64,000 bases of DNA from Natronomonas gomsonensis (lineage in GTDB: Archaea > Halobacteriota > Halobacteria > Halobacteriales > Haloarculaceae), in assembly GCF_024300825.1 (NCBI RefSeq), contig NZ_CP101323.1, forward strand, positions 682,001-746,000. The letters are read 5' to 3'. This document shows, piece by piece, positions 1 through 64,000 of the stretch. Position 1 is the first letter of the stretch; every line of letters starts with the position of its first letter. The notes under the pieces are model-generated. The model made no database searches. It was given only the letters and a program-made list of their open reading frames with translations, and had not been told where the DNA came from. The position numbers and the translations under genes are program-made.

Positions 1-50
1 ACGTACGCTCGCAGTTCGTCGCCCATCCGGAGTGTTCCGTGGTCGCTCAT
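1..50 (-). CDS. arlI: ArlI (FlaI) archaellum ATPase, N-terminal 16 codons only
   Basis: Only the first 16 codons are inside the window (reading MSDHGTLRMGDELRAY), and the gene continues past the left edge. The ATG overlaps the stop codon of arlH in an ATGA arrangement. In other haloarchaea arlH is followed by arlI, the hexameric ATPase that powers archaellum assembly and rotation. The identity rests on this gene order, not on domain content, because no catalytic motif is visible here. Confidence 0.6.
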   Translation of the reverse strand, partial: MSDHGTLRMGDELRAY

Positions 51-787
51 GCGATGGTCCTCGATTCGATGACGACGCCGCGGCCCTGCTGGACCGCGAA
101 GCCGATGGTGTCGTCGACGGGATTTTTCATGCCGGCGAACCGTCGAACGACGGCTTTCTGTCTGATTTCCTGTCCGACTGTCGATGTTTCGAGTTGGAGG
201 TACACGTCAGAGACGTCCCGGAGAGGCTGGAGGGCGCGGTCCGTGACTGTTGCCGGGTTGACCGTCAACACGACCGTCCGGTCGTCGGCGGTCCGCTGTC
301 GGAGCGCGCTGACGATGCGCTGCATCGCGTGGTCCTCTTCGCCGCGTTCGGTGACGGCGTCGAAGCGCGGGTCGTTCCGCAACATCGCATCGAAGCCGTC
401 GACGACGAGAACGTCGCCGGACCAGAGCGGACTCGGCGAGAACAGCCGCGAGATGAGTCTGCGCGTGCCACGTTCGCGGCCGCCGGCCTCGACGTGGGTG
501 TCGACGTTCGCGTGGAAAAACAACAACCGGTCGGCAAGCAGGTGGTCGACCACGTCGTAGGACAGCGAGTTCATCTGTCCGATATACTCACTCGCCGTGA
601 GTTCCGTCGAGACGACGGCGGTCGAGGTACCCTCTTCGACGAGTCCGTAGGCGATTCGTTGGGTGAGGACGCTTTTGCCGGCGCCGTCGCGCCCTTCGAG
701 GAGACACACCGACCCCGATGGAAGTCCGCCGCCGATGGCGTGGTTCACCCGGTCGCGGTCGGTCAGTCCGATGGAGTAGTGACTCAT
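47..787 (-). CDS. arlH: ArlH (FlaH) archaellum motor RecA-like protein
   Basis: A RecA/KaiC-fold ATP-binding protein that sits on ArlI in the cytoplasmic part of the archaellum motor. The 246-residue product shows a Walker A motif GRDGAGKS at residues 32-39 and a Walker B-like VLVVDGF at 126-132. The family is typically 230-240 residues, so this is full length. I chose the ATG at 787 (MSHYSIGL) because it overlaps the arlG stop in ATGA fashion; a longer open frame upstream lacks family resemblance. The gene is translationally coupled to arlG before it and arlI after it. Confidence 0.9.
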   Translation of the reverse strand: MSHYSIGLTDRDRVNHAIGGGLPSGSVCLLEGRDGAGKSVLTQRIAYGLVEEGTSTAVVSTELTASEYIGQMNSLSYDVVDHLLADRLLFFHANVDTHVEAGGRERGTRRLISRLFSPSPLWSGDVLVVDGFDAMLRNDPRFDAVTERGEEDHAMQRIVSALRQRTADDRTVVLTVNPATVTDRALQPLRDVSDVYLQLETSTVGQEIRQKAVVRRFAGMKNPVDDTIGFAVQQGRGVVIESRTIA

Positions 788-1248
788 ACGTAGAAGCGCA
801 ACACCTCCTCGTCGCCGTCGACGATGACCGTCGCCCGGTGTTCGCCGGTAGCGAGACTCCCATCGAGATCGATGACGAGTTCGATTACCTCCCCTTCCTT
901 CCACGTGCCGGTGTTGGTACTCACCACGTCGATAGTGGTCGACGACGGGACGACGTACTCGCCGTCGAACACCACGTCGACGAGGTCGGGGTCCGTCGGT
1001 AACGGGCGAGCGCCGGTGTTCTTCACGAGGACGGTCACCGTGTCGTTGGTGCCGTCGTAAATCGCGTCGCTCCCGGTGTCGCTGATAATCGTGATGTCCG
1101 TCTCGAGTTGCTCCTCGACGGAGTCGCCGTGGGTAGTTATCGACTCGGAGATGCCGCCGACGCTGTCGACCATGACGCCGGAGACGCCAGCGGCGATGCC
1201 AATCGCCGCGATGAACAGGATGAGACTAGACGCGGAGAGGCTCGCCAT
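784..1248 (-). CDS. arlG: ArlG (FlaG) archaellum stator protein
   Basis: A 154-residue protein with one N-terminal membrane helix (about residues 5-25, SASSLILFIAAIGIAAGVSG) followed by an immunoglobulin-like beta-rich extracytoplasmic domain. ArlG and ArlF are known to form the stator complex that anchors the archaellum motor to the S-layer. The N-terminal helix and the NDTVTVLVKNTGARPLP stretch are typical of the FlaG/FlaF family. The gene abuts arlF upstream with no spacing and overlaps arlH by four bases. Confidence 0.85.
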   Translation of the reverse strand: MASLSASSLILFIAAIGIAAGVSGVMVDSVGGISESITTHGDSVEEQLETDITIISDTGSDAIYDGTNDTVTVLVKNTGARPLPTDPDLVDVVFDGEYVVPSSTTIDVVSTNTGTWKEGEVIELVIDLDGSLATGEHRATVIVDGDEEVLRFYV

Positions 1249-1692
1249 TCAGTTCACCCCCGTCACGGTCACGTTCGTCGCGACCTGGACACCCGGTCGC
1301 GTCGCGACATGGACGCGGTCCGGCGCCGTGGTCGTGTCGTGGGTAAATACGAGTCGCGTGCCGGGAGACCACAGCGACCGCGTGCCGTCGCCGTCGACGG
1401 TCGTGGAGGGGCCGACGTACTCACCGTCGACGAGGAGGTCCGTCTCCTCGGCGTCGAGCGTCGTCGTCCCGGTGTTGTCGAGGCGGACGACGAGTCTCTC
1501 TTCGGTGTCGTTGTACACGGCGTCCACGACCTCGATGTCGGTGTTGCGTTGTTCGAGCATCCTGTCGTCTCGTTCCGTCAGTCCGTCGCGCTGTGCCTCG
1601 CGTGCGTCCTGCACCGCCGGTACGAGCGTCGCGGCGCTCACCAACAGCCCGATGAATATCACCGCCGTCGCGCCGCTCGCACTGAACCCCAT
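1249..1692 (-). CDS. arlF: ArlF (FlaF) archaellum stator protein
   Basis: A 147-residue protein with an N-terminal membrane helix (about residues 8-28) and a beta-sandwich domain carrying the RLVVRLDNTGTTTLD stretch, which parallels the same region of ArlG. ArlF binds S-layer protein and works with ArlG to hold the rotating archaellum. Its ATG overlaps the arlCE stop by one base (TAATG) and its own stop abuts the arlG start, so the arl genes form a tightly coupled operon. Confidence 0.85.
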   Translation of the reverse strand: MGFSASGATAVIFIGLLVSAATLVPAVQDAREAQRDGLTERDDRMLEQRNTDIEVVDAVYNDTEERLVVRLDNTGTTTLDAEETDLLVDGEYVGPSTTVDGDGTRSLWSPGTRLVFTHDTTTAPDRVHVATRPGVQVATNVTVTGVN

Positions 1693-2588
1693 TAGATGTC
1701 CATCGCCGCCAGCGCCCCGAGTCGTCGAACGTAGCCGTGACTGTCGGCGTGGTCGCCCGCCGAGAGTTCGGAGGGCTCTCCGGGGTCGACGTGGGCATCG
1801 AGATGTGGCCCACTGAGAACCGCTTCGAGTTCACGCCGGACCGACGGGGATATCCAGCCGACGGACTCGTAGTAATCAAGCGCTTTCAGCGTGCTCGCGG
1901 GCCCGGACGCACACACGAGTTCCGAGAGCCACTCGAAGACCAGTAAGTCCGCTGCATACCCGCCCTCTATCTCGGAGAGTTCCGCGGTGGCCTCCGCTGG
2001 GACTGCCGTCCGTTCCTCGGAGCCTCGTTCTTCGGTGTACTCTTCGGCGTCGTGGTCGTCGACGGCCGACTGCTCCTCGTCCCACAGGAACTCCTCGTCG
2101 TCGACGGGGTCGATATTGGCGTCGGTTTCGCCGTCAGTCAGGTCCTCGAAGGTCACGACCTCCTCGTCGGCGTCTTGGTGAGGGTCCTCAGCGTGGGCGT
2201 CGTCAGTCGAAGCGTCAGTGTCACTGTCCTCGCCGTCGGGCGTCTCGACGACTCCGAATCCGTTTCCAGAACTTCCATCCTCGAAGGGGTTCGATTCGGC
2301 GGTCAACTGGTCGTACACTCCGAGCAACTGCCGGACGGTGTCGTTGACCTCCTCTATGTCCTCGGAGAGTTCAGACTGCTGGCTCCGAATCGCCTTCAGC
2401 GACGACTCCGTCTGTTCGAGACTCGACTCCAAATCGCCGACTCGGACATCGAGGTCACGAAGCGCTCGCTCGTCGTCGTGGGGCTCGGCGTCCGGCTCGG
2501 GTTGGTCGGTGTCGATAGTCGATTCCTCGGGTTCGGCATCGCTCATACTCCGTTCCCCTCCGCCGAACAGCTGTTCGAAGATGTCCAT
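1692..2588 (-). CDS. arlCE: ArlC/D/E-type archaellum switch protein (FlaCE/FlaD family)
   Basis: A 298-residue acidic protein. Residues from about 45 to 110 form a predicted coiled coil (DLESSLEQTESSLKAIRS and following heptads) ending in ESNPF, the FlaC-like part. A long Asp/Glu-rich linker follows, then a C-terminal FlaD/E-like domain containing LLVFEWLSELV and ALDYYESVGWIS. Euryarchaeal ArlC, ArlD and ArlE link the chemotaxis machinery to the motor. I started at MDIFEQLFGGG (2588); MSDAEPEES at 2546 is an alternative. Whether it should be called arlCE or arlD cannot be settled here; fusion of the coiled-coil and D/E domains favours arlCE. Confidence 0.75.
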   Translation of the reverse strand: MDIFEQLFGGGERSMSDAEPEESTIDTDQPEPDAEPHDDERALRDLDVRVGDLESSLEQTESSLKAIRSQQSELSEDIEEVNDTVRQLLGVYDQLTAESNPFEDGSSGNGFGVVETPDGEDSDTDASTDDAHAEDPHQDADEEVVTFEDLTDGETDANIDPVDDEEFLWDEEQSAVDDHDAEEYTEERGSEERTAVPAEATAELSEIEGGYAADLLVFEWLSELVCASGPASTLKALDYYESVGWISPSVRRELEAVLSGPHLDAHVDPGEPSELSAGDHADSHGYVRRLGALAAMDI

Positions 2589-2847
2589 GGTTCGTCTCTC
2601 CTCACCCGCGGGTGACCCGCGCATGTTCGTGGCACGCGAGGGACTACTTCATCGACCCCCTTTACCCGCCGTTCGCTATCGGAGGGCGTTACGACGGGTG
2701 TATCGAATCTCGAAACGCAGGTCGATACGCCGTGTGAATCGTTGCCGACTTCTTTTTTATATGGAGTCTTCCGAGGCAGTAGGGGTTGTGCCCCGTTCGG
2801 CCCGTGCCGGAACGGCCGGCAACGGGTCGGGACACAGGAGACAACAA
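2589..2847. promoter_or_regulatory. Divergent arlCE / archaellin promoter region and archaellin 5' leader
   Basis: This 259-base divergent gap separates motor genes from archaellins. A strong TATA-like run CTTTTTTATATGG at about 2751-2763 faces the archaellins, predicting a transcript start near 2783-2790 and therefore a leader of roughly 60 bases. The leader contains an interrupted inverted repeat (CCGTTC ... GAACGG around 2792-2814) and a Shine-Dalgarno AGGAG at 2836-2840, eight bases before the arlB1 ATG. For the minus strand a weaker TATA-like GGGTAAAGG lies near 2658-2666. Leadered, SD-driven translation is unusual here since most genes in the window look leaderless. Confidence 0.6.
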
Positions 2848-3435
2848 ATGATACCAAAACCAACGGACGACGACCGCGGTCAGGTCGGTATCGGGACATT
2901 AATCATATTCATTGCGCTCGTTCTCGTGGCGGCAGTCGCGGCGGGCGTGCTCGTACAGACCTCCGGCCTGTTGCAGGCGCAAGCCGAAAACACCGGACAG
3001 GACGCACAGTCCGAAGTCGGAAATCAGATTTCAGTCGTGAGTGCAACGGGTCATGTCGATACCGGAAACACCCACGTTGAACAGGTTGACCTCGTTGTGA
3101 AGAAATCCGCGGGGTCGGACCCGCTTGACCTCAGCCAAGCCACCATCGAGTATACTAGTGCCAGTAACTCTGCGACGCTCACCCATACTTCTGCAGGAGG
3201 TGCCGAGACATTTAGCACGAGCGGGATATCGGGCGGTAGCGACACGGTTATGTCAAACAACGGTGACCGCATTCAGGTCACTATTGACACGTCATCCGTT
3301 GACACAGATGGTAACGGAATTCCGGCTGGGCAAGAGGCTACTCTCCGCATTGTCGACCAGTCGGGTGCGTCGACTATCTACGGCGTTAACGTCCCTGACT
3401 CGCTCGGCGACAGTAAAAAGTACGTCACGGTGTAA
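2848..3435 (+). CDS. arlB1: Archaellin (flagellin) 1
   Basis: Structural subunit of the archaellum filament, 195 residues. It has the short class III signal peptide processed by the PibD/ArlK peptidase, with expected cleavage DDRG|QVGIGTL after Gly11, followed by a long hydrophobic helix (residues about 14-40) that builds the filament core. The C-terminal part is Ser/Thr-rich and ends in IYGVNVPDSLGDSKKYVTV. The ATG at 2848 is chosen because of the SD AGGAG and the fit of the signal peptide; the longer open frame upstream is not coding. No N-X-S/T sequon is present. The second archaellin follows after three bases. Confidence 0.95.
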   Translation: MIPKPTDDDRGQVGIGTLIIFIALVLVAAVAAGVLVQTSGLLQAQAENTGQDAQSEVGNQISVVSATGHVDTGNTHVEQVDLVVKKSAGSDPLDLSQATIEYTSASNSATLTHTSAGGAETFSTSGISGGSDTVMSNNGDRIQVTIDTSSVDTDGNGIPAGQEATLRIVDQSGASTIYGVNVPDSLGDSKKYVTV

Positions 3436-3438
3436 TTA

Positions 3439-4026
3439 ATGTTCGAGAAATTCACCTCTGAGGACGACCGCGGTCAGGTCGGTATCGGGACATTAATCAT
3501 ATTCATTGCGCTCGTACTCGTGGCGGCAGTTGCGGCGGGCGTACTCGTACAGACCTCTGGGCTCCTGCAAGCGCAGGCCGAGAACACCGGACAGGACGCA
3601 CAGTCCGAAGTTGGCAACCAGATTTCGGTCGTGAGTGCAACGGGAACGGTCAACGATGGGGCTGTCGATCAGGTTGACTTGGTCGTCAAGAAGTCGGCCG
3701 GTTCAGACCCACTTGACCTCAGTGATGCGACCATAGAATACACAAGTGACACTGCGACCCAGACCCTGACCCAAGGTAGTGCTGGGTCCGATGCTTTCGG
3801 GACAAGTAGCGTCGGGAGCGGGAGCGATACGGTTATGTCGGACAATGGTGACCGAATTACAGTTACCATCGACACAAGCAACATTGAGGGCGATGGCACG
3901 GCCGGAAGTGGCCTCGCAGCTGGTGAGGAAGCCACCCTCCGAATTGTCGACCAGTCCGGTGCGACGACCATCTACGGCGTCAACGTCCCCGACTCCCTCG
4001 GTGGCCGCGACTACGTTACGGTCTAA
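3439..4026 (+). CDS. arlB2: Archaellin (flagellin) 2
   Basis: A 195-residue paralogue of the preceding archaellin. The cleavage site is DDRG|QVGIGTL after Gly12, and the hydrophobic core helix and the segment up to residue about 65 are almost identical to archaellin 1, including at the DNA level. The central region differs (for instance DATIEYTSDTATQTLT) while the C terminus again matches (TIYGVNVPDSLGGRDYVTV). It starts three bases after the archaellin 1 stop, so the two are co-transcribed. Like its neighbour it lacks any N-X-S/T sequon. Confidence 0.95.
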   Translation: MFEKFTSEDDRGQVGIGTLIIFIALVLVAAVAAGVLVQTSGLLQAQAENTGQDAQSEVGNQISVVSATGTVNDGAVDQVDLVVKKSAGSDPLDLSDATIEYTSDTATQTLTQGSAGSDAFGTSSVGSGSDTVMSDNGDRITVTIDTSNIEGDGTAGSGLAAGEEATLRIVDQSGATTIYGVNVPDSLGGRDYVTV

Positions 4027-4032
4027 CACCGA

Positions 4033-4485
4033 ATGAACGCGACGCGACTCTCGGTACTCGGCCTCTGTGTGCTTGTTGCCGCGACGGCGGTGGTCGCGGG
4101 CCCCTTCGTCCCGGGAGCCGCACTCGCCGAATCGGACGAACCGACCCAACTGTACACTGGCTTCGATGCGGGCACGGACGGCCTCGACGCCGACCGCCGC
4201 TTCTCGTCGGGCCCGATTTCGACGACGACCGAACGCGGAGACGGCTCCGCGACGGTCGTGGTTTCTTTTTCGGTCGAGACAGGTGACTCGCCAGCGACGC
4301 TGATCGCACGCCTCGACTCCGAGAACGCCACCGATTCGGTGGTCGTTTCACCCGGAGAGACGCGTTCGGTCGAGTTGTCACCGGCGGTCGCCCTCGATGG
4401 AGAAGAGACGGCGACGCTAGTCGTCGAAGCGACTGTTGACGGGGAGACGTACGTGCTGGACCGCAAAGAGGTGAACGTGGAGTGA
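4033..4485 (+). CDS. Exported protein of unknown function in the archaellin operon
   Basis: I do not recognise a family. The 150-residue product has a clear N-terminal Sec-type signal (hydrophobic residues about 5-30, ending in GAALAESDEP), so the rest is extracytoplasmic. The remainder is beta-rich and Thr/Val-rich, resembling a small Ig-like or CARDB-like fold (VVVSPGETRSVELSP, ATLVVEATVDGETYVL). It begins six bases after archaellin 2 and its stop overlaps the next gene by a GTGA junction, so it is very likely co-expressed with the archaellins. A role in filament assembly or surface anchoring is only an inference. Confidence 0.7.
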   Translation: MNATRLSVLGLCVLVAATAVVAGPFVPGAALAESDEPTQLYTGFDAGTDGLDADRRFSSGPISTTTERGDGSATVVVSFSVETGDSPATLIARLDSENATDSVVVSPGETRSVELSPAVALDGEETATLVVEATVDGETYVLDRKEVNVE

Positions 4486-6443
4486 GCACGAAAACGCCGA
4501 GAAAGCGGCTCCTCGCGGCTCGTGACCGTGGCTGGGAACGGCTGGATTCGGTGCGTGAGACCGTGTTTCGGGTGGCGTTCGGCGACCGAATCGGATGGAC
4601 GCTGTTCCTCGGTTCGCTCGTGTTCTACGCGCTGTACTGGCGCGTCGACGTGTTCATCATCGACACGTTCGCCATCGTGAACGCACTCGTGAGTGTCGCC
4701 GATGGGAGCCTCGCCATCCAGACGGTTGCGTTCGGCCCCGACCACGGGGCGACGCCGGGCGTGTACGTCTCGGATGGGTCCCTCTATGGCCGGAACTACG
4801 GTCAAATCGTGCTGTCGTTGCCCGCGTTGGTGGTGCTGGAGGCCATCTCGGCGTTTGCGGATCTCCGAATCGCACTCACTGGACTGTGGTGTGTCGGGGT
4901 TGCTGGCGTCTCGCGAAACCTCGGCGGACTGCTCGGCCGTGAGCGAGTCGGGACGCTGGTCGGCTGTTCGATCGCGGCGCTGCTGTTCGTCGCCGGCGTT
5001 CTCTCGGCGACACAACTGCCGACGGGTGTCGAGCCGCTGTTGGCGCTGCAGTTCACGACGATGGTCGCTGCGGCGTTGTGCCCCGTTGTCGTCTACCGGC
5101 TGTTGACGCGGTTTCACGACCGACGAATCGGAGCGGCCGCAGGCGTGTCGACGCTAGGTCTCGCCACCGTGGCGTTCTGGGCGCCGATACCGAAACGACA
5201 CGCCTTCGTTGCCCTGTTCGCGCTCGTCGCCGCGTACTGCTTCGCCCGGGCGCGGGAGAGGCCAGTGGGACTCGAACGACGCTGGCGCGCAGCGTCGTAT
5301 GCTGCTGTTGGGGCATTGGCATGGGTGAGCGCTCCCGATGCGCTCGCTCTGTTCGTCGTACTGGCGCCACTGGATTTGCTGTTCGCGCGTCGGAACCGTC
5401 CCCTCGACCTCGCAGTCATCGGCGGCGTGTTCACGCTCTCGCTCGTCCCATTCTTCGTCACGAACGCCGTGATTTCGGGGAACCCGCTCGTGCCGCCGCG
5501 GATGCTCCAGTCGGCTGACGCGGCCGGCGTGACTGCTGATGCTGTCCTCGGTGGCGGAGAGGGTGGAAGCGCCGGTAGCGGAAGCGAGACGGTGGCGAGC
5601 GATTCCGGAGGAGGGTCGGGAACCGGCGGTTCAACGAGTGAGTCAAAGCAAGGGACGACCACCGGCGAATCGGCGCCGGACCGACTCGCAGTCGTCGTGC
5701 GTTTGGTTGCAGGTGTGGTGTCCTCTGTGACGGCGGCGTTCGGCGTTCTACTCGACCAGTTCACGAGAGCAGTCGAGACGTTGAACGCGGAGCGCCTCTG
5801 GCACGTGTTCGTTCGAAGCGGCACGATTCCGGGCGTCGACTACAGTCAGACCGGCGGCGAGACGGTCGAACTGACGCTGCTGGAATCGGCACCGCTGCTC
5901 GCGGCGTTGTTCGCGGCTCCAGTCGCGCTCGCGCGCCGTCTCGCTGCCGGCCTCGACCACCGAGGCCCACGGGCCGGTGTCGACTGCCTCGCAGTCGGGT
6001 TCGGCATTGTGCTGACGCTTCTGTACCTCCCTCGACTCCCGTTGCACTCGACGATTACCGTTCGGTATCTGGCACCCATGACGCCGCTGGCCGTATACGG
6101 CGTGTTCAGGTTGGCGGTCGTCAGACGGGCGGTATCGATGCACCCGGAGCGCTTCGTCGGAGGGCTCTCCGCCGGAACCGTCGGGGGACTCACCTTCGCA
6201 GCCGTCGGTCTCACAGGAGTGACGGCCGGAACTGGAATGCAGACCCACGCGGTGGTAAACCTCGCTGTGGCCGTCGCTCTTGGATGCTGGGCGCTTCTCG
6301 CAAGTAGCCACCCCGAGGGAGGCTACGACCGACACGGCGCGATACTTCTCGGCGTCGCCGTCGCCGCGATGGTCGTGTTGGTACTGACCTCCGGACTGGC
6401 GTACTTCGCGACCGAACGACTGTTCGTTCTACCATACAAATGA
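4482..6443 (+). CDS. Polytopic membrane protein, GT-C glycosyltransferase-like
   Basis: A 653-residue membrane protein with about a dozen hydrophobic helices. The segment VSDGSLYGRNYGQIVLSLPALV (residues about 97-118) resembles the DG-x-x-Y ... G ... LP loop of archaeal and bacterial GT-C (lipid-phosphosugar-dependent) glycosyltransferases, and the early extracellular loop with acidic residues (RVDVFIIDTF) also fits. A Gly/Ser-rich low-complexity loop lies near residues 350-395. The GTG start overlaps the previous stop (GTGA) and the stop overlaps the next ATG (ATGA). Location in the archaellin operon suggests a role in decorating surface filaments, but the transferase assignment is by pattern only. 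Confidence 0.6.
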   Translation: MSTKTPRKRLLAARDRGWERLDSVRETVFRVAFGDRIGWTLFLGSLVFYALYWRVDVFIIDTFAIVNALVSVADGSLAIQTVAFGPDHGATPGVYVSDGSLYGRNYGQIVLSLPALVVLEAISAFADLRIALTGLWCVGVAGVSRNLGGLLGRERVGTLVGCSIAALLFVAGVLSATQLPTGVEPLLALQFTTMVAAALCPVVVYRLLTRFHDRRIGAAAGVSTLGLATVAFWAPIPKRHAFVALFALVAAYCFARARERPVGLERRWRAASYAAVGALAWVSAPDALALFVVLAPLDLLFARRNRPLDLAVIGGVFTLSLVPFFVTNAVISGNPLVPPRMLQSADAAGVTADAVLGGGEGGSAGSGSETVASDSGGGSGTGGSTSESKQGTTTGESAPDRLAVVVRLVAGVVSSVTAAFGVLLDQFTRAVETLNAERLWHVFVRSGTIPGVDYSQTGGETVELTLLESAPLLAALFAAPVALARRLAAGLDHRGPRAGVDCLAVGFGIVLTLLYLPRLPLHSTITVRYLAPMTPLAVYGVFRLAVVRRAVSMHPERFVGGLSAGTVGGLTFAAVGLTGVTAGTGMQTHAVVNLAVAVALGCWALLASSHPEGGYDRHGAILLGVAVAAMVVLVLTSGLAYFATERLFVLPYK

Positions 6444-6886
6444 CACGAAAGCGAAACAACACCGACGACCCGGAGCGAGAACCGGACGACGGACAGGCGG
6501 GCGACCGACTCGACGAGACTCCGGAAGGCGTTCTCAGCCCCGCCGAGTTGGGGCCACCCGATGAGGTGACGGAGTTGGCGGAAAACCGGTTCGTGGTCGC
6601 TCCCGACGGCGACTCTTCGCCGAACGCGGCCGGTGAGGAAGCGGCGATAGCCGCCACCTCGGAGAACGACGATACGGACGAAGCGCCGCTACCGAGCGGC
6701 GCCTACGCCGCGGCAGTAACGATGCGAACGCCGGAGGGGACTCGGGCAACCCAGGTGTCGACGAACGACGTTCGGGAACTGTTCGACGAACTGTTGGTGT
6801 GGTACGTCGAGGGGATGGCCCCGACCGCCGACCCGGAGGAGGCGCTGTCGGTTCTGGTGAGGGAGTCGTCGCTGTCGCTCGAGTAA
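6440..6886 (+). CDS. Acidic haloarchaeal protein of unknown function (DUF7500-like)
   Basis: A 148-residue soluble acidic protein. The motif GVLSPAELG near residue 30 followed by VTELAENRFVVAPD, and a C-terminal folded part (TNDVRELFDELLVWYVEGM) recall a haloarchaea-specific family I associate with DUF7500; this is from memory. The ATG overlaps the stop of the membrane protein before it (ATGA), so it belongs to the archaellin transcription unit. No catalytic motif or membrane helix is visible and the function is unknown. Confidence 0.65.
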   Translation: MTRKRNNTDDPEREPDDGQAGDRLDETPEGVLSPAELGPPDEVTELAENRFVVAPDGDSSPNAAGEEAAIAATSENDDTDEAPLPSGAYAAAVTMRTPEGTRATQVSTNDVRELFDELLVWYVEGMAPTADPEEALSVLVRESSLSLE

Positions 6887-6902
6887 GGGAGAAAGAGCCG
6901 AG

Positions 6903-7367
6903 TTACAGTTCGTCGAGCGCCGAGTAGAACACGAACCCGAGCGCGAGGTGCTGTCGCATCGCGGTTTCGATGTGCGAGCGTGCGTCGCTGTCGTCCTCGA
7001 GTCGGTACTCCTTGGTTCGGACCAGTTCGTGCATCTCGAGGAGGTTGTCCGCTTCGAGGTCGTGGAGCCGCGGGTAGACGGTTCCCGGACTCAGTCGTGC
7101 GTCGAAGACCTGCGAGAGGTCTTCCATCAGTCCTTTGCCGTGGGTGTCACCGTCTCGCAGCGCCACTAACACGAGGAGGAGTTCGTCGAGTGAGTTCTTG
7201 ACGAGTCGCTCGTCGAAACTGAACGAGCGGCCGGGAAACAGTTGGTCGGTCACCGCACCGACGACTTCCCCCGACCGACTTCCTGAGGTATCGGCGACCG
7301 GGTCGGCATCCGTCAACTCACGGTACAGTTGCTCGACGGAGACGCCTTGCTGGCCGTTCGCGCTCAT
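6903..7367 (-). CDS. PadR-family winged-helix transcriptional regulator
   Basis: A 154-residue regulator. Residues about 60-135 hold a PadR-type winged helix (DELLLVLVALRDGDTHGKGLMEDLSQ, LSPGTVYPRLHDLEADNLLEM, then the wing REYRLEDDS-like segment). It faces, tail to tail, the archaellin operon, which makes it a candidate local regulator of motility, similar in spirit to the wHTH archaellum regulators known in other euryarchaea; no direct evidence links them. A TATA-like AATTATATTG lies near 7415-7425 on the minus strand, with an SD-like AAGGTGAG just before the ATG. Confidence 0.8.
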   Translation of the reverse strand: MSANGQQGVSVEQLYRELTDADPVADTSGSRSGEVVGAVTDQLFPGRSFSFDERLVKNSLDELLLVLVALRDGDTHGKGLMEDLSQVFDARLSPGTVYPRLHDLEADNLLEMHELVRTKEYRLEDDSDARSHIETAMRQHLALGFVFYSALDEL

Positions 7368-7383
7368 CGTCTCACCTTGGGTA

Positions 7384-7407
7384 GGATGACCATACTCCCC
7401 GTCATCC
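7384..7407. promoter_or_regulatory. Inverted repeat at the padR transcription start (candidate operator)
   Basis: A perfect dyad GGATGAC-N10-GTCATCC lies between the padR TATA-like box (about 7415-7425) and its start codon, over the predicted transcription start. PadR proteins commonly repress their own promoters through dyads of this size, so autoregulation is the likely reading. The assignment is positional only. Confidence 0.45.
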
Positions 7408-7502
7408 GGCTATCAATATAATTGGGGTTTAGTGTTTTCATCCGCTGAAAAAGCCCGGGCGGAAACGGATTGGAGTCGGCTTGGGGGTCGAAACGGGGGC
7501 GA

Positions 7503-8399
7503 TTAGCGCCCGTCGACGAGCGTACGGAGGCCCGCTTCGAGGTCGACGGTCGGTTCGTAGCCGAGTGCCGAACGCGCGCGGCCGATATCGGCACAGCTGT
7601 GTTGGATGTCGCCGGGACGCGGGTCGGTGTGGACGATTTCGGAGTCGCTGCCGACGGCGTCGCGAATCAGTTCGGCGAGTTCACGAATCGTAACCGACTC
7701 TCCGGTGCCGACGTTGTAGGCCCGGCCGACTGCGTCGGTTTCGGCGGCCAGCAGGTTCGCACGAACAACGTCGTCGATGTGGACGAAATCTCGGGTTTGG
7801 GTGCCGTCGCCGTGGACCGTAATCGGCTCGCCGTTTCGGGCTTGCTGGAGGAACACGGTTATCACGCCGGCGTAGTCGCCGCCGGTCTGTCCCGGGCCGT
7901 AGACGTTGAAGTAGCGGAGAGCAACGGTATCGAGTCCGTAGAGGTCCTCGTACAGTCGGGCGTAATGGTCGGAGGCGAGTTTATCGAGGCCGTACGGCGA
8001 GGTCGGTTCGAGTCGCTGGCCTTCGTCGATTGGCGTCTCCTCGGGGTCGCCGTACACCGCAGCGCTGGAGGCGATGACCACTCGGGCGTCGTGTTTCCGT
8101 GCGGCCTCCAAGACGTTGAGTGTCCCCGTCGCGTTGATGGCGTGGCTCTCGGTCGGTCGTTCGACCGATTCGGCGACGCTGACGAGTGCGGCCTCGTGGA
8201 ACACCACATCGACGCCCTCAACCGCGGCGTCGACAGTCGCTTCGTCGCGGATATCCCCGTGGATGGCTGTCACCCCGTTCGGGTGGTCGCCCGCGGCGGT
8301 GTCGAGAACCGCCACGTCGTTGTCTGCCGACAGTGTCTCGACGATGTGGCCGCCGATAAACCCCGACCCTCCGGTGACGAGAGCCGATTTGTCTTCCAT
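7503..8399 (-). CDS. NAD-dependent sugar-nucleotide epimerase/dehydratase (extended SDR)
   Basis: A 298-residue short-chain dehydrogenase of the extended type, as in UDP-glucose 4-epimerase. The NAD-binding motif GGSGFIG is at residues 10-16, the catalytic Tyr-Lys pair is Y136-x3-K140 (PYGLDK), and the Ser of the triad lies in IASSAAVYG at about 111. The start MEDKSALVTGG is preferred over a longer frame because it places the Rossmann motif at the usual distance. With the nucleotidyltransferase on the other strand it suggests local nucleotide-sugar supply for surface glycans. Exact substrate is unknown. Confidence 0.85.
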   Translation of the reverse strand: MEDKSALVTGGSGFIGGHIVETLSADNDVAVLDTAAGDHPNGVTAIHGDIRDEATVDAAVEGVDVVFHEAALVSVAESVERPTESHAINATGTLNVLEAARKHDARVVIASSAAVYGDPEETPIDEGQRLEPTSPYGLDKLASDHYARLYEDLYGLDTVALRYFNVYGPGQTGGDYAGVITVFLQQARNGEPITVHGDGTQTRDFVHIDDVVRANLLAAETDAVGRAYNVGTGESVTIRELAELIRDAVGSDSEIVHTDPRPGDIQHSCADIGRARSALGYEPTVDLEAGLRTLVDGR

Positions 8400-8533
8400 C
8401 GTCCGTGATAGAGGCGGCCGAGGTGTTATAACGACCGGTGGCACCGTCGACGGCGCCGAGACGCCGTCCCACACTTTCACTTTCACTCCGGACTAGGCTG
8501 ACCCCTTTATTGCTGTCGCCGGTAGGAATCTGT

Positions 8534-8692
8534 ATGTCCACGAACACCCAGTCGACGGCTGAAACGACTCACAACGGCGTCTTGGAGGTCAGCGACCTGC
8601 CGGCGACGCGGGTCCAGCGGTACGCCCGCGAGGCCGACGACGTGTACTTCGAGCGGAAGGGCGGCCGGACGTTCCTCGTCGCCGAGCGGTAG
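8534..8692 (+). CDS. Small conserved-looking protein, 52 residues
   Basis: Reads MSTNTQSTAETTHNGVLEV and ends FERKGGRTFLVAER. A TATA-like CCTTTATTG at about 8504-8512 lies the right distance upstream for a leaderless transcript starting at this ATG, which supports a real gene despite the size. The C-terminal half has alternating charged and hydrophobic residues compatible with a small helical or beta domain. It is 35 bases upstream of the nucleotidyltransferase and may be co-transcribed. Function unknown. Confidence 0.6.
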   Translation: MSTNTQSTAETTHNGVLEVSDLPATRVQRYAREADDVYFERKGGRTFLVAER

Positions 8693-8727
8693 GCGGACTT
8701 TTTCCCGCGGCGACCCCAACGGCCAGT

Positions 8728-9426
8728 ATGCAAGGTGTCGTCCCCGCCGCCGGTCGTGGCACGCGGCTCCGTCCACACACCGACGACCGACCCAAGGCGC
8801 TCATCGATGTGGATGGGAAACCCCTGCTCACACACGTTTTCGGGACGCTGGCTCCATACGTCGAGGAGTACGTGGTCGTCGTCGGCTATCTCGGCAAGCA
8901 AATTCGGGACCACTACGGCTCAGTGTATCGCGGGACGCCGATAACGTACGTCGACCAACCGGAACGGGATGGACTCGCAGACGCAGTACTACGGGCCGAA
9001 TCGGCGGTCGGTGGGCCCTTTCTCCAGTTGAACGGCGACAACGTACTTCGTGGGAACGTCGGCGCTGTCGCCCGACGGCATCGTGAGACGAACGCCGATG
9101 CGACGCTGCTCGTCGACCGCGTTTCACCGGAGCGAGCGCGACGTGGCGGCGTCCTCGAACTCGAAGACGACGAGGTGGTCGGCATCGTCGAAAAGCCGGA
9201 CGACCCGCCGTCGCGGTTGGCGACTACGGGCTGTTTTGCGTTCTCCGAACGCGTCTTCGAGGCATGTCGCGCAATCGAGCCATCGGAGTGGGGCGAGTTC
9301 GAACTCGCAGACGCAATCGAGTGGCTCCTGGCCGACGGCGGCCGTGTCGAGACGGTTCGTCTCGACGGCTGGCGCGTCAATGTCAATACGGTCGAAGACA
9401 TCGAGCGAGCGGAGGCGTCCTTGTGA
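8728..9426 (+). CDS. Sugar-1-phosphate nucleotidyltransferase
   Basis: A 232-residue nucleotidyltransferase of the glucose-1-phosphate thymidylyl/uridylyltransferase type, making NDP-sugars from NTP and sugar-1-phosphate. The signature AAGRGTRLRPHTDDRPK spans residues 7-23; later motifs include LNGDNVL (metal-binding Asp) and VEKPDDPPS. The length is at the short end for the family and no C-terminal left-handed beta-helix is present, so it lacks an acetyltransferase domain. Haloarchaeal homologues such as AglF feed the N-glycosylation pathway; whether this one does is inference from the nearby epimerase. Confidence 0.8.
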   Translation: MQGVVPAAGRGTRLRPHTDDRPKALIDVDGKPLLTHVFGTLAPYVEEYVVVVGYLGKQIRDHYGSVYRGTPITYVDQPERDGLADAVLRAESAVGGPFLQLNGDNVLRGNVGAVARRHRETNADATLLVDRVSPERARRGGVLELEDDEVVGIVEKPDDPPSRLATTGCFAFSERVFEACRAIEPSEWGEFELADAIEWLLADGGRVETVRLDGWRVNVNTVEDIERAEASL

Positions 9427-9686
9427 GCGATACCACCGACCCCACGGCGCTGTACGAACATCTCGCCGCGACGGCGGAACTCCCCGTCGACCGAAGCGCC
9501 AGCCGACTCCTCGGCGAAGCAGAGGCGGTCGCCGACGACCTGCGGGACTGCAGCCCCGAGGTGCGAACACAACGTGCGGCCGTCGTCCTCGAACTGCTCG
9601 AAAAAATCGAGGAGACGGGCCACCCGGACGCCGACGACCACGTCGAGCGCGCCCGGGCTATCGCCGCCCGTCTGGCGGAGGAGTAA
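9423..9686 (+). CDS. Small helical protein coupled to the nucleotidyltransferase
   Basis: An 87-residue protein beginning at a GTG that overlaps the preceding stop codon (GTGA), which is the reason for choosing this start. It is predicted to be almost entirely alpha-helical and acidic (for instance LLGEAEAVADDLRD and VVLELLEKIEETG). The 3' end overlaps the 3' end of the convergent M48 protease gene by 29 bases. I do not recognise a family; tight coupling suggests it acts with the nucleotidyltransferase. Confidence 0.6.
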   Translation: MSDTTDPTALYEHLAATAELPVDRSASRLLGEAEAVADDLRDCSPEVRTQRAAVVLELLEKIEETGHPDADDHVERARAIAARLAEE

Positions 9687-11082
9687 CGGCCGCGATGCGG
9701 TCCTCTAGGGATCGATAGGTTGCGGTGTCGATTATCGGTCCATAGAATAGCGCGTACGGAGCGGTCAGTGGGTTGCGGTCCCGACCAGCGGTTTTACCCG
9801 AACTCGGACCGCCGAGTCGTCGAAGCGCCCGGACGAGCGGCCCCGGGCCGGCAGTGTCGGCGGCGTGTCGGTCGGCAGCCCGTTCGCGAGCTGGATAATC
9901 GAGAAATGCCGTCAGCGCGTTCCGACCGACGGGTGCTGCCACGAGTGTCGCCAGCGTTGCGGCCAGTCGGTCACGCGCCCGGAGATGGTGTCGTTCGTGG
10001 GCGATGACGGCCATGAGTTCTTCCCGGGAGAGCCTCTCGACGACTGACCGGGTGACGACCACACACTGTGGAAACGGTACTGCCCGGACGTGTGTCCCCG
10101 GAGCGTTGACGACGAGGAGTGTCACACCGTCGATGTCTCGACGGTCGCCGTGATGGAGTATCCGCGAGCGAGCGAGTAGGGTTCCACCGGTGTCGGCCAG
10201 CCATCCGCCGACCGGAAGCCCGAACGGCGACAGGGCCGTCACCACGACGGGCCACGGTGCCGTGGTGAGAACTCGGCCCGTCAACCGGAACGCGGTGAGA
10301 CAGAGGACACCGACGACGAGCAAGTAGCCGAGGAACGCGACGGCCCGAAACCGCCCGGATGCGAAGGGTTCGAACGACGCCTCGGCGACGGCGTCGTAGA
10401 CGAGCAGGCAGTAGGCGACGACCAGAAGGAACGAGAAGATCGCGAAGCCGACCGACGCGAGGACGGCGCCCATCGATGTGGCATCCCCGAACAACGCGGC
10501 GGCGACAGCGAGGTTCGATACCGACGCGACCGCCGGAAGGAGTCCGGCAACAGCCAGCCAGAGGGCGGACACCGATTCGATTCGCCAGCCCGCTGCAACC
10601 ACGTAACAGCCGGTACCGATAGCCAACAGGGAACCACAGAGTACCGTCGCCACACCACCGAGTTCCGGGCGAATCCCTACCCAGAGCAGACCAACGATGG
10701 CGACGAACGCCGGTGCCGAAACTCCGGTGAGTCGTCGCGACCGGACGCGGCCGACCGACGGACGGGCGTCGAGCGGCGGCAAGAGGTGTGCCATCGGTCC
10801 CGCGACGGCGAGCGCACAAAACCACAGTACCGGGATTCTGATGGACGGGTAGAACACGGCGGCGATGGCCACCACCGCCGCGACGGCGGCGAGGACGCCG
10901 GCACCAGGTGTTCGAACCGTTGTCACGACCGCGCCGTCGGTTTCGTCGATTCGAATGTCGGTCCGAAAGAGGCCACGGCAGCGAGTCTCGGTCCGCTCGC
11001 GTCGCTCGCTGTCCTCGAACAATCGTCTCGCGACGATGTCCGGCGGCCACTCCAGCGGTCGACGCTCGCGGTAGACCCGCAT
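9658..11082 (-). CDS. Membrane-bound M48-family zinc metalloprotease
   Basis: A 474-residue polytopic protein with about eight hydrophobic segments between residues 60 and 300 and an HtpX/Ste24-like peptidase domain after them. The zinc motif is H362-E-x-x-H366 (AHERHHLRAR), with a likely third ligand in ARERAADRHA near residue 400. M48 enzymes degrade or process membrane proteins. Compared with HtpX (about 290 residues) it has a much longer membrane part and a short C-terminal tail. It converges on and overlaps the small helical gene; the gene upstream on the same strand is four bases away, so the two probably form one unit. Confidence 0.75.
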   Translation of the reverse strand: MRVYRERRPLEWPPDIVARRLFEDSERRERTETRCRGLFRTDIRIDETDGAVVTTVRTPGAGVLAAVAAVVAIAAVFYPSIRIPVLWFCALAVAGPMAHLLPPLDARPSVGRVRSRRLTGVSAPAFVAIVGLLWVGIRPELGGVATVLCGSLLAIGTGCYVVAAGWRIESVSALWLAVAGLLPAVASVSNLAVAAALFGDATSMGAVLASVGFAIFSFLLVVAYCLLVYDAVAEASFEPFASGRFRAVAFLGYLLVVGVLCLTAFRLTGRVLTTAPWPVVVTALSPFGLPVGGWLADTGGTLLARSRILHHGDRRDIDGVTLLVVNAPGTHVRAVPFPQCVVVTRSVVERLSREELMAVIAHERHHLRARDRLAATLATLVAAPVGRNALTAFLDYPARERAADRHAADTAGPGPLVRALRRLGGPSSGKTAGRDRNPLTAPYALFYGPIIDTATYRSLEDRIAAVTPPPDGRR

Positions 11083-11085
11083 CGT

Positions 11086-11547
11086 TCAGGCCGGCATGAA
11101 GCCGGGGGCCCGAAGCAACGCCGACGCGATGTCGTCTGTGCTTGCGCTCTCGCAGTCGGTCGACTCCGGCAGTAGGCCGAGTAACTGCCCGGCCGACAGC
11201 AGATAGACGGCCGGGTTCTCGCCGAGGGTTTCCTCGTGGGCGAGATACGTCACTCGTTCGTCGGGGAGAAAGCCGGACCGGACGACCTCGTCGAGCGCGT
11301 CCGGGGGACGAATACGCGCACGCTCCTCGTCGCCGTCGTACACCTTGTACCGCCCCACGTCGACGTAGTTGGGTTTCGACAACGGTTCCCCCGAGAGGAT
11401 CGCGAAGTTCGAATGTCGCTCGTAGTTCCAGTGGACACACTCGCCGTCGAGTGGATGCTCCCGCGTGACAACTGCTCGCACCTCTGCCGGGAGCGGGACG
11501 TAACAGTTCTGTCCGACGGTCTCCTGAATCGCGAAGGTCCACTCCAT
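11086..11547 (-). CDS. Haloarchaeal protein of unknown function
   Basis: A 153-residue soluble protein beginning [20 protein letters not shown]. It has no membrane helix and no motif that I recognise; the middle ([25 protein letters not shown]) looks like a mixed alpha/beta fold. It ends three bases before the M48 protease gene on the same strand, so it is probably the first gene of a two-gene unit. An AT-rich element AAAAATATC at 11555-11563 lies just upstream, somewhat close to the ATG for a canonical TATA box. Confidence 0.6.
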
Positions 11548-11713
11548 ATCACGAAAAATATCTTCCAGCTACGTAACAGTTCCCCGCCTCGGAAATCGGA
11601 AGCGATTCCGACAGCGGAACTGGTTTCGAACCGGTCGGCAGGTATCACGCCGGAACCGTCTCCAGTTCAGTAGAGAAATCGGTTCTAAAGGCACAGAGCG
11701 TCTGTCTTCGTGT

Positions 11714-12169
11714 ATGGAGATACGACGGCTGGGAGACGAGCGCGCGGTCTCGCCCGTCATCGGTGTGATACTGATGGTCGCAATCACCGTCATCCTCGCG
11801 GCGGTCATCGGGACGTTCGTGCTCGGTTTGGGTGGCGAGATAGGAGAGTCACCACCGAACTCGAACATCGATTTCGCGTTCGACGGCGACGCGGCGGCCG
11901 TCGGTGGCGACTGTGATCTGACCGACGCCGGGAGTTCGGGCGTCCTCACCATCACACACGAAGGCGGCGACACCATCGATGCCGACCGTGTCGATTTGAC
12001 GACTGCGGGCGGAACGGCCGATTGGCCGGACTGTTCGAGTGCGGGAACGACAATCAGCGCCGGCGACAGCGCCGAAGTCGATGTCGACGATGACGGAGCG
12101 CTTCGGGTCGTCTGGACCGCCAAAGGCGGTGGCCAGAGTTCAACACTCGCCACTTGGAACGGTGCCTGA
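11714..12169 (+). CDS. Type IV pilin (archaeal PilA-like)
   Basis: A 151-residue prepilin. The N terminus [20 protein letters not shown] is the haloarchaeal class III signal, with PibD cleavage expected after Arg11 or Ala12-region before the conserved SPVIGVILM core helix. The mature part is a small Asp/Thr-rich extracellular domain with two cysteines (about residues 67 and 96) that could form a disulfide. A TATA-like TTCTAAAG near 11678-11686 fits a leaderless transcript. It stands alone, without pilB/pilC genes, as is common for haloarchaeal pilins that share a biosynthesis machinery encoded elsewhere. Confidence 0.85.
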
Positions 12170-12175
12170 CGTCGG

Positions 12176-13171
12176 TTACGCCGACGGCGACAACACGTCG
12201 ACGGTTCGGCGGCGCTGTTCGGGCGTCATCTCACCGAAGAAGCCGACTCGAACCGCATCGACACCGTCGACGGCCTCGAAGCGGGCGACCGTCTCTCGGA
12301 CTTCTTGGGGTGTGCCGGCAGCGACCAACTCCTCGACCATCTCGTCGGTGACCGCGCCGACCGCCGCCCCGCGGTCGCCGTCGGTCCACGCCCCGTGTAT
12401 CGCGTCGGTCTCGGCGTCGAAGCCCTGCCGGGAAATCGATTTTCGGTAGTAGGGGCCGTAGGCACCGACCATGAACGCGAGTTGTCGGCGTGCGATGTCT
12501 CGGGCGACCTCGCCATCGTCGAGCGCACACGACCGGACGGTTACTGAGACGCGGATGTCGGCGGGGTCCCGGTCACCGAGATCTGCCCCTCGGCGGAGGT
12601 CGTCCATCCGCTCTTCGAGGGCGTCGGTGGTGAACAACTGCGGGACCCACCCATCGCCGAAGCGGCCCGCCAACTCGACGGCTTTCGGGCCGAGGGCGGC
12701 CACGTCGATAGGGACTTCGGCGGGGTCGACACCGCGTAACTTCAGCCCGCCGCCGTCGAAGAACTCGCCGTCGTAATCGACGCGTTCGCCGCGAGACACC
12801 TGCTTGACGATATCGATGGTCTCTCTGAGTCGGCGGAGCGGTCGTTCGTAGGTTTCGAGGTGCCACTTCTCGGTGAGGTCCGGCGAGGAGGTGCTCAATC
12901 CCATCCGGTAGCGGCCGTCGCTTGCCTCCTGTAGCGTGACGCCGGTCTGTCCCAGCAGGGCCGGCGAGCGACCGTACGGCGAGAACACGTCGTTCGAGAG
13001 GCCGATATCGTCGGTTCGTTCGGCCAGCGTCGCCAGAAGCGTCACGCCGTCGCGTCCGGTCACCTCCGGCAGCGAGATGCGGTCGTAACCGCGCTGTTCG
13101 GCATGTGTTGCCACCTCGACGATGTCGTCTATGGATTCGAGACCGCCCGGTAGCACGATGTCGCGTGTCAT
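12176..13171 (-). CDS. F420-dependent LLM-class oxidoreductase
   Basis: A 331-residue TIM-barrel flavin/deazaflavin enzyme of the luciferase-like monooxygenase class, which in haloarchaea usually uses coenzyme F420. Recognisable blocks are RISLPEVTGRDGVTLLATLA, GLSNDVFSPYGRSPALLGQT and VDVAALGPKAVELAGRFGDG. The start MTRDIVLPGG is preferred to an upstream in-frame ATG because it begins at the first barrel strand. Substrate is unknown. It is divergent from a saccharopine-dehydrogenase-like gene with about 80 bases between. Confidence 0.8.
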   Translation of the reverse strand: MTRDIVLPGGLESIDDIVEVATHAEQRGYDRISLPEVTGRDGVTLLATLAERTDDIGLSNDVFSPYGRSPALLGQTGVTLQEASDGRYRMGLSTSSPDLTEKWHLETYERPLRRLRETIDIVKQVSRGERVDYDGEFFDGGGLKLRGVDPAEVPIDVAALGPKAVELAGRFGDGWVPQLFTTDALEERMDDLRRGADLGDRDPADIRVSVTVRSCALDDGEVARDIARRQLAFMVGAYGPYYRKSISRQGFDAETDAIHGAWTDGDRGAAVGAVTDEMVEELVAAGTPQEVRETVARFEAVDGVDAVRVGFFGEMTPEQRRRTVDVLSPSA

Positions 13172-13250
13172 GTTGGTCGCTGCGTCGGCGGAGGGCTTGT
13201 AGCCTGCGGCGTCAACGGGGTTTTTGGGTTCGCCCGTCGTCTCGGTCGAT

Positions 13251-14285
13251 ATGACGCTGCTCATCTACGGTGCCTACGGATATACGGGCGAACTCATCGC
13301 CGAGGAGGCCGTCGACCGCGGTATCGACACCGTCATCGCCGGTCGCAACGAGGTCAAAACCGACCATCTCGCAGTCCGGTTGGACTGTGAGGGCCGCTCC
13401 TTCGGCGTCGACACCGCCGAGGCGTATCTCGACGACGTCGACGTACTGCTCAACTGCGCCGGCCCGTTCGTCGACACCTACGAACCGCTCGTGGAGGCGT
13501 GTCTGGAGACCGAGACGGACTACCTCGACATCACCGGCGAGCTGTCCGTCTTCGAAGCCATCGCCGAACGCGACCGGGAAGCCGAGAAGGCGGGCGTCTG
13601 TCTGCTCCCCGGCGTCGGCTTCGACGTGGTGCCGACGGACTGTTTGGCCGGCCATCTCCACGACCGTCTCCCCGAAGCCAACGAACTCCGACTCGGCTTC
13701 GACCCCTCGGGAACCATCTCCCGAGGGACGCTCGCGTCCGTCATCGAACACCTCGACGAGGGCGGGAAAGTGCGACGGGGCGGCGAGGTGATTGATGTGC
13801 CGCCGGCCCACGCTAGCCGACGAATCGACTTCGGACGGGGGTCGCACAACGCCGTCACCATCCCGTGGGGCGACGTCTCGACCGCCTACTACACGACGGG
13901 CATCGAGAACATCGAGGTGTACACCGCGGTGCCGCCGATGACGGGTACCGCGATGAAGGTCGGCCGTTTCGCCACACCGGTTCTGGGTTTCCCGCCGGTC
14001 AAGAAGTCGCTGCAGACGCTCGTCCGTGCGACGATGACCGGGCCGAGCGAGCGCCAACGCGAGGCGGGCGCCTGTTACGTGTGGGGGGAGGCGACCGACG
14101 GCGAGACGACCGTGACCTCGCGACTCAAGACACCCGAAACGTACGCATTGACCGTCGACGCCGCGACGACGGCCGCTGAACGAACGATGGAGGAGGATCT
14201 CACAGGTTTCGAGACGCCAGCGGCGGCGTTCACCCCCGAGTTCGTTCTCGGCCTCGATGGTGTCGAGGGCTTCTTCGACGATTAA
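13251..14285 (+). CDS. Saccharopine dehydrogenase-like NAD(P)-binding oxidoreductase
   Basis: A 344-residue protein with an N-terminal Rossmann domain (LLIYGAYGYTGELIAEEAV, residues 3-21) and the NCAGPFVDTYEPLVEACLE block typical of the saccharopine dehydrogenase / trans-acting enoyl reductase family. In haloarchaea such proteins are usually annotated only by fold; the reaction is unknown and lysine biosynthesis should not be assumed. The ATG at 13251 starts directly at the first Rossmann strand. Confidence 0.75.
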   Translation: MTLLIYGAYGYTGELIAEEAVDRGIDTVIAGRNEVKTDHLAVRLDCEGRSFGVDTAEAYLDDVDVLLNCAGPFVDTYEPLVEACLETETDYLDITGELSVFEAIAERDREAEKAGVCLLPGVGFDVVPTDCLAGHLHDRLPEANELRLGFDPSGTISRGTLASVIEHLDEGGKVRRGGEVIDVPPAHASRRIDFGRGSHNAVTIPWGDVSTAYYTTGIENIEVYTAVPPMTGTAMKVGRFATPVLGFPPVKKSLQTLVRATMTGPSERQREAGACYVWGEATDGETTVTSRLKTPETYALTVDAATTAAERTMEEDLTGFETPAAAFTPEFVLGLDGVEGFFDD

Positions 14286-14339
14286 CCCCTTCGACGCGCT
14301 CGCCAGAAAATATACACGTCGGGCAGGCCGACCCCCGGT

Positions 14340-14993
14340 ATGGTTCGTCGGGTCCTCGCGACGGTTCTGGTCGCCGCGTTGTTCGTCGGGTTGGTGGCAC
14401 CGGGAGCAGTGGGAACGGCGACACCGTCGGCCGACGGGACGACACTCTCCGTCGGTGACGGTGTCGATGCGCCGTTACTCGACCGTCTGCGACCGGCCGC
14501 GAGTTCGAGCGGCCTCAGCCGCGCCGACACCGACGGCGTCCTCGAGCAACCGACGCGGTCGGCCGTCTACGGCGCCATCGAGTCCTCGCCGGGGACCGAC
14601 CTCGGAAGCATCGCCGCGAGCGTCGACGTCACGAAGTCGACCGTCCGGTATCACGTCGGCGTCCTTCGTGAGGCAGGCCTCGTCGACGCTTCCGAAGTCG
14701 CCGGGTCGTTACGGTTCGCCCCCGCGGAGGTCGACGCCGAACTCGCTGGCGTCCTCGGCGCCGACGGAACGGGGACGGTACTCGCCGCTGTCGCCGCGAA
14801 CGAACCGGCATCGGTGACGGTCGTCGCCGAAGCGACCGACCGCGCGCCGTCGACGGTGTCGTATCACCTCTCGGCGCTCGAAGACCGCGGCTTCGTCGAC
14901 CGCGAACGGACCGGCGAAGCGGTCGTGACGACGCTGACGGAGTCGACGCGGTCGGCGATAGCTGACGGCGCCCCGGAGCCGTCGAGTGACTGA
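14340..14993 (+). CDS. Tandem winged-helix regulator with N-terminal signal/anchor segment
   Basis: A 217-residue protein with two ArsR-like winged helices: residues about 70-130 (TRSAVYGAIESSPG ... STVRYHVGVLREAGLVD) and about 145-205 (GTVLAAVAANEPA ... STVSYHLSALEDRGFVD). Both carry the S-T-V-x-Y-H recognition-helix signature. Unusually, the first 30 residues (RRVLATVLVAALFVGLVA) form a hydrophobic segment after two arginines, looking like a signal peptide or membrane anchor. If uncleaved and N-out it would place the DNA-binding part outside, so an N-in topology or internal start must be considered, yet I see no good internal start. The stop abuts the glpK stop on the other strand. Confidence 0.7.
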   Translation: MVRRVLATVLVAALFVGLVAPGAVGTATPSADGTTLSVGDGVDAPLLDRLRPAASSSGLSRADTDGVLEQPTRSAVYGAIESSPGTDLGSIAASVDVTKSTVRYHVGVLREAGLVDASEVAGSLRFAPAEVDAELAGVLGADGTGTVLAAVAANEPASVTVVAEATDRAPSTVSYHLSALEDRGFVDRERTGEAVVTTLTESTRSAIADGAPEPSSD

Positions 14994-16511
14994 TTACTCC
15001 GTGGCCCAATCCAGCGACCGCTCGACGGCCTCGCTCCACCGGTCGTATCGTTGCTCGATGTCGACGTCGGCGTCCGGTTCGAACTCGCGGTCGATACGCC
15101 AGTTCTCTCGGAGTTCCGAAAGCGAGTCCCAGTAGCCGACGGCGAGTCCGGCGGCGTAGGCGGCGCCGAGTGCGGTCGTCTCGTCGACTTCCGGGCGGAC
15201 GATTTCGGTGTCGAGGATGTCTGCCTGCAGTCCACAGAGGAAGTTGTTCTTGACGGCGCCGCCGTCGACGCGGAGGCTCTGTAACTCGAGGCCGCTGTCT
15301 TCGACCATCGCCTCGACGACGTCCCGCGTCTGGAAGGCGATGGCCTCCAGCGTCGCCCGGACGATGTGCTCCTTGCGGGTGCCACGGGTCACTCCGAGGA
15401 GGATCCCGCGGGCGCGCTGGTCCCAGTGGGGTGCGCCCAACCCGGTGAAGGCGGGGACGAAGTAGACGCCGTCGGTCGAGTCGACACCGCGGGCGAGGCG
15501 CTCGGTGTCGGCAGCGTCGTCGATGAGGTCGACGTCTGAGAGCCACTCTATCGCGGCGCCGGTGGCGAAAATCGAGCCTTCGAGTGCGTACTGCGGTGGT
15601 TCGCCGGAGCGCTGGAACCCCACCGTGGTCAACAAACCGTGGTCGGAATCGACCGGCTCCGGACCGGTGTTGAGAAGCAGAAACGACCCGGTGCCGTAGG
15701 TGTTCTTTGCGTCGCCGGACTCGAAGCAGGTCTGTCCGAACAGCGCGGCCTGCTGGTCGCCCAGCGCGCCCGCGACCGGTACTTCGGCACCCAGGGTTTC
15801 GGCGTCGGTGTAGCCGTACACGTTGGCATCACTGGAGGGTCGCACTTCCGGGAGGACGGCCTTCGGAACGGAGAACTCCGCGAGTAGTTCGTCGTCCCAC
15901 GCCAGGTCGTGGATGTCGAACAGCAGCGTCCGGGAGGCGTTGGTCACGTCGGTGACGTGGGATTCGGTGAGGTTCCAGATGAGCCACGAATCGACGGTGC
16001 CGAACCGCAACTCGCCCGCCTCGGCGCGTTCCCACACGTCGCCGCTGCCGCCGCGGTCCGGCGCGATGGGGTCGGCGTTGTCCAACAGCCATTCCAGTTT
16101 CGTCGCCGAGAAGTACGCATCGGGCTGAAGTCCCGTCTTCCGACGGATTTCGGCGGCTTTCCCCTCGGCTTCCAGCCGTTCGATTCGGTCCGTGGTTCGG
16201 CGGTCCTGCCAGACGATGGCGTTGTGGACCGGTTCGCCCGTTTCAGCGTCCCACAGCACCGTCGTCTCCCGTTGGTTCGTCACGCCGATGGCTGCGAGGT
16301 CGCTCGCCTCGACATCCGCGTCGGAGAGCGCGTCTCGAAGCGTCCGCTTCGTGTTGTCCCATAGTTCATCGGGGTCGTGTTCGACCCACCCGGGCTCGGG
16401 GTAGTACTGCTCGTGGGTCTCGTAGGCAGCGCCGTGGACTCGGCCCTCACGGTCGAACACCATACTCCGGGTGCCCGTCGTCCCCTGGTCGATGGCCGCG
16501 ACGTACTCCAT
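14994..16511 (-). CDS. glpK: Glycerol kinase
   Basis: Phosphorylates glycerol to sn-glycerol-3-phosphate, the entry step of glycerol catabolism in haloarchaea. The 505-residue protein matches the family length. Diagnostic blocks include the phosphate loop DQGTTGTRSMVFDREG (residues about 7-22), GYTDAETLGAEVPVAGALGDQQAALFGQ and LRVDGGAVKNNFLCGLQAD. I chose the ATG at 16511 (MEYVAAIDQG) over a 112-codon longer frame because it matches the family N terminus and has a TATA-like GTATTTGCC about 27 bases upstream. A glycerol-3-phosphate dehydrogenase gene lies elsewhere in the window at 40142. Confidence 0.95.
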   Translation of the reverse strand: MEYVAAIDQGTTGTRSMVFDREGRVHGAAYETHEQYYPEPGWVEHDPDELWDNTKRTLRDALSDADVEASDLAAIGVTNQRETTVLWDAETGEPVHNAIVWQDRRTTDRIERLEAEGKAAEIRRKTGLQPDAYFSATKLEWLLDNADPIAPDRGGSGDVWERAEAGELRFGTVDSWLIWNLTESHVTDVTNASRTLLFDIHDLAWDDELLAEFSVPKAVLPEVRPSSDANVYGYTDAETLGAEVPVAGALGDQQAALFGQTCFESGDAKNTYGTGSFLLLNTGPEPVDSDHGLLTTVGFQRSGEPPQYALEGSIFATGAAIEWLSDVDLIDDAADTERLARGVDSTDGVYFVPAFTGLGAPHWDQRARGILLGVTRGTRKEHIVRATLEAIAFQTRDVVEAMVEDSGLELQSLRVDGGAVKNNFLCGLQADILDTEIVRPEVDETTALGAAYAAGLAVGYWDSLSELRENWRIDREFEPDADVDIEQRYDRWSEAVERSLDWATE

Positions 16512-18018
<1,507 letters not shown>

Positions 18019-18058
18019 CGGGGGATAGTATAAGTTACCAGCAGGCGCTGGAACTGCT

Positions 18059-18928
18059 ATGACAGACCCCTCCCTCGCCGAGGGTGGCCTCTCGTCGTCC
18101 GAAGTGAAGCGAGTACGGCAAGCCGTCCACGATTCGGCGGCCGCGGAAGTCGCGACCGCCAACGGCGACCGCCCTCAGACATTCCCGCTGAGTCCGTTCT
18201 ACGACGAGTCGACCGAATCCGTTATCGTCACCTCCCCGCCGGCGTTCGCCGGAAAGGTCGACGCGGTCCGGGAGAATCCGAAGCTCTCACTTCTGTTCTA
18301 CGACGCCGAGGATCCGTTCGTCCTCTACGGACGCGGGACAGTTCGTGACGACGACCTCGAAGCCAACGCCGAGTACGTCAGCGAACTCATCGAGGACGAA
18401 CCGCCGTCACCGAAGCGAGAGGGGTTCTCGAAGACGACCGACGTGTTGGAGTCACGCATCGGCCGGTTCCTACTCGGGTGGTACGCCCTCCGCATCGTCG
18501 TCGAAATCGAGCCGGTGCGCATCGAACCGGTCGAAACCGACGTCGGCGAGTTTCCGCCGTGGCCCGCAACCGACCTCGACGGAAACGAGGCGGAATCCTA
18601 CGACCGGCTGGCGTTCACCGTCGTCGACGAGGACGGCTGGCCGACGACACGGTCGGTCGAGGGCGTCGAGATTCGGGACAAGGTGGCGCTCCTCGACGTG
18701 CCGCTGTCCGTCGAGGACGGCAGTCCGGCGTGTCTGCTGTGTCACTGGCATTCGTCGGGGTTGGACGAACTCGGACAGCGGCTGTACCGCGGACAGTGTC
18801 GAAACGAGGGCGACCGCGTGGTGTTCGACCCGGCGAGTTCGTTTTCGATGCGCAACGAGACGCTGTGGGACCGCCTGAAGTTCATCGTACAGGGAAAGTG
18901 GCGAACGCGGCAGTACTTCCGGGATTAA
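18059..18928 (+). CDS. FMN-binding split-barrel (pyridoxamine-phosphate-oxidase-like) protein
   Basis: A 289-residue protein. The region ESVIVTSPPAFAGKVDAVRENPKLSLLFY (residues about 56-84) is the typical strand-helix-strand of pyridoxamine 5'-phosphate oxidase-like split barrels, and a second copy of the pattern (YDRLAFTVVDEDGWPTTRSVEG) occurs near residue 180, suggesting a duplicated barrel. A pair of Cys and a His (ACLLCHWHSSG, about residue 223) could bind metal or heme. Whether the ligand is FMN, F420 or heme is not clear. Its stop overlaps the convergent gene by four bases. Confidence 0.65.
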   Translation: MTDPSLAEGGLSSSEVKRVRQAVHDSAAAEVATANGDRPQTFPLSPFYDESTESVIVTSPPAFAGKVDAVRENPKLSLLFYDAEDPFVLYGRGTVRDDDLEANAEYVSELIEDEPPSPKREGFSKTTDVLESRIGRFLLGWYALRIVVEIEPVRIEPVETDVGEFPPWPATDLDGNEAESYDRLAFTVVDEDGWPTTRSVEGVEIRDKVALLDVPLSVEDGSPACLLCHWHSSGLDELGQRLYRGQCRNEGDRVVFDPASSFSMRNETLWDRLKFIVQGKWRTRQYFRD

Positions 18929-19422
18929 TCCAGAATCTCGCTTTCCATGTGTTCGCGGGAGAGTTCGACGTAACGGTCGCCGGCGTAGGCCCACGGCGAG
19001 TCCTCGACCTCCTTGATTTTCTCGGCGGGCGTACCCGCGTACAGCGTGTTCGGCTCGATGTCGGTATCCTCGGTGACGAGGCTGTTCGCGCCGACCATCG
19101 CGCGCTCGCCGACCGTCGAGCGGTCGAGAACCGTCGCACTCATTCCAACGAGGGCGCGCTCCTCGACCGTCGAGTTGTGGACGATGGCGGTGTGACCGAC
19201 AGTCGCGTACGGCCCGATTTCCGCGCCCTCGTGTAGCACTGCGTTGTCTTGGACGTTGGCGCCTTCCCGGAGCGTAATCGGACCGTGGTCGCCGCGCAAC
19301 GTCACGTTCGGCCAGACGCTCGCTTCGGCTTCGATGGTCACGTCGCCGATGACGACCGCGGCGGGGTCGACGTAAGCGCTGTCGTGGATGTCGGGTTCCA
19401 TCCCGTCGAAACTGCGTAGCAT
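18925..19422 (-). CDS. Gamma-carbonic-anhydrase-like hexapeptide-repeat protein
   Basis: A 165-residue left-handed beta-helix protein of the gamma-class carbonic anhydrase / YrdA type. Hexapeptide repeats run from about residue 20 to 125 (AAVVIGDVTIEAEASVWPNVTLRGD, GHTAIVHNSTVEERALVGM). The histidine in VGHTAIVH and the downstream asparagine/histidine positions fit a zinc site between trimer subunits. Activity as carbonic anhydrase is not certain because many homologues lack it. The last bases overlap the convergent split-barrel gene. Confidence 0.8.
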   Translation of the reverse strand: MLRSFDGMEPDIHDSAYVDPAAVVIGDVTIEAEASVWPNVTLRGDHGPITLREGANVQDNAVLHEGAEIGPYATVGHTAIVHNSTVEERALVGMSATVLDRSTVGERAMVGANSLVTEDTDIEPNTLYAGTPAEKIKEVEDSPWAYAGDRYVELSREHMESEILD

Positions 19423-19852
19423 ATCCGATTTTCCGCGGGCGGCGAGTTAAACGTACGCCTCCGGCGGAACGGCCTTCAGTTGTTGTCGGCCCGCCCTATC
19501 GTATCGGTCTGGAGAGTCCTACTGAAGGGAGGATACCACCGTCGAACACGACTGACTGATGTGGAGTGTACGACGGAACCGATGTGGATATCCGTCCGGT
19601 TACACGGCGCGCGCGAACTTGGTAATTGGTTGTTTCTTAAAATATATCTCGGAATAATCTACCACACGATTATTTAAACGCGGGTTTTCGACGATGCGGT
19701 GCTGAACGATGCAAGACGGGATAATCCCGTATTAGGCGTTTACATCCGGTGGTTTGGGAGTTCCGGAAGTCCGCGAGGGGGAATGACCGACACCGGCTAT
19801 CGCCAGCCGCAAAGGTAGATTTAAATATCTGCAAGACACTCCATCAGTTGCT
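19423..19852. other. 430-base intergenic region upstream of leuA, with two promoters and a mini-ORF
   Basis: No conventional gene is supported here. The region is AT-rich from 19620 to 19680. A TATA-like TATTTAAA at 19671-19678 could drive a transcript starting near 19703; six bases later an 8-codon ORF (19709-19735, MQDGIIPY) contains tandem Ile codons ATA-ATC within an inverted repeat ACGGGA-TAA-TCCCGT (19716-19730). A second, better TATA box at 19820-19827 lies 29 bases before the leuA ATG. A 65-codon open frame at 19480-19677 shows no protein-like composition and I do not accept it. Confidence 0.45.
19820..19827 (+). promoter_or_regulatory. TATA box of leuA
   Basis: TTTAAATA centred 29 bases before the ATG at 19853, predicting a transcript that begins at or within a few bases of that ATG. 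This supports 19853 as the true start of leuA, even though that ATG is out of frame with the conserved part of the protein. Confidence 0.6.
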
Positions 19853-21068
19853 ATGACACAGCACGAGGATACGTCGCCTTCGGCGGCGGATCGAGTTCTT
19901 CCAGGGCACGCTAGATAGTACCTCGGAGATAAGCGAGGCCCGAATTTTCGACACGACGCTGCGCGACGGCGAACAGTCCCCACGAACCTCGTTCAGTTAC
20001 GAGGACAAACGCGAAATCGCAGCCATCCTCGACGACATGGGCACCCACGTCATCGAGGCTGGCTTCCCCGTGAACTCCGATGCGGAGTTCGAAGCGGTTC
20101 AGGACATCGCCGAAGCCACGTCGTCCACGGTTTGCGGGTTAGCCCGTGTCGTGGACAAAGACATCGACGCCGCACTGGAATCCGGCGTCGGCATGGTACA
20201 CGTGTTCTGTTCGACGAGCGACGTACAACTGCAGGATTCGATGCACACCAGCCGAGAGGAGGCGCTGGAACGGTCCATCGAGGCCGTCGAGCGCGTCACA
20301 GACGCCGGTGTCACCTGCATGTACTCGCCGATGGACGCCACGCGTACCGACGAATCGTTCCTGATTGATGTCATCGAGGGCGTCTCCGACGCGGGGACGG
20401 ACTGGATAAACATTCCCGACACGTGTGGGGTTGCGACGCCACGGCGGTTCTACGACATGGTCGAGACCGTCTGTGCGCACACGGACGCCGACATCGACGT
20501 CCACACCCACGACGACTTCGGACTGGCGGCGGCCAACGCGCTGTCCGGCTACGAAGCCGGGGCCAAGCAGGCGCAGGTGTCGGTCAACGGTATCGGCGAA
20601 CGCGCCGGCAACGCGGCCTACGAAGAGGTCGTGATGGCGCTGGAGTCGCTGTACAATGTCGACACCGGCATCAAAACCGAGCGCATCACGGAACTGGCAC
20701 GTCTCGTCGAGGGGAAAAGCGACATCGCCATCCCGGCGAACAAGCCCATCGTGGGCGACAACGCCTTCTCCCACGAGTCCGGTATCCACGCGGCCGGCAT
20801 CATCGAGAACGCCGACACGTTCGAGCCGGGCGTGATGACGCCGCAGATGGTCGGTGCGACACGCGAGTTGGTGCTCGGCAAACACACCGGCACCCACTCC
20901 GTCCGCCAACGGCTGGAAGAAGCCGGGTTCGACCCGAGCGACGCCGAGGTCCGCGAAGTGACCCGGATGGTCAAGGACCGCGGCGCGGCCGACGAGAAGG
21001 TCACCTTCGAGACGCTCAAGGAGTTGGCCCGCGAGGTAGGCGTCCGACGCGAGGAGGTTCGCGCATAG
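19853..21068 (+). CDS. leuA: LeuA, 2-isopropylmalate (or citramalate) synthase, with an N-terminal frameshift
   Basis: Condenses acetyl-CoA with a 2-oxoacid at the head of leucine (or the citramalate route to isoleucine) synthesis. The HMGL-like TIM barrel is intact from DTTLRDGEQSP (codons from 19950) through the metal-binding HTHDDFG (about 20505) and GIHAAGI (about 20785). There is no C-terminal regulatory domain. The leaderless ATG at 19853 reads MTQHEDTSPSAADRV and then stops at 19916-19918. The conserved frame, EFFQGTLDSTSE from 19893, is open only after a TGA at 19854-19856 and has no ATG, GTG or TTG before the catalytic motif; the first in-frame ATG (20037) would lose it. Restoring one extra CGAGT at 19892-19896 gives DRVEFFQGTL in a single frame. 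If the frameshift is real this is a pseudogene. Confidence 0.8.
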
Positions 21069-21155
21069 GGATGCCCCCCGCGGACGGTTTCGCCCCGTGG
21101 CAGCGACCGGTGAGCGGCCGCGCCGGCGGACCGTCGGGCAACGCTCGCGCGACAC

Positions 21156-21170
21156 GGAATCCTTATGTCG
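21156..21170 (+). promoter_or_regulatory. Putative promoter of the ilvB leader
   Basis: CTTATG at 21162-21167 preceded by GGAATC resembles a haloarchaeal TATA box with a BRE-like purine stretch. Its centre lies 30 bases before the ATG at 21195, which would make the 24-codon leader ORF leaderless. The match is weaker than the leuA TATA box. Confidence 0.45.
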
Positions 21171-21194
21171 GTTCACGGCACAACATCGACTGTA

Positions 21195-21269
21195 ATGAAT
21201 GCGACCGCTGGAACCGGCACGCTCGCGCTTGCCCCCAGCGTCGCGACGATTATTGTAGGGGCGGCCTAG
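21195..21269 (+). CDS. Putative 24-residue ilvB leader peptide
   Basis: The ORF reads MNATAGTGTLALAPSV then ATIIVGAA and stops with TAG. Six of 24 residues are the end products of the downstream pathway (Leu10, Leu12, Val16, Ile19, Ile20, Val21), with Ile-Ile-Val consecutive, six codons before the stop. The codons used there (CTT, ATT, ATT, GTA) are minority choices beside the ATC/GTC/CTC preferred in neighbouring genes. The last codons form the 5' arm of a hairpin. This is the arrangement of bacterial attenuator leader peptides; in archaea it would be unusual, and translation is not demonstrated. Confidence 0.45.
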   Translation: MNATAGTGTLALAPSVATIIVGAA

Positions 21270-21277
21270 CCCCTACA
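21254..21277 (+). promoter_or_regulatory. Hairpin across the leader-peptide stop codon
   Basis: Perfect 9-bp stem TGTAGGGGC / GCCCCTACA with a 6-base loop GGCCTA. The 5' arm covers the Val-Gly codons of the leader peptide and the TAG stop lies at the loop and the base of the 3' arm. A pyrimidine-rich run (CCCTTCTTCCC) follows, but there is no clean oligo-U tract, so it may act as an attenuator, a pause site, an RNA-processing site, or simply the leuA terminator. Confidence 0.5.
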
Positions 21278-21331
21278 CACCCTTCTTCCCGACGCAGTTC
21301 GCATCGCTTTCAGCCGATTACAGACAGGACA

Positions 21332-21385
21332 ATGTACACACGACACAGCAATCGACGGTATCGCACGCGAGGTGACGCCTCATGA
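21332..21385 (+). CDS. 17-codon ORF overlapping the ilvB start (possible coupling ORF)
   Basis: Reads MYTRHSNRRYRTRGDAS and ends with a TGA that overlaps the ilvB ATG (ATGA), the same junction used between real genes in this operon. It is basic, unlike nearly all proteins of the window, so the peptide itself is unlikely to be functional. If translated it would couple ilvB translation to the leader. The ilvB start also has its own SD (GAGGTGA at 21369-21375), so coupling may not be needed. Confidence 0.25.
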   Translation: MYTRHSNRRYRTRGDAS

Positions 21386-23127
21386 GCGGTGAACAGGCAC
21401 AGGCACCACAGGACATCGAGACGACCGATGCGGCCACCGAGGACATCGAAACGGGCGCGGATGCGGTCGTCCGTGCACTCGAAAACGCCGGGGTCGAACA
21501 CCTCTTCGGCGTGCAGGGAGGGGCCATCATGCCCGTCTACGACGCCCTGTATCACTCCGAAATGGAGCACATCACGATGGCTCACGAACAGGGCGCCGCC
21601 CACGCTGCCGACGCCTACGGTATCGTCTCCGGCGACCCGGGCGTCTGCATGGCGACCTCGGGGCCGGGGGCGACGAACCTCGTCACCGGCATCGCCGACG
21701 CCAACATGGACTCTGACCCCCTCATCGCGCTGACCGGACAGGTCCCCACGGAGTTCGTCGGCAACGACGCCTTCCAAGAGACCGACACCATCGGCGTCAC
21801 CAGCCCCATCACGAAGGCCAACGTCTTCGCCAACGATTCGGAGACGGTCGGCACCGATGTCGGAACCGCCTTCGCGCTCGCCAAACGCGGTCGACAGGGG
21901 CCGACGCTGGTCGACCTGCCGAAGGACGTGACGAAAGGCGTCGCAAGTGAGGACCCCGGCACACCGGAGACTCCGGACACGTACAACCCGCCGGAGACGG
22001 CCGACCCCGAGGCCGTCGCCGAAGCCGCCGATGTGCTCGCCGAGGCGGACCAACCCGTCATCCTCGCTGGCGGTGGCGTTATCAAGGCCGAAGCCTCCGA
22101 GGAAATCCGGGCGTTCGCGAAGGAACACGAGATTCCGGTCATCACGACCATGCCCGGCATCGGCTCGTTCCCTGAAGACCACGAACTCTCCCTGGAAATG
22201 GCCGGCATGCATGGAACCGGCTACGCGAACATGGCAATCACGCTGACTGACTGCATGCTCGCAGTCGGAACGCGCTTCGACGACCGCCTTACGGGCGGCT
22301 TGGAGACGTTCGCTCCCGACGCGGAGGTCATCCACGTCGAAATCGACCCCGCCGAGGTTTCGAAGAACGTCGAGGCTGACTACCCGCTCATCGGCGATGC
22401 CAAAGCCGTCACCAAGCAACTGGCTACCGCGATGCCGCGCTCGCCGGCCTGCGACGAGTGGCGCGAGCAAGTCCAGGTGTGGAAAGAGGAGTACCCGATG
22501 GACTACGCTGCGCCCGAAGACGACCCGGTCAAACCGCAGTACGTCGTCGAGGCATTCGACAACGCCACCGACGACGACGCCATCGTCACCACCGGCGTCG
22601 GCCAACACCAGATGTGGGCCTGCCAGTACTGGACGTACAAAGAGCCTCGCACGTGGGTGTCCTCTCATGGCCTCGGTGCGATGGGCTACGGCGTTCCCGC
22701 CACCATCGGCGCGAAACTGGCCGCTCCCGACAAGGACGTGGTCTGTTTCGACGGCGACGGGTCGTTCCTGATGACGTGTCAGGGGCTTTCGGTCGCGGTC
22801 CGGGAGAACCTCGATGTCACCATCGTCGTGCTGAACAACGCGGCGATCGGGATGGTCCGGCAGTGGCAGGACGCCTTCTTCGGCGAGCGCCACATGGCCT
22901 CGGAGTACCCCTGGATTCCGGACTTCGACACCCTCGCTGAGGCCTTCGGCGCCCGCGGCTTCCGCATCGACACCTACGACGAGGTCGAGGAGGTCGTCGA
23001 GGAGGCGTTGGACTACGACGGGCCGAGCGTCGTCGACGCCCACATCGACCCCGGCGAGAACGTCTACCCGATGGTTCCCAGCGGCGGCGACAACGGGCAG
23101 TTCGCACTCTCGGAGGACCAGCTATGA
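21382..23127 (+). CDS. ilvB: Acetolactate synthase large (catalytic) subunit
   Basis: Thiamine-diphosphate enzyme making acetolactate or acetohydroxybutyrate, the first common step of Val, Leu and Ile synthesis. The 581-residue protein shows the catalytic Glu69 in HEQGAAHAAD, the FAD/Q region ALTGQVPTEFVGNDAFQETD, and the TDP-Mg motif GDGSF at 458 ending in LNN. The N-terminal 22 residues are an acidic extension. SD GAGGTGA precedes the ATG. The stop overlaps ilvN (ATGA), so the two subunits are translationally coupled. Confidence 0.97.
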   Translation: MSGEQAQAPQDIETTDAATEDIETGADAVVRALENAGVEHLFGVQGGAIMPVYDALYHSEMEHITMAHEQGAAHAADAYGIVSGDPGVCMATSGPGATNLVTGIADANMDSDPLIALTGQVPTEFVGNDAFQETDTIGVTSPITKANVFANDSETVGTDVGTAFALAKRGRQGPTLVDLPKDVTKGVASEDPGTPETPDTYNPPETADPEAVAEAADVLAEADQPVILAGGGVIKAEASEEIRAFAKEHEIPVITTMPGIGSFPEDHELSLEMAGMHGTGYANMAITLTDCMLAVGTRFDDRLTGGLETFAPDAEVIHVEIDPAEVSKNVEADYPLIGDAKAVTKQLATAMPRSPACDEWREQVQVWKEEYPMDYAAPEDDPVKPQYVVEAFDNATDDDAIVTTGVGQHQMWACQYWTYKEPRTWVSSHGLGAMGYGVPATIGAKLAAPDKDVVCFDGDGSFLMTCQGLSVAVRENLDVTIVVLNNAAIGMVRQWQDAFFGERHMASEYPWIPDFDTLAEAFGARGFRIDTYDEVEEVVEEALDYDGPSVVDAHIDPGENVYPMVPSGGDNGQFALSEDQL

Positions 23128-23756
23128 GCCGCAATCAGGACCTCCACCGGAACGGGCTGGAAGGCCCGGCCCCCGAAGAACGTACCCGACCGGTCGGGCG
23201 ACGAAACAAACAGGGCATCCGCGTCGACCCCGACGTGGAGGCCGAACACGAGCCGCGGCGGACCATCATCTCGGCGTACGTCAAGGACGAACCCGGCGTG
23301 CTCGCACGCGTCTCGGGGTTGTTCCACCGCCGGCAGTTCAACATCGAGTCGCTGACTGTCGGGCCGACGCAAAACGAGGGCTACTCCCGCATCACGCTGG
23401 TCATCGAAGAACCCGAACCCGGCATCGATCAGGCGAAAAAGCAGTTGAACAAACTGCTGCCCGTGGTCCACGTCCGTGAGTTGGACGCCGAACCCGTCGC
23501 CCGCGAGTTGGTCATCCTGAAGGTCAACGGCGACGAGCCGGACAAGGTCCAGGCCATCACGGAGATGTACGGCGGCGAGACGCTCGACGCCGGCCCCCGA
23601 ACGATTACGGTCCAGATTACCGGCGACGAGGGGAAGATAGACGACGCTATCGACGCCTACGAGCAGTTCGGAATCCGGGAAATCGCCCGGACCGGACAGG
23701 CGGCGCTGGCACGAGGCGAAGAGGAAACCGCACGAGTTGACGAGACCCATACATGA
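23124..23756 (+). CDS. ilvN: Acetolactate synthase small (regulatory) subunit
   Basis: ACT-domain subunit that activates IlvB and confers valine feedback inhibition. In the 210-residue protein the ACT domain spans about residues 48-120 ([20 protein letters not shown], then [15 protein letters not shown]), followed by a second ACT-like half ([21 protein letters not shown]). The N-terminal 45 residues are a charged extension longer than in bacterial IlvN, and appear typical of haloarchaeal homologues. It overlaps ilvB at its start and ilvC at its end by four bases each. Confidence 0.95.
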
Positions 23757-24748
23757 CTGACGCAACTATCTACTACGACGACGACGCAGACAGCACCGTA
23801 CTCGACGACAAGACCGTGGCCGTTCTCGGCTACGGCAGCCAAGGCCACGCCCACGCACAGAACCTCGACGAGTCCGGCGTGGACGTTGTGGTGGGCCTCC
23901 GTGAGGACTCGTCCTCCCGAAGCGCCGCCGAATCCGACGGCCTCGACGTGGCCACGCCGCGGAACGCGGCCGAACAGGCCGACCTCGTTTCGGTCCTCGT
24001 CCCCGACACGGTCCAGCCGGCCGTCTACGAGGAGATTCAGGACGTGCTGACGCCCGGCGATACGCTGCAGTTCGCCCACGGCTTCAACATCCATTACGGC
24101 CAAATCGAGCCGAAGGAGTCGGTCAACGTCACGATGGTCGCGCCGAAATCGCCCGGCCACCTCGTTCGGCGGAACTACGAGAACGACGAGGGGACCCCCG
24201 GACTGCTGGCCGTCTATCAGGACCCCACCGGCGAAGCCCACGACATCGGACTGGCCTACGCGAAGGCCATCGGCTGTACGCGGGCGGGCGTCGTCGAGAC
24301 CTCCTTCCGCGAGGAGACCGAAACCGACCTCTTCGGCGAGCAGGCCGTCCTCTGTGGCGGCGTCACCTCCCTGGTCAAGCAGGGCTACGAGACGCTCGTC
24401 GAAGCCGGCTACTCCCGGGAGATGGCGTACTTCGAGTGCCTGAACGAACTGAAACTGATTGTCGACCTCATGTACGAGGGCGGCAACAGCGAGATGTGGG
24501 ATTCGGTCTCCGACACCGCCGAGTACGGCGGGTTGACTCGCGGCGACCGCGTGGTCGACGAACACGCCCGCGAGCGGATGGAGGAGGTCCTCGAAGAGGT
24601 TCAGGACGGCACCTTCGCAAAGGAGTGGATTACCGAAAATCAGGCCGGCCGCCCGAGTTACAAGCAGTTGCGGGCCGCCGAGAAGAACCACGACATCGAG
24701 GACGTGGGCGAGGACCTGCGCGCGCTGTTCGCGTGGGGAGAGGAGTGA
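23753..24748 (+). CDS. ilvC: Ketol-acid reductoisomerase
   Basis: Isomerises and reduces acetolactate to 2,3-dihydroxyisovalerate using NAD(P)H and magnesium. The 331-residue class I enzyme has the Rossmann motif [13 protein letters not shown] (residues about 26-38), cofactor-specificity loop [13 protein letters not shown], the [10 protein letters not shown] block, and acidic metal ligands in GEQAVLCGG and [18 protein letters not shown]. It starts inside the ilvN stop (ATGA) and ends one base before the small-protein gene. Confidence 0.97.
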
Positions 24749-24749
24749 G

Positions 24750-24998
24750 ATGATCGAGGACACCGACATGACAGACGACAATGACACACTGGGCGAAATG
24801 AGCCACACCAACCCCATCACGGGCGAGGTGTTCGGCAGCACACAGACGTACAGCCGTGGGCAGACCATTGCCGCCGACGGCGGCGCCGCGGAGGCAGTCC
24901 CCGAGAAAACCGAAACGCTGGGCGACGTGAGCCACACGCCGCCGGGCGATAGTGACGGCGCACAACGCGCCTACGACCGTGGTGTAAACGATGAGTGA
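24750..24998 (+). CDS. Small acidic protein between ilvC and leuC, with an internal repeat
   Basis: An 82-residue protein that I cannot assign. It contains two copies of one motif: [11 protein letters not shown] ... QTYSRG (residues 12-37) and [11 protein letters not shown] ... RAYDRG (residues 56-78), with SHT-x-P and Y-x-RG shared. It starts one base after the ilvC stop and overlaps leuC by eight bases, so it is embedded in the operon and surely translated. There are no cysteines or membrane helices. Its position suggests a role with the ilv/leu enzymes, possibly an accessory or regulatory subunit, but this is inference. A second ATG at 24768 is an alternative start. Confidence 0.75.
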
Positions 24999-26415
24999 AG
25001 GGACGCTGTACGATAAGGTCTGGGACAATCACAAGGTGACGACCCTGCCGAACGGCCAGGACCAACTGTTCGTCGGACTCCATCTCATCCACGAGGTGAC
25101 CAGTCCGCAGGCCTTCGGGATGCTCCGAGAGCGCGACATCGAAGTCGCTCGACCGGACCTGACTCACGCCACCGTCGACCACATCGTCCCGACCGGCGAC
25201 CAATCGCGGCCACTCGATAACGAGGCCGCAGAGGAGATGATGGCGGAACTCGAAGAGAACGTCCGCGAGGCGGGCATCGAGTTAGACGACCCGACGACCG
25301 GCGACCAAGGTATCGTCCACGTCATCGGGCCGGAGCAGGGACTGACCCAACCCGGCATGACAATCGTCTGTGGCGACAGCCACACCTCCACACACGGCGC
25401 TTTCGGTGCCTTAGCGTTCGGCATCGGAACCTCCCAAATTCGGGACGTGCTGGCGACCCAGACGGTCGCGATGGAGAAAAAGAAGGTCCGCAAAATCGAG
25501 GTCACCGGCGAACTCGGTGAGGGCGTCACCGCCAAGGACATCATCCTGACCATCATCCGACGGCTCGGCACCGACGGCGGCGTCGGCTACGTCTACGAGT
25601 ACGCCGGCGAGGCAATCGAGAGCCTCGGCATGGAGGGTCGAATGAGCATCTGTAACATGTCCATCGAGGGCGGCGCTCGCGCGGGCTACGTCAACCCCGA
25701 CGAGACCACCTACGAGTGGCTGGCGGAGACGGACGAGTTCAAGGACGACCCCGAGCGCTTCGAGGAACTGAAGTCCTACTGGGAGTCCATCACGTCCGAC
25801 GACGACGCCGAATACGACGACGTGGTCACCATCGACGGCTCGGAAATCGAACCCGTCGTCACGTGGGGAACCACCCCCGGACAGGGCATCGGCATCTCCG
25901 AGGAGATTCCGGCACCGGAGGACCTGCCCGCCGACAAACAGGACACCGCACGACGCGCCCAAGAGCACATGCGCGTCGAACCCGGCAAGACGATGGAAGG
26001 GTACAACATCGACGTGGCGTTCCTCGGTTCCTGTACGAACGCCCGACTGCCTGACCTGCGAGCAGCAGCGGAAATCGTCAAAGGCCGAGAGGTCGACGAC
26101 TCCGTCCGTGGGATGGTCGTCCCCGGCAGCCAGCGCGTGAAGGCCGCCGCCGAGGCCGAGGGTCTCGACGAGGTCTTCAAAGAGGCCGGCTTCGACTGGC
26201 GTGAAGCCGGCTGTTCGATGTGTCTCGGCATGAACGACGACCAACTGGAGGGCGACGAGGCGTGTGCCTCCTCCTCGAACCGGAACTTCGTCGGCCGACA
26301 GGGCTCGAAGGACGGCCGGACCGTCCTGATGAGTCCCGAGATGGTCGCCGCCGCGGCGGTCACCGGCGAAGTGACCGACGTGCGTGAACTGCCGAAGACG
26401 GAGGTGGAAGCATGA
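24991..26415 (+). CDS. leuC: 3-isopropylmalate dehydratase large subunit
   Basis: Iron-sulfur aconitase-family subunit that isomerises 2- to 3-isopropylmalate. The 474-residue protein has the cluster ligands C348 ([13 protein letters not shown]) and C408/C411 ([11 protein letters not shown]), and the substrate-binding [21 protein letters not shown] block near residue 127. It overlaps the small operon gene upstream and leuD downstream (ATGA). A paralogous methanogen enzyme (homoaconitase) cannot be excluded by motif alone, but operon context makes leucine synthesis, or citramalate handling, the natural role. Confidence 0.95.
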
Positions 26416-27050
26416 GCGAGGAGATTCCGAGCGTCGACTACGTCGAGGGAACCGGCATTCCGGTTCGCGGCAACGACATCGACACCGACCAGATAATCCC
26501 GGCGCGGTTCATGAAGGTCGTCACCTTCGACGGCCTCGGCGAGTTCGCCTTCTTCGACCAGCGCTTCGACGACGAGGACAACGAGAAGGACCACCCGTTC
26601 AACGAAGACCAGTATCAGGACGCCAACGTCTTGGTCGTCAACTCCAACTTCGGCTGTGGCTCCTCCCGTGAGCACGCCCCGCAGGCGCTGCAGCGGTGGG
26701 GCATCGACGCCATCATCGGCGAGTCCTTCGCCGAGATTTTCGCGGGCAACTGCCTCGCGTTGGGCGTTCCGACCGTCACTGCCGACACCGAGACCATCGA
26801 AGAACTGCAGGACTACGTCGAGAAATACCCCGACGCCGACATCGAAATCGATGTCGAAGCAGAAACCGTCTCCTACGACGACCGAGTCATCGAGGTGACC
26901 GTCGACGACGCCCAACGGAAGGCTCTCGTCGAGGGCATCTGGGACACGACGGCGCTGATGAAGTCCAACACGAACGCCATCGAGGAGACGGCGAAGTCGC
27001 TGCCGTACGTCGGGGACTCAGAACCCCGGAAAGGCCACGCCGATGACTGA
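26412..27050 (+). CDS. leuD: 3-isopropylmalate dehydratase small subunit
   Basis: Swivelling subunit that completes the LeuC active site. The 212-residue protein shows [16 protein letters not shown] (residues about 22-37) and the [17 protein letters not shown] block near residue 76 that positions substrate. It carries a C-terminal extension after residue 185 that is not needed in the shortest archaeal LeuD proteins. It overlaps leuC by four bases and leuB by eight. Confidence 0.95.
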
Positions 27051-28020
27051 GGAGATAGTCGTCATCCCCGGCGACGGCATCGGTCAAGAGGTCGTCCCCG
27101 CCGCCGTTGAGGTACTCGATGCGGTCGCGGATTTTGAGTTTATCCAGGCGGAAGCGGGCGACCACGTGTTAGAGTCGAGCGGCGAGGCGCTCCCCGAAGA
27201 GACCTACGACCTCGCGGCCGGCGCGGACGCGACGCTGTTCGGCGCCGCCGGCGAATCCGCCGCCGACGTGATTCTCCCGCTTCGGGAGGCCGTCGGCTCG
27301 TTCGCCAACATCCGCCCCGCCCGTGCGTATCCGGGCGTCGACGCGCTCCGGCCCGAGACGGACCTCGTGTTCGTCCGGGAGAACACCGAAGGCGTCTACT
27401 CCGGCATCGAGTCGGAAATCGCCGACGGCGTGACGACGCTCACCCGCGTCATCACCGAAGACGCCTCTCGGCGCATCGCCGAGTACGGCTTCGAGTACGC
27501 CGACGCGAACGGCTACGACGACGTGACGCTCGCCCACAAGGCGAACGTGATGCGGACGACCGACGGCCAGTTCCTCGACGCAGCGCGCGCGGTCGGTGAC
27601 GAGCGCGGCGCCGACTACGACGAGGCGCTGATGGACGCCCTCGCCATGCACCTCCTGCTTCGGCCGGAGGAGTACGGCGTCGTCATCTGCCCGAACCTCG
27701 CGGGTGACATGCTCTCGGACCTCGCGGCGGGTCTCGTCGGCGGTCTCGGCTTGCTTCCGAGCGCCAACGTCGGCGACGACAACGCGCTGTTCGAGCCGGT
27801 TCACGGCTCGGCACCCGACATCGCCGGTGAGGGCATCGCAAACCCCGCAGCGACGGTTCTGTCGGGGGCGATGCTGTTGGAACACCTCGGCTACGGCGAC
27901 GAGGCCGCGGCGGTACGCGGCGCAGTCGAAGGCGTGTTAGAATCCGGTCCGCGGACGCCGGACCTCGGTGGGTCGGCCTCCACCGAGGACGTCACCGCGG
28001 CTATCGTCGACGAACTGTAA
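27043..28020 (+). CDS. leuB: 3-isopropylmalate dehydrogenase
   Basis: Oxidatively decarboxylates 3-isopropylmalate to 2-oxoisocaproate with NAD. The 325-residue beta-decarboxylating dehydrogenase has [20 protein letters not shown] at its N terminus, the [17 protein letters not shown] block, metal ligands in [19 protein letters not shown], and the NAD-binding [19 protein letters not shown]. It is the last gene of the ilv-leu unit, and its stop lies directly beside the stop of the convergent gene. Confidence 0.95.
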
Positions 28021-28479
28021 CTACTCCGTGCGTTCCGCGGCCGCGGTGGCCCGGACTTCTCCCCATCGCCCTTCGGCTTCGAGGTGGGCCTGCAGTTCTT
28101 CGGCGTAGGCCGCGACGAGTTCCTCTGCGGCCTGCAGCTTCTCCTCGTCGATTTCGTCGCCGTCGTCGCCTCCACTCCCAAGACCGATGGCGCCGAACAC
28201 CGAATCGAGGAGTCCGCCACCGGTGTCGTCGCTCGGTTGCTGTCCCATTGGACCCATGTTCGCGACGTTCTCCAGTTCCGGCATCACCGTCGGAAGTTCG
28301 GAGGTGTCGGCGACGATTCGAGCGGCCGCCTCGTCGTCGGCGTTCTCGATTTCGAAGGACGTCGCCGTCATGATGAGACCCCACTCCTGTCGGGAGAAGG
28401 GAGAGTTATCGATTCGGGGGGCGAACTCGCTGTCGACGTTCATTCGGTCGCCGACGACCATATCGCGCCATTCGCTCAT
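28021..28479 (-). CDS. Haloarchaeal protein of unknown function (DUF5799-like)
   Basis: A 152-residue acidic protein starting MSEWRDMVVGDRMNVDSEF. The stretch FSRQEWGLIMTATSFEIENADDE and ARIVADTSELPTVMPEL are what I remember of the haloarchaeal DUF5799 family. A Gly-rich linker (near residues 88-105) separates the N-terminal domain from a C-terminal helix. The ATG at 28479 is preferred to a longer basic extension. It is downstream of the aIF2-beta gene on the same strand. Confidence 0.7.
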   Translation of the reverse strand: MSEWRDMVVGDRMNVDSEFAPRIDNSPFSRQEWGLIMTATSFEIENADDEAAARIVADTSELPTVMPELENVANMGPMGQQPSDDTGGGLLDSVFGAIGLGSGGDDGDEIDEEKLQAAEELVAAYAEELQAHLEAEGRWGEVRATAAAERTE

Positions 28480-28556
28480 AGACTGCGGTACGGCCTCGGG
28501 GCTCTTAGGTGGCGTGGACGGGACGGCCCGACGCACCGCCGACCGGAGCGTCCGCG

Positions 28557-28961
28557 TCACTCCCCGGTCGCCGACCGGGCACCGCAGGCTTCACACCGCA
28601 GGATTTCCGCGCCGTTTTCCGTCTCGATGCGCGTGTCGGGGAGGCCACACTCCGAACAGAGAACGTAGTCGTCGGCGTACTCCTCCATCGCCTCCCGGAC
28701 GCGCGTCTGGCGGAACTCACCTTTGAGGCGCAGGCGACCGCGGTCGTCGATGTTCGCACTCGTCCCGAGTTCGTTTTGGAGGTACTTCATCACGTGGTCG
28801 GCGTCGCGGTCGAGCGTGTTCAGCGTCGACTGGAAGTTCTCGTAGACGGACGCCGAACCCTCCTGTCGAATCTCCGGGTCTGGCAGCGAGAACCGACTCG
28901 ACGTACCCTCGATGTCGGGAGTCTCCTCGATTGCGCGGTCGAGTTGCTTCTCGTAATCCAT
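28557..28961 (-). CDS. Translation initiation factor aIF2 subunit beta
   Basis: Beta subunit of archaeal initiation factor 2, which delivers initiator tRNA to the ribosome. The 134-residue protein has the N-terminal helix (MDYEKQLDRAIEE), the central alpha/beta domain (FQSTLNTLDRDADHVMKYLQ) and the C-terminal zinc ribbon with C102-C105 and C123-C126. Length and order match the archaeal family. The ATG at 28961 is chosen because the upstream extension is not family-like. Confidence 0.92.
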   Translation of the reverse strand: MDYEKQLDRAIEETPDIEGTSSRFSLPDPEIRQEGSASVYENFQSTLNTLDRDADHVMKYLQNELGTSANIDDRGRLRLKGEFRQTRVREAMEEYADDYVLCSECGLPDTRIETENGAEILRCEACGARSATGE

Positions 28962-29126
28962 ACCGGACGGTACGACCGCCGACCCGAAAAGTCTTACAGG
29001 TACATTCTCATTCGACCCAAAATCCGAAACCATTGGTAACGTTACGCACGGGGGCTGAGACGGCGGTGCGTGTTAACCAGTGTCAGGATAGTTCTATATG
29101 CCCCGAGTCGCTACCCGCAATTGACC

Positions 29127-29363
29127 ATGAAGAAGCAGGAGCTCATTCATCTCCACGGCCTGCTTGCGGAGGTTTGTAACCACTACGAGCAGATGGTAGA
29201 GTGTGAAGTCGACCACGTCAAGTACAGCGAACTCGGTGTCCGACCGACATCGATTCACAAATCGAAAACCGACCACAAAGCAGCCGTCTTCGCGCTCGCG
29301 GACGGCATCACCGAAGAAATGGAGAGCGAAACCGAACAGCCCGTTTCTGCGACCGCGGATTAA
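29127..29363 (+). CDS. UPF0058 family protein
   Basis: A 78-residue archaeal protein starting MKKQELIHLHGLLAEVCNHY, which is the signature of the UPF0058 family; function is unknown. It is highly helical and has histidines and a cysteine near the N terminus. A TATA-like TTCTATATG at 29093-29101 lies 30 bases upstream, supporting a near-leaderless start at this ATG. A perfect 10-bp palindrome GTAACGTTAC at 29036-29045 lies farther upstream. Confidence 0.85.
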   Translation: MKKQELIHLHGLLAEVCNHYEQMVECEVDHVKYSELGVRPTSIHKSKTDHKAAVFALADGITEEMESETEQPVSATAD

Positions 29364-29415
29364 TTCGGCCAACGCGACGCGGATTCTCATATCCAGCCAC
29401 CGGCAAGCGGCCGCG

Positions 29416-29907
29416 CTACTCGTCGATTAACTCCTCGAACTCCGGCAGTACGTCGTCGTCTTCGTCCGCCATCTCTTCGCTTTCGGTGTCGCGGCCCTCC
29501 GGTGAATCGTCCAATTCAGTTGTCTCGTTGTCGTCGGGTTCCTCTTCTTCGCCCGACTCTTCATCATCGGATTCGATGACCTCGACTTCGAGTACCTCAA
29601 GCGGGATGTTGTCGAGTCGTTGGCCGATTTCCTTGCGAGCGATGCGGGCGGCGTGTTGGTCGCGCTCGACGTTGAAGACAGTCATCTCCAACTCGAGGGC
29701 CACTAACCCCTCGTCGGCAGCGATGAACGCCGGTTCGAGTGACTCCTCGCAGTGCGGACAGGCGCGACTCCCCATGTTGATTTCGACGTAGTTGAGGTCG
29801 GGATTCAACATCGCGCCCGTCTTCGAGATGGCGATTCGCACCGCCTCGTCCGCCGTGGCTACGTCGTACACCGGCACTGCGGCTTCGACGACGACTCGGC
29901 AGTCCAT
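29416..29907 (-). CDS. UPF0212 family protein
   Basis: A 163-residue protein beginning MDCRVVVEAAVPVYDVATAD, with AISKTGAMLNPDLNYVEINMG and a CxxC pair in RACPHCEESLEPAF (residues about 50-53), matching archaeal UPF0212 (DUF555). Function is unknown. The family part ends near residue 115 and the rest is a very acidic Glu/Asp tail of about 45 residues, probably disordered. Confidence 0.85.
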   Translation of the reverse strand: MDCRVVVEAAVPVYDVATADEAVRIAISKTGAMLNPDLNYVEINMGSRACPHCEESLEPAFIAADEGLVALELEMTVFNVERDQHAARIARKEIGQRLDNIPLEVLEVEVIESDDEESGEEEEPDDNETTELDDSPEGRDTESEEMADEDDDVLPEFEELIDE

Positions 29908-30011
29908 GGTATGTTATTGCACCCCCATCGCAAAGAACCTTCGCCCACACCGGAATACGGGGGAGAGAACCGGCCGGGACTCGAAAGGTCGAAGCCCTCC
30001 CGTCGCGTGAA

Positions 30012-30935
30012 ATGCACATGGACACGGGGGACATTTCCGTCGACGAACTCGACGGAGGTTTCGATTTACAGGCGACCGTCGAGAGCGGACAGTCGTACCT
30101 GTGGCGACGCGAGGACGGTCGGATGTACGACCGAACCGACGCCCACGGTGGCGATGCGTGGTACTACACTGTGCTTCCCTCGACGGAGACCGAAACGAAC
30201 GAGCCGGAGGTCCTCCGCGCGCGACAGACCGACGGTCGACTCGAGTGGGTGGCCTCGACGCCGAACGCCTACGCACACCTCGAAGCACTCCTCCGGTTGG
30301 ACGACGACCTCGACGCCATCATCGGGTCGACGCCGGAAGACGACCTCGTCGAACGCGCCTACGACGCCTACCGCGGAATGCGACTCGTCCGGGACCCCTC
30401 CTTTGCGTGTCTCGTCTCGTTCATCTGTTCGGCCCAGATGCGGGTCGCCCGCATCCACGGCATGCAGACGGCGCTGGCCGAAACCTACGGTGAGTCGGTG
30501 GCCTTCGACGGCGAGACCTACGCCGCCTTCCCGACCGCCGAGGCGTTGGCGGCGGCGACTGAAGCGGAACTCCGGGACATCTCGTTGGGGTACCGCGCAC
30601 CCTACGTCCAGCGCACCGCCGAGATGGTCGCAAACGGCGAGGCCCTCCCCGAGGAGGCGCGTGGACTCGACTACGAGGCCGCCCGTGAGTCGTTGACTCG
30701 GTTCGTCGGCGTCGGCGATAAGGTCGCCGACTGCGTGTTGTTGTTCTCGCTGGAGTATCTGGAAGCCGTCCCCCTAGACACGTGGATTCGGACCGCCATC
30801 GAAGACCACTACCCGGACTGTGAGCAGGGCAACTACACCGATACATCGAGGGCCATCCGCGAACAGTTCGGCGGACAGTACGCCGGATACGCCCAAACGT
30901 ACGTATTTCACTACCTCCGTGCTGGCGGGGAGTAA
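30012..30935 (+). CDS. ogg: 8-oxoguanine DNA glycosylase (OGG1-like HhH-GPD)
   Basis: Base-excision repair glycosylase with AP-lyase type active site. The 307-residue protein has an N-terminal TBP-like domain (FDLQATVESGQSYLWRRED) and a helix-hairpin-helix domain VGVGDKVADCVLLFSL in which K237 matches the Schiff-base lysine of OGG1, followed by the catalytic Asp256 in AVPLDTWI. The SFICSAQMRVARIHGM block also matches OGG1 rather than AlkA. MHMDTG offers two ATGs; either could start translation. Confidence 0.88.
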   Translation: MHMDTGDISVDELDGGFDLQATVESGQSYLWRREDGRMYDRTDAHGGDAWYYTVLPSTETETNEPEVLRARQTDGRLEWVASTPNAYAHLEALLRLDDDLDAIIGSTPEDDLVERAYDAYRGMRLVRDPSFACLVSFICSAQMRVARIHGMQTALAETYGESVAFDGETYAAFPTAEALAAATEAELRDISLGYRAPYVQRTAEMVANGEALPEEARGLDYEAARESLTRFVGVGDKVADCVLLFSLEYLEAVPLDTWIRTAIEDHYPDCEQGNYTDTSRAIREQFGGQYAGYAQTYVFHYLRAGGE

Positions 30936-30977
30936 CCGCCGAAGGTTTATCTACTGAAACGCGGGCAACCGTACTCG

Positions 30978-31319
30978 ATGGACGCCCAATCCGACGACAG
31001 TTGGCCGGTTTCGCTGACCGTCGAACGCGACCTCGACGGAACCCATCGCGCACCGGTGGCCGACGACGCGGTCGTCGTCTGTCCCGACGATGACCTTCCG
31101 GGGTCGTTCGGAGCGACCGACGTGACTCTCGCCCCACTGTGTGCGACGAAGGCGCTCGGCCGTGGTCCGAACTATCTCGTCTGTCGGCGCGTGGATTCGA
31201 CAGAGTCGGAAGGTACGGACGCAGGCGCTGATGCGAGTAACGACGGGACTGACCGTCTCGATGCGACCGAGCCATCCCGAATCGGACGGCGAAACGACCT
31301 CCTCGTGAGGCGACCGTGA
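30978..31319 (+). CDS. Haloarchaeal protein of unknown function
   Basis: A 113-residue protein with a beta-rich N-terminal part (WPVSLTVERDLDGTHRAPVADDAVVVC) and a charged, low-complexity C-terminal third (TDAGADASNDGTDRLDATEP). I do not recognise a family. A TTTATCTAC TATA-like box lies at about 30945-30953, 27-30 bases before the ATG, consistent with a leaderless transcript. Acylphosphatase follows after 36 bases. Confidence 0.55.
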   Translation: MDAQSDDSWPVSLTVERDLDGTHRAPVADDAVVVCPDDDLPGSFGATDVTLAPLCATKALGRGPNYLVCRRVDSTESEGTDAGADASNDGTDRLDATEPSRIGRRNDLLVRRP

Positions 31320-31355
31320 TGGACGTTTTTGACGGTCGGTCACGAATCGTCTCTC

Positions 31356-31634
31356 ATGGACGACCGCACCCGAGCGCACGTCTTCGTCACCGGCAAGGTA
31401 CAGGGCGTCTACTACCGGGCGACCACCCGCGACACCGCAAACGAGGTCGGCGTCGATGGCTGGGTCCGCAATCTCGACGACGGCCGCGTCGAAACGGTCT
31501 TCGAAGGCGAACAGGCGGCCGTCGAGGAGTTAGTCGAGTGGTGCCACACGGGCAGTCCGCGCGCCCGTGTCGACGATGTCGAGGTCGAGTACGAGAAGCC
31601 CGAGGGGCTCACAGGCTTCGAGGTTCGCTGGTAG
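31356..31634 (+). CDS. acyP: Acylphosphatase
   Basis: Hydrolyses acyl phosphates. The 92-residue protein shows both catalytic residues, Arg21 in TGKVQGVYYR and Asn39 in GWVRNLDDG, and the standard ferredoxin-like length. I start at the ATG MDDRTRAHVF, which gives normal spacing to the active site; a longer frame upstream has no family similarity. It is followed by nnr after 40 bases. Confidence 0.92.
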   Translation: MDDRTRAHVFVTGKVQGVYYRATTRDTANEVGVDGWVRNLDDGRVETVFEGEQAAVEELVEWCHTGSPRARVDDVEVEYEKPEGLTGFEVRW

Positions 31635-31674
31635 CCCCACAACAGTTACCGCCGGAGCGGTCGAAGCGGAGAGT

Positions 31675-33108
31675 ATGATTACCAGCGAGGAAATGGCCGT
31701 CGTCGACGCGAACGCGGAGGCGTTGGGGGTCCCCCGGAAACAGTTGATGGAATCGTCGGGCAACGCCGTCGCCCGCGTCGTCCGCGAAACGGCCGACTCC
31801 GACGACGAAGTGGCTCTCATCTGCGGCCGAGGCAACAACGGTGGCGACGCGTTCGTCGCCGCGCGGTTCCTTGACGACTACGACGTGTCGGTACACCTGT
31901 TCGGCCGTGCAGAGACGATTACGACCGACATCGCCGCGGAAAACTGGGCCGCTCTCAAGCGGGCCGAACTGAATGCCGAGGAAGTTCGAGACGCCGCCGA
32001 CCTCGATTTCGGTTCTCCGGACGTCATCGTCGACGCGATGCTCGGGACAGGCGTGACCGGCGCGTTACGGGAACCGGAAGCGACCGCCGCCGAGACCATC
32101 AACGACGCTGACGCCACGGTCGTCACAGTCGACGTGCCCTCGGGCGTCGACGCCGACACTGGGGAGGCCGTCGGCACCGCAGTCGACGCCGACCACGTGG
32201 TCACCTTCCACGACGACAAACCCGGACTGTCAAACGTCGACGCGGAGGTGACCGTCGCCGACATCGGCATCCCCGATGCGGCCGAGCGGTTCGTCGAACG
32301 CGGTGACCTCCTCCGATTGTCGCGGGACCCGACCGCTCACAAGGGCGATTTCGGGAGCGTCCTCGTCGTCGGTGGCGGCCCCTACACCGGCGCGCCGGCG
32401 CTGGCCGCCCAGTCGTCGCTCCGTGCCGGCGCTGACCTCGCCTTTGTCGCCTGTCCCTCGGACGTCGCCCGCGAGATTCAGGGGTATAGCGAGAACCTCA
32501 TCGTTCGCCCCTTCGACGGCGAGCATCTCACGCCCGAGCACGTCGATTCGCTGCTGGCGGAGGCCGAGGGACACGACACGGTCGTCTTCGGTCCCGGTCT
32601 CGGCAGTCACGACGAGACGCTTTCGGCCGTCGAATCGTTCCTCGAATCCTTCTCGGGAACCGCAGTCGTCGACGCCGATGCCCTGCAGGTCGTCCCGTCG
32701 GTCGACACCGACGCCACGCTCGTCTGTACGCCACATCAGGGCGAACTCGAGAAGATGGGCGGAGAGACGGCCGACGACTGGGACGAACGGGCCGACCTCG
32801 TCGAGTCCTTCGCCGACGACCTCGGCCACACGCTGCTCGTGAAAGGTGCCTACGACGTGATTTCCGACGGCGAGACGACGCGGGTCAACCGCACCGGCAA
32901 CCCCGGCATGACCGTCGGCGGGACCGGCGACGTACTCGCGGGTGTCACGGGCGCGCTCGTCTGTGTTCTTGACCCGCTGTCGGCCGGCGCAGTCGGCGCC
33001 TACGCCAACGGTCGGTCCGGCGACATCGTCGTCGACGAACAGGGGTACGGCCTCGTGGCGACGGACCTACTCGATTCGCTCCCGCGGGCGCTGTGGCCCG
33101 ACGCCTGA
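31675..33108 (+). CDS. nnr: Bifunctional NAD(P)H-hydrate epimerase / ADP-dependent dehydratase
   Basis: Repairs hydrated NADH and NADPH. The 477-residue fusion has an N-terminal YjeF_N epimerase domain (LMESSGNAVARVV, ICGRGNNGGDAFVAAR, VDVPSGVDADTGEAVG) and a C-terminal ribokinase-fold dehydratase (GSVLVVGGGPYTGAPALAAQ, VFGPGLGS, TPHQGELEKMGG, GTGDVLAGVTGAL). The order is the usual one for archaeal and bacterial Nnr. The ATG at 31675 begins at the family N terminus ITSEEMAVVDANAEALG. Confidence 0.95.
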   Translation: MITSEEMAVVDANAEALGVPRKQLMESSGNAVARVVRETADSDDEVALICGRGNNGGDAFVAARFLDDYDVSVHLFGRAETITTDIAAENWAALKRAELNAEEVRDAADLDFGSPDVIVDAMLGTGVTGALREPEATAAETINDADATVVTVDVPSGVDADTGEAVGTAVDADHVVTFHDDKPGLSNVDAEVTVADIGIPDAAERFVERGDLLRLSRDPTAHKGDFGSVLVVGGGPYTGAPALAAQSSLRAGADLAFVACPSDVAREIQGYSENLIVRPFDGEHLTPEHVDSLLAEAEGHDTVVFGPGLGSHDETLSAVESFLESFSGTAVVDADALQVVPSVDTDATLVCTPHQGELEKMGGETADDWDERADLVESFADDLGHTLLVKGAYDVISDGETTRVNRTGNPGMTVGGTGDVLAGVTGALVCVLDPLSAGAVGAYANGRSGDIVVDEQGYGLVATDLLDSLPRALWPDA

Positions 33109-33150
33109 TTCGTCGGTGGGTTCTTCGCCCTGCCGATTGGAAGGGAGGAT

Positions 33151-33642
33151 ATGAGCGACGGTTCGGACCTCACGCACGTCACCGACGACGGCGACGCACA
33201 GATGGTCGACGTGGGCGAAAAGCCCGACACGGCGCGTCGAGCGGTCGCGCGTGGACATATTCGTCTTCAAGAAACGACTATCGATGCGATTCGGGAGAAC
33301 GGCATCGCGAAGGGCGACGTACTTGCTGTCGCTCGCGTCGGCGCGATTCAGGCGGTCAAGCACACCTGGGAGACGATTCCGATGTGTCACCAGATTCCGA
33401 TTACGAACGTCGACACGTCCTTCGACGTAACCGACGACCGGGTAACGCTTGAGGTGGCCGTCGAGACCACGGGGAAAACCGGCTGTGAGATGGAGGCACT
33501 GGAGGGCGTCACGACGGGCCTCAACGTGGTCTGGGACATGGTGAAAGCCGCCGAAAAGGATGCCGAGGGACAGTACCCCGGAACACGGATTTCGGACGTA
33601 GAGGTGGTTTCGAAGGAGAAACGCAGGCTCGAAGACGCATAA
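33151..33642 (+). CDS. moaC: Cyclic pyranopterin monophosphate synthase MoaC
   Basis: Acts after MoaA in molybdenum cofactor synthesis. The 163-residue protein contains MVDVGEKPDTARRAVARG, the active-site IPMCHQIPIT block (about residues 75-84), and EMEALEGVTTGLNVVWDMVK. It appears monocistronic here, 42 bases after nnr on the same strand, with no other moa gene in the window. Confidence 0.95.
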   Translation: MSDGSDLTHVTDDGDAQMVDVGEKPDTARRAVARGHIRLQETTIDAIRENGIAKGDVLAVARVGAIQAVKHTWETIPMCHQIPITNVDTSFDVTDDRVTLEVAVETTGKTGCEMEALEGVTTGLNVVWDMVKAAEKDAEGQYPGTRISDVEVVSKEKRRLEDA

Positions 33643-33773
33643 CGGCAGTCGCGTCGAGTTCCGAGGTTCGGTTTTCAGCCCGGATTGTGGCTGCCTGATA
33701 CGACCGTCCGATTCGACGCACCAACGGCTGTGACGACGCCCCAATCATCCCCTGATGACAAAAATTAAAACGG

Positions 33774-35081
33774 TTACTCCGCCGGCGCGGCCGTGAGGTC
33801 GCTGGCCTTCGCACGGGCCTGTTCGATTATCGCCGGTCGAGCCTCGAAGTCGACGATTACCTCGTCGCCGTAATCGACCTCCTCGACGTGGGCGTGGTCG
33901 TGGACCCACGAGACGAGGCTCATCGTGTCGTCGGTCATCGGGACGACGAGTCGCTCACGGCGCCAGTCCGGCAGTTCGCGGTCGATGCGCTCCCGGAGTT
34001 CGTCGATGTTCTCGCCCTCCTTCGCGCTGATGGCGACCGGCGTCGGTGCCAGCGCTGACAGCGCCTCCTTCTTCCGTTCGAGTTCCTCCTCGTCGACCGC
34101 GTCGGTTTTGTTCAACACGGTGACGATGGGTGCCTCGTTGCGCTCATAGAGGGTGTCGTGACACGTCACCAGTTTCTCCCGTATCTCCTCGATTGGGTCG
34201 GATACGTCGACGACGAGCAACACGAGGTCGGCCCGGTACACCTCTGAGAGCGTCGATTTGAACGATTCGACGAGCCAGTGGGGCAAATCGGAGATGAACC
34301 CGACGGTGTCGGTGACGAGTACGTCGCGTCGGTCGAACTCCGCCCGTCGCGTCGTCGTCCCGAGCGTCGTGAACAGTCGGTTTTCCGATTCGGCGGTCGA
34401 ATCGAGGTCCGGATGAAGCCCCTCGTTTTCGTCGATGTCGAGGTCCGCGGCCAGTCGGCGCAACAGCGTCGACTTCCCGGCGTTGGTGTAGCCCGCAAGC
34501 GCCACGAGGTCGAACCCCGACTCGCGGCGCTGTTCGCGCCGGTGCTGTTCGGTCTGTTCGATGCGCTCCAGTTCGTCGCTGATGCGGCTAATCTGGGCTT
34601 TGATGTCGCGTTCGCGCGACTCGTCGTACTCACCGAGTCCCATGAAGCCCGGCCGCTCGTCGCGTTTCGCGAGTGAGGCCTTCGCCTCCGCTCGTGGGAG
34701 TTCGTAGCGCAACTCCGCGAGTTCGACCTGCAGTTGGGCCTTCTTGGTCTGGGCACGCTGACCGAAGATGTCGAGGATGAGTTTGAATCGGTCGACCACC
34801 TCGACGCCCTCGGGCAGTTCGTTGCCGAGATTGTACGTCTGATACGGCCCGAGACGGTTGTCGAAGACGACCGTCGTCGCGTCGGTTTCCGCGACGAGAG
34901 CCGCCAACTCCTCGACTTTCCCCTCTCCGAGACAGAGCGCGGGGTCTTCGGTTCTCGTTTGGGTCACCTCACCGGCGACCGTGTAACCGGCCGCACGCGT
35001 GAGGTCCCGTATCTCCTCGGTGTCGGGTGTGCCGTCGTCGACTCGCTTCGCGACGATGGCCGTTCCGTTAGTCCCTGTCAC
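33774..35081 (-). CDS. hflX: HflX-type ribosome-associated GTPase
   Basis: GTPase that splits or rescues 70S-type ribosomes. The 435-residue protein has the N-terminal HflX domain (ALCLGEGKVEELAALV, FDNRLGPYQTYNL), a linker helix (residues about 115-190), and the G domain with G1 GYTNAGKS at 197-204, G3 DTVGF, and G4 NKTD. The start is GTG at 35081; a TATA box CTTAAATATC (35104-35113 on this strand) lies 28 bases upstream, so the transcript is leaderless. Length is typical. Confidence 0.93.
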   Translation of the reverse strand: MTGTNGTAIVAKRVDDGTPDTEEIRDLTRAAGYTVAGEVTQTRTEDPALCLGEGKVEELAALVAETDATTVVFDNRLGPYQTYNLGNELPEGVEVVDRFKLILDIFGQRAQTKKAQLQVELAELRYELPRAEAKASLAKRDERPGFMGLGEYDESRERDIKAQISRISDELERIEQTEQHRREQRRESGFDLVALAGYTNAGKSTLLRRLAADLDIDENEGLHPDLDSTAESENRLFTTLGTTTRRAEFDRRDVLVTDTVGFISDLPHWLVESFKSTLSEVYRADLVLLVVDVSDPIEEIREKLVTCHDTLYERNEAPIVTVLNKTDAVDEEELERKKEALSALAPTPVAISAKEGENIDELRERIDRELPDWRRERLVVPMTDDTMSLVSWVHDHAHVEEVDYGDEVIVDFEARPAIIEQARAKASDLTAAPAE

Positions 35082-35103
35082 TCACCGTGGTGTACGCGAC
35101 GAG

Positions 35104-35114
35104 GATATTTAAGG
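35104..35114 (-). promoter_or_regulatory. TATA box of hflX
   Basis: CCTTAAATATC on the minus strand, centred 28 bases before the GTG start of hflX. The spacing is that of a leaderless haloarchaeal promoter and settles the start codon. Confidence 0.6.
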
Positions 35115-35153
35115 GCCGGGTAATCGTGTTACTGGATGACAGACGAACGTGGT

Positions 35154-35879
35154 TTAGCGGGTTCCGATTTCATCTTCGTCTTTGACGATTCGGGTTTCGG
35201 CTTCCCCGCTGGTGTGTTCGTTGACGAGGTCATAGAAGTCGTTCTGGAGGCCGGCGGGGAACTTCAGGACGCCGACCCACGAGCCGTCGGATTGCCACTC
35301 TTCGCGTTGCAGTTCGCCGAACTGGCGAATCTGTGCCTGGGCGCTGCCGGCGTAGTCAGCCGGGACCTGTACGGCGACGATGACTTCGTCGAACCGAATC
35401 GGGATGACTGGTCGAAGTTCGTCGAGAGCGTCGTCGACCTGATTTTCCACCGGTTCCATCGGGTCGACCTGAAACCCCGCCTCCTCTAGGGCCCGTTCGA
35501 TTCGCTCCGGTGGATGTGGAGCGTCGTCCATCTGCGGGTTGACCGCGTTGCGGGCGATTTGATTGATGAGCTGTTTGTGTTTCTGTTCCTGCATCTCCCG
35601 TCGCTGTTCGGCCGTAATCTGAATCTCACCGCGTTTGATGACTTCCGGGATGATTTCGAGGGGGTCCGTGGTTTCGAACACCTCTTCGAGGGAACTCTCC
35701 GGCGGCCGGTCGCCGGAAGCAGCGTCCTCGAAAACGTCTTCGGCGGCGATTACCTCCTCGAGTTCGCCGTCGAACTCGTCGCGTTTTATCTCCAGCGCCG
35801 CGTCGGGGTCGACGAGCACTTCGAACCGCTGGCCGTGGGATTCGAGCCGTGCGGTCACCGCCTCGTCAAGGGATATCAT
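35154..35879 (-). CDS. SBDS-family ribosome maturation protein
   Basis: Archaeal homologue of the Shwachman-Bodian-Diamond protein, needed to release the anti-association factor aIF6 from 50S subunits. The 241-residue protein has the N-terminal SBDS fold ([38 protein letters not shown]), the central three-helix domain ([20 protein letters not shown]) and the C-terminal ferredoxin-like domain ([18 protein letters not shown]). It lies downstream of psmA, an order conserved in the archaeal proteasome-exosome superoperon. Confidence 0.93.
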
Positions 35880-35960
35880 ATGTCCCGGTACGCGCGGCCC
35901 GGGCTAAAAGGTGTTTGCTACGCCTGCCATCGAAAACGAGTGCGGTCGGTCCCGAGGGAG

Positions 35961-36713
35961 TTACTCTTCGTCGTCGTCTTCGGCGGCGAGCAGGCCGTGT
36001 TCGGAGAGGTGGACTTCGGTCTCCTCGTCGGAGAGTTCCTGGAACTGTTCGTCGCCGACCGAGATGGTCGCGACGCCGATCCCTTCCGGCGCCAATTCGC
36101 CGTCGTTGACCGACGCCAGCGCTTCCAACGCGAGGGCGACGCCGTCGTCGACGGACATCTCCTCGCTGTAGTGTTCTTCGAGGTAGTCCTCGATTTCGCC
36201 GCGGTCGGCACCGACCGCCAGCGCCTGCCACTCGTAGGGCGTCCCGGAGGGGTCCGTCTCGTAGAGGCGGGGTTCGCCGTCCTCGATGCCGCCGATGATG
36301 AGCGCGACGCCGAAGGGGCGGGCGCCGCCGACCTGCGTGTACTGCTGGATGTGGTCGGTGACGGCCTTCGTCAGCGTCTCGACGCCGATGGGTTCGCCGT
36401 ATCGGAGCGTGTTCACCTGCGCCTGTCGGCGGGCGAAGTCGATGAGTTGGCGAGCGTCGGCGACGTGGCCGGCGCTCGCGATACCGATGTGGTCGTCGGC
36501 CTTGTGAATCTTCTCGACGCTCGTCCGCTCCATCAACGGACTGCGGATGCGCTTGTCGACCGCCAGCACGACCCCGTCGGCCGTCCGAATCCCGATGGAC
36601 GCCGTGCCTCGTTTGACCGCCTCTCGCGCGTACTCGACTTGGTACAGGCGGCCGTCCGGGGAGAAGATGGTAATCCCCCGGTCGTACGCCTGCTGCTGCG
36701 ATTGTCCCTGCAT
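35961..36713 (-). CDS. psmA: Proteasome subunit alpha
   Basis: Alpha ring subunit of the 20S proteasome. The 250-residue protein has the N-terminal gate and helix AYDRGITIFSPDGRLYQVEYA, and conserved blocks GTASIGIRTADGVVLAVDKR and GGARPFGVALIIGGIEDG. The acidic C terminus ends EDDDEE without a clear beta-type catalytic threonine, as expected. It starts two bases after the pop5 stop, so the two genes form one unit. Confidence 0.97.
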   Translation of the reverse strand: MQGQSQQQAYDRGITIFSPDGRLYQVEYAREAVKRGTASIGIRTADGVVLAVDKRIRSPLMERTSVEKIHKADDHIGIASAGHVADARQLIDFARRQAQVNTLRYGEPIGVETLTKAVTDHIQQYTQVGGARPFGVALIIGGIEDGEPRLYETDPSGTPYEWQALAVGADRGEIEDYLEEHYSEEMSVDDGVALALEALASVNDGELAPEGIGVATISVGDEQFQELSDEETEVHLSEHGLLAAEDDDEE

Positions 36714-36715
36714 TG

Positions 36716-37201
36716 TTAGTTGTCGCGGATATCGAGTGCTGTCGCGCCCACGTTGCCGCCGGAGAGTTCCACGTCGACCCGGTCGTTCCGGACGACTGCG
36801 GGCCGGTCGGCGTCGGCGAACGCGACGGTTCTCTCTTCGATTTCTTCCCCCGGGCGTCCTATATACTTTTCCTCACACGCACGGACCGTCCCGCTGACGC
36901 CCCGGACGAACACCCCGAGCGGCTGGCCGTCGATTTCGTCGACGGTCGCCAACACCGCCCGGAGCTGTTCGACTTCGTCCCGTCGAGCCCGGATGACCGC
37001 TTCGCCGTCGCCGTCCTCGAAGTGGAAGTGCAGCACCGACCCATCGAGGTCGGCGCTTCCGGCGTCACCGATGAGGTTCTGGGCGGCGAACCACAGCTCC
37101 CGCTGGAACGACCGCCGGTCGAGGTCGGCCTCGGGCCACGACTCCAACCCGACCGCCAGATACCGCCACCGCGGACGCAGGTGCTTCGGGAGGTGTTTCA
37201 C
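36716..37201 (-). CDS. rnp2: Ribonuclease P protein component 2 (Pop5)
   Basis: Protein subunit of archaeal RNase P, which matures the 5' ends of tRNAs. The product from the GTG at 37201 begins MKHLPKHLRPRWRYLAVGLE, the family signature, and is 161 residues. The central domain includes RELWFAAQNLIGDAGSADLD and RRDEVEQLRAVLATVDEIDG. A longer frame to 37255 exists but its first residues are not family-like, and a TATA-like CTTTGTC near 37225-37232 suits the GTG. psmA follows after two bases. Rpp30 is encoded nearby, separated by a methyltransferase and a HEPN gene. Confidence 0.88.
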   Translation of the reverse strand: MKHLPKHLRPRWRYLAVGLESWPEADLDRRSFQRELWFAAQNLIGDAGSADLDGSVLHFHFEDGDGEAVIRARRDEVEQLRAVLATVDEIDGQPLGVFVRGVSGTVRACEEKYIGRPGEEIEERTVAFADADRPAVVRNDRVDVELSGGNVGATALDIRDN

Positions 37202-37369
37202 GGAATCACGTTCGTCACGGACCGACAAAGAGTCGGCGGTCACCGCCGACAACAACCGCGGGATTGATTACGGAAACTGTTCATCGAATACACATGTGTC
37301 ACGAGACACGAACGAACGAGTCGGGACGTTCCGAACACGACACCGAGACCACGACGGACGGGGGAAGCC

Positions 37370-37738
37370 ATGTCTGAACACGTCGACGCCGAACTGGAGA
37401 AAGCCCGCGAAGCACTCGCGGACGCCCGAATACTCAACGAGAACGACGGCTCGACTGCCGGCGTCGTCAACCGCGTCTACTACGCGGCGTTTCACGCTGC
37501 ACAGGCCGTCCTCTCCGAGCGTGGGAACCTCCCCGAAGACGAAGACCACGTCCCCTCACACTTCGCCGAAGACGTGGTCATGGTCGAAGAGATTCCGATG
37601 GAGGAGGCCCAGTTCCTCAACAGCATGCGGGCCTACCGCAAGAAGGCCGACTACGAACACGAGACCGTCGAACTGGACCTCGATGCGAAAATCGTCCGGG
37701 CCGAGCGGTTCGTCGACGAGATGGCCGATTTCTGTTGA
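37370..37738 (+). CDS. HEPN-domain protein without a visible partner nucleotidyltransferase
   Basis: A 122-residue all-helical protein. The stretch VNRVYYAAFHAAQAVLSERG (residues about 34-53) is the HEPN signature of the MNT/HEPN toxin-antitoxin type, and the following segment (DEDHVPSHFAEDVV) is usual for this subfamily. The R-x4-6-H RNase motif of toxic HEPN proteins is not clearly present. No minimal nucleotidyltransferase antitoxin gene lies upstream or downstream. It is inserted, in the opposite direction, between pop5 and the methyltransferase of an otherwise conserved RNase P-proteasome block. Confidence 0.8.
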   Translation: MSEHVDAELEKAREALADARILNENDGSTAGVVNRVYYAAFHAAQAVLSERGNLPEDEDHVPSHFAEDVVMVEEIPMEEAQFLNSMRAYRKKADYEHETVELDLDAKIVRAERFVDEMADFC

Positions 37739-37744
37739 GTCGCC

Positions 37745-38350
37745 TTACGCGGTCCGTTCGGCGACCAGCACACCGACCTGTTCGTGGACCATCTCGACGG
37801 CCGTCAGCGAAAACCCGCTGTCGGTGAGTGCGTCCGCGAGGACACCGACAGTGGCAGGGTCGTCCACTTCGGGGCTGTAGAAGGGTTCCTCCGGGTCGGG
37901 TTCGCCGAAGAACATCACGTCGCCGAGGACGAACCGTCGCGGACCGAGGTCGGCGATGACCTCGATTGCCGCCCGTTTCTCCTCGTCGGAGAGGTGATGC
38001 ATCGCGAAGTTCGAGACGACGATGTCGACCGACCCCTCGACGTTCGGCTCTCGGAACGTCCCCGCTTCGATAGAGACGTTGTCGAGGCCCCGTGCTGCGG
38101 CTTTCTCCCGGGCTTCTGCCATCATCCCCTCGCTGATGTCCCGCCCGAGAACGCGACGGGCATCCTCGGCGAGGGCCAACCCGATGGCGCCGGTTCCACA
38201 GCCCAAATCGAGAACGGTGTCCTCGGCAGTCGGGTCGGCGTACTCGACGACGAGCGAGACACAGGCGCGGTACTCCTCGGTCTTGTCGTCGTCGTACTCC
38301 GGTGCCACGTCGTCGAACCGCGCTGCGTGTTCCTCAAGCGTCTTCTTCAT
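37745..38350 (-). CDS. Class I SAM-dependent methyltransferase
   Basis: A 201-residue methyltransferase with the SAM motif VLDLGCGTGAIGLALAED (residues about 46-63), motif II in DISEGMMAEAREKA and the post-motif SNFAMHHLSDEEKRAAIEV. The substrate is not evident; it groups by context with RNase P genes. It overlaps the end of rpp30 by 17 bases, implying translational coupling. Confidence 0.88.
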   Translation of the reverse strand: MKKTLEEHAARFDDVAPEYDDDKTEEYRACVSLVVEYADPTAEDTVLDLGCGTGAIGLALAEDARRVLGRDISEGMMAEAREKAAARGLDNVSIEAGTFREPNVEGSVDIVVSNFAMHHLSDEEKRAAIEVIADLGPRRFVLGDVMFFGEPDPEEPFYSPEVDDPATVGVLADALTDSGFSLTAVEMVHEQVGVLVAERTA

Positions 38351-39029
38351 GCTCTTCGATACGGACGCCCGGCTCTATGAACGTCTCGGAGCGCCGCTGT
38401 CGGTTCGTTGTGACGATGTCGCCCCACGCGGACAGCCCGACTTCGATGGCCTCCCTGTCGAAGCCGACGGTCGCCCCGACCGCGAGTAACTCCCGCGGAC
38501 CGCGCAGGCCGAGATGCGAGGAGGCGTCCGCGGAGACGACGTACGGCACGTCGTACTGGTCGACGAGTTCCCGGAGTTTTCGAAGCCCTTGAATCGCCTG
38601 TACCCGGGGACCGCCGTCGTCCCGAAGCACTCGCCCGAAGTTGAACTCGAGGTGGACGCCGTTCTCGGCGGCCGCCTTCGCGAGGACGTGGTTTACGTCG
38701 CCATCCCGCATCGGATGGGTGAGGACGTCGACTTTCGCCTGCTCGACGGCGAATCGGTTGAGGTCGCCGCCGTGGACACAGACGACATCGCGCTTCGAGC
38801 GATAGTTCCCGATGAGGCCGCTGGCCTGTCCGGCGTCGTCGGTCCGAATTTCGATGCCGGATGCCACGTCGATGCCGTAGGCCGATTCGATTCGGTCGGG
38901 GTCGTAGGTGGCCTGGGCGTCGCCGTGGTTCCGAACCACCACGCCGTCGTACCCGTACTCCGCGGCCGTCCGCGCGAGTCGCGCAACGGTCGCTTCGCCG
39001 TCCGGGTGTGCGTGGACGCCCTCGTACAT
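38334..39029 (-). CDS. rnp3: Ribonuclease P protein component 3 (Rpp30)
   Basis: PHP-like TIM-barrel subunit of RNase P, partner of Pop5. The 231-residue protein begins MYEGVHAHPDGEATVARLAR and shows VVVRNHGDAQATYDPDR, DVLTHPMRDGDVNHVLAKAA and ADASSHLGLRGPRELLAVG. The start at 39029 fits the family and leaves a short leader. The methyltransferase gene overlaps its 3' end, and pop5-psmA-SBDS follow downstream beyond the inserted HEPN gene. Confidence 0.9.
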   Translation of the reverse strand: MYEGVHAHPDGEATVARLARTAAEYGYDGVVVRNHGDAQATYDPDRIESAYGIDVASGIEIRTDDAGQASGLIGNYRSKRDVVCVHGGDLNRFAVEQAKVDVLTHPMRDGDVNHVLAKAAAENGVHLEFNFGRVLRDDGGPRVQAIQGLRKLRELVDQYDVPYVVSADASSHLGLRGPRELLAVGATVGFDREAIEVGLSAWGDIVTTNRQRRSETFIEPGVRIEEHEEDA

Positions 39030-39073
39030 ACGACGAACTGTGACCGGCGCGCTCTTTGGTGTTGTGTCTTCCC

Positions 39074-40063
39074 TCAGAGGTACGCCGACCACAGCTCCCG
39101 GTCGGGGTAGCGGTCTCCACGGTCGGCGAGCGGAATCACGACGGTCTCGTCTGTGCCGATTACTCCCCGCCGCGTCAACCGCTCGACCAACGCGGCAGCC
39201 CCACCGCTGGAGGGACCGACGAGGAACTCGCCGTCGACGCGGAGGTACTCTCGAACGGCCTCGACCGACCACTGCCCGGTGTCGCGAATCGGTATCTCCG
39301 TCGCTTCGTGCCGTTCCCGAAGTCTCCGAGCGTACCCGTGGGCCGCATCGGTTTCGACGGCGTGTCGCGAATCGAGGGCCTCGAACTCGACTGTGTCGGG
39401 GACGAACGTTTCGGGTGAACTCATCCGCTTGAGACCGGCGATGTCGTGGTCAGTGCTGGCCGGTTCGAAGCCGTGGACCGAAACGCCGCGGTCGGCCAGC
39501 GCGTGTGCAACGCCCGTGATAGTTCCGCCGGTACCGGCGCCCGCAACGAAATGGTCTACCTCGCCGTCGGTACCGCGGTACAGTTCCGGCCCCGTCATCG
39601 CGGCGTGGACCGCCGGATTCGCGGGGTTTTGGTACTGGTTCGGCCAGTAATACCGACCAGGAGAGTCCTCGTACCGCCGGCGAGCGACTTCGACGAACCC
39701 GTCGTACCCACGGTCCCCGTCGACGAAATGAACCGAGGCGCCCGCGCCCCGAATCGCGTCGACCTTGCCACGGCCGGCGTGTTCCGGGACGACGATTTCG
39801 ACATCGTACCCCCGTTCGGCACCGAATCGCGCGACTGCGGTACCGGTGTTGCCGCTCGAGGCCTCCAGTATCGTTTTCCCCTCGGCGATGCTGTCCGGTG
39901 ACGCTTCCGCGGCGTCAAGCATTGCCCTCCCGATGCGGGTCTTTATCGACCCACCGCCGTGGTCTCGGCCCGCGGCGTTGAACCACTCGACTTTCCCGTA
40001 CACGTCCGGCCCGATACCGAGGTCGAGTTCGACGAGCGGCGTCTCACCGACTGCGCCGTTCAT
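39074..40063 (-). CDS. Cysteine synthase-like PLP enzyme
   Basis: A 329-residue fold-type II PLP enzyme. The Schiff-base lysine is K41 in GGGSIKTRIG, the cofactor loop is SSGNTG at 69-74, and GAGTGGTITGVAHAL binds the phosphate. Such haloarchaeal proteins are usually annotated cysteine synthase or cystathionine beta-synthase. The active-site context SIKTR differs slightly from the usual S-x-KDR. The ATG at 40063 (MNGAVGETPLVELD) gives the standard N terminus; a longer frame upstream is discarded. Confidence 0.82.
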   Translation of the reverse strand: MNGAVGETPLVELDLGIGPDVYGKVEWFNAAGRDHGGGSIKTRIGRAMLDAAEASPDSIAEGKTILEASSGNTGTAVARFGAERGYDVEIVVPEHAGRGKVDAIRGAGASVHFVDGDRGYDGFVEVARRRYEDSPGRYYWPNQYQNPANPAVHAAMTGPELYRGTDGEVDHFVAGAGTGGTITGVAHALADRGVSVHGFEPASTDHDIAGLKRMSSPETFVPDTVEFEALDSRHAVETDAAHGYARRLRERHEATEIPIRDTGQWSVEAVREYLRVDGEFLVGPSSGGAAALVERLTRRGVIGTDETVVIPLADRGDRYPDRELWSAYL

Positions 40064-40141
40064 ACACCTCACGTCGCCAGCCAACAGGAAAAGCGGTGCG
40101 GCGACGAACACACTGAAGCAGCCACCCCTCGAAGCGACGAT

Positions 40142-41332
40142 ATGACCGAGACGGATGTCGTCGTCATCGGCGGTGGTGCGACAGGAGTCGGCATCGCCCG
40201 CGACCTCGCGATGCGCGGCGTCGATGTGGTGCTGTGTGAGCGCGGCGGCCTCGGGGCTGGAACGACTGGTCGGTCCCACGGGCTGTTGCACAGCGGCGCC
40301 CGGTACGCGACGGCCGACCCTGAGGGCGCTGCCGAGTGTATCCGTGAGAGTCGCGTGCTTCGAGATATCGCCGGGAAAGCGGTCGAACGAACCGACGGAC
40401 TGTTCGTCCAACTGCCGGACGACGACCCCGCCGCGTTCGACGCTCGCATCGAGGCCTGCCACGACGTTGGAATACCGACGGAAACGCTATCTACCGACGC
40501 CGTCCGCGACATTGAGCCGGAACTCACTTCGGACGTGACGCGCGCCTTCCGCGTTCCCGACGGCGTCATCTACCCCTCCCGACTCCTCGCGGCGACTGCC
40601 GAAAGCGCCCGACAGCACGGCGCCGAAATACGGCCGAACGCCCCGGTGACCGACATCGTCGTCGCTGACGGAACTGTCACGGCCATCGAAACCGACGACG
40701 AACGAATCGCGGCCGACCACGTCGTCAACGCCGGGGGGGCGTGGGCTGGCCGCATCGCCGAACTCGCCGGCGTCGAAGTTCCGATGGCACCGACGACGGG
40801 CGTCATGGTCGCCGTCGACGTTGAGGGCGTCGACTCGGTTATCAACCGCTGTCGGCCGCCGGGCGACGGGGACATCGTCGTCCCACACGAGGACCGCGTC
40901 GTCCTCGGGACGACCAGCACGCCGGTCGAAGACCCCGACGACTTCCCGACCGACGAGGACGCCGTCGTGGCGATGCTGATGGAGGGTACCGCGATGGTTC
41001 CTTCCGTCGCCGCCGCCGACGTGGTCGACGTGTACTGGGGCGTCCGCCCACTGTATGGGGGCGACGACGGCGGACGCGGCCGGGACGCCTCTCGGGGGTT
41101 TCAGGTACACGACCACGACGTAGCGGGGCTGACGACGGTTACTGGCGGAAAACTGACGACGTATCGGCTGATGGCCGAAGCAGTCTCCGACGCCGTCTGT
41201 GAGCGATTGAGCGTCTCCGAACCGTGTCGGACCGCTGATGCGGAACTACCGGCCGAAGACGCCGAGGAACTCGATGCGCTCGTCGAGACGTTCGATGCTG
41301 TCGGGCCGGCAGATACCGACATCGTCGGCTGA
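40142..41332 (+). CDS. FAD-dependent glycerol-3-phosphate dehydrogenase (GlpA-like, short form)
   Basis: Oxidises sn-glycerol-3-phosphate to dihydroxyacetone phosphate. The 396-residue protein starts with the FAD motif VVVIGGGATGVGIARDLAMRG and contains the substrate-binding TTGRSHGLLHSGARYA block and TGGKLTTYRLMAEAVSDAV near the C terminus. It lacks the roughly 150-residue C-terminal domain found in longer GlpA proteins, so it may be a paralogue rather than the main catabolic enzyme. glpK lies 24 kb away, outside this unit. Confidence 0.82.
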   Translation: MTETDVVVIGGGATGVGIARDLAMRGVDVVLCERGGLGAGTTGRSHGLLHSGARYATADPEGAAECIRESRVLRDIAGKAVERTDGLFVQLPDDDPAAFDARIEACHDVGIPTETLSTDAVRDIEPELTSDVTRAFRVPDGVIYPSRLLAATAESARQHGAEIRPNAPVTDIVVADGTVTAIETDDERIAADHVVNAGGAWAGRIAELAGVEVPMAPTTGVMVAVDVEGVDSVINRCRPPGDGDIVVPHEDRVVLGTTSTPVEDPDDFPTDEDAVVAMLMEGTAMVPSVAAADVVDVYWGVRPLYGGDDGGRGRDASRGFQVHDHDVAGLTTVTGGKLTTYRLMAEAVSDAVCERLSVSEPCRTADAELPAEDAEELDALVETFDAVGPADTDIVG

Positions 41333-41335
41333 ACG

Positions 41336-41587
41336 TCACGACCGACCGTATCGGTGGCCGACCGCGAGGACGATGAGATGCAAGGCGACGAGCGACGTGA
41401 ACAACCCGGCCCCTTGGAGGCCGCCGATGCCGTCGGCGAGCACCGGAACGTAGGCGACGGGAAGGAGGACGGCTGCCCAGAACGCAGTGGCTTCGATGGG
41501 TTTCCGAACTCGGGTGAGACCGTTCAGTGAGCCGTCTTCGCGATTCCGTCCCCATCTGACCATACGGGTGAGTTCCGTTAGGCCCAT
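41336..41587 (-). CDS. Small membrane protein, two predicted helices
   Basis: An 83-residue protein with hydrophobic segments at about 38-55 (FWAAVLLPVAYVPVLAD) and 60-78 (GAGLFTSLVALHLIVLAVG), preceded by a basic cytoplasmic-looking N terminus (TRMVRWGRNREDG). I do not recognise a family. Its ATG lies eight bases after the rhomboid stop on the same strand, so it is probably the last gene of the aglB-DUF368-rhomboid unit. A longer frame upstream is not credible. Confidence 0.6.
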   Translation of the reverse strand: MGLTELTRMVRWGRNREDGSLNGLTRVRKPIEATAFWAAVLLPVAYVPVLADGIGGLQGAGLFTSLVALHLIVLAVGHRYGRS

Positions 41588-41595
41588 ATCAGCGT

Positions 41596-42183
41596 TTACC
41601 CAATTTCGAGCCGACTGTGGCCCACGTGGAGCACTCGGAGTCGACCACAGAGGGACCCGAGAAGGAAGCCGACAAAGTGTGCGACCACGGCAACGCCGGG
41701 AGCAGCCGTCGCCAGCGTGACGCCGACCGCCAAGAGCAGAAACACCACGAGACGGCCACGGCGACCGAGAGGCACCCACGACAACACTCGCTCCGAAGCC
41801 CGGTTGCCGACGAGGAGGTAGCCGAACAGCGCAAAAATCGCACCGCTGGCGCCGAGTACTGCCGTTGGAGCGAACGCTGCAGTGACGACGACATGGGTGA
41901 CGCCCGCTAACGCCCCTGCAGTGAGAAAGAACGCGTGAAAGCGTGGCGGTGTCGTCACACGTGCGACGAGCGGCCCCACGACTGCGAGTGCGACAGCGTT
42001 CACGGCGAGATGCATGAGGTCACCGTGGGCGTACACGCTCACGACGAGCGTCCACGGATGACGTTCGAGCGGCAACGCGAGGGTGAACGCCCACGACCCG
42101 ACGCCGACCGCACCGGCGACAGTTTGGGTAACGAAGACGACCCCGAACAGAGATAGCGTCGTCAGCGTCGGACGGTCGGCCAT
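41596..42183 (-). CDS. Rhomboid-family intramembrane serine protease
   Basis: A 195-residue polytopic protein with six hydrophobic segments. The catalytic Ser113 lies in VLGASGAIFALFGYLL and His169 in VAHFVGFLLG, the rhomboid Ser-His dyad; the HLAVNAVALAVVGPL block of helix 2 (H58, N62) is also typical. Rhomboids cut within membranes and in haloarchaea have been linked to N-glycosylation and surface protein processing. It follows the DUF368 gene after 25 bases on the same strand. Confidence 0.88.
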   Translation of the reverse strand: MADRPTLTTLSLFGVVFVTQTVAGAVGVGSWAFTLALPLERHPWTLVVSVYAHGDLMHLAVNAVALAVVGPLVARVTTPPRFHAFFLTAGALAGVTHVVVTAAFAPTAVLGASGAIFALFGYLLVGNRASERVLSWVPLGRRGRLVVFLLLAVGVTLATAAPGVAVVAHFVGFLLGSLCGRLRVLHVGHSRLEIG

Positions 42184-42208
42184 GGACCGCCTTCGGACGC
42201 CGTGGTAA

Positions 42209-43153
42209 TCAGTATTCGAGGTCGTCGGTGTGGCGGTCGAGGAAGAGCACCGCGACGATGCCGACGGCCGCCGGCACGACCACCGAGAGTACCGAGAGTG
42301 CCGTAATCTCGCCGACGTTCACGAGAACCTCCGTCGCCGGCAGTCGGAGGGCACCGACCATGAGACTGATGAGGAACGTCAGCGTCGCCTCGCGATACCG
42401 TCGGAGTGCCGCTCGCACGGCGTAAGCGACCGAGAACACGCCGACGATAGCACCGGCCATGAACGCCGCAAACGGTGCGAGCGCGTCGAGAAGCGGCGCG
42501 GTGTTGCCCCTGATGGCCTCTAGGATACCCGAGAGAATCGCCCGCGGGATGCCGCTGACGAACTCGTATTGGCCGAGCACCAACAGCAGGAACGCCCCGG
42601 AGACGCCCGGCAACACCATCGCGGAGATGGCGATGGCACCGGCGACGAACAGCACGGGCAGCGTCGACGGCGTCGACCCGCTCAGCGAGGGGTCGGTGAC
42701 GAGAAACGCGAGGACGATGCCGATTGCGGCGACCACGATGCGGCGTGGTGTCCCCACGTCGACGTACCGGTAGAGAACGACCGCCGACGCAGCGATGAGG
42801 CCGAAAAAGAAGGCGTAGGTTGGCGCGCGGTACAGTTGAAGCGCGGCGTTCATCGCCGTCGCAATGGTCGCCGCCGCCGAAAGCAGGCCCGCCCCGAGGA
42901 CGAGCAAAAAGGGAACGTCCATCCGGACGAGTTCCTCCGCGACCGCGGACCGTCCCTCCGCCGTGTGGATGCGGGCAAGAAGCCGAAGCGACGACGGGTC
43001 GAAGGAGGTCAGCGCCGTGATGAGCCGTTCGTAGATACCGACGATGACGGCGATGGTTCCCCCGGAGACGCCGGGGACAGTGTCTGCGGCACCCATACAG
43101 GCGCCCTTGAGGTACACCGCCAGCCATCCACGGAAGCCGGCGGAGTCCGACAT
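42209..43153 (-). CDS. DUF368 membrane protein, candidate polyprenyl-phosphate translocase
   Basis: A 314-residue polytopic protein with about nine hydrophobic segments. The N-terminal GACMGAADTVPGVSGGTIAV motif (residues about 18-37) is the DUF368 signature, with a second related block SAMVLPGVSGAFLLLVLGQY near residue 180. Bacterial DUF368 proteins (PopT) were shown to return undecaprenyl phosphate across the membrane. Here the gene starts directly after the aglB stop with no spacing, so it is coupled to the oligosaccharyltransferase that releases lipid phosphate outside; recycling of dolichyl phosphate is a natural inference. Confidence 0.85.
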   Translation of the reverse strand: MSDSAGFRGWLAVYLKGACMGAADTVPGVSGGTIAVIVGIYERLITALTSFDPSSLRLLARIHTAEGRSAVAEELVRMDVPFLLVLGAGLLSAAATIATAMNAALQLYRAPTYAFFFGLIAASAVVLYRYVDVGTPRRIVVAAIGIVLAFLVTDPSLSGSTPSTLPVLFVAGAIAISAMVLPGVSGAFLLLVLGQYEFVSGIPRAILSGILEAIRGNTAPLLDALAPFAAFMAGAIVGVFSVAYAVRAALRRYREATLTFLISLMVGALRLPATEVLVNVGEITALSVLSVVVPAAVGIVAVLFLDRHTDDLEY

Positions 43154-45964
43154 CTATGCTGGCGGGGCGTACGCCGTCTGTTGGTTAGTCGTTTCGTTAG
43201 TACTCCCGTCACTGGTACCGTCCTGTTGGGCACCTTCGGGCTGTTGGGCCTGTTCGAGTTCGACCTGCACAGCCGTCTCGTCCTCGCCAAGTACCTGCCC
43301 TTCGGTCACGTCCGCCGTACCGGTCCAGCCGACGAGGTCATCCTCGCCGAAGCCGATGAACTGATACGAACTGTTCGCACGCACGGAGACGTTCGTATAT
43401 CCGGCCTCGGTCCCGTATTCGTCGTATCCGGTCGTCGAGTAGGGAACCGTCATCTCGAAGTTTCCGTTCTCGTCGGTCTGGGCGAACTGGTTGTAGAAGA
43501 ACGTCTCGCCGGTGCTCGGAACCACCATCTCGACGCTGGCTTCCACCTCGCTGTTCGCCGGGCCGGTACCCTCAATGGTGGCGCCGTCGACGCGCTCGAA
43601 GGTCTTGACCCACGAATCGGGCTGGGTCTGTTGGCCGGTCGCGCGCTCGAACGGCGAGCGCGCGGCGGCCTGACTGCCGTGGACCAGTCGGAAGTGTTCC
43701 AGCGCCTCGACGCGTTCACTCGGTTGGCCCATCACGCCGCCGTGAATCGCGTTGGGGTTCTGCTGGGCCGCCTCACGGGCCTCCTCGCTGCTGTTGTACG
43801 AGCGAATGAGTGACCCTTCTTCGGGCGGGGTCGCGACGCCGTTTTCGGGGTCGTACTGTCCGAACCGGGTGACGAACCGCGCCGGTTCGATGGCCGACCC
43901 GTGGTGTTGGTACAGCCGAACGCGCATGCTCTCGTAGGCGCGTTGAGTGTGGACGCCATAGATTGGCTGTCTGTTCTGGTTGATGACTGTCACGCCAACG
44001 TCACTCGATGAAACGTCGTGACGCGACTCGAAAGCCGTGGGGGCGTTGTACTTCGTCGTGCCCGCGTAGCCGAGTTGGTAGTCGACCATAACGTAGCGGA
44101 CGCCCTCGGCCTCACCGCTGTCTTCTTCGAGGATGTTCAGCGACTCGGTCTCGTTGTCCGCCAGTAGGAAGTCGGCGGACTCGGTGGCGTGCTGCTGGAA
44201 GGGGTTCGCCACCGGCGCACGGTCGCCAGCGACGGTAATCCAGTGGCCGTAGTCCCACCACGCCAACACGCCGTACTCTCCGCTCTGGTACTCGAAGTCG
44301 TCCGTTCTGTCGTAGGTACCGTACGGTTCCAGTCGGGGCTCATCGCCCGTCGAGTACGACCCCATCTGGGGCGTCTCCTCGGAGAGCCAATCGAGGCTCC
44401 CCTCCCAGTTCTGTACCCCACCGGGGCCGACGTTCTCAGTTGCGGCGACCGGGGCCTGTATCACGAGGAGCGGCCCGGCGACGATGGCGAGCAGTGCAAC
44501 CACGACGAGCACTTGGTACGGCTGGATGTTGGTGACGTCCTTTCGAACCGCTTTGAGGTCGACGAAGCCGAACACCCAGTGGACGACGTAGGCGTTGAGA
44601 ACGGCCACCGAGATGACGAAGTAGTAGTCGAATCGTCGCTGGGTCAGCGTCGCCAGCAACATGAACACGGTAAACACTAGGATGAGGGAGTCCTCACCCT
44701 TCGGTCGCTCGGAGAACGCAAGCCGGTACGCGAGGAGTCCAAACCCGAACAGCGCAGTGAAGATGGCGAAGCCGTAGGAACTGTAGAAGAACTGTCCGGG
44801 GTTGGTTACGGCCTGTGCCTCGCCAACCGTCGCGGCCGTGTCGGAAGTCGTGAGCCCGGCGACACGGGTGAGTTGCGTGACCAGGAAATCGAAGACATCC
44901 GGAAGTACCACAGCGATGATGCCGAGTCCGACGACGCCGATGCCGACGATGGTAACCGGGTACAGCCGCGCCGAAAGGTCACGTCGGTCCCACTGCCGGG
45001 CGAGACCAGCCATGAACAGGACGCCGACACCGACGGTGAGTGCAATGAGCGGTTGGACAGGCGAGTAGTCCGTCGCCGAGAGCGATGTCGTCTGGATGAA
45101 CAGCAGCATAAGCACCGCGACGACAACCATCGAGACGGCCGCCGGAATGGCGACGTGGTCGGGGCTGTGGCCCTTCAGGTACTCCAGCGTGAGATGAACG
45201 AGGAAGACGAACCCGAGGATACCAACGAGGAAGATGCCGGGCGACCAAACCAAGATGTAGGCGGTCATCGCGAGGCCGGCGACGATGGCCCATCCGAGCG
45301 GTCGTTTGAGTTCCTCGAACTCGCGGGCGGGAATGAACTCGTAGATGGGCTGGTCACGCTGAGCCGCCGTGAGCATCCCGATAATCGCCAACAGCGAGAT
45401 GGAGATGAACAGGGTTTCGGCGACGTGGTGGTCGGTGAAGCCGGCGGTACTCCGTGAGAGGAAGGCTCCCGGCGTCAGTGCAAGGAGGGCGACGGCGACG
45501 ATACCGCCGAAGCGACCGCCGAAGCGCTTTCCGAGGAAATACAGCGGAATCGCACACAGGACGCCAAAGACGGCCGGCGCGAGGATGAACACGGTATCGA
45601 TGGTTCCCTGTGAGGGGTCACCCAGGCCGACGACGAGGATGGCCGTGGCGATGAGTTGGTCGTAGAGGGTCCCGAACTGTCCGGCTGCGGTACCGGTGTC
45701 GAACCCCGTCCACACGTCGTAGGGCATGGTGAACGGGTAGTTTTCGAGGACGTAGTTCGTCGACCGGTAGTGGTACCACGCGTCGTTGCCGGCGAACAGC
45801 GCGCCGTCGTCGGTGAGGAAGCGCTCCCAGTTGCGCACCCGGACCCACAACATGAACGCCATGAGGGCCACGATGACGGGGATGTGGTACAGCCGGTAGA
45901 TGATGTCGAGTTGCGACTCGTACTCGTCGAGTCGCTCCTCTAGTTGGTCGAACCGCTGACTCAT
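43154..45964 (-). CDS. aglB: Oligosaccharyltransferase AglB
   Basis: Transfers glycans from dolichol phosphate to Asn of N-X-S/T sequons on exported proteins. The 936-residue protein has a short N-terminal coiled coil (residues 1-20), about thirteen membrane helices with external acidic motifs (GNDAWYHYRS near residue 58 and GFTDHHVAE near 172), and the large external domain with WWDYGHW at about 568. A Gln/Thr-rich C-terminal tail ends QQTAYAPPA. A TATA box (CTTAT, near 45991-45995) lies about 29 bases upstream, so it is leaderless. DUF368 and a rhomboid follow in the same unit. Confidence 0.95.
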   Translation of the reverse strand: MSQRFDQLEERLDEYESQLDIIYRLYHIPVIVALMAFMLWVRVRNWERFLTDDGALFAGNDAWYHYRSTNYVLENYPFTMPYDVWTGFDTGTAAGQFGTLYDQLIATAILVVGLGDPSQGTIDTVFILAPAVFGVLCAIPLYFLGKRFGGRFGGIVAVALLALTPGAFLSRSTAGFTDHHVAETLFISISLLAIIGMLTAAQRDQPIYEFIPAREFEELKRPLGWAIVAGLAMTAYILVWSPGIFLVGILGFVFLVHLTLEYLKGHSPDHVAIPAAVSMVVVAVLMLLFIQTTSLSATDYSPVQPLIALTVGVGVLFMAGLARQWDRRDLSARLYPVTIVGIGVVGLGIIAVVLPDVFDFLVTQLTRVAGLTTSDTAATVGEAQAVTNPGQFFYSSYGFAIFTALFGFGLLAYRLAFSERPKGEDSLILVFTVFMLLATLTQRRFDYYFVISVAVLNAYVVHWVFGFVDLKAVRKDVTNIQPYQVLVVVALLAIVAGPLLVIQAPVAATENVGPGGVQNWEGSLDWLSEETPQMGSYSTGDEPRLEPYGTYDRTDDFEYQSGEYGVLAWWDYGHWITVAGDRAPVANPFQQHATESADFLLADNETESLNILEEDSGEAEGVRYVMVDYQLGYAGTTKYNAPTAFESRHDVSSSDVGVTVINQNRQPIYGVHTQRAYESMRVRLYQHHGSAIEPARFVTRFGQYDPENGVATPPEEGSLIRSYNSSEEAREAAQQNPNAIHGGVMGQPSERVEALEHFRLVHGSQAAARSPFERATGQQTQPDSWVKTFERVDGATIEGTGPANSEVEASVEMVVPSTGETFFYNQFAQTDENGNFEMTVPYSTTGYDEYGTEAGYTNVSVRANSSYQFIGFGEDDLVGWTGTADVTEGQVLGEDETAVQVELEQAQQPEGAQQDGTSDGSTNETTNQQTAYAPPA

Positions 45965-46083
45965 TGCCCTGACCCACTGTCAAAACGCGCATAAGCCTTT
46001 TCCATTGGTCCTCGAAAAGGTGGCTCACTCGGGGGGCGCCGAAAGCTTGGTCTTTTTATCCTTCGGTGTTCCAGACGGCGGTA
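45965..46083. promoter_or_regulatory. Divergent aglB / aglJ promoters
   Basis: The 119-base gap holds GGCTTATGC (minus strand, about 45990-45998), 29 bases before the aglB ATG, and TCTTTTTATCC (46051-46061), 27 bases before the aglJ-like ATG. Both genes therefore look leaderless and divergently transcribed from one short control region, which would allow coordinated regulation of the first and last membrane steps of N-glycosylation. Confidence 0.55.
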
Positions 46084-47019
46084 ATGCCCGACCTCGCGGA
46101 CGTGTGTGTCCTCCTGCCGACGCTGAACGAGGCTGAGACCATCGGCGACGTCATCGATGGGTTCCGTGCCGAGGGGTTCGAACACGTTCTCGTCGTCGAC
46201 GGCGACTCCACGGACGGAACGCGCGACATCGCTCGCGAGCACGGAGCGCGTGTCCTCACCCAGTCGGGGTCGGGGAAGGGACAGGCCGTCCGAGAGGGCG
46301 TCGAGCACGTCGAGGAACCGTACGTGTTGATGGCCGACGGCGACGGGACGTATCGGCCAGAAGACGCGGAAGCGATGCTCGAACCGCTGTTCGATGGACG
46401 GACCGAACACGTCATCGGGAATCGATTCGCCGACATGGAAGACGGCGCGATGAGTCGCCTGAACACCGTCGGCAACCGACTCATCAATCGGCTGTTCGCC
46501 GCCGTCCACGGCCGGAACCTCCGTGACATCCTCTCGGGGTATCGGGCCTTTACGCGGTCGTCGTTCGAGCGGTTCCAACTCGACGCCGACGGGTTCGGCA
46601 TCGAGACGGAACTCGCCGTCGAATGCATCAGACAGGGCGTCTCGACGGAAGTCGTACCGATTCGCTACGAGGCCCGTCCCGGCGGTTCCGAGACGAACCT
46701 CCACCCGCTGAAGGACGGCGGCCGAATCGTCCTCACGCTGTACACGCTGACGAAGACGAACAATCCCATCTTCTATTTCGGGAGCGTCGCCGTCGCCGGA
46801 ACCGCACTCGGGACTGTTCTGGCCGCCTACGTCGGCTACGACTACTTCGTCCGCGGCATTTCACACGAAGTTATCGCCCTGTTGTCGGTGTTCTTCATTC
46901 TCCTGTCGATGCAGTTGCTGATGTTCGGCGTACTATCGGACATCATCGTCTCGGTGAACCGAGAGCAGACGCGGCGGCTCGAAGAGATATCAGACCGGCT
47001 GCGGGAACTGGAAGATTAA
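46084..47019 (+). CDS. aglJ: Dolichyl-phosphate hexosyltransferase, AglJ-like (GT2)
   Basis: Family 2 glycosyltransferase with a C-terminal membrane anchor, 311 residues. The catalytic part has LLPTLNEAETIGDVIDGF (residues 10-27), the VDGDSTDGTRDIA block, the DxD motif D85-G-D87 (MADGDGTYRPEDA) and DILSGYRAFTRSS. Two hydrophobic helices follow near residues 235-280, then a charged tail. The tract TKTNNPIFYFGSV is, from memory, characteristic of AglJ, which loads the first sugar of the Haloferax N-glycan onto dolichol phosphate. Divergence from aglB supports this role. Confidence 0.8.
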   Translation: MPDLADVCVLLPTLNEAETIGDVIDGFRAEGFEHVLVVDGDSTDGTRDIAREHGARVLTQSGSGKGQAVREGVEHVEEPYVLMADGDGTYRPEDAEAMLEPLFDGRTEHVIGNRFADMEDGAMSRLNTVGNRLINRLFAAVHGRNLRDILSGYRAFTRSSFERFQLDADGFGIETELAVECIRQGVSTEVVPIRYEARPGGSETNLHPLKDGGRIVLTLYTLTKTNNPIFYFGSVAVAGTALGTVLAAYVGYDYFVRGISHEVIALLSVFFILLSMQLLMFGVLSDIIVSVNREQTRRLEEISDRLRELED

Positions 47020-47345
47020 AACGGCAACAGGGAGCGCAGTTGCCCGACGAGACTTCCGTTGGCCGCCTGTCGCCGGGCCTCGAAGACGGGATGCAGGGCG
47101 TTCATCAGGTTCTGTTTTGTCTCGAAGTTGCTGACGTGGGTGTTGTCGAGTGCCTCCGACAGGGACATCGTGTTGCCTGTCGCGTCGTAGGGGATTTCCG
47201 GGTCACCAAGCGCATCGAGCAGTTCCTGCTGGGTCGCAGGAAACTGAATCTCCGCCCGGTCGAGGTGCTCATCGAGCGCGGCGATACCGAAAGCGACTGT
47301 GTCGGGGGGTTCATCGTCCCCTTGCTGTGGTGGCCGGACTCCCAT
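47016..47345 (-). CDS. Haloarchaeal protein of unknown function (DUF5789-like)
   Basis: A 109-residue protein with TVAFGIAALDEHLDRAEIQFPATQ and QELLDALGDPEIPYD, a pattern I associate with the haloarchaeal DUF5789 family. It is predicted helical with a short C-terminal hydrophobic end (VGQLRSLLPF). The last bases overlap the aglJ-like gene end by four. Function unknown. Confidence 0.65.
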   Translation of the reverse strand: MGVRPPQQGDDEPPDTVAFGIAALDEHLDRAEIQFPATQQELLDALGDPEIPYDATGNTMSLSEALDNTHVSNFETKQNLMNALHPVFEARRQAANGSLVGQLRSLLPF

Positions 47346-47440
47346 TACACCGAGGTTCGAGCCTCATCACTGTAAACCCTCACTTCTCGTGACAACACGG
47401 ATGGACAACGCCTATCCGGTCCGGCGCCGTCTCGGGGGAC

Positions 47441-47650
47441 ATGACCGACTACACGACGGTTTCGATTCCGAAGGACCTCGCAGAGCGCATCGAGGAGACC
47501 ATCGAGGGAACCAGCTTTTCGTCGACGAGCGACCTCGTTCGGTTTCTGCTCCGGAGTATCGTCATCCAGCACCAACAGCGCGGCGAACTCACCGAGGCTG
47601 AGTTCGAAGAGATAACCGACCAGCTACAGGACCTCGGTTACCTGGAGTAG
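47441..47650 (+). CDS. Ribbon-helix-helix (CopG-like) DNA-binding protein
   Basis: A 69-residue protein whose first 45 residues form a ribbon-helix-helix fold: strand TTVSIPKDLAERIEETIEG, then SSTSDLVRFLLRSIVIQHQQ. The C-terminal part (LTEAEFEEITDQLQDLGYLE) is an extra helix pair. Such proteins act as dimeric repressors, sometimes as antitoxins, but no toxin gene is next to it. It overlaps the convergent gene by 13 bases. Confidence 0.8.
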   Translation: MTDYTTVSIPKDLAERIEETIEGTSFSSTSDLVRFLLRSIVIQHQQRGELTEAEFEEITDQLQDLGYLE

Positions 47651-48051
47651 TCCTCGAGTTCTCCGGGCGGCGGGGCGGCATCGACGACCTCGAGACCGTA
47701 TTCGTCGCCGGAGCGGTCGAAGGCGGCGACGCAGTCCTCCTCGTACGGCGGCACCGCGACGAAGACGACTTCGTGTAGGTCGTCGGCTTTCGTCAGCGCC
47801 AACACGCCGTCCGGATGTGAGATGAACCGCCCGGCCGTGCCGGGCGTCGAGAGGTCCATCCCGAAGACTGCGGTGACAGACCCGCCGGTGTCGGGGAGGT
47901 ACATGTCGGTGAACACCGACGCCTCGGACGGAAGTCCGGCATCGAGTTCCGACGCCGGTGTCACCGCTAAGGCGACGGTCACCGACGAGGGGTCGCGGTC
48001 CGTCGCCAACTCCAACAGCGCGGTCAGCAGTCCCTGCGTGATGTAGACCAC
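47638..48051 (-). CDS. Haloarchaeal protein of unknown function
   Basis: A 137-residue protein starting at a GTG (MVYITQGLLTALLELATD). The fold looks alpha/beta, with SSVTVALAVTPASELD and DLHEVVFVAVPPYEEDCVAAFDR. It has one conserved-looking cysteine and a Pro/Asp-rich C terminus. No family comes to mind. It converges on the ribbon-helix-helix gene. Confidence 0.6.
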   Translation of the reverse strand: MVYITQGLLTALLELATDRDPSSVTVALAVTPASELDAGLPSEASVFTDMYLPDTGGSVTAVFGMDLSTPGTAGRFISHPDGVLALTKADDLHEVVFVAVPPYEEDCVAAFDRSGDEYGLEVVDAAPPPGELEDYSR

Positions 48052-48252
48052 GGGTGGAGTACGACGAACAGCGGTAAATGTCCGTCGGACGGTTGAATTT
48101 TCACGTTCTGAGACGGCCCGTCGGTAGAACTAACAGCTCATTAGCCGTATCGTGGGGGAAGTTAACACGTAATTATAAATAACCCGTGCGGGCGAGCGCT
48201 GAGACGGCAGACGGATGGCATACGTTAATTTTATCTTTAAATTGACAAAAAC

Positions 48253-48260
48253 TTTATATA
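48253..48260 (+). promoter_or_regulatory. Strong TATA box of the 49-residue peptide gene
   Basis: TTTATATA inside a long AT-rich stretch (48211-48262), preceded by GACAAAAAC as a BRE-like element. It lies about 30 bases before the ATG at 48286, the spacing of a leaderless transcript. The 234 bases between 48052 and 48285 hold nothing else that I can identify. Confidence 0.65.
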
Positions 48261-48285
48261 TATGGCGCTCATCGGGTGAACTGTA

Positions 48286-48435
48286 ATGTCCGCAAGCACC
48301 ACCCCCGAGTCGGAGTCGAGTTCGATCAAGGCGTTCCTCGCAGAGCACCCCCGAATGGCCGGCGTCCTGTTCACCGCCCTGCTGCTGCTGAGCCAAGCTG
48401 GAATGGTCGCTGGTGGCGGGTACGCTGGACCGTAG
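48286..48435 (+). CDS. 49-residue hydrophobic peptide with Gly-rich end (DUF7503-like)
   Basis: Reads MSASTTPESESSSIKAFLAE, then HPRMAGVLFTALLLLSQAG and a C terminus MVAGGGYAGP. A polar Ser/Glu-rich head is followed by one hydrophobic helix and a Gly-rich tail. The pattern IKAFLxExPR ... LLLLxQAG ... GGGxYxGP matches small haloarchaeal proteins that I recall as DUF7503. The gene has one of the strongest promoters of the window and ends eight bases before the stop of the CHAT protease on the other strand. It could be a membrane-active peptide or a protease substrate; both are inference. Confidence 0.7.
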   Translation: MSASTTPESESSSIKAFLAEHPRMAGVLFTALLLLSQAGMVAGGGYAGP

Positions 48436-48443
48436 AGACCCAG

Positions 48444-50570
48444 TTACAACAAGTCGCTCAACGAGAGCGTGTCAGACCAGCCGAACGTTCCATCGAACAG
48501 TACCGGGAGTACAGCCAACGAGAGGTATTCTTCGAGCACCTGCTCGGATACGTTGAACGTCGGTAACGTTCCGGGACACAGATAGACCTCTTTGATGCCC
48601 TGAATCGGCGGGCGGTATTGCGTTCCCATACCGAATCCGCTCGTGGCGTACGTCGTGAGCGTAACGTCGTACTCATCCGACTCCGCGTCAACTCTCGCAA
48701 GAACTGGCACGTTGCCCTGATGTTGGGCGATATCGGCGTTCCCATCGCCGATAACCAGATACTGGGTCCCGACGATGCTCCGTTCGCGCGCGATGTTCAG
48801 CGCCGACCGCAGCGGGAACCCGTAGTTGAGCAGTTTTGCCAGCGTCTTTCCGATTCGGACAGCACCGCTGTTTATCACGTCATCGAGCGTCACGACGCCC
48901 GAAATCGCACCTTTTTCGATGAGTCGCCGGCCCTGCCGATAGGAGCGACAGGCATTTAAAAAGAAGATGTCGAGGTTGATGTCGCCGACGGAATCGACAT
49001 CGAGCAGGCCGTCGGAGCACTCGAATCCCCCCTCGTCGACGTGGCCGATGTAGTGAAAGAAGTCCACGTCGGATTCGAGGACGAGCGCGAGGCGGTCGGT
49101 GGTCAAATCCTCGTAGAACGTCACGTCGATGGGGAACTCCTCGCGAGAGCCGTACACCTCCGCGGCGACGTCGCGTTCCTCCAGCATCTCCTCGTCGTTG
49201 CAGACGACGACGATTTCGATATCGCCCTCACGGGGGTCTCGGTCCAGTCGGTTCCGGAACGCTTCCGGGATGGCCTTGCTGGCTCCGAGCGGCGTCCCCT
49301 CTCCAACCCAGGTCTGTTCGAGGGAATCCGCCTGGTCGGGTTGGACGTGTTGGGTCGGGGTCGCCGGGGACTCGGATGGAGAGCGAGTCGTCGAGCGGAC
49401 GAACTCGCCGTCGTCGGGTGTCGACGCCTCGAAGGGGCCGTCGTTTTCGACGAACGGGTCGTCGTTCTCCACTGAGAGCTGTGACGGAGAGCGAACGACC
49501 GCGAGGTCGTCGACGAGGAACGGCAGCACCTCGAGGCTCGACCCGACTGGGTCGACGTGGGCAGTGAGTTTCCACGTCGGGACGAACGACGAAATCGAAT
49601 CGTAATCGACGGTGTTGTACGCCGCAAGGCGCTCGGCGCCGGACCGTCCGTACAAGTCGCTCAGGTCGACATCGAGCGACGACGCGACGGCGCGGCGCTC
49701 GTACAGCGGGACTGACCGGGGACCTGCCGTCCGAACCACGCAGTCCAGAAAAAAGGTCCGCTTGAGCGTCCGCTCGACGGTCCGCTCGAAGCCCCCATCT
49801 CCTTCCAGGGAGAACGGTTCTCCGTCGACGACGAGTTGCGGTTCGGACCCCGGGACGACCTCGGCACCGAGATAGTACGCCAGCGGTGCGACGGCCAGCG
49901 GCTCGAACAGCGACTCCGGGACTTCGATGTGAACGTCCGTCTCGGGGGGCTGTAGGCCGTCGGGGACGGACAGCGACGACCCCCGCTGGAGCGCGGGCGG
50001 GTGCCCGCGGAGCGTCGGATACGACCGCTCGCTCGCGGTCGTCTTCATCGCACTGCCGAACGTCGACACCGCGGCCATCACGTCCGTCGGGTCGTCGGTC
50101 GTGGTGACAGTCGCCGCCGGTTGTTCGTGATACGAGCGCGCACCGATTCGGACAGAAGCGGCCTCCGAGAGTGTAACATCCATCTCGGAGACGGTCGTCT
50201 GAACGTCTATCGCGCCTTCGAGTTCGACGTAGAGTTTCACCGGACCCGACAGTTCGAGGGTGTAGTGGCCGTCGTCGAACGACACCGATTCGAAGTACTC
50301 CACCTCGGTAACGTCCGTGCCGTCGTGGACGAAGGTTCGCGAAAACCCTTCGAACGTAAGTCGCCCAGCCGTGAGTTCGACAGCCGTGTCGACGGGGTAG
50401 TTGAACTGACTGTCGTCGGCGGGCGTCGGGTCGGACGGACGGTCCGTCCGAATCTCACAGTGGCGCCGTTGGATACGGTCGTCGATGCGAATCCCGCACT
50501 CGCCGTCGAGGGAGCGTACCGATACACGGTTGATGTGTTTGCCCTCCTCTCCGCTCGTGCCGGAACCCAT
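48444..50570 (-). CDS. CHAT-domain (caspase-like) cysteine protease
   Basis: A 708-residue protein. The C-terminal 280 residues form a CHAT domain with the His of VDFFHYIGH (H510 by this start) and the Cys of IFFLNACRSYRQG (C541) as the catalytic dyad. The first 360 residues are beta-rich and unlike known domains (AVELTAGRLTFEGFSRTFVHD, SVSFDDGHYTLELSG); a low-complexity linker (about 365-420) joins them. I chose the ATG at 50570 because a TATA-like GGCTTTTGC lies 31 bases upstream; TTG at 50600 and GTG at 50594 are alternatives. CHAT proteins in bacteria act as executioner or substrate-specific proteases; the target here is unknown. Confidence 0.82.
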   Translation of the reverse strand: MGSGTSGEEGKHINRVSVRSLDGECGIRIDDRIQRRHCEIRTDRPSDPTPADDSQFNYPVDTAVELTAGRLTFEGFSRTFVHDGTDVTEVEYFESVSFDDGHYTLELSGPVKLYVELEGAIDVQTTVSEMDVTLSEAASVRIGARSYHEQPAATVTTTDDPTDVMAAVSTFGSAMKTTASERSYPTLRGHPPALQRGSSLSVPDGLQPPETDVHIEVPESLFEPLAVAPLAYYLGAEVVPGSEPQLVVDGEPFSLEGDGGFERTVERTLKRTFFLDCVVRTAGPRSVPLYERRAVASSLDVDLSDLYGRSGAERLAAYNTVDYDSISSFVPTWKLTAHVDPVGSSLEVLPFLVDDLAVVRSPSQLSVENDDPFVENDGPFEASTPDDGEFVRSTTRSPSESPATPTQHVQPDQADSLEQTWVGEGTPLGASKAIPEAFRNRLDRDPREGDIEIVVVCNDEEMLEERDVAAEVYGSREEFPIDVTFYEDLTTDRLALVLESDVDFFHYIGHVDEGGFECSDGLLDVDSVGDINLDIFFLNACRSYRQGRRLIEKGAISGVVTLDDVINSGAVRIGKTLAKLLNYGFPLRSALNIARERSIVGTQYLVIGDGNADIAQHQGNVPVLARVDAESDEYDVTLTTYATSGFGMGTQYRPPIQGIKEVYLCPGTLPTFNVSEQVLEEYLSLAVLPVLFDGTFGWSDTLSLSDLL

Positions 50571-50616
50571 TCCTGCCGGGGGTTCTCCTGTCACGAGCAA
50601 AAGCCTATCGACGGTG

Positions 50617-51252
50617 TCAGAAACCCAAAAACTGCTTGAAGCTCTTGAGATACATACTGGGTGCCTTCGAGCGGGAGCCCTTGATTGCCGTCCTGATGTG
50701 TTCGTTCACGCCTTCGAAGACGCCGGGTCCGTGCCCGACGAGTAGTCGCTCGGCGTCGTACTCCCGTAGCGACCGCGGGGGAATCATCCGCAACATGGGG
50801 TGGACGCCGAGGGACTCACTGGATGCCCGGAAGTAGTCGACAGTGCCCAGCGCTTCGGGGACGACGAGCGTCTCGCCGTCGTACAGGACTGCTTCCTGCC
50901 AAAGTGGATTGTCGACGAGTGCGTCGACCCTGAAGTCGGCCAACTGGCCGCCGAACCGCTCGGTAGGTGCATCGAGGGCGTTGGCGACCCCGTTCATCCA
51001 CTCGGGGACGAAGACGGGTACGTCGTGACGGTTGGCGATAGCTGCACAGTCCCGCTTGTGTCGGTCTAAGAGCGTGACGACGCCGGCCACCTCGCCGAAC
51101 TCCGCCAGGAGTTCGTCGACACCCTCGGCGTCGACGGGGTCGAGGACCCACAACTCGTCGTCGCTGACGACGGCGTGGGAGGCACGCTGCATCGTCTCCT
51201 CGGGGTGGGCAATCCAGCCGACACCGTCGTCGAAGCGGTCTACGACTTCCAT
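50617..51252 (-). CDS. Metallo-beta-lactamase-fold-like protein, probably without a metal site
   Basis: A 211-residue protein from the ATG at 51252 (MEVVDRFDDGVGWIAHP). Secondary structure and ELWVLDPVDAEGVDELLAEFG, GVVTLLDRHKRDCAAIANRH resemble the start of a metallo-beta-lactamase fold, but the expected HxHxDH motif reads DRHKRDC, so metal binding is likely lost. VGHGPGVFEGVNEHIRTAI near the C terminus resembles the late MBL His region. A TATA-like ATTAAAG about 22 bases upstream of 51252 favours that start over the in-frame ATG at 51282. Confidence 0.6.
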   Translation of the reverse strand: MEVVDRFDDGVGWIAHPEETMQRASHAVVSDDELWVLDPVDAEGVDELLAEFGEVAGVVTLLDRHKRDCAAIANRHDVPVFVPEWMNGVANALDAPTERFGGQLADFRVDALVDNPLWQEAVLYDGETLVVPEALGTVDYFRASSESLGVHPMLRMIPPRSLREYDAERLLVGHGPGVFEGVNEHIRTAIKGSRSKAPSMYLKSFKQFLGF

Positions 51253-51388
51253 CTCCGCATCCCCAGATGCTTTAATCGGCATACCGACAGGAACGGCCCG
51301 ACGCGGTATAAATCTCGGAGTGCCGGCAGTCGCCACCACCCCATCGACCGCCCCCGGGGTTTATCGACGTGGCGGCCACATCTCCTGT

Positions 51389-52087
51389 ATGCTCGGTGCG
51401 TGTCGCTGGCTGACGTTGGAGGTCAAGTATCTCGACCCAATCGTCGAGTTCTACCGCACGCACCTCGACGTTCCGGTCGTGTCCGAATCCGACCGGGAAG
51501 TCACCCTCGGCGTCGGTGGCAACTCCGAACTCCGCCTGCGTCGTCCCGACGGCATCCCACGGGGCGGACTTCACACCCACTACGCCTTCGCCTGCCCGGA
51601 AGACGACTACGATGCGTGGTGGGACCGCCTCGAAGACGACTTCGAACTACAGGAGGTCGACTTCGGCGGGATGCGCTCGCTGTACTTCTACGACCCCGAG
51701 GGCAACTGCGTCGAAATCGGAACGGCGGGCGAGAGCACCGACGGCGACAGTCCGGCACTTTCGGGGATTTTCGAAGTCGTCTTCGAGGTCGAAGACCTCC
51801 CGAGCGCGGAGGCGTTCTACACCGACCTCGGGTTCGAAATCGTCGACCAAGGCGACAACAGACGACGGACGCGGCTGACGACGGGACCGTTCGACATCGA
51901 GTTGTGGGAGCCGCATCTGGGACTGGCCGACGCCCGTGGCGGCGTCCACGTCGACGTGGGGGTGGACTCACAGGACCCAGAACGCGTAGCCGATTCCGTG
52001 GCTGCACGCGTGACGAAACGGGAGTCGGTCGACGGCGGCGTCCGGGTTCGGGACCCCGACGGCCACTACCTGACGTTTCTCAGTTGA
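51389..52087 (+). CDS. Two-domain glyoxalase/VOC-family protein
   Basis: A 232-residue protein with two vicinal-oxygen-chelate modules: residues about 1-112 (EVKYLDPIVEFYRTHLDVPV ... SLYFYDPEGNCVEIG) and about 125-232 (FEVVFEVEDLPSAEAFYTDL ... VRVRDPDGHYLTFLS). The family includes glyoxalase I, ring-cleavage dioxygenases and resistance proteins. Candidate metal ligands are a His near 64 and Glu113 (EIG) in the first module. A TATA-like GGTTTATCG is about 27-30 bases before the ATG. Confidence 0.82.
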   Translation: MLGACRWLTLEVKYLDPIVEFYRTHLDVPVVSESDREVTLGVGGNSELRLRRPDGIPRGGLHTHYAFACPEDDYDAWWDRLEDDFELQEVDFGGMRSLYFYDPEGNCVEIGTAGESTDGDSPALSGIFEVVFEVEDLPSAEAFYTDLGFEIVDQGDNRRRTRLTTGPFDIELWEPHLGLADARGGVHVDVGVDSQDPERVADSVAARVTKRESVDGGVRVRDPDGHYLTFLS

Positions 52088-52370
52088 GGCGGTCGGTGTC
52101 GATGTCTCGGTCGGGCGGGGCGACGACGAGGAAGTCCCGGAAGTGCATCAACTCCCCGCCCATGTCCCGAATCTCGCGGGCGAACCCGGCTGCGAGTTCG
52201 TTGAGGTCACCATCGACGTTCAACACGAGCACGTCCCCGCTTTCGACGTGGGCAATCCACTCCTCGGGGTCCGTCGTTCCGTCGAGGACGCCGAGGACGA
52301 CCTGCCCGCCCGTTTCGGGGTCGTCGAGTTCTCCCTCCGCCGTCTGCAAGTCCAGGTCGAAGTCGCTCAT
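52080..52370 (-). CDS. Haloarchaeal protein of unknown function (DUF5779-like)
   Basis: A 96-residue acidic protein. The blocks QVVLGVLDGTTDPEEWIAHV and LNVDGDLNELAAGFAREIRD and FLVVAPPDRDIDTDRLN recall the haloarchaeal DUF5779 family. It is predicted to be an alpha/beta fold with no catalytic motif. The last bases overlap the end of the VOC gene by eight. Function unknown. Confidence 0.7.
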   Translation of the reverse strand: MSDFDLDLQTAEGELDDPETGGQVVLGVLDGTTDPEEWIAHVESGDVLVLNVDGDLNELAAGFAREIRDMGGELMHFRDFLVVAPPDRDIDTDRLN

Positions 52371-52427
52371 ACCCGATGCATCGAGCGCTGAAGAAAAAGC
52401 CTGCCGGCCTCACTTGCGGGCCGGAGT

Positions 52428-52691
52428 TCACTCGAATACCGCGCTTTCCTCCCGAAGCGCGTCGATGTCGTCTGCCACCGCGGCGGCTTGCTCGGGGTCG
52501 AGAGCTATCTGTACCTCGTTGCCCTCCGCATCGGTGGCGACGATTTTCACCCGTCGGTCACCGAATGCACGCCCCTCGACGTCGGTGGCGTCGAACAGTT
52601 TGGCGGTCGCCGACTTGTCGGTTGGTCCGACGTTCTTGACGCTTCCGTCCTTGAACTCGACCATGAACGAATCGAGGTTGAGGTTGAGCAT
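52428..52691 (-). CDS. Small haloarchaeal protein of unknown function
   Basis: An 87-residue protein from the ATG at 52691 (MLNLNLDSFMVEFKDGSVKNVG). It looks like a small beta-barrel followed by a helix (VKIVATDAEGNEVQIALDPEQ, then AAAVADDIDALRE). A GGTTATGC element lies about 27 bases upstream of this ATG, favouring it over a TTG at 52760 in the same frame. I recognise no family beyond its resemblance to short haloarchaeal hypothetical proteins. Confidence 0.6.
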   Translation of the reverse strand: MLNLNLDSFMVEFKDGSVKNVGPTDKSATAKLFDATDVEGRAFGDRRVKIVATDAEGNEVQIALDPEQAAAVADDIDALREESAVFE

Positions 52692-52810
52692 ATCCTCGCT
52701 GGGCGTCGAGGAGGCATAACCGTTCTCCGTTCCGGGAGTCGAACGTGTGTCTTCTGGCAACGCCTGCCACCAACACCTGTCATTAAATTATCTGCGTGTT
52801 GTCCGTTGAT

Positions 52811-53056
52811 ATGGTACGAATCGCTATCGAGTACTGTGCCCCGTGTCGACTCGGGGCCGAGGCGGTCGCGACACAGCGGGTTCTCTCTGATTATCTCCGT
52901 GACTACGACGAAGTCGACGGTGTCACGCTGGACCCCAGCGGCGAGGAGGTGTTCTGCGTCCACGTCGACGACGAACCCGTGTGGTCGGTCGACCCCGACG
53001 GCCGCGTCGACCCGATGGAGGCTGTCGCCGCCGTCCGTTCTCGATTGGCCGTCTGA
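52811..53056 (+). CDS. SelW/SelT-like (Rdx family) thioredoxin-fold protein
   Basis: An 81-residue protein with the N-terminal C-x-x-C motif in IEYCAPCRLGAEAVA (Cys9, Cys12), followed by the FCVHVDDEPVWSVDPDGR region, which fits the Rdx/selenoprotein W fold in a cysteine-only form. A role in thiol redox is likely. TATA-like TTAAATTA at 52784-52791 lies about 24 bases before the ATG. Confidence 0.82.
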   Translation: MVRIAIEYCAPCRLGAEAVATQRVLSDYLRDYDEVDGVTLDPSGEEVFCVHVDDEPVWSVDPDGRVDPMEAVAAVRSRLAV

Positions 53057-53115
53057 CCCACTCGTCGCATCGGTGACACGGGCCGCTTTTGTCCACTCGA
53101 CTCCTACGGCCGTCA

Positions 53116-55002
53116 GTGACCGACGAGTCCGCCACATCCGACGAACCAGACGACCCGGCGGTCGACGTTCGGACGTTCTTCGACGCCCTCGAACGCCACG
53201 AGCGGCCGGTCGTCACCGCCAGCGAGGTTGCCCGCCTCGTCGACTGTTCGCAGTCGGCCGCCGTCGATGCCCTCGAATCCCTCGTCGAGACCGGCGACCT
53301 CCAGCGACTCGACGTCGAGGCCGACCCGGTCGTCTGGTTCCCGAACGACTACCGTGAAACCGCCGCTCGCGAACGCATTACGGTGTTCCCGAAGCGCCGC
53401 GAAATCGTCGCGGACAACCCGACGCAGTTCACCCGCGCACGACTCTCCCAGTTCGCACATCTCCGGGATACGAACCGCGATCAGGGGTACATCTACGAAG
53501 TCCGCGAACAGGACATCTGGAACGTTCCACACGACGACTACGAGGACCTCCGAACGACCATCCGCACGGCGCTCGGTGGCCGCTACGACGCCTTAGAGGA
53601 ATGGGTCGAGGGCCAATGGGTTCGTGCCCACAGGTTCCGACTGGCGACCCACGAGGACGGCTACGTCGTCCTCGAAGCACAGAGCGCGGACCTACTCGGC
53701 AACGTCGCCGAACAGCACCTCGACGACGGCGTCCTCCGGGCCCGCATCGGCGACGAGACGGCGTGGGTCGCTGAAGAGAAAACCGCCGACCTCAAGCGGA
53801 CGCTGTACGAGGCCGGCTACCCGGTACAGGACGACCGCCAGCTCGATTTGGGCGACGACCTCCCACTCGAACTCGAACTCGACTTGCGGCCGTATCAGGC
53901 CGACTGGGTCGCTCGCTTTGCCGACGCGAAGTCGGGCGTCCTCGTCGGCCCGCCGGGGTCCGGCAAGACCGTCGCCGCCCTCGGCATCATGGCTGACATC
54001 GAGGGGGAAACCCTGATTTTGGTCCCCTCTCGGGAGTTGGCCGCCCAGTGGCGCGAGCGAATCCTCGAAGACACGTCCCTCACTCCCGAACAGGTCGGGG
54101 AGTACCACGGCGGCGAAAAGGAGATTCGTCCCGTCACCATCGCCACCTACCAGACGGCGGGGATGGACCGCCACCGAATGTTGTTCGACTCCCGGAAGTG
54201 GGGTCTCATCGTCTACGACGAGGTCCACCACATCCCGGCGCCGATAAGCCGGCGCAGCGCCGACTTGCAGACGAAACATCGACTCGGGCTGTCGGCGACG
54301 CCCATCCGGGAAGACGACAAGGAGCGAGACATCTACACGCTCGTCGGCCCGCCCATCGGCACCGACTGGGACGCGCTGTTCGACGCCGGCTACGTCGCCG
54401 AACCCGAAGTCGAGATACGATATCTACCGTGGGCCTCCGAGACCCACCGCAACGAGTACGGCTCCAGCGAGGGCCACGAAAAGCGGCAACTCGCGGCGAC
54501 CAACCCCGCCAAGATACAGGAAATCGAGGCGATTCTCCGCGACCACCGCGGTTCGAAAGCCATCGTCTTCGTGGAGTTCATCGAACAGGGCGACGCGATA
54601 GCGGAGGCCCTCGGCGTGCCCTTCATCAGCGGCGAGACGCCACACGCCCGCCGAAGTCGGCTGTTCGACCGGTTCCGAACCGGCCCACTCGACACCATCG
54701 TCGTCTCCCGGGTCGGCGACGAAGGTATCGACTTGCCCGACACGGAGGTCGCTATCGCCGCCTCGGGACTCGGTGGGTCGCGCCGTCAGGGTGCCCAACG
54801 GGCCGGCCGGACGATGCGCCCCGTCGGCAAAGCGAGAATGTACGTCCTCGCGACGCGAGGAACGCGCGAGGAGGATTTCGCACGCAAGCGCACCCAACAC
54901 CTCGCATCGCGGGGCGTCCGCGTTCGGGAGGCCGACCCCATCGCCTTCGGCGGCGGACGGGTGGCCGGCGACGATTCCTCGGCTCCCGCCGGCGAGGAGT
55001 AG
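53116..55002 (+). CDS. XPB/Rad25-like superfamily 2 helicase
   Basis: A 628-residue DNA helicase of the archaeal XPB/Rad25 type. An N-terminal winged helix (residues about 28-62, VVTASEVARLVDCSQSAAVD) precedes a damage-recognition-like domain and the two RecA lobes. Walker A GPPGSGKT is at 278-285, motif II is DEVH in VYDEVHHIP, motif III is LSATP, and motif VI is QRAGRTMRP. The GTG at 53116 is preferred to a TTG at 53089 because CTTTTGTCC gives a leaderless promoter spacing. XPB helicases act in nucleotide excision repair. Confidence 0.9.
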   Translation: MTDESATSDEPDDPAVDVRTFFDALERHERPVVTASEVARLVDCSQSAAVDALESLVETGDLQRLDVEADPVVWFPNDYRETAARERITVFPKRREIVADNPTQFTRARLSQFAHLRDTNRDQGYIYEVREQDIWNVPHDDYEDLRTTIRTALGGRYDALEEWVEGQWVRAHRFRLATHEDGYVVLEAQSADLLGNVAEQHLDDGVLRARIGDETAWVAEEKTADLKRTLYEAGYPVQDDRQLDLGDDLPLELELDLRPYQADWVARFADAKSGVLVGPPGSGKTVAALGIMADIEGETLILVPSRELAAQWRERILEDTSLTPEQVGEYHGGEKEIRPVTIATYQTAGMDRHRMLFDSRKWGLIVYDEVHHIPAPISRRSADLQTKHRLGLSATPIREDDKERDIYTLVGPPIGTDWDALFDAGYVAEPEVEIRYLPWASETHRNEYGSSEGHEKRQLAATNPAKIQEIEAILRDHRGSKAIVFVEFIEQGDAIAEALGVPFISGETPHARRSRLFDRFRTGPLDTIVVSRVGDEGIDLPDTEVAIAASGLGGSRRQGAQRAGRTMRPVGKARMYVLATRGTREEDFARKRTQHLASRGVRVREADPIAFGGGRVAGDDSSAPAGEE

Positions 55003-55033
55003 GTTCAAATCGGTCCCCCGCGATTGTCGACTC

Positions 55034-55558
55034 GTGACAGACGGCTCCGAGGCGGACGGCCAGCCCCGCCACGAGCGACTCGCTCGCCACTCGACGCCCG
55101 GACCCCGGAACTCCTTACAATCGTGGACGGACGCGAAACACCCCTTCCGCGTCGCGTTCAACTACGCGTTCATCGTCGCGGCACGACACTCTCCGAGTCT
55201 GCGTCTGAAAAACTGGCTGCTGCGCCGTATCGGCGTCGACGTCGGAACCGGGGTCTCGTGGGGGTTGGAGTCGACGCCCGACGTGTTCTGGCCCGAACTC
55301 ATCACCGTCGGCGACGACGCCATCATCGGCTACGACGCGACGCTGCTGTGCCACGAGTTCCTCCAAGAGGAGTACCGAACCGGAGAGGTACACGTCGGCG
55401 AGCGAGCGATGATAGGCGCCGGTACCGTCGTGTTGCCGGGCGTCGAAATCGGCGCCGGAGCGCAGGTCGCCGCCAACTCGCTTGTCGCCGACGACGTGCC
55501 ACCGGGAGAGACGTGGGCCGGCGTTCCCGCCGAGCCAATTGACGGCAACGAGGAGTAA
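55034..55558 (+). CDS. Hexapeptide-repeat acyltransferase
   Basis: A 174-residue left-handed beta-helix acyltransferase, starting at GTG. After an N-terminal extension (about residues 1-60) with a weakly hydrophobic helix (FRVAFNYAFIVAARHS), hexapeptide repeats run through DDAIIGYDATLLCHEFLQEE to VHVGERAMIGAGTVVLPGVE and IGAGAQVAANSLVADDV. The catalytic His of this class may be the one in LLCHEFLQ. The acceptor is unknown; it could modify surface sugars. Confidence 0.75.
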   Translation: MTDGSEADGQPRHERLARHSTPGPRNSLQSWTDAKHPFRVAFNYAFIVAARHSPSLRLKNWLLRRIGVDVGTGVSWGLESTPDVFWPELITVGDDAIIGYDATLLCHEFLQEEYRTGEVHVGERAMIGAGTVVLPGVEIGAGAQVAANSLVADDVPPGETWAGVPAEPIDGNEE

Positions 55559-55574
55559 GTCGAGTCCCTGCCGT

Positions 55575-56081
55575 TCAGGAGCCTGCGGCGACCAATTCGT
55601 CGACAACCGCTTCGATGTCGGGGTCGACCCAGGGGTCATCCGATTGCCAGGCGTACTCGATAGTCAGGTCCGGTGCGAGGACGTACAGGGTCCGCTTGGC
55701 CAGTCCTGCTTCGACGCCGTCCCCCGCGTCCTCCTCGTGGATGGCGTCGTAGGCTGCACAGACGTCCCCTTCGACATCGCTCAAAAGCGGGAAATCGATG
55801 TCGTGGTCGTAGGCGAACGCCTCGTGCGTGAAGAGGCTGTCCCGGGAGATACCGTAGACATCTCGGGACGTGTCGATGGACGAAAGGGCGATATCGCGCA
55901 GCGAACAGAGTTCGTCGGTACAGACGGGGCTGAAATCGCCGGGGTAAAACGCGAGAAGTGTCGGAGAGCCGCGAGCGAACTCCTCGAGGTGGTATTCGGT
56001 CATCCCCCGTTCGTCGGCGTCGTTCGGCAGTCCGAGTCCAGAGAGTGTAAAGTCGGGCGCGGTCGTCCCTTCCGAGAGCAT
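55575..56081 (-). CDS. Peroxiredoxin (AhpC/TSA family)
   Basis: Reduces peroxides with a thiol partner. The 168-residue protein has the peroxidatic cysteine C54 in FYPGDFSPVCTDELC, with a second cysteine C59 five residues later and a further one in VCAAYDAI. The pattern resembles the BCP/PrxQ subgroup, where the resolving cysteine lies five residues after the peroxidatic one. The gene stands alone between an acyltransferase and the mscS-like gene. Confidence 0.88.
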   Translation of the reverse strand: MLSEGTTAPDFTLSGLGLPNDADERGMTEYHLEEFARGSPTLLAFYPGDFSPVCTDELCSLRDIALSSIDTSRDVYGISRDSLFTHEAFAYDHDIDFPLLSDVEGDVCAAYDAIHEEDAGDGVEAGLAKRTLYVLAPDLTIEYAWQSDDPWVDPDIEAVVDELVAAGS

Positions 56082-56139
56082 ATGATCCCTTCGTCGGTTC
56101 GAGGCAAAATTCTGTGGGTCACCGAAGCCGCGAGCGCAA

Positions 56140-56934
56140 TCAGGTCTCCCGAACCCGCATCGCGCCCTCTCGGAGTACCGTCCGGTTCGGTATCATGTAC
56201 TCCTCGCCGTCGTCTTCGACGTAGGTGACGAACACGTCCATCTCCTGGACGATACCGCGGTTGTCCGCGATTTCGACCTCGTCACCGATGGTGTACGGTT
56301 CGGTCAAAAGCAGGTAGATGCCGGCTGCGGCCGAGGACAGAAGGTCCTTGAACGCCAATCCACCGAGAAAGAAGACGCCGAAGGCGTAGGCCGCGAGCAG
56401 GACCAACAGCGCACCGGTCGCGACGCCGAGTTGCGACAGCGCGATGAGCACCGCGACGTACAGCACCGACACCTTCACCAGCGTCGGAATCAGCGTCACT
56501 TCGGGCAGTTTGATGCTTCGGAGTTGTTCGCCGACGACGAGTTCGGCCTTGTCGGCGGCGATGAGTCCGACCATCACGACGAGCACCGCGATGAACACCC
56601 GTGGGAGGAAATCAACCAACTCCTGTATGAACAGTTCCGAGGGCAGCACTCCGAGCGTTCGGAGCGCGTACAGCGCCGCGACGGTGAAGACGAACAGACC
56701 ACACAGTTGTGCGAGCAGGCGGACGCTGGAACTGCCGAGTTGCTGGGCGGTTCGCTCGAACGGCGTCCCCTCGACGGCATCGTCGACGCTGAGCGCGACG
56801 AGGACGCGATGAACGACCCACGCGGTCACCGCACCGAGTATCAGGCCACCGACGACGACTCCGACGGCGACGGCGAGGTTCTGTTCGGCCGCCGTGAGGT
56901 CGGCGTACCACCCGCGTGCGGTGACCAGTGCCAT
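56140..56934 (-). CDS. MscS-family mechanosensitive channel
   Basis: A 264-residue small-conductance mechanosensitive channel. Helices lie at about 18-45, 75-95 and 108-128, with further helices near 150-190. The MscS pore/beta junction is seen as LGGLAFKDLLSSAAAGIYLLL followed by EPYTIGDEVEIADNRGIVQEMD and the IPNRTVLREG block. It ends shortly after the beta domain and lacks the large C-terminal vestibule domain. The ATG overlaps the dacZ stop (TGATG), so channel and c-di-AMP synthase are made together. Confidence 0.88.
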   Translation of the reverse strand: MALVTARGWYADLTAAEQNLAVAVGVVVGGLILGAVTAWVVHRVLVALSVDDAVEGTPFERTAQQLGSSSVRLLAQLCGLFVFTVAALYALRTLGVLPSELFIQELVDFLPRVFIAVLVVMVGLIAADKAELVVGEQLRSIKLPEVTLIPTLVKVSVLYVAVLIALSQLGVATGALLVLLAAYAFGVFFLGGLAFKDLLSSAAAGIYLLLTEPYTIGDEVEIADNRGIVQEMDVFVTYVEDDGEEYMIPNRTVLREGAMRVRET

Positions 56935-57746
56935 CAGTACTCCTCCGGGTCGAGTTCGAGGACGATTTCACCGCCGGAGAAGGCGCGAACCAGTCCGTCT
57001 GACTCCGAGAGGACGACCGCAACGGCGTTGGTGTCGCGGGTGATCGCGCCGGCGGCCATGTGTCGGGCGCCGAGTCCCTTCGGGATGTCGACCCCTTCGG
57101 CGGAGGGTTCGAGGTACCGGTACGCCGAAACGATTTTTCCGGCGTCGCTGATGACGAAGGCACCGTCGAGTCGAGAGAACTCCTTGAGCATCACGTCGAC
57201 GATTGGGTCACCGACGTGGACGTGACTCTTCTCGAAGGGGTTGTAGGAGAGCGGACGGGATTTGTTCATCACCTTGCCGGCGTCGCCGACGACGAACAGC
57301 GCGCCGACGCGTTTGCCTTTCTGTCCTTTCTTCCCCAACTCGATTGCGACTTCGAGGACGTTCCGGATGACGTTGGGGTCGGCACGGCTGTTGACGAAGA
57401 GGTCGTACACTCCGGAATGTTCGAAGTCACCCGCGCGGACGCGAGAAATCGTGTCGATGTCGTCGGCGAACAGTTTCGTCGCACACGCGACCTGGTCGCC
57501 CTCTTCGAGGTACTCGTTGTCGAGGCCGCCCTCGATGCCGAACCGTATCCGCTCTCTGAGGTCCCGAAATTCCAAGGGAAGTTCGACGTAGTTGTCGGCG
57601 TCGACGTCGTTTTCCGGACCGACGACCACCAGCGGCGTCTCGGAGTCGGCGAACCGCTCGAAAAGCGATGCGCTCGGGGAAAACAGGAACACGCTATCCA
57701 CGTCGGCTACGATATCATCCAACAGGTCCCCGAGTTCACTCATCAT
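56934..57746 (-). CDS. dacZ: Diadenylate cyclase DacZ (c-di-AMP synthase)
   Basis: Makes cyclic di-AMP from two ATP. The 270-residue protein has an N-terminal archaeal domain (residues 1-125) and a C-terminal DAC domain with the metal/nucleotide motif D194-G-A196 in LDGAFVISDAG and GARHMAAGAIT at 226-236; the second motif reads RHM where bacterial DisA has RHR. In Haloferax dacZ is essential and c-di-AMP affects osmotic balance. It is followed, with overlap, by an mscS-like gene. Two adjacent ATGs (57746, 57743) could start it. Confidence 0.9.
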   Translation of the reverse strand: MMSELGDLLDDIVADVDSVFLFSPSASLFERFADSETPLVVVGPENDVDADNYVELPLEFRDLRERIRFGIEGGLDNEYLEEGDQVACATKLFADDIDTISRVRAGDFEHSGVYDLFVNSRADPNVIRNVLEVAIELGKKGQKGKRVGALFVVGDAGKVMNKSRPLSYNPFEKSHVHVGDPIVDVMLKEFSRLDGAFVISDAGKIVSAYRYLEPSAEGVDIPKGLGARHMAAGAITRDTNAVAVVLSESDGLVRAFSGGEIVLELDPEEY

Positions 57747-57881
57747 TTGCCTATCGAATCAGACAGGAAAAAAGATTGCGGGCAGTACGACGCCTGACTG
57801 ACGAGCGTTACCACGCCATTACGTCGTAGGGACTCGTGGATTCGCACACAGTTATAAGTCCGTGGCACTCGCCCACGTGTC

Positions 57882-58694
57882 ATGGCATCATCTGACGATC
57901 CCTCGGTCGAACGCTATCGGAGACGCCCGGAAACGGTCGCCACGGACCGCGGTGACGGACCACCGCTCGTGTTGTGTCACGGAACGCTCATGGACCGGAC
58001 GATGTTTGCACCCCAAATCGAGGCCCTCGAAGACGACTACCGCGTCGTCGCCTACGACACCCGGGCGCGAACCGACCGCTACGACGGCCCCTACGACCTG
58101 TACGACCTCGCCGACGACTGCGCCGCGTTGATGGACGCGAAAGGTATCGACTCCTGTGTTCTCGGCGGCATGTCGATGGGTGGGTTCATGGCGCTGCGGT
58201 TCGCCGAGCGCTACCCCGACCGCGTCGACGGTCTCGTCATGATAGACACCACCGCCGGCACACACGACGACGACGAAATCGAGCGCTACACCGAAATGAT
58301 AGAGACGGCCCGCCAGACGGGCGAGGTTCCCGAACAGTTGGCCGGGGTCATCCAGCACATCCTCTTCGGGGCGACGACAAACGCGGACAACGCCGACCTC
58401 GCCGAGAGGTGGGTCGACCGCTGGCGGACCTACCCCGGCGAATCGGTGTATCACGAGGTGAACTCGTGGCTCGAACGCCCCGACTTCACCGACGAACTCG
58501 ACGACATCGACGTGCCTACGCTCGTCGTCCACGGCGAGGAGGACGTGGCGTTGGAACCCGAGCGCTCCGAGTCGCTCCTCAAGCGACTGGACGCCGAACG
58601 CGTGATGGTTCCCGAGGCCGGCCACTCCTCGAACCTCGAAAACCCCGACCCCGTCAACGACGCACTCGCCGCGTTCCTCGACGGCGTGTACTGA
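57882..58694 (+). CDS. Alpha/beta-fold hydrolase
   Basis: A 270-residue hydrolase with the nucleophile elbow GGMSMGG (Ser98), the oxyanion HGTLMD region, acidic residue in VVHGEEDVAL and catalytic His in PEAGHSSNLE. Substrate is not evident; many such enzymes act on esters or lactones. TATA-like AGTTATAAG at about 57849-57857 gives a near-leaderless start. It is divergent from dacZ. Confidence 0.85.
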   Translation: MASSDDPSVERYRRRPETVATDRGDGPPLVLCHGTLMDRTMFAPQIEALEDDYRVVAYDTRARTDRYDGPYDLYDLADDCAALMDAKGIDSCVLGGMSMGGFMALRFAERYPDRVDGLVMIDTTAGTHDDDEIERYTEMIETARQTGEVPEQLAGVIQHILFGATTNADNADLAERWVDRWRTYPGESVYHEVNSWLERPDFTDELDDIDVPTLVVHGEEDVALEPERSESLLKRLDAERVMVPEAGHSSNLENPDPVNDALAAFLDGVY

Positions 58695-58704
58695 CCGCTG
58701 CCCG

Positions 58705-60126
58705 CTAATCGGCTCGTTCGATGTCGATTCTGTTTTCCGAAACGTGGAGGAACGTAATCTGGTTCTCCGTGTTGTTCAACTCCAACTCGTGGGTCATCGG
58801 TTCGTAAGCGAGTTTTCCGTTCCCATCGGCCTCGAAGGACTCTGCGACGACGCCGCCGACGATGTTGTCGTCTACCGCCCCGCCGCCGTTGATTTCGATT
58901 GTCGACCCCGGCGCGTAGACTGCACCGGTGAACTGCGCTGTGCCGCTGAACGACAGAGTATTGCTCTGGTTCGTATGAATCAAGACGAGCAAATCAGATG
59001 GGTTCCCGTTCGTGTTCGTCAGCGGATTGCCAGTGGCATCCAGCGTCCCGTTTACGTACACCGTGACAGTGCCGCCGCCCGTTATCTCTTGGTCGACGCT
59101 GTGGGGTCCGCCCTGTCCTTTCAGGGTGAGGTCGCCGTCGACGACGATGTCGATGTCACCGTCGCTGGTGTCGAACGTCGTTCCGGAATCGATGGTGACC
59201 GACTCGTCGGCGTAGTGGACTCCGTTTTTGATGACTTCGTTCTCGACGGTTCCGTCGAGACTGGCGCAACTACCGGTTTCACAGTCGTCGATACGCGCTT
59301 CGATTTCGGAACTCGGAGAGGGTCGGTCGACGCCGTCGATGGTCGGCCCCTCGACCGCCCCCTCGTCGATTCCGCCGATGGTCGTCGCCGCGACGGCGTG
59401 GTCGAACGTCTCCTCGAAGGGGACGGTCAGGTCGGCGACGACCGTCCGATTGTCGGGGAAGTGCTGGACGTTACCCTCGGCACGACTCGCGAAGAACGTC
59501 GCCCATCCGTCGTGGTAGTCGCTTTGGACCTCCACGTACACCGTGCCGTTATCGAGCGGGTTCCCCAACCCCCCATCAGGAAACACGATTTCCGTTCCGT
59601 TGTCGCCCATCGTCCCCCGAACCGTCCCGGAGTCAGACCACGGCTGACCGGTCATTCGGACCAGCGGGAACGTCAGCGTCCGTCCACGATAGTGGTACTC
59701 CGGCGGCGAAACCATGACGCCACCGTCGGCATCGCCACGCCAGACGCCACCGCCCTGATAGGCCACTTCTTCATCGCCGACGGAGTAGACGAGGGAACCA
59801 AACGAGGCGTTGAGAATTTCTGTTTCACCGCTCCCGTAATCGTGATACACCCGGACTGACCCGGCGTTCGGCCGGAACGAAACGGTCCCGTCAGCCCCAT
59901 CGAGACGGAACTGCTGCCGAGGGGACCCGCCCAAGCCGACCTGACTACCGCCTGCGCTTATTTGTGAGACGGCCTGTTCTGCGCTCTGCATCTGTGCGTC
60001 GGCTTTCGTGTCGACGAATGCAGCCCCACCGATGACCACGATAGTCGCCGCCGCAGTGAGTACGAAGCCCAAAATGAGCACGTTCCCGATGACCCCTGAC
60101 TGCGCCCGCTCACCGACGGTTTTCAT
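58705..60126 (-). CDS. Large secreted/anchored surface protein (DUF7289-like)
   Basis: A 473-residue protein with an N-terminal hydrophobic segment (SGVIGNVLILGFVLTAAATI, residues about 10-29) after a basic stretch ERAQ, resembling a pilin-like class III signal or an uncleaved anchor. The rest is extracellular and beta-rich, with several N-X-S/T sequons (for example at LNASF, DNRTVV, VNGTLD) and a late repeat-like segment VDGDLTLKGQGG and FTGAVYAPGSTIEINGGGAV similar to parallel beta-helix turns. Leaderless promoter: ATTAATAAG about 28 bases upstream. I associate it from memory with haloarchaeal DUF7289; function unknown, probably surface or pilus related. Confidence 0.72.
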   Translation of the reverse strand: MKTVGERAQSGVIGNVLILGFVLTAAATIVVIGGAAFVDTKADAQMQSAEQAVSQISAGGSQVGLGGSPRQQFRLDGADGTVSFRPNAGSVRVYHDYGSGETEILNASFGSLVYSVGDEEVAYQGGGVWRGDADGGVMVSPPEYHYRGRTLTFPLVRMTGQPWSDSGTVRGTMGDNGTEIVFPDGGLGNPLDNGTVYVEVQSDYHDGWATFFASRAEGNVQHFPDNRTVVADLTVPFEETFDHAVAATTIGGIDEGAVEGPTIDGVDRPSPSSEIEARIDDCETGSCASLDGTVENEVIKNGVHYADESVTIDSGTTFDTSDGDIDIVVDGDLTLKGQGGPHSVDQEITGGGTVTVYVNGTLDATGNPLTNTNGNPSDLLVLIHTNQSNTLSFSGTAQFTGAVYAPGSTIEINGGGAVDDNIVGGVVAESFEADGNGKLAYEPMTHELELNNTENQITFLHVSENRIDIERAD

Positions 60127-60271
60127 TGTCGTTCGTTTCGAACTCTTCGAAGCTTATTAATGGGAGAGGATATTCGAGTTTCGAAATCGAGACTGTTCAA
60201 AAAACCACAGAGCGAACGGAGGACGATGACACACCCAGAGGGACTATGAGTTCGCCGCGCCTACGAAGGGT

Positions 60272-61693
60272 ATGCGCGTTGCTGTATTCGGCGCTGGTTA
60301 CGCCGGTCTAACCGTCGCACGACGACTCGAACGGTGGCTCCCGGAGGCGGTCGACATAGTCGTCGTCGACGAGTCGCCCTCACATCTCGTCCAACACGAA
60401 CTGCATCGAGCCATTCGCTACCCGGACCTCGCAGATACGATTACTGTGCCGCTGGAGGACGTACTCACTCGGGCAACGGTTCGGCAGGCACGTGTCACCC
60501 AACTCGACCCCGAGGCGGGCGTCGCGACGCTCGATGTAGACGGCGAGACGGAGTCCTTGGAGTACGACTTCGCCGCGGTGTGTCTCGGCGCTGAGACGGC
60601 GTTTTACGACTTACCGGGCGTCGAGGAGCACGCCACGCCCCTGAAACGGCTGAATCACGCCGAAACCATCCGCAGCGACGCGTTCGATTCCGCCGGCGGC
60701 AACGCAGTCGTCGGTGGCGCCGGCCTCTCCGGGATTCAGGTCGCCGGGGAACTCGCGGCGCTTTCCGATAGCGAGGGGCTCGACCTCGACGTGACCGTCG
60801 TCGAGATGGCCGACCGCGTCGCACCGTCGTTCGACGAGAGTTTCGCCCGCGCCGTCAGGCGGGAACTCGACGCCCGGGGGATAGCCGCCGAGACGGGAGC
60901 GACCGTCGAGCGCGCCGACGAAGACGGTATCGACCTCGCCGACGGCCGAACGCTCGCCGCCGACTTCCTCGTCTGGACCGGCGGCATCCGCGGCCCCGAC
61001 GCCCTCGGCGGCGAGCGACGCCCCGTCAACGCCGACCTCGCAGTCGGTGACGGGACCTTCGTCGTCGGCGACGCCGGCGCAGTCACCGACGAGTGGGGCG
61101 ACCCCGTTCCGGCAAGCGCCCAGACAGCCGTCCGTGAGGCGCGAATCGCCGCAAAGAACATCGACCGACTCGTCAGGGAACGCCGCGACGACGACGAACA
61201 CGCCCGACTCGCGACGTACAGTTTCGACTCCCCCGGGTGGGTCGTGAGCATCGGCGACGGCGCAGTGGCTCAAATCGGTCCCGTCGTCTGCAGCGGCGAC
61301 CCCGCGAAGGCAGCGAAAGCCGCCATCGGCGCCGGCCACCTCAGCTCGGTTGGAGCCATCGAACGCGCTTCGGAACTCGTCCACGAGGAGTTGGGATGGC
61401 CCGATGCATCCGCCTTCGATTTCTCAGCGGAGTTGGCCCGGCTCGTCGAGCGCTACGAATTCACCGCCCAAACCGACCCGGCGACGCCGAGTGAACTCGA
61501 AGTGCCGTTCCTCGACACCACGCTCGCCTTCGCTGAAACGATGGTCCCCGGCGGCACCGTAGACGTGACCCGGGCCACCAGACTGGCGGACCGTTCACAT
61601 CCCGGAAGCCCCGCGAACGTCTTCGAAGACCTCGTCTTCGGGGCGTTGGGTGGCATGTTCGGTTCGAAGCGGACCGAGAACGACGAGGAGTAA
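60272..61693 (+). CDS. FAD-dependent pyridine nucleotide oxidoreductase (NDH-2-like)
   Basis: A 473-residue protein of the type II NADH dehydrogenase / sulfide-quinone reductase superfamily. The FAD motif VFGAGYAGLTVARRLER opens the sequence, the NAD(P) motif is VVGGAGLSGIQVAGELA near residue 150, and the second FAD region is FVVGDAGAVTDEWGDPVP near 262. The C-terminal region has no strong transmembrane helix but ends with an amphipathic part (VFEDLVFGALGGMFG), as in peripheral NDH-2. Electron acceptor is not certain. Confidence 0.8.
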   Translation: MRVAVFGAGYAGLTVARRLERWLPEAVDIVVVDESPSHLVQHELHRAIRYPDLADTITVPLEDVLTRATVRQARVTQLDPEAGVATLDVDGETESLEYDFAAVCLGAETAFYDLPGVEEHATPLKRLNHAETIRSDAFDSAGGNAVVGGAGLSGIQVAGELAALSDSEGLDLDVTVVEMADRVAPSFDESFARAVRRELDARGIAAETGATVERADEDGIDLADGRTLAADFLVWTGGIRGPDALGGERRPVNADLAVGDGTFVVGDAGAVTDEWGDPVPASAQTAVREARIAAKNIDRLVRERRDDDEHARLATYSFDSPGWVVSIGDGAVAQIGPVVCSGDPAKAAKAAIGAGHLSSVGAIERASELVHEELGWPDASAFDFSAELARLVERYEFTAQTDPATPSELEVPFLDTTLAFAETMVPGGTVDVTRATRLADRSHPGSPANVFEDLVFGALGGMFGSKRTENDEE

Positions 61694-61732
61694 AACAGCG
61701 TTCGCCGGGGAGGAAGACGGAATCGTAAGTAT

Positions 61733-61797
61733 CCGCGGGCGCCGTAGGCGCTCGCGGTTCTCCGGACGCGACCGTAGGGAGCGTCCGCGTCGTTTTT
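61733..61797 (+). terminator. Double hairpin followed by T run, downstream of the NDH-2-like gene
   Basis: Two consecutive stem-loops lie between the convergent genes: CCGCGGGCGCC-GTA-GGCGCTCGCGG (one G-T pair) at 61733-61757, and CGGACGC-N11-GCGTCCG at 61763-61787, followed by TTTTT at 61793-61797 and another T-rich tract soon after. Archaeal RNA polymerase terminates at T runs, so this is a plausible terminator for the plus-strand gene. Confidence 0.55.
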
Positions 61798-61878
61798 CCC
61801 CAAGTTTTTGCGACCGAGTGGTGCCCGCAGCACGCCGGAGGCGCGCGAGGAAACCCCTCCTCGAAAAAGTGGGTGTTC

Positions 61879-63033
61879 CTAGAAGCCCTTACCCTGCAGT
61901 TCGCGGGCGATAATCATCTTCTGGATTTCGGTAGTACCCTCGTAGATTTGGGTGATTTTGGCGTCGCGGTAGAACCGTTCGGCGTCGAAGTCGTCGACGT
62001 ACCCCGACCCACCGTGAATCTGGACGCACTCGTTGGCTGCGTCGACGGCGATACGGGAGGCGAACTCCTTGGCCATCGAGGCGAGCATCGTGTTCGGCTG
62101 GCCGCCGGAGTCGACTTCCCAGGCGGATTTGTAGGTGAGGTTGCGTGCGGCTTCGGTTTCGGTGTGCATGTCGGCGAGTTTGTGCTGGATAGCCTGGAAG
62201 TCGCCGATGGGACGGCCGAACTGCTCTCGTTCCTGTGCGTATTCGAGAGCGCGCTCGGCGGCACCTTTCGCAATCCCAATACCCTGTGCGGCGACGCCGG
62301 TTCGAGTGGCGTCGAAGAAGTTCATCTGCTGGAGGAAGCCGGCACCTTCCGCACCGACGAGGTTTTCCTCGGGGACACGCACGTTATCGAGGATGAGTTC
62401 GGCGGTGTCGGAGGCGCGGATGCCCATCTTGCCCGTGATTTTGTCGGCTTCGAAGCCGTCGCGGTCGGATTCGACGATAATCTGGGAGAAGCCGTTGTAG
62501 CGGCCGTCGGCATCCGGGTCCGTTTTACACAACACGACGAAGAAGTCACCAACGCTGCCGTTGGTAATCCACATCTTGTTGCCGTTGATAACCCACTCGT
62601 CGCCGTCCTTCTCCGCCCGCGTCGACACCGACGACACGTCAGACCCCGTGTCAGGCTCGGAGATTGCGGCTCCGGAGATGGCATCGCCCCTCGCGACGGG
62701 TTCGAGGTACTCCTCTTTCTGCTCTTCGGTGCCGTATTCGAGGATTGCCTCGGTGCCGAAACTCGTGGCGAGAATCGACAGCGCGATACCGGGGTCGGCC
62801 GCGAACAGTTCCTCGGCGATGAGAACCGAGTCGACGGCCCCGTAGCCGGCGCCACCGTACTCGATGGGAATCGTCGCTCCACAGAGACCCATCTCGGCGG
62901 CCTCGTCGACGATGTCGTGGGGGAACTTCTCTTCGCGGTCGTACTCCTGTGCGTTCGGTCGGACTTCGTTGTCGGCGAAGCGCTTGACCTCTTCTTTGAG
63001 TTGTTGTTGCTCGTCGGAGAGCCCAAAGTCCAT
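61879..63033 (-). CDS. Acyl-CoA dehydrogenase
   Basis: Flavoenzyme of fatty acid beta-oxidation, 384 residues. It shows the FAD/substrate blocks ISEPDTGSDVSSVSTRAE and KMWITNGSVGDFFVVLC, and the catalytic Glu365 in QIYEGTTEIQKMIIAREL. The length and order match short/medium-chain acyl-CoA dehydrogenases. It is divergent from the 3-hydroxyacyl-CoA dehydrogenase gene, with 135 bases between, so both may respond to one control region. Confidence 0.95.
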   Translation of the reverse strand: MDFGLSDEQQQLKEEVKRFADNEVRPNAQEYDREEKFPHDIVDEAAEMGLCGATIPIEYGGAGYGAVDSVLIAEELFAADPGIALSILATSFGTEAILEYGTEEQKEEYLEPVARGDAISGAAISEPDTGSDVSSVSTRAEKDGDEWVINGNKMWITNGSVGDFFVVLCKTDPDADGRYNGFSQIIVESDRDGFEADKITGKMGIRASDTAELILDNVRVPEENLVGAEGAGFLQQMNFFDATRTGVAAQGIGIAKGAAERALEYAQEREQFGRPIGDFQAIQHKLADMHTETEAARNLTYKSAWEVDSGGQPNTMLASMAKEFASRIAVDAANECVQIHGGSGYVDDFDAERFYRDAKITQIYEGTTEIQKMIIARELQGKGF

Positions 63034-63168
63034 GATTCTTCAACAGGATTGCCACCACATAACACTTCTCAATTGGCCCAACCGGTTGGGTGGCCGACGC
63101 TTCAGTACGAAAACAAGCCGAGAAGGAAACGTTGAAACACGTTCCGAGTGTGGTCTCGCCTGCTAACA

Positions 63169-64000
63169 ATGGAATTCGACGATATCGAGACCATCGCGGT
63201 GCTCGGGGCCGGTAACATGGGCCACGGCATCGCGGAGGTCGCCGCCCTCGCGGGATACGACGTGAACCTGCGGGACATCAAAGAGGAGTTCGTCCAGAAC
63301 GGCTACGAGCAGATAGAGTGGTCGCTTGAGAAACTCGCCGAGAAAGAACAGATTTCCGAGGAGGAATCCGAGAACGCCATCGACCGCGTGACGCCGTACG
63401 TCGACGTTGAAGACGCCGTCGGCGAGGCCGACTTCGTCATCGAGGCCGTCCCCGAGAAGATGGACATCAAGAAGGACGTCTACGGTGACGTCGAGGAACA
63501 CCTCCCCGAAGACGCCATCATCACCTCCAACACGTCTTCGCTTTCGATTACGGACTTGTCGGAAGTCACCGAGCGGCCCGAGCAGTTCTGCGGGATGCAC
63601 TTCTTCAACCCGCCGGTCCGGATGCAACTCGTCGAGGTCATATCCGGTGCACACACCGCCGATGAGACCCTCGATGCGACCGAGGAACTCGCCGAGGCGT
63701 TCGGCAAAACGCCCGTCCGCGTCCGCAAGGACTCCCCCGGCTTCATCGTCAACCGTATCCTCGTTCCCCTGATGAACGAGGCCTGCTGGATGGTCTCGGA
63801 GGACGCCGCCACGAAGGAGGAAATCGACTCGACGACGAAGTTCGACATGGGCCTGCCGATGGGGTCGTTCGAACTCGGCGACCAAGTCGGCAACGACGTG
63901 ACCTACCACGTCCTGGAGTACATGCACGAGGTATTGGGCGAACCCTACGAGCCCGCACCGTACCTCGAGGAAATCGTCGAAGCGGAGCGCTTCGGCAAGA
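63169..64000 (+). CDS. 3-hydroxyacyl-CoA dehydrogenase, N-terminal part (cut by window edge)
   Basis: The first 277 residues are visible and the frame is open at the window end. The NAD motif VLGAGNMGHGIAEVAALAGY (residues about 11-30), the SNTSSLSI active-site block, the catalytic His in GMHFFNPPVRMQLVEV and the KDSPGFIVNRILVPLMNEA block identify the family. Haloarchaeal members are either about 290 residues or fused to an enoyl-CoA hydratase; the missing part decides. The ATG at 63169 lies in a leaderless-like context after a T-poor gap. Confidence 0.93.
   Translation, partial: MEFDDIETIAVLGAGNMGHGIAEVAALAGYDVNLRDIKEEFVQNGYEQIEWSLEKLAEKEQISEEESENAIDRVTPYVDVEDAVGEADFVIEAVPEKMDIKKDVYGDVEEHLPEDAIITSNTSSLSITDLSEVTERPEQFCGMHFFNPPVRMQLVEVISGAHTADETLDATEELAEAFGKTPVRVRKDSPGFIVNRILVPLMNEACWMVSEDAATKEEIDSTTKFDMGLPMGSFELGDQVGNDVTYHVLEYMHEVLGEPYEPAPYLEEIVEAERFGK

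Follow-up and report, generated by a model that had tools for sequence, protein, structure and literature searches.

A caspase-like CHAT protein and a GP-ended peptide as a candidate two-part control module in haloarchaea

Is a 49-residue hydrophobic peptide, encoded tail-to-tail with a caspase-like protein in Natronomonas gomsonensis, the partner of that protein, and which part of the peptide would matter to it? Both genes lie in the window, by which we mean the whole stretch of 64,000 nucleotides analysed here (contig NZ_CP101323.1, positions 682,001 to 746,000; Table 1). The initial annotation had described a peptide with a polar head, one hydrophobic helix and a GGG-Y-GP tail, all of which can be read in the open reading frame (MSASTTPESESSSIKAFLAEHPRMAGVLFTALLLLSQAGMVAGGGYAGP): the polar N-terminal head is followed by an [HN]P[RK] motif (HPR), the single helix and the tail GGGYAGP. 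The peptide is a member of the Pfam family DUF7503 (PF24335; 64.7 bits at a curated cut-off of 27, E 5.5e-18), an entry to which no function is assigned. Pairing with CHAT proteins, the GP tail and tandem tails are not described in the literature searched, and our searches on DUF7503 and on CHAT domains in haloarchaea found no paper. The AT-rich promoter noticed earlier is present, with the TATA-like TTTATATATA ~29 nt upstream of the ATG, and a leaderless start of the gene is plausible from this sequence. The same trough occurs in 191 relatives, in which GC content is 0.23-0.31 at -60 to -30 against a locus mean of 0.63; the AT-rich promoter is a trait of the whole peptide family.

Table 1. 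Positions of the features within the window
Feature	Position	Strand	Evidence
137-aa gene (P0003 family), divergent from the peptide gene	47638-48051	-	beside the peptide in 19-20/80 named loci
AT-rich promoter region, TATA-like TTTATATATA at about 48252-48262	48220-48262	+	sequence; AT-rich trough in 191 relatives
DUF7503 peptide gene, 49 aa	48286-48435	+	ORF sequence, profile match, family conservation
Tail codons, last six residues GGYAGP, proposed docking motif	48415-48432	+	GP conservation, CHAT covariation, Haloplanus tandem copies
Spacer between convergent stop codons, 8 bp	48436-48443		sequence; median gap of relatives 4 bp
CHAT-domain protein, 708 aa from ATG	48444-50570	-	ORF; AlphaFold2 model, pLDDT 92.3; fold matches
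CHAT 650-655 codons, proposed groove for tail -4 to -6	48606-48623	-	covariation t-6/P655, t-4/Q651, t-5/T650
Catalytic Cys541 codon (LNAC)	48948-48950	-	kept in relatives
Catalytic His510 codon (YIGH)	49041-49043	-	kept in relatives
Thr186-Leu187 codons, proposed tail pocket	50010-50015	-	top covariation with terminal G and P
Arg145 codon, proposed contact of tail C-terminus	50136-50138	-	198/198 GP pairs, 19/25 non-GP pairs

A convergent gene pair in the Halobacteria

The 708-residue protein on the opposite strand, with its YIGH and LNAC motifs and its end 8 bp past the peptide stop, was verified as first described. It is a homologue of the CHAT/clan-CD cysteine proteases with an intact His510/Cys541 dyad and putative protease activity; its closest named relative, at 90%, is from N. 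gomsonensis. No Pfam or NCBIfam profile matches the window protein at E<=1; among 26 relatives, 11 match Pfam CHAT (PF12770, best 2.5e-5) and five match Peptidase_C25. H510 and C541 are conserved in 99% of the paired relatives and are invariant in 12 other aligned sequences. An AlphaFold2 model built with a 107-sequence alignment matches gingipain R (RgpB; Z 20.5 over 239 residues, 333-652), SAVED-CHAT (Z 19.6 over 170 residues, mainly the CHAT part), separases (Z about 16) and the TPR-CHAT protein of Craspase (Z 14.4 over 205 residues), and a sequence search for solved homologues gave none that is close. The large N-terminal part had been called unlike any recognised domain; in the model it comprises a beta-sandwich at about 16-146, then a region with no clear structural match, and Foldseek returned nothing for this part at E<=1e-3. 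We rejected a glycosidase-like assignment, as the best match, to a glycosidase beta-sandwich (VIA Z 9.2), was taken as a generic fold.

Of 391 Halobacteria genomes, 334 contain DUF7503 above the cut-off; the 14 control genomes yielded it in Haloferax volcanii alone. Given that 170 of 176 good matches in the retrieved loci (139 distinct peptides, some loci being counted twice) are convergent with a CHAT gene, at a median stop-to-stop distance of 4 bp, this arrangement is kept far beyond chance. A search seeded with CHAT found a profile-matching peptide in the convergent place at 69 of 80 loci in named genomes. Two of the loci without a profile match encode divergent peptides that keep the GP ending (L214, L231), two others encode tandem-tail open reading frames (L240, L227), and at L224 the peptide lies 1.4 kb from the CHAT gene on the same strand. 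Altogether, 225 distinct full peptide-CHAT pairs were collected, 72% of them within 30 bp of each other. Consistent pairing, which in the initial annotation would support the proposal, is what the neighbourhoods display, and peptide homologues lying usually far from CHAT genes were looked for across the loci and not found.

Absence follows the same pattern. In 20 genomes without DUF7503, CHAT relatives are absent or distant only, and the sampled peptide-less genomes do not carry this CHAT clade. Four solo CHATs are basal in the CHAT tree, including the second copy of the window genome; other unpaired cases are scattered. That second copy (L183, G000:C1:487669-489342) is a distant paralogue of 33% identity without a peptide partner, and its solo type also occurs in other haloarchaea. 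Class-wide convergent pairing, co-absence and the covariation between tail and CHAT protein described below strongly support the two genes as functional partners.

Several single cases accompany this distribution. Two Halococcus CHAT genes (L253, L257) are close to paired ones and have no peptide at the 3' end, an apparent recent loss. In a genome in which DUF7503 was not recognised, a divergent helix peptide ending in GGGAGYYGP is encoded upstream of a CHAT gene (L186:3666-3851, minus strand). Of 25 CHAT matches in plasmid records, 22 carry only the annotation 'hypothetical protein', and the module has thus been overlooked. A search of IMG/VR for viral relatives confirmed none.

The tail as the indispensable part of the peptide

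Across the 139 distinct peptides, the head contains [YF]L and then [HN]P[RK], in which the proline (P14) is present in 100% and R/K (position 15) in 98%. The helix of ~20 residues follows the pattern G-V-L-F-T-x-L-L-L-L-S-Q-A-G-x-[VA]-A-A, so that the residues just before the tail are [VA] at -3 (94%) and A/G at -1 (98%). The tail itself is variable; 117 of the 139 relatives end in GP. Because this ending is encoded by all four glycine and all four proline codons, its constraint lies at the protein level. A DNA- or RNA-level cause, arising from the nearby CHAT stop, was rejected on the same ground, and also since the tandem units described next vary almost only synonymously and the CHAT codons that covary are a long way from the 3' ends. 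Two peptides of one genome (G163; L182 and L188) carry a long insertion between helix and C-terminus, and one of them keeps a PGP end.

The genus Haloplanus provides a natural experiment that separates the role of the helix from that of the tail. In seven sequences, from six searched genomes and one metagenome bin, the convergent open reading frame has a head like MSxxDSGTVA and no hydrophobic stretch, and ends in an 11-residue tail (ADGNSGGISGP and variants) that is present 2-13 times, with 2-residue spacers in between. The accompanying CHAT proteins keep HYIGH and LNAC, and the dyad is intact in the six that were checked. Two other Haloplanus genomes encode helix-type peptides with homologous head and tail, next to CHAT proteins 80-81% identical to those of the tandem type. 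Pairwise comparison of the repeat units gave 687 synonymous codon differences as against 6 non-synonymous ones; the 13 units of H. ruber are all distinct as DNA, yet each encodes the same 11 residues. Purifying selection therefore acts on every copy of the tail, whereas the peptide can do without its hydrophobic helix: of the two, it is the tail that has to be kept.

These versions bear on the proposal of the initial annotation that the peptide may be substrate, effector or inhibitor of the protease. The partnership itself stands, and a regulatory docking tail fits it best. An effector or toxin acting through its helix is disfavoured because Haloplanus dropped the helix while it kept and multiplied the tail, and we rejected this as the main role; cleavage at the conserved basic site (P-[RK]) is weakened by the same versions, one of which (L275) has no Arg or Lys at all. 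A gasdermin-like scheme, in which CHAT cuts the peptide, possibly behind the invariant P-[RK], and frees a membrane-active helix, is improbable. In its favour, the nearest folds are gingipain and separase, both of which are Arg/Lys-specific, P14 and R/K15 are nearly invariant, and an acidic residue at a possible S1 position, D459, is mostly conserved. Against it, the Haloplanus versions lack both the helix and a conserved basic site, and no position of the tail consistently holds a P1 residue of the kinds usual in clan CD. The CHAT or caspase-like proteases encoded beside bacterial gasdermins likewise adjoin a gene for a small membrane protein; DUF7503, for its part, is a single ~20-residue helix (49 aa here) with no gasdermin domain.

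The residues before the tail might also be read as a signal-peptidase-like [VA]xA site, at which the helix, as a signal peptide, would be cut to release a secreted GP-ended peptide; the tandem forms would then be multi-copy precursors like that of yeast alpha-factor. While the near-constant -3 and -1 residues and the identical tandem units under strong purifying selection agree with such a signal, the tandem forms have no hydrophobic export signal and the tail covaries with a CHAT protein which itself has no evident export signal, and we judge secretion slightly less probable still than the gasdermin-like scheme. Least credible, and very improbable, is a toxin-antitoxin pair, in which the 3' end of a small hydrophobic toxin gene would face a convergent antitoxin or antisense transcript. 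A peptide of ~45 aa with a single helix, convergent genes a few bp apart and a patchy, multi-copy distribution are what such a pair would look like, but all seven Haloplanus versions keep the pair though the helix is lost, and conservation is at the protein level while synonymous change is free.

Covariation between tail and CHAT protein

We scored covariation (APC-corrected) in the 225 distinct pairs, numbering tail positions from the C-terminus, and compared it with a simulated null that lets every peptide column evolve on its own along the CHAT tree. Tail positions occupy 16 of the 20 strongest peptide-CHAT pairs, as compared to 2.9 expected under this null, and 47 of the top 100. The highest APC-corrected scores belong to t-6/P655 (Z 10.8) and t-4/Q651 (Z 7.3); against the null, the leading pairs join t-2 to T186, K112 and R145, t-1 to L187, t-4 to V287, Q651 and Y184, and t-6 to P655, and t-5/T650 also covaries. 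The maxima fall in T186/L187 and T650/Q651/P655, and the covarying set as a whole comprises K112, R145, Y184-L187, V287 and 650-662. R145 is kept in all 198 pairs that end in GP and is lost in 6 of the 25 that do not.

Control columns indicate that the null is somewhat anti-conservative, with several non-tail columns passing as well; their maxima are at most 5.9 and scattered, as against 10.4, 8.1, 7.4 and 6.9 for four tail columns in the same run. In a branch-coincidence test over 11 changes in GP status, the two highest ranks among 175 columns go to L187 and T186, in this order, with p values (0.002 and 0.003) that are not significant after correction, and mirror-tree correlations of 0.2-0.35 are uninformative for linked genes. 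We did not rely on a strong covariation of helix residue F21 with 540/558/561 beside Cys541, as it stems from one five-sequence group only. Taken together, the covariation is good but not conclusive evidence that the tail docks on the CHAT protein.

The best reading of these sequence patterns is a tail that is not a cleaved toxin but might dock on, and regulate, a cytosolic CHAT protease, normally being presented by a membrane helix. The GP-ended tail would bind a groove lined by K112, R145, Y184-L187, V287 and 650-662; the helix would anchor the peptide in the membrane and probably self-associate, so that many tails are displayed together; and recruitment would switch the CHAT protein's activity as a cysteine protease, the simplest means being clustering of the kind known from initiator caspases. 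The soluble Haloplanus arrays, with their tails in tandem, would take the place of this clustering at the membrane; among models that accommodate the change from helix to repeats, multivalent display is the simplest. For the module as a whole, with the tail as a short linear ligand, tails displayed together and the protease switched, we consider the chances evenly balanced. Membrane topology is ambiguous, given that the head of helix-type peptides has a net charge near zero; an N-in orientation, following the positive-inside rule, would put the tail outside the cell.

The same docking and covariation evidence also applies to an inhibitor, and this is the alternative that we take most seriously, albeit as an unlikely one. 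Here the tail would be a competitive inhibitor or pseudosubstrate, comparable to securin, and an abundant peptide would keep the protease inactive as long as the peptide is neither degraded nor titrated away. The AT-rich promoter suggests an abundant peptide, separase is among the fold relatives, and tandem copies would make a stronger sponge. On the other hand, the Halococcus CHAT genes persist without a peptide, the residues that covary are concentrated in the N-terminal half and at 650-662, not at the dyad, and the coupling of F21 to residues beside Cys541 is confined to one lineage. The peptide partner points to a concrete, testable ligand site on an archaeal caspase-like protein.

Known CHAT systems and neighbouring genes

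The arrangement is reminiscent of the type III-E CRISPR Craspase, in which TPR-CHAT (Csx29) likewise has a dedicated non-enzymatic partner, Csx30. In contrast, the window protein has no N-terminal TPR helices, its ~145 N-terminal residues being beta-strands in the model, and its partner, a convergently encoded peptide of ~45 aa, seems to be recognised by the C-terminal tail. CRISPR genes do not recur beside DUF7503-CHAT loci, and a genetic link to Cas7-11 and Csx30 is not seen, no CRISPR family being among the matches listed for 107 flanking proteins. The SAVED-CHAT (PCaspase) of a protease cascade has the CHAT fold in common, but a SAVED domain was not recognised in the window protein. Separase, with its partner securin, and the gingipains share the pseudo-caspase plus caspase arrangement of clan CD, while their N- and C-terminal parts differ and the partner here is a short peptide tail. 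A peptide-gated archaeal caspase module, helix-borne or with a soluble array of up to 13 tails, would have no described counterpart; we hold this reading to be somewhat less likely than not.

The data suggest an undescribed two-part control module in salt-loving archaea, in which a CHAT protein would recognise a GP-ended peptide tail. With some hesitation, we extend this to a class-wide signalling module that could be a candidate source of the caspase-like activity of Haloferax. H. volcanii has a strong, stress-linked activity of this kind to which no gene is assigned, and archaea are said to lack clear caspase homologues (PMC3615174). The CHAT clade and its peptide are found in many Haloferax species, and H. 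volcanii carries DUF7503; attributing the activity to this clade is only a hypothesis. Against it, the H. volcanii activity favours substrates with Asp, while enzymes specific for Arg/Lys are among the folds nearest to the window protein.

A cell-death or defence role, also raised at the outset, is neither supported nor excluded. PADLOC profiles gave no match to the window CHAT protein and one stray match (Cmr3, 6.6e-5) among its 26 relatives, and, in the matches listed for the 107 flanking proteins, no defence family occurs in more than one protein; a link to defence islands was rejected on this basis. The recurrent neighbours are of another kind. Next to the peptide, 29 of 80 loci have a response regulator, often HalX, and in about 30 of the 80 named loci the gene directly upstream of CHAT, on the CHAT strand, encodes DUF7504 (PF24336; for example L250:4195-4902 and L225:4092-4790). 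Together with HalOD1, they point to regulation through stress or sensory signals. One DUF7504 protein (L270:3765-4874) is fused to HalOD1; of the 12 DUF7504 genes in the window genome, not one adjoins the window CHAT. The P0003 family, divergent from the peptide gene (Table 1), is a recurrent, not universal, neighbour; it has no match in Pfam, and its SHPxG...DD stretch is suggestive of a degenerate JAMM/MPN domain. Near the locus, the window also encodes a small regulator of the ribbon-helix-helix (CopG) type (47441-47650, plus strand).
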